A stretch of DNA of 10,972 bases, taken from positions 1-10,972 of the forward strand of contig JALGVQ010000089.1 in NCBI GenBank assembly GCA_025774615.1. Direction: 5' to 3'. The translations under genes were made by a program, and so were the position numbers. This stretch comes from a bacterium. Lineage in GTDB: Bacteria; Blakebacterota; Blakebacteria; Blakebacterales; Blakebacteraceae. Positions 1 to 10,972 of the stretch are shown here, in pieces. The notes beneath the pieces are model-generated. The model saw nothing but the letters and a program-made list of their open reading frames with translations. It was not told the origin of the DNA and ran no database searches. The stretch's first letter is position 1. Every line of letters starts with the position of its first letter.

Positions 1-1187
1 TGCCTGCTGTCCCTGACGCCGTTGACCTCCTCGGCCTTCTCGTAGGCGTTCAGGATCCAGTCGTTGGCCTTGGTGCCGATCGCGTGGATACCGATCTGGA
101 ACCCGGCTGCGTCAGAGGCCAGGATGCGGCGTTCCAGTTCATCGTACGGCATCATCGCCAGACCTGACTTGTCCGGCTCATCCTCGAACGGTTCGAAGAA
201 GAGGGCAGTACCCGATCCGAGCGTGCCGTCGATGAAGCCCTTCAGATACCCGAAGCGGATCCAGTTTCCCTCAGCAGGGAATCGCTTGCGCAGTTCATCG
301 TATCGCGCCAGAGCGTCCTGGTCATCTGTCAGCCTGCCGGCTACATCGATGCGGTAGGGAAGCCGACCCTCATCCAGCATGCTCTGGTAGAGGTCAGCGT
401 TGCCGCCGCCGGGATGCTGGATGCTCGTTACACCGAGTCGCATCGCCATCTCGTTGGCGGCATCCCATCCACGACGGGATCGTTCTGCCTGTTCCTCCGG
501 GGTGCGCTCGACCCTGACCGCGTTGTAATTGAGAAGGCCGCTGGCGGATTCCTTGAAGATCCCGGTGGCTTCTCCCGTGACCGGGTCGCGCTGGATCTCG
601 CCTCCGAAGGGATCAGGTGTGTCGTTGGTGATGCCCGAGGCTCTCAGGACGAAAGAGTTCACCAGCACCGAGTGCCCGTCGGCCCGGCTGAGGGCGACCG
701 GGTTGTTCGGCGCGACCTCGTCGAGGAGTTCCTTGGTCGGCCACTGCCTGTCGGTGAACATCTCGTGTTCCCAGTGCCCCCCCCGGATGAGTTCTCCCGG
801 CCTTACCTGAGCCACCCGCTCCCGGACCCGATCTGTGATGATGTTCTTATCGGTGATGTAGCGGAGTTCGATATAGTCGGGATTGAGTGAATTCCAGTGA
901 GCGTGGGCATCGTTGAAGCCGGGGATCACCAGCCGCCCGCCGGCGTCTATCACCTGCGTGGTTCCTTCCTCGATGTACTGCCCTATGCCCCGGTTCGAGG
1001 TCACACCGATGATCTCCTCACCGATCATCGCCACCGCCTGGGCTCTGCGGTTGTCGTGGTCGATGGTGACGACCTTCGCGTTGCGGATGACGAGATCCGC
1101 GGGCGGGCCGCTGTACTGTTGGGCGCAGGCGCTGCTCAACACGACCAGCATGGTCGCGATGCCCAGGAGAGATGTCCGTTTACGCAT
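1..1187 (-). CDS. Exported YtcJ-like amidohydrolase, C-terminus cut by window edge
   Basis: The minus frame is open from the ATG at 1187 to the left edge (395 codons), so the stop and probably about 150 C-terminal residues are missing; family members usually have roughly 550. Residues 1-21 look like an export signal (MRKR, hydrophobic stretch, then LSSAC). Cys21 could be a lipidation site, although Ser rather than Leu at -3 makes this imperfect. After DLVIRNAKVVTID (31-43) comes the metal-binding HxH in FNDAHAHW (H95, H97), the GFIDGTLGS segment (317-325) just after Lys316, and HAIGTKAN (368-375), all in the order seen in the YtcJ/amidohydrolase-3 family. A GGAGG ribosome site lies about 8 bases before the ATG. 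Such enzymes hydrolyse C-N bonds at a metal centre; the substrate cannot be told from sequence. It is 127 bp downstream of mtnP, so it could be the operon's tail or a separate unit. Confidence 0.9.
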   Translation of the reverse strand, partial: MRKRTSLLGIATMLVVLSSACAQQYSGPPADLVIRNAKVVTIDHDNRRAQAVAMIGEEIIGVTSNRGIGQYIEEGTTQVIDAGGRLVIPGFNDAHAHWNSLNPDYIELRYITDKNIITDRVRERVAQVRPGELIRGGHWEHEMFTDRQWPTKELLDEVAPNNPVALSRADGHSVLVNSFVLRASGITNDTPDPFGGEIQRDPVTGEATGIFKESASGLLNYNAVRVERTPEEQAERSRRGWDAANEMAMRLGVTSIQHPGGGNADLYQSMLDEGRLPYRIDVAGRLTDDQDALARYDELRKRFPAEGNWIRFGYLKGFIDGTLGSGTALFFEPFEDEPDKSGLAMMPYDELERRILASDAAGFQIGIHAIGTKANDWILNAYEKAEEVNGVRDSR

Positions 1188-1227
1188 TGTGTGCCTCCGT
1201 CAATCGTTCAGAGAAGGGGGTGGATCA

Positions 1228-1251
1228 GGTACATCATCTGTCCTCTGTACC
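1228..1251. promoter_or_regulatory. Inverted repeat upstream of the amidohydrolase gene
   Basis: GGTACA (1228-1233) and TGTACC (1246-1251) form a perfect 6-bp inverted repeat with a 12-base spacer, 41-64 bases upstream of the amidohydrolase ATG and downstream of the mtnP stop. It could be an operator or a weak RNA hairpin. No U-run follows on either strand, so I do not call it a terminator. Further upstream on the minus strand a TAGAAT hexamer (1269-1274) resembles a -10 box, but no convincing -35 partner is visible. Confidence 0.25.
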
Positions 1252-1314
1252 AATTCAGTCGTGATTCCATTCTAGCGGAATGACCGGGATGTTCTCCATA
1301 CCACTCTGTTGCTG

Positions 1315-2181
1315 TCAATCCCCGAGGTATTTCCCGATCAACAGGTCGAGGTCCTGCTTCATCTGGTCGGGGATCAGTCTTCGTGCGGTGATGATTCCAC
1401 GCTCGAGGGCGGTCGCGCATTCACACTCGCGGGTCTCGGGGATGCGGTGTGCCGCAGTCGACACGATCTCTTTCGCGGTCTCGACGTTCTTGAGCAGATT
1501 CGCGATGGCGATGTCGATCGTCACCGTCTCCTCAGTCTCGTGCCAGGTGTCGTAATCGGCCACACATGCCAGTGTGGCGTAACAGATCTCTGCCTCACGC
1601 GCCAGTTTGGCCTCGGGCAGAGCGGTCATACCGATGATGTCTGCACCCCAGGAACGATAGAGGTTCGATTCGGCCCTGGTGGAGAAGAGGGGACCCTCCA
1701 TGCAGATGTAGGTGCCGTCCATGTGGACCGTTGCGCCCGATTCGGATGCAGCCTGGTGCAGGATCCCGCTCAGGATGGGACAGAATGGATCGGCGAAAGA
1801 GAGGTGGGTCACAAGCCCGCCACCGAAGAAGGTGTTCACGCGGCTCTTCGTCCGATCGATGATCTGGTCGGGGATCACGAGATCGACGGGGTGGATATCT
1901 TCCTTGAGGCTTCCAACAGCGCTGACCGAGATGATCCATTCCACGCCGAGGGATTTCAGCGCGAATATGTTCGCCCTCACCGGGATCTCGGTCGGACTGT
2001 GATGGTGCCCGTGACCGTGGCGGGGAAGGAACGCAAGGGGCACGCCACCCAGCTCACCGAGCATGATCGTGTCGCTCGGTTCGCCGAACGGTGTGTCAGG
2101 ATTCACCTCCTCGATCCCGGTCAAACCCTCGATGTCATACAAACCGGTACCGCCGATGATGCCGATCCTTGCTTCCGTCAT
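1315..2181 (-). CDS. mtnP: S-methyl-5'-thioadenosine phosphorylase
   Basis: This 288-residue protein is a PNP/MTAP-family-2 phosphorylase of full normal length. It would split 5'-methylthioadenosine, the by-product of polyamine and other SAM-dependent reactions, with phosphate into adenine and 5-methylthioribose-1-phosphate in the cytoplasm. Visible motifs are the N-terminal phosphate loop IIGGTGLYD (8-16), PRHG (53-56), IPDQIIDRTK (103-112), MEGPLFSTRAES (161-172), GMTALPEAK (184-192) and ADYDTWHE (208-215). The Asp pair 209/211 matches the base-binding Asp residues of human MTAP and favours an adenine base over hypoxanthine. A His-rich run follows PRHG (H57, H59, H60, H61). The ATG has an AAGGA site 10 bases upstream, inside the end of mtnA, only 5 bp away. 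The neighbouring adenine deaminase supports MTA rather than methylthioinosine as substrate. Substrate choice remains an inference. Confidence 0.93.
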   Translation of the reverse strand: MTEARIGIIGGTGLYDIEGLTGIEEVNPDTPFGEPSDTIMLGELGGVPLAFLPRHGHGHHHSPTEIPVRANIFALKSLGVEWIISVSAVGSLKEDIHPVDLVIPDQIIDRTKSRVNTFFGGGLVTHLSFADPFCPILSGILHQAASESGATVHMDGTYICMEGPLFSTRAESNLYRSWGADIIGMTALPEAKLAREAEICYATLACVADYDTWHETEETVTIDIAIANLLKNVETAKEIVSTAAHRIPETRECECATALERGIITARRLIPDQMKQDLDLLIGKYLGD

Positions 2182-2186
2182 GGTAC

Positions 2187-3281
2187 TCAGGTCCTTTCCC
2201 GGTCGTGTTCCTCGAACTGTGTAGCCAGACCTTTATCGAATGGATCCCGGACAACTCCCCGCTCTGTGATGATCGCGGAAATGTACCGGTTGGGTGTCAC
2301 ATCGAAGGCCGGGTTCGCGCTCGTGACGCCGTCGAGAGTGATCAGGACATCACCGATCAGCGTTACCTCTTCGTGATCACGTTCCTCGATCGGGATCAGG
2401 TCGCCTGAGGCCAGTTTCTGGTCCACAGTGCTCAGCGGCGCCGCAACGTAGAAGGGTATGTCATGCTCACGAGCGAGTACTGCCGTGGTATAGGTACCGA
2501 TCTTGTTGGCGGTATCACCATTGGCCGCGATCCGGTCGGCGCCGACGATGACGGCGTCGATCTCTCCCCTGGCCATGAAGTGCCCCGCCATGTTGTCGCT
2601 GATCAGGGTGAAGGGGATGTCGTACCGGGTGAGTTCCCAGGCGGTGAGCTTTGCGCCCTGCAGTCTCGGTCTTGTCTCATCCACATACACATGGATATCC
2701 CGCCCACTCTCATGGACCGCGTGGATCACGCCGAGGGCGGTGCCGTAGCCGCCGGTCGCGATCGCTCCAGCGTTGCAGTGGGTAAGTACGCTGGCGCCGT
2801 CTTCGATCAGTTCGGCGCCATGTTCGCTGAGTGCGATGTCTGACTCGAAGGTCGCCCGGTCGATCTCACAGGCTTCCGCGATGAGTCGCTCGCGGATCGC
2901 CGGAATGTCCCCACCTCCTGCTCGTGCCTGTTCAGCCGCTCTCTGCATCCGGTCGAGTGCCCAGAAGAGGTTGACCGCGGTGGGTCGGGTCCCGGCAAGC
3001 AGATCGGATACCGGACGGAGGGCGTTGACGAAGGCGTCAACGTCATCGGCCTCCATCCTGGCGGCTCCCAGGGCTACGCCGTAGGCGGCCGCCATGCCGA
3101 TCGCGGGCGCGCCGCGAACCCTCATGCTGGTGATCGCTTCGGCCATCTCCCGATGGTCCCTGATCCCCACATAGACTTCCTCGTATGGGAGGCGGGTCTG
3201 GTCGAGCATCCTGATGACGGGAGGGTCTCCAGGATTCTTGCCGGCGATCCATTCGAGAGCTCTGAATCCGGGATCATTCAT
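2187..3281 (-). CDS. mtnA: Methylthioribose-1-phosphate isomerase
   Basis: This 364-residue protein is a full-length member of the eIF2B-alpha/MtnA family. It would convert methylthioribose-1-phosphate, the sugar product of MtnP, to methylthioribulose-1-phosphate. Family marks are RGAPAIG (56-62), [18 protein letters not shown] (167-184) with the presumed catalytic Cys169, [17 protein letters not shown] (201-217), [11 protein letters not shown] (246-256) with the presumed catalytic Asp249, NKIGTY (259-264), and a C-terminal NPAFDVTP (323-330). The eIF2B-related ribose-1,5-bisphosphate isomerases resemble it, but the Cys/Asp pair and the adjacent MTA phosphorylase argue for MtnA. Its ATG overlaps the ade stop by one base (TGATG), and the only SD-like match is a weak AGG about 12 bases upstream. 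Translation is therefore probably coupled to ade. Confidence 0.94.
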
Positions 3282-4981
3282 CAGTCGAACAGCCTGAATG
3301 CGTTCACGTCGACCAGTCCTTTATCTGTGAGTTTCAGAGCCGGGATCACCGGCAGTGCCAGAAAGGAGAGGGTGGCGAAGGGGTGGGGCATCACCGAGCC
3401 GAGTTCAGCCGCGATTCTCTTGAGTGTTTCATGCTTCTCGACTACGGTCTCGAGCGGCTTATCGGAGAGCAAGCCGGCGATCGGCAGAGGAAGTGAAGCG
3501 AGCACTGCTCCCCCGGCGGTTGCCACGAGTCCTCCACCAAGCCGTTCGACCTCCCTGATCGCTGTATGGATATCGGCGTCATTCGTACCGACCGCGATGA
3601 TGTTATGGGAGTCGTGGCCGATCGAAGACGCGAGCGCGCCCTTCGTGAGTCCCGTGCCCTTTACCATCGCGAGACCGATATTCCCGGATGCGTGGTGTCG
3701 TTCCACCACCACCAGCTTCGCGATGTCCCGTCCGGGGTCTGCGACGACCACTCCATCCGAGATCGATGGTTTTTCCTCCAGCCGGCCGGTTACGATCTGG
3801 TCGGGGATGATCTCGATGATCGGACGATCCGCCTGTTCAGCCGGGATACGGAGGTCTTCGACTGTGAAGGGTTTCACCCGCATCGTCCGTCGCATGGTAT
3901 CGTCAGCGTCACCAGATGGTGGAGGTGTGAAGAGCGGTTTTCCCTCCCTTGCGACCAGTTCGCCGTGGTGGTAGACCTGAAGCGCTTTGAAAGCGGAAAG
4001 ATCCTCGACAACCAGGAAGTTGGCGAAGTAACCGGGCGCGATCGCACCGACGCCTCGCAGGCCGAACCGCACAGCCGGGGTTATCGTCGCCATCTGGATT
4101 GTTCGTACCGGATCGAGTCCCAGTGCGATCGCCCTGCGAACGACCGCGTCGATGTCACCGTCACGCAGAAGGTCGGATGCACTCCGGTCGTCCACCACGA
4201 AGAGACAACGCGGCCAGGAGTGGTCGGTGACGAGCGGCAGGAGTGCTTCCAGGTTCTTCTCGGAGGATCCCTCCCTGATCATCAGGTACATACCTCGCCT
4301 GAGCTTTTCCCTGCCCTCTTCGAGGGTGGTCGATTCATGATCTGAATCGATCCCGGCGGCGATGTAGGCGTTGAGGTCCTTTCCGCCAAGTCCCGGCGCG
4401 TGCCCATCCAGCGCTCGTCCGCCCGCGACCCCGATCTTTCCGTGGACCATCTCATCGGAGTTGATGACTCCGGGGAAGTTCATGACCTCTCCCAGGCCGA
4501 TCGCTTCGTCCCAGGTGAGCGCCTCGGCGATGTCGTCGGCTGTGACCTCGGCCCCGGCAGTCTCCAGGTGAGTCGCCGGCACGCAGGATGGTGCCATGAG
4601 ATAGACATCGAGGGGGAGGGGTTCCCAGACATCGAGCATGTAACGGGCCCCCGGGAGTCCGGTCACGTTGGCGATCTCATGGAGGTCGGTCACAATTGCG
4701 GAGACCCCCCGGGGAACCACTACCTCGGCATAGCGTGCCGGGTGGAGCATCGAACTCTCGGGGTGGATGTGCCCGTTGATGAGGCCGGGGACCAGATGAC
4801 GTCCCTCAAGGTCGATCACCTCACCGGAATCCCGATAGTCACCGATTCCGGCTATCCGCCCATCGGAGAGAGCAACACTGCCCTCCTCGACCTCCCCGCT
4901 CAGGGTATTGACAATCCTGGCGTTCGTCAGGATCAGGTCGGCGGGCTGTTCCCCCCGGGCAACCCGGATCAGGTCGCTCAT
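3281..4981 (-). CDS. ade: Adenine deaminase
   Basis: The 566-residue product matches bacterial Ade (amidohydrolase superfamily) in length and motif order. It would deaminate adenine to hypoxanthine and ammonia in the cytoplasm. Seen in order: metal-binding GHIHPESSM (70-78), [11 protein letters not shown] (98-108), PSCVPAT (131-137), GEVMNFPGV (164-172), [15 protein letters not shown] (192-206), SDHES (213-217), VVDDR (262-266), [17 protein letters not shown] in the middle, and the Ade-specific C-terminal domain with [29 protein letters not shown] and [11 protein letters not shown]. These C-terminal motifs separate Ade from other amidohydrolases. The ATG overlaps the hpt stop (ATGA) and has a strong AAGGAG site 8 bases upstream, inside the hpt 3' end. 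Position between hpt and mtnA fits a role taking the adenine released by MtnP towards IMP. Confidence 0.95.
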
Positions 4982-5508
4982 TCGGGAATCTCCTTCACAT
5001 GGCAGATGTCCGGCAGGTTTCTGAACTGTTCATTGCAGTCGATCCCATACCCCACCACGAACTCATCATCTATGCGGAAACCGGTATAATTGATGGCGAC
5101 ATCAGCTTCCCGACGGGCGGTCTTGTCGATGAGAGCGCACAGTCTTACCGATGCAGGGTTGCGCTTGCGCAGGTCGTGCATGAAACGCCAGAGGGTGAGT
5201 CCTGTATCGACGATGTCCTCGACGACCAGGATGTCCCGTCCCTCGATCTGTTTCTCGAGCCCCTGGATCGTCTTCACCTTACGTGAGCTCTTCATCCCCG
5301 ATCCGTAGCTTGAGAGACGGACGAAATCGACTTCCACGGGTATCTCAAGTTGACGGATCAGATCGGCCAGAAAGACAAAGGACCCCTGCAGGATGCCGAC
5401 CAGGAGCGGCCTGGTGTCCCGGTAATCAGCGTCTATCTCACGGGCGATCCGCGCGACTGTCTCGCGGATCTCATCGCGGGTGAAGAGGATTTCCGGTTGT
5501 TCCGACAC
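4978..5508 (-). CDS. hpt: Hypoxanthine phosphoribosyltransferase
   Basis: This 176-residue protein has the length and motifs of a bacterial Hpt. It would join hypoxanthine (and perhaps guanine) to PRPP, giving IMP (or GMP). Motifs: GILQGSF (38-44, the cis-peptide loop), SSYGSGMKSS (66-75, flexible loop), the PRPP signature ILVVEDIVDTGLT (93-105) with Asp101 as the expected general base, LIDK (126-129) with the base-contacting Lys129, and VGYGID (152-157) followed by RNLPDI (163-168). The start is GTG rather than ATG: it has a well-placed GGAGG (5519-5523) about 10 bases upstream and the usual N-terminal length. It is the first gene of the hpt-ade-mtnA-mtnP operon and supplies the last step of adenine-to-IMP recovery. 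Confidence 0.94.
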   Translation of the reverse strand: MSEQPEILFTRDEIRETVARIAREIDADYRDTRPLLVGILQGSFVFLADLIRQLEIPVEVDFVRLSSYGSGMKSSRKVKTIQGLEKQIEGRDILVVEDIVDTGLTLWRFMHDLRKRNPASVRLCALIDKTARREADVAINYTGFRIDDEFVVGYGIDCNEQFRNLPDICHVKEIPE

Positions 5509-5542
5509 GTGGTTCCGCCTCCGTGTTGATTCGGGAATGCGG

Positions 5543-5576
5543 TCACCATTGTATGGTGAGGTATCGGGGGAGGCTA
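5543..5576 (-). promoter_or_regulatory. hpt: Candidate hpt-operon promoter with embedded inverted repeat
   Basis: A perfect 7-bp inverted repeat, TCACCAT-TGT-ATGGTGA on the plus strand (5543-5559), lies 35-51 bases upstream of the hpt GTG. On the minus strand its centre reads TACAAT (5553 down to 5548), a five-of-six match to the sigma-70 -10 box. The hexamer 17 bp upstream (TAGCCT, 5571-5576) is a poor -35. A repressor bound to the repeat would cover the -10 box, so an operator-over-promoter arrangement is plausible. There is no following U-run, so it is not a terminator for the upstream gene. The call is by eye and unproven. Confidence 0.4.
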
Positions 5577-5591
5577 CCCGTTCTTAGTCGT

Positions 5592-5611
5592 GGAGTATTT
5601 GGGAGTATTTG
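5592..5611. repeat. Perfect 10-bp tandem repeat upstream of hpt
   Basis: GGAGTATTTG occurs twice back to back (5592-5601 and 5602-5611), in the gap between the beta-propeller stop and the hpt start. It lies 84-103 bases upstream of the hpt GTG and upstream of the candidate promoter. Tandem sites one helical turn apart are typical of activator binding, but a short chance duplication is possible. Confidence 0.45.
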
Positions 5612-5620
5612 CGAGGCGCG

Positions 5621-6814
5621 TCAGTTCCCGTTCGTACCGGAGAGAACAGATATCACCAGATACGTATCGGCGTCCTCGTCATCATCGATCCGGATGAGGG
5701 CAGAACCGTCCTGTGTGAAGGTGATCGGGAGCGGCATGTCGTCGAGGTGTCCGAGATAGATTCCGTCATGATCGAAGAGGTCGAGTCTGGTCGTGCCAGG
5801 ATTCTCGGTGTTGGCAAGAACCCAGATACGTCCGAAGGGATCGGTCTTCAATCCTTCGATAGCCTGCCGCCGCTCGGCAAAGGGGTATTTTTCGAGGGAG
5901 GCGCGGGTGGCGGTGAACCGTTCACCGCTGCCGAATCCGAAACGGAACTGGTCGTTGAAGAACCAGTCCTTATCCCGTTGGGTCACCGTGAGATCTGGCG
6001 ATGGCGCGAACACCTCGCGGTGCAGACGGCCGGTAAGATCACGTTCTTCAAAATGGTAGTCGCCTCCCGTGACCACATGGATTCGACTGGTATCAGCGGA
6101 ATATGTCCAGTGGAGCCGGGGGGCGAACTGGGGAGGCCCCACGAAGATCATGGCCTGCCCTGTAGACGATCGGACTTCTATCTGCTGTTCCTTCTGGCCG
6201 GGCATCGTTGTAAGAGTGTCTTCGCTGCCCGATGAGAGATCAACCCTGAGGAGAAAGTGGTTCGGGATTATCTCACCAGGATTCTCGAAGTCCACATTGG
6301 TCTGAGTACTGATAAGAAGACCCGATTCATCCAGCGGGATGAACTCGTGCCACGCATATGAGCCCCACCGCGTGTCCCGGAGGTATTCCCCGGCAGTCGA
6401 ATACACCGAGAAACGCCGGTTCATGATATCGGCTATCCAGAGCTCATCTCCCGCCCGGACGATGGCGTGGGGGAATCGAAATTCCCCTGGTCCTTCTCCG
6501 CTCTGTCCGAAGTGGCGAAGGTGATTTCCCTGAAGGTCGACCTGGACGATCTCCAGGTTCCCACGATCGCAGATGAAGAATCCATCGTCCGCTCCCGCGA
6601 CTCCCGCGATGCTGTTGTAGATGTAATCGGCATCATCCCCCCACAGATCCCAGACCGCGAGGGTGTCGGCTGATAACAGGTAGTCAGGCAGGATGGAATG
6701 GGAAACACGTACGACCCCATCGGCAAGTGTTTCAACAGTCATCGTTTCCTGGCCCGGGCCACTCGTACAGCCGGCGGCGAGGGTCAGCAGTGATGTGATG
6801 ATCAGCTTTCTCAT
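5621..6814 (-). CDS. Six-bladed beta-propeller (NHL-like) lipoprotein
   Basis: The product has 397 residues if started at the ATG at 6814, which follows AGAGG at a good distance. The first residues, MRKLIITSLLTLAAGC, form a lipoprotein signal with a clear lipobox and Cys16. The frame stays open 47 codons further up, but that extension lacks a signal and buries the lipobox. The mature part contains repeated beta-propeller blades. Most telling is FGQSGEGPGEFRFPHAI (102-118), followed by GDELWIADIMNRRFSVYSTAG (122-142, NHL-like blade), and later GLKTDPFGRIWVLANTE and RLDLFDHDGIYLGHL near the C-terminus. Such proteins are frequent in Gemmatimonadota and Bacteroidota and are thought to bind partners or sugars at the cell envelope; no enzyme activity can be assigned. 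It is divergent from the outer-membrane barrel gene at 6989, which may hint at a shared envelope role. Confidence 0.85.
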   Translation of the reverse strand: MRKLIITSLLTLAAGCTSGPGQETMTVETLADGVVRVSHSILPDYLLSADTLAVWDLWGDDADYIYNSIAGVAGADDGFFICDRGNLEIVQVDLQGNHLRHFGQSGEGPGEFRFPHAIVRAGDELWIADIMNRRFSVYSTAGEYLRDTRWGSYAWHEFIPLDESGLLISTQTNVDFENPGEIIPNHFLLRVDLSSGSEDTLTTMPGQKEQQIEVRSSTGQAMIFVGPPQFAPRLHWTYSADTSRIHVVTGGDYHFEERDLTGRLHREVFAPSPDLTVTQRDKDWFFNDQFRFGFGSGERFTATRASLEKYPFAERRQAIEGLKTDPFGRIWVLANTENPGTTRLDLFDHDGIYLGHLDDMPLPITFTQDGSALIRIDDDEDADTYLVISVLSGTNGN

Positions 6815-6840
6815 TTTAACCTCTTTCCCTGCTTGTTGAA

Positions 6841-6880
6841 CGAGGAGGGACCTCGAATGGTTGATGGGAGGTGTGCACAC
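6841..6880. promoter_or_regulatory. Palindromic elements between divergent lipoprotein and barrel genes
   Basis: The 174-bp divergent gap (6815-6988) should hold promoters for both neighbours, though I found no convincing -35/-10 pair on either strand. It contains a perfect 10-bp palindrome, GTGTGCACAC (6871-6880), and a hairpin CGAGG-AGGGA-CCTCG (6841-6855) that would lie 27-41 bases upstream of the lipoprotein ATG. The palindrome is a candidate operator acting on either or both genes. The hairpin could be a leader structure. Both are short enough to occur by chance. Confidence 0.3.
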
Positions 6881-6988
6881 TGTTCTCTTGTCTGCCCACA
6901 CCCGGACAGCATAGAGTGATGACTGTGCCATCGCGTGAGCCATGTCACTATCCATGTGCCGCGATTATTCGAACGCGAGGTATAACCA

Positions 6989-8089
6989 ATGCGACTCGTT
7001 TCCAGAGGCTGTTTCTTCCTCAGCCTGCTGATCATCCTGCCTGGTGTATCTGTCTGTCTGGGGCAGGATTCCGGTGAGGCGACTATCGAACCGATGCCGA
7101 TACTCATGTACGACACCGATGTCGGATTCGGATATGGAGCCAAGGTGTTCCTGCTGGGTTCTCTGGGAAGGAACGAGTCATTCGACCTGATCGTGTTCAA
7201 CAGCACCGGTGGTGAACGCTGGTATAAACTGGTGTTCTCCCTGCCTGATTTTGAGTTGCGCCAGGGCACGGTCTATCCCTTCTCGGTGGATCTCTCTCTC
7301 GCATATAACACATTTAAAAAGAACAGATTCTTCGGTATCGGTAACCAGACCAGGTTCTCCGATGAGGAGCGGTATACCAAAGAGTTATCAGACGTGAGAC
7401 TCACCTTCAGTCGGGGTTTCACACCGCAGATGGTGGGTCAGGTGGGATTCCACTACCGTACGGTCAGAAACTACAATTTCGAGATCGGGAGCATCTTCGA
7501 GAACCTGGCTCCCCTGAACAGGTCTCGGGTTACCAACACCTCGATCTTCGCCAACTTCCGATATGACACACGTGACAGTTTCATCAACCCATCACACGGA
7601 ATCGTGCTGCAGGGGGAGGTGGAACATATTCCCGATGCCGATTCGAATGACGTCGGATACACCCGCTACGCAGCCTGGTTCCAGTATTACCAGGTGCTGG
7701 TGAAACCAGGTGTCGTGTTCGCCCTCCGGGCGATTGGACAGGACCTGGAGGGTGATGACCTTCCGGTGCAGGTGCTTCTGTCGATCGGGGGCGTCAACAC
7801 CATGCGGGGGATGGCGCAGGACCGATTCCTCGATTCTGCCTCAGCGCTTATGAATGCCGAGGTCCGGTTCCCGCTCTACCGGCGTCTGGGGGGAGTGGTC
7901 GGATTCGATGCCGGCAAGGTCTGGAACATGTCACGTAAGTTCGATCTCGAGAGGTGGGCGAGTAACCTCGCACTGGGGCTCCGGTTTTATATGGAGACGT
8001 TCGTGGTACGAGTGGATATAGGGTTCGGGCAGGATGCCTTCGGAGAGAAGAACACCGGGTTCTACTTCAACTTCGGGCACCTTTTCTGA
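6989..8089 (+). CDS. Omp85/BamA-family outer-membrane beta-barrel protein (D15-like)
   Basis: This 366-residue protein has an N-terminal signal peptide (hydrophobic stretch about 8-24, likely cleavage just before Gln26) and then alternating beta-strand segments to a C-terminal Phe, as in outer-membrane barrels. Two Omp85 marks are visible: FRYDTRDSFINPSHG (190-204), matching the DTRD..NP..G strand motif, and IGGVNTMRGMAQDRF (266-280), which corresponds to the loop-6 (V/I)RG(F/Y) motif, here MRGM. FPLYRRLGGVVGFDAGKVW (294-312) is also typical. Only about 50 residues precede the barrel, with no POTRA repeats, so it is a stand-alone surface-antigen-type barrel rather than BamA itself. Candidate roles are substrate export or lipid/protein insertion; none can be fixed from sequence. 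The ATG follows GAGG 8 bases upstream. Its stop is 18 bp from the stop of the convergent aminotransferase gene. Confidence 0.87.
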   Translation: MRLVSRGCFFLSLLIILPGVSVCLGQDSGEATIEPMPILMYDTDVGFGYGAKVFLLGSLGRNESFDLIVFNSTGGERWYKLVFSLPDFELRQGTVYPFSVDLSLAYNTFKKNRFFGIGNQTRFSDEERYTKELSDVRLTFSRGFTPQMVGQVGFHYRTVRNYNFEIGSIFENLAPLNRSRVTNTSIFANFRYDTRDSFINPSHGIVLQGEVEHIPDADSNDVGYTRYAAWFQYYQVLVKPGVVFALRAIGQDLEGDDLPVQVLLSIGGVNTMRGMAQDRFLDSASALMNAEVRFPLYRRLGGVVGFDAGKVWNMSRKFDLERWASNLALGLRFYMETFVVRVDIGFGQDAFGEKNTGFYFNFGHLF

Positions 8090-8107
8090 AGCAGGCTTCC
8101 GGCTTCG

Positions 8108-9547
8108 CTACATACTCACATAACCATTATGGAACGTGATCCACTCGGGCAGGACCTCTTCGAGCATCTCTTTTGGAGGCAGGAACGCGATACGCAGGTG
8201 CTGGGTGCCAGGCTTCTGTCCGAATCCCGAACCGTTGACGGTCACCAGGCCGGTGGCTTCGAGCAGGGCCATGCAGTAATCGAAGTCAGTAGTGCCTTCA
8301 GGCAGCCCGTTCAACCGCGGGAAATGATAGAGCGCGCCGATCCGTCCGAATGATTCCACGCCCGCCATCTCTTTGAACGATTCTCTGACCATCACAGCCT
8401 TCTCGTAGAGATCAGACAGGATCGCTTCCTTCTCGGCAGCATATTTTGCCCACGGTTCGCTTCCCTCCTCGGGCGGGTTGATCACCGTATACATGAGTGC
8501 CTGCCCAACCGTGTTGGAGCAGAGCCGTACCGAAGCCTGCTTGAGCAACAGCTCCATGAAGGAGATATCCGACCCTTCGACTTCGGGAGCGTTCCGTGCT
8601 TCGACGTAGCCGCCCCGATGACCACATTCTCCGTAGAATCCCTTCGAAGTGCTGTGGAGACTGAAGAGGGTGACGTCTTCCTCACCCACGAGTTTCGCGA
8701 ATGAAGTCCAGTCAGCCCCGTAGAGGTTCTCCTGATAGACCTCATCAGCAAGGATCGCCAAACCGCGCGATTGGGCGAACGAGACCACTTCGCGCCCACT
8801 CTTCTCATCCAGTATCGCGCCGGTCGGGTTCCCTGGATTGATGACGACGATTGCCCGCACGTTCACGCCGTCCTTCACTGCTTTCTCGTATGATTCTTCG
8901 AGCACTGAGCGGTCCAGGCACCAGTCGCAGTCCTCGTCAGGGTAGTAATCGATCTGCGTACCACCGCACCGGGCGATGGTGGCCGAGTAAATGGGATATT
9001 GCGGGATCGGGATCATGATCCCATCCGAAGGATTGGTGATCATCATCTCCAGGATGAGCCGGACACCTTCGCTGGCCCCCTCGGTGAGGAAGATGCTGTC
9101 GGGGTCGGCGGGGATCAGCCCTGCGGCTGAAACGCCATCCCGCCGATCGATGAACCGGGAGATCGCTTCTCTGATGAAGAGTGGCCCGTGGCTCTCGGTA
9201 TAGGCTCCCATGCCAGCCGGCCATTGGTTGAGCATGTTCTCCACATAGTCGAGAACGTACTCGGAGACGAGATCCTCTTCCCGGAGTTCATCGGCTATAG
9301 CTGGAGTATTTTTCAGAATGCGATTGAATTTTTTCTCGCGATCAAGCCGGGAGGGTTCCTCCAGCAGGGCCACGACCTGACGATGGAAGGTGATCGCCGG
9401 CTGACCAAGCGCCTGCGGATTGCCGATGTTGCAGGGGATGATCCGGCGTCCTTCACGCTGCATGACCGCGGCGTGTTGAGGAATCGGTCCTCTGACGGCG
9501 TATTCCATCTCAATGACATGCGGGTTGATCGGCATGCGAGCCGGCAT
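8108..9547 (-). CDS. Alanine aminotransferase, eukaryote-type (class I/II PLP enzyme)
   Basis: The 479-residue protein closely resembles animal and plant alanine aminotransferases rather than the usual bacterial AlaA/AlaC type. It would exchange the amino group between alanine plus 2-oxoglutarate and pyruvate plus glutamate, with PLP. Motifs: NPHVIEMEYAVRGPI (8-22), CNIGNPQALGQPAITFHRQV (39-58), LTEGASEGV (154-162), PIPQYPIYSAT (180-190), INPGNPTG (237-244), LADEVYQENLYG (266-277), HSTSKGFYGECGHRGGYVE (298-316) with Lys302 as the PLP Schiff-base lysine, and GSGFGQKPGTQHLRIAFLPP near the end. Compared with my memory of human ALT, residues about 66-108 hold an extra charged helical segment of roughly 20 residues. 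The ATG has GGGAGGG about 6 bases upstream. The operon four genes away belongs to methionine/purine recovery, but nothing in the sequence ties this enzyme to it. Confidence 0.92.
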   Translation of the reverse strand: MPARMPINPHVIEMEYAVRGPIPQHAAVMQREGRRIIPCNIGNPQALGQPAITFHRQVVALLEEPSRLDREKKFNRILKNTPAIADELREEDLVSEYVLDYVENMLNQWPAGMGAYTESHGPLFIREAISRFIDRRDGVSAAGLIPADPDSIFLTEGASEGVRLILEMMITNPSDGIMIPIPQYPIYSATIARCGGTQIDYYPDEDCDWCLDRSVLEESYEKAVKDGVNVRAIVVINPGNPTGAILDEKSGREVVSFAQSRGLAILADEVYQENLYGADWTSFAKLVGEEDVTLFSLHSTSKGFYGECGHRGGYVEARNAPEVEGSDISFMELLLKQASVRLCSNTVGQALMYTVINPPEEGSEPWAKYAAEKEAILSDLYEKAVMVRESFKEMAGVESFGRIGALYHFPRLNGLPEGTTDFDYCMALLEATGLVTVNGSGFGQKPGTQHLRIAFLPPKEMLEEVLPEWITFHNGYVSM

Positions 9548-9587
9548 CCGGGGTCCCTCCCTGGGCAGGGGGTACGTGTCCGATCAG

Positions 9588-9616
9588 CAGATCACGATCT
9601 GACATGTGGAAATATG
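9588..9616 (-). promoter_or_regulatory. Inverted repeat and possible -10 box upstream of alanine aminotransferase
   Basis: CAGATC-AC-GATCTG (9588-9601) is a perfect 6-bp inverted repeat with a 2-base centre, 41-54 bases upstream of the aminotransferase ATG. Just upstream of it on the minus strand CATATT (9616 down to 9611) resembles a -10 box, which would put the repeat near the transcription start, a normal place for an operator. No good -35 hexamer sits 16-18 bp further up. The 112-bp gap from the upstream gene suggests the aminotransferase may have its own promoter. Confidence 0.3.
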
Positions 9617-9659
9617 TTGATGACAGAAAAATAAGCACACAACGCAGGCGAAGGAACCA

Positions 9660-10538
9660 TTACCGGTGCCTGAATCGTACCCGGATACCTGCCATGGGGA
9701 TCATGTCCGATCCCCCGTTCCGCGTATGGGTCCTGATAATTGAGAAGAAGAGGGAGGGATCTACTTGAGACTGTTTCACCCGACAGAGGATCATTGTATC
9801 GGTAACATTCGCAAGCCAGGCAGCCACGATATTCATAACCCGGCGTCGTTTCATCTCTTTACGCCAACGTGGAAGGAACACCTCATAGTCAGGCTGTGGG
9901 ATGTCCGGTTCCCTGACAATAGCTCTCACGAACAGTCCTGCGAAAAAGAGTGCATGCAGGGGCTTTCCAGCCATCAGCTGACCGGTGCCCGGGATGACCA
10001 TGGAATACATGATCGGTGTATCCGATGGAGTGAGAACTCGTGGCCTGCTGATCGCCTGTGCCATGTGTATGACACCTTCTCGCACTTCCGTTTCATTAAG
10101 AAATGATCGTGACTCAGCCGCGATTATGGTCCTGTCATCGACTCCATAGAGGATGAGTGAGACCAGGAATTCTCCGGACGATTTTCGTGATACACCTCCG
10201 CCGACAAGAAATGCAGCACCGACCTCTTGAGCATAAGAGTCCATCTCGATCGGGCGGGAGCAGGAGGATATCAGTTCTCTCCTGGTCATCCCCTGGCCGA
10301 CCAGTGTGAGTTCCACACCGCGCCTGAGAACAAACGGTCGCATGGTTGTAATTATTGATTCATAGAGGTGGGCTGACAGTGCGCTGTCGGCTGTGGAACT
10401 TATCAGCGGCAGCACTGCCACCGTTCTGCTGCTGGTGAATTGCGCACAGATCCCGACAGGCGTGATCAGCATCAGGAGCAACAGGAATATGAATAATACT
10501 GAACCTATAGACTTCATCATGGGGATAAGACGAAACAC
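9660..10538 (-). CDS. Exported protein: FlgO/TolB-like domain plus DUF5683-like membrane segment
   Basis: I do not recognise a named gene. The 292-residue product starts with a hydrophobic export signal (about 12-32, possible cleavage near Cys31-Ala32). Residues 38-165 resemble the FlgO/TolB N-terminal/CsgG-type fold: TVAVLPL (39-45), a helix containing SAHLYESIITTM (55-66), VELTLVGQGM (75-84), AFLVGGGVSR (109-118), then strands on to a helical MAQAIS (159-164). The next part carries SMVIPGTGQLMAGKPLHALF (179-198) with a following hydrophobic helix, and WLANVTDTMI (241-250); these resemble the PGLGQxYNG and NxxDA motifs of DUF5683 membrane proteins. The start is uncertain: GTG at 10538 is the first possible start, with only a distant GGAG 17 bases upstream. 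ATG at 10520 or 10517 would give a more normal signal peptide but has no Shine-Dalgarno match. Location is periplasm or inner membrane; function is unknown. Confidence 0.7.
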   Translation of the reverse strand: MFRLIPMMKSIGSVLFIFLLLLMLITPVGICAQFTSSRTVAVLPLISSTADSALSAHLYESIITTMRPFVLRRGVELTLVGQGMTRRELISSCSRPIEMDSYAQEVGAAFLVGGGVSRKSSGEFLVSLILYGVDDRTIIAAESRSFLNETEVREGVIHMAQAISRPRVLTPSDTPIMYSMVIPGTGQLMAGKPLHALFFAGLFVRAIVREPDIPQPDYEVFLPRWRKEMKRRRVMNIVAAWLANVTDTMILCRVKQSQVDPSLFFSIIRTHTRNGGSDMIPMAGIRVRFRHR

Positions 10539-10549
10539 CGAGGTCAGCT

Positions 10550-10594
10550 ATTACTCCAAATCTCTTTGACCCGGTCAGAGGCCCGGTCTACGTT
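10550..10594. promoter_or_regulatory. Divergent promoter region with 7-bp direct repeat
   Basis: The 85-bp gap between the gene ending its 5' side at 10538 (minus) and the one starting at 10624 (plus) must serve both. On the minus strand CTGACC (10578-10573) and AGTAAT (10555-10550) are 17 bp apart, each four of six to consensus. On the plus strand TTGACC (10566-10571) is followed after 17 bp by a weak TACGTT (10589-10594). The two candidates overlap. CCCGGTC is repeated at 10570-10576 and 10582-10588, a 12-bp period that could be a regulator site. All matches are by eye. Confidence 0.3.
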
Positions 10595-10623
10595 CCCTTC
10601 GCGAATCAGAGGAGAGTAACGTC

Positions 10624-10972
10624 ATGAAGATATTTCTCACGGGTGGAAGCGGGTTCATCGGCAAGGTGACCGGGATCCTCCTGCTCAGAGAAGGGTATGA
10701 GGTGTTTGCCATCGCGCGTTCACCGGAAGCCGCGGGAAAGGTGGAGGCATGGGGTGGCACGGTCGTGGAGGGTGACATCACCACACCAGGACCCTGGCAG
10801 AAGCGGGTCGGGGAGTGTGACGCGGTCATTCATGCCGCCGCCTTCGTAGGTGACTGGGGCAATAAAGAGGGCTACTGGCGTGTGAACGTCGAGGGGACCA
10901 GGAATGTCTCTGACGCGGCCCTCGGTCAGGTAGACAAGTTCGTGCACGTGAGCTCGATTGCCGCCTACGGCG
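10624..10972 (+). CDS. NAD(P)-dependent epimerase/dehydratase (extended SDR), N-terminal part
   Basis: The frame runs from the ATG at 10624 to the right edge (116 codons), so about two thirds of a typical 320-340-residue protein is missing. It begins MKIFLTGGSGFIGKV, the extended-SDR Rossmann dinucleotide motif TGGxGFIG (6-13). VEGDIT (48-53) follows, where the adenine-contacting Asp is expected, then DAVIHAAAFVG (66-76), VNVEGTRNV (88-96) and VHVSSIAAYG (107-116), the strand carrying the first part of the active-site Ser-Tyr-Lys set. The visible part fits sugar-nucleotide epimerases, dihydroflavonol-reductase-like and 3-beta-hydroxysteroid-dehydrogenase-like members equally well, so the substrate is unknown. 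A strong purine-rich site (AGAGGAGAG, 10608-10616) lies 7 bases before the ATG, supporting the start. Confidence 0.9.
   Translation, partial: MKIFLTGGSGFIGKVTGILLLREGYEVFAIARSPEAAGKVEAWGGTVVEGDITTPGPWQKRVGECDAVIHAAAFVGDWGNKEGYWRVNVEGTRNVSDAALGQVDKFVHVSSIAAYG

Follow-up and report, generated by a model that had tools for sequence, protein, structure and literature searches.

The adenine freed from 5'-methylthioadenosine (MTA) or 5'-deoxyadenosine normally goes back to AMP via Apt. A second route from adenine, known in B. subtilis (AdeC) and E. coli (Ade), leads through Ade and Hpt to IMP by the same two reactions considered here; those organisms possess apt as well, and their genes for the two steps are not known to be joined, whereas here ade and hpt are coupled and a genome search for apt came up empty. 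On the sugar side, a close parallel is the DHAP shunt of Rhodospirillum rubrum and some E. coli strains (MtnP or MtnN/MtnK, MtnA and Ald2), which handles MTA and 5'-deoxyadenosine alike (PMC10986504). The E. coli shunt cluster, mtnK-mtnA-ald2, contains neither ade nor hpt (PMC10986504). MTA-fed R. rubrum and E. coli accumulate hypoxanthine (PMC4958253; PMC10986504), so cells of this kind are known to convert adenine to hypoxanthine, although R. rubrum has no adenine deaminase by homology. The Pseudomonas aeruginosa route, comprising an MTA deaminase and MtiP, ends in hypoxanthine and 5-methylthioribose-1-phosphate (MTR-1-P; PMC6302742); it deaminates before phosphorolysis, whereas here the free base would be deaminated afterwards. 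Finally, Dehalococcoides mccartyi carries a SAM-cycle cluster with core-MetE (cbdbA476-481, PMC7005905), in a report that makes no mention of mtnA, methylthio compounds, adenine deaminase or hypoxanthine. A literature search, covering few subscription papers, found none in which a single operon combines adenine deaminase with MTA phosphorylase and Hpt. Each enzyme is known in its own right, and the combination described below is uncommon, a modest variant of known salvage pathways.

The window, the whole 10,972-nucleotide stretch of DNA analyzed here, corresponds to contig C128 of a 3.3 Mb genome that is 82% complete. Its relevant features, and the one feature of a related genus with which they are compared, are as follows.

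6955-5621: gene for a beta-propeller-like protein, upstream of hpt and ~110 bp from it
5508-4978, minus strand: hpt, 176 aa, GTG start, intact open reading frame
4981-3281, minus strand: ade, 566 aa, intact open reading frame
3281-2187, minus strand: mtnA, 364 aa, intact open reading frame
2181-1315, minus strand: mtnP, 288 aa, intact open reading frame
1314-1188, minus strand: gene-free gap of 127 bp 3' of mtnP, whose matching place in locus L141 of the related genus holds a class II aldolase gene
3-1187, minus strand: gene for a lipoprotein-like Amidohydro_3 protein 3' of mtnP, starting at 1187
L141 (genome G002, contig C200), ~270-941 on the reverse complement, reverse strand: gene for a class II aldolase, its start overlapping the stop codon of mtnP (TAATG)

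The sequence-only reading had placed hpt, ade, mtnA and mtnP on one strand with ATGA, TGATG and 5-bp junctions, and exactly this arrangement is seen. Read from the sequence, the hpt/ade junction is GAATGAGC (ATGA overlap), the ade/mtnA junction is GACTGATGAAT (TGATG overlap), and mtnA and mtnP are separated by 5 bp (TGA-GTACC-ATG). The four genes are predicted, from their spacing only, to be co-transcribed; the junctions fit this, as does the absence of terminator-like sites on the operon strand. No sigma-70-type promoter was found directly before hpt (5508-6267), where promoter-like matches are no more frequent than in shuffled sequence. A shared riboswitch was considered and dropped, as an Rfam search returned no match in the window or in seven related loci. 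The amidohydrolase gene at 3-1187 probably lies outside the operon.

Families were named with NCBIfam equivalog models at their curated cut-offs together with binding-site motifs, and the roles given to individual residues follow established knowledge of these families. All four operon proteins exceed the cut-offs of the expected models and keep their functional residues, which supports the enzyme names proposed earlier. Ade scores 574.7 bits against TIGR01178 (cut-off 472.5) and combines PF01979 with the C-terminal Ade domain PF13382; its metal-site motifs NGHIHPE, TDLHE, GEVMN, DGHAP, SDHEST and VVDDR align with the solved Ade2 structure 3nqb (amidohydrolase fold). MtnA scores 422.6 bits against TIGR00512 (cut-off 279) and 225.9 bits against TIGR00511, below the cut-off of 314.1, and its best solved relative is 1t9k (E 3e-105). 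These model scores mark it as a predicted MTR-1-P isomerase and speak against a ribose-1,5-bisphosphate isomerase. The operon-encoded Hpt (202.6 bits against TIGR01203, cut-off 150) contains the PRPP motif VEDIVDTGLT at residues 96 to 105, the base-binding Lys129, and F150/V151. Its residues are typical of a 6-oxopurine phosphoribosyltransferase, the predicted activity, and both Lys129 and VEDIVDTGLT are kept in nearly all ade-linked Hpt copies.

MtnP belongs to PF01048, the superfamily that also contains methylthioinosine phosphorylase, and the P. aeruginosa methylthioinosine route (PMC6302742) offers a precedent for the reading that MtnP acts as a methylthioinosine or general purine nucleoside phosphorylase, freeing hypoxanthine directly and leaving Ade with some other role. 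The model scores point the other way: MtnP reaches 319.9 bits against TIGR01694, the model for MTA phosphorylase (cut-off 274.85), and 216 bits on the methylthioinosine model, under its cut-off of 223. Furthermore, residues 208 to 213 (ADYDTW) retain the Asp-x-Asp motif that aligns with TDYD/TDFD of solved MTA phosphorylases, residues which we take to form the adenine pocket in place of a 6-oxopurine pocket. With the score below the cut-off and the pocket motif different, the methylthioinosine assignment was rejected, and a phosphorylase of that kind is very improbable here. The residues of MtnP are typical of an adenine-releasing phosphorylase, its predicted activity, and the earlier naming of MtnP as an MTA phosphorylase type is supported by scores and pocket alike.

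The bacterial hpt gene usually lies between tilS and ftsH, and a second, canonical copy is found in exactly this setting in the window's genome (tilS-hpt-ftsH, locus L003, flanking genes named by eye). This rules out the operon copy as the only Hpt of the genome; the linked gene counts as an extra copy because of this separate tilS-hpt-ftsH gene. In an Hpt tree, built by a quick method and with many weak forks, the operon copy falls among Hpt proteins whose genes are linked to ade, well away from the one encoded between tilS and ftsH. It thus looks like a dedicated paralogue. The other phosphoribosyltransferases recognized by eye from the sequences in this genome are PyrR, ribose-phosphate pyrophosphokinase, a ComF-like protein and PurF. 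Separately, at five loci (L035, L037, L044, L065 and L068) a divergent second hpt-like gene precedes the ade-linked hpt, and four of these extra genes form a clade of their own in the Hpt tree.

Genomic neighborhood comparison reveals that the arrangement is a Dehalococcoidia-type cluster and is not peculiar to the window's genome. All four of the phylum's genomes, which represent two genera, have the order hpt-ade-mtnA. Behind mtnA, both the window and G002 have mtnP; the contigs of the remaining two genomes break off within mtnA. For G002, mtnP is assembled from contigs C202 (first part) and C200 (end), which are treated as neighbors since together they make one mtnP, without a proven overlap. 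In Dehalococcoidia (Chloroflexota), hpt directly precedes ade at nearly all loci, usually within ~30 bp, and the full hpt-ade-mtnA-mtnP order occurs at five Chloroflexota loci (L020, L021, L022, L025 and L026). The four-gene order, for which a comparison across related genomes had been proposed, is therefore conserved as far as the contigs reach and recurs in a second phylum; on this sequence comparison the operon is more than a chance assembly. Between ade and mtnA, three of the five Chloroflexota loci carry a small class I methyltransferase-like gene (L022:7711-8259, L025:7692-8255 and L026:6331-6873), and L021 has an 82-codon frame. A core-MetE-like gene, named by eye, follows mtnP in L021, L022, L025 and L026; the L025 copy matches no Pfam or NCBIfam model. 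The relatives of the window's operon in this respect resemble the D. mccartyi SAM-cycle cluster, but core-MetE is missing at the matching place in the window and in G002.

Two further observations concern individual loci. In L026, two genes between mtnA and mtnP (8074-10078) resemble, by eye, a three-Cys-motif partner protein and a radical SAM protein, possibly a mobile or defense insert. The hpt-ade pairs of L038 and L040, from records titled Deltaproteobacteria, are nested in the Dehalococcoidia clade, through either transfer or mis-binning.

In the Ade tree, the proteins of the window's phylum stand beside L019-L021, inside the hpt-linked clade (support 100/99) and far from the ade of other phyla. 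The simplest reading suggests that the operon probably passed horizontally between Dehalococcoidia and the window's phylum, with Dehalococcoidia the likelier donor because most of the clade is theirs. Misbinned contigs are a less likely explanation, since four genomes from two genera agree and since a homologous amidohydrolase gene lies downstream of mtnP in both the window and G002.

The same comparison bears on whether the four genes work together. In most Dehalococcoidia, mtnA-mtnP lies away from hpt-ade, often beside core-MetE: many hpt-ade genomes have mtnP apart from ade and next to a core-MetE-like gene, a neighbor present at 17 of the 26 mtnP loci examined from hpt-ade genomes. For this reason a link between hpt-ade and MtnP is not a given, which weighs against a joint salvage function. 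The locus could then be two independent modules side by side, hpt-ade serving adenine salvage in general, whatever the source (uptake or RNA turnover, for example), and mtnA-mtnP serving nucleoside phosphorolysis, with no joint function; the solitary hpt-ade pairs of most Dehalococcoidia and the frequent pairing of mtnP with core-MetE speak for it. Against it, several lineages share the order of all four genes, with junctions that overlap or lie close together, and nearly every hpt-ade genome has an MTA phosphorylase (33 of 34, linked or not, with one copy split in two pieces), a co-presence that fits a link between adenine release and hpt-ade. We regard two unconnected modules as unlikely, and a joint salvage operon as the better account.

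The central proposal of the sequence-only reading was that the purine is recovered as IMP through Ade and Hpt, bypassing Apt, and a genome search for apt was set as its check. The apt model has no match in the window's genome (82% complete), and none of the phylum's four genomes has apt over the cut-off, each single absence being weak because the relatives are 63-85% complete and the window's genome 82%. Across a wider set, apt is present in 1 of 34 genomes with hpt-linked ade versus 12 of 13 whose ade has no hpt linked to it (Fisher p 3e-9), an anti-association confounded by shared ancestry, as the 34 are mostly Dehalococcoidia and thus lineages related to one another. A class sample was also drawn, comprising 197 genomes from the class to which G006, a Dehalococcoidia record, belongs: apt exceeds the cut-off in 92 of the 197. 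The sample included 11 genomes already known to have hpt-ade, and apt passed in none of these; the remainder thus gives 92 of 186, to be set against 1 of 34 (p 6e-8, uncorrected for phylogeny). Further hpt-ade genomes may be hidden among the 186, and these would widen the contrast. One genome, G026, carries both apt and the hpt-ade pair, which counts against the replacement. With apt in none of the phylum's four genomes, in 1 of 34 hpt-ade genomes and in about half of the other genomes of the class, the bypass of apt by hpt-ade is well supported by comparison.

The sugar branch is a weaker part of the picture and, in this genome, incomplete. The window's genome contains a single PF00596 protein, a RhaD-like class II aldolase encoded beside rhamnose-isomerase-like and sugar-transporter genes. 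It scores 27.5 bits against the MtnB model TIGR03328 (cut-off 137), and both this score, far below the cut-off, and its rhamnose/sugar-gene setting rule it out as MtnB; no MtnB-like gene was found in this genome (82% complete). In the window, no class II aldolase lies beside mtnP, and the 127-bp gap after mtnP, considered as a possible aldolase remnant, was dropped because it holds no notable open frame. From its gene content, the sugar branch in the window's genome is predicted to end at methylthioribulose-1-phosphate, the product of MtnA. Compared with the DHAP shunt, the cluster shares the order of MtnP and MtnA, predicted to act on MTA or 5'-deoxyadenosine, but has its own adenine-to-IMP branch (ade, hpt) and, within the window, no aldolase. 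In the related genus, G002 has the class II aldolase gene after mtnP, and a gene homologous to the amidohydrolase gene of the window comes next. This aldolase is covered by no specific family model and has no solved relative by sequence; although not assignable to Ald2, it makes a good candidate DHAP-shunt-type aldolase.

The nucleoside itself is another weaker part of the earlier proposal. MTA commonly arises when polyamines are made from decarboxylated SAM, whereas 5'-deoxyadenosine is a product of radical SAM enzymes. The presence of MTA phosphorylase in 33 of 34 hpt-ade genomes fits a tie between adenine release and hpt-ade, but AdoMet decarboxylase (speD) is absent from all four genomes of the phylum, each incomplete (63-85%), and none of the four has a speE over the cut-off, hence no true speE. 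MTA from polyamine synthesis is accordingly doubtful in the window's phylum, and 5'-deoxyadenosine is at least as likely a substrate. Because speD is absent, speE falls short of its cut-off and the DHAP shunt uses both compounds, the substrate is read as MTA and/or 5'-deoxyadenosine.

A narrower form of this reading, compatible with it, takes the operon as mainly devoted to 5'-deoxyadenosine from radical SAM enzymes, with MTA minor; MtnP and MtnA would process compounds of the 5-deoxyribose series in the manner of the DHAP shunt, and an aldolase encoded elsewhere or beside mtnP would finish the sugar. The missing common source of MTA, the acceptance of both nucleosides by the DHAP shunt (PMC10986504) and the class II aldolase gene after mtnP at TAATG in the related genus (L141) favor it. 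On the other hand, AdoMet decarboxylase is present in most of the tested Dehalococcoidia genomes carrying the operon or the pair, which places the origin of the cluster probably where MTA is made; other enzymes can yield MTA too; the window lacks the aldolase; and the aldolase that is found is below the MtnB cut-off. 5'-Deoxyadenosine may thus be the main substrate, a possibility that falls slightly short of an even chance.

Taken as a whole, the best explanation, which we hold with considerable though not full confidence, is an apt-replacing salvage operon of Dehalococcoidia type, probably exchanged horizontally. In apt-less bacteria it would salvage both the purine and the sugar of 5'-deoxy-type adenine nucleosides, whether MTA, 5'-deoxyadenosine or both. 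MtnP would convert the nucleoside and phosphate to adenine and a 5-substituted ribose-1-phosphate, Ade would turn adenine into hypoxanthine, and the dedicated Hpt would join hypoxanthine with PRPP to give IMP, so that the hpt-ade pair takes the place of apt, while MtnA would isomerize the sugar phosphate. Gene content, order, family membership and conservation are read directly from the sequence, as is the failure to detect apt; the catalytic activities, the co-transcription and the nucleoside used are what we infer from them. A more elaborate version, which we offer tentatively and consider rather unlikely in its entirety, combines an apt replacement by hpt-ade, spread horizontally within a nucleoside-salvage operon, with a shift to radical-SAM 5'-deoxyadenosine in the window's speD-less lineage and, in one genus, with the adjacent class II aldolase as a new aldolase for methylthioribulose-1-phosphate or 5-deoxyribulose-1-phosphate.

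A lineage-wide swap of Apt for Ade and Hpt would send all of the purine via IMP, from which GMP as well as AMP can be reached, at the cost of one ammonia and of the energy for remaking AMP. Such a swap would account for the handling of adenine in apt-less Dehalococcoidia and in the small phylum to which the window belongs.
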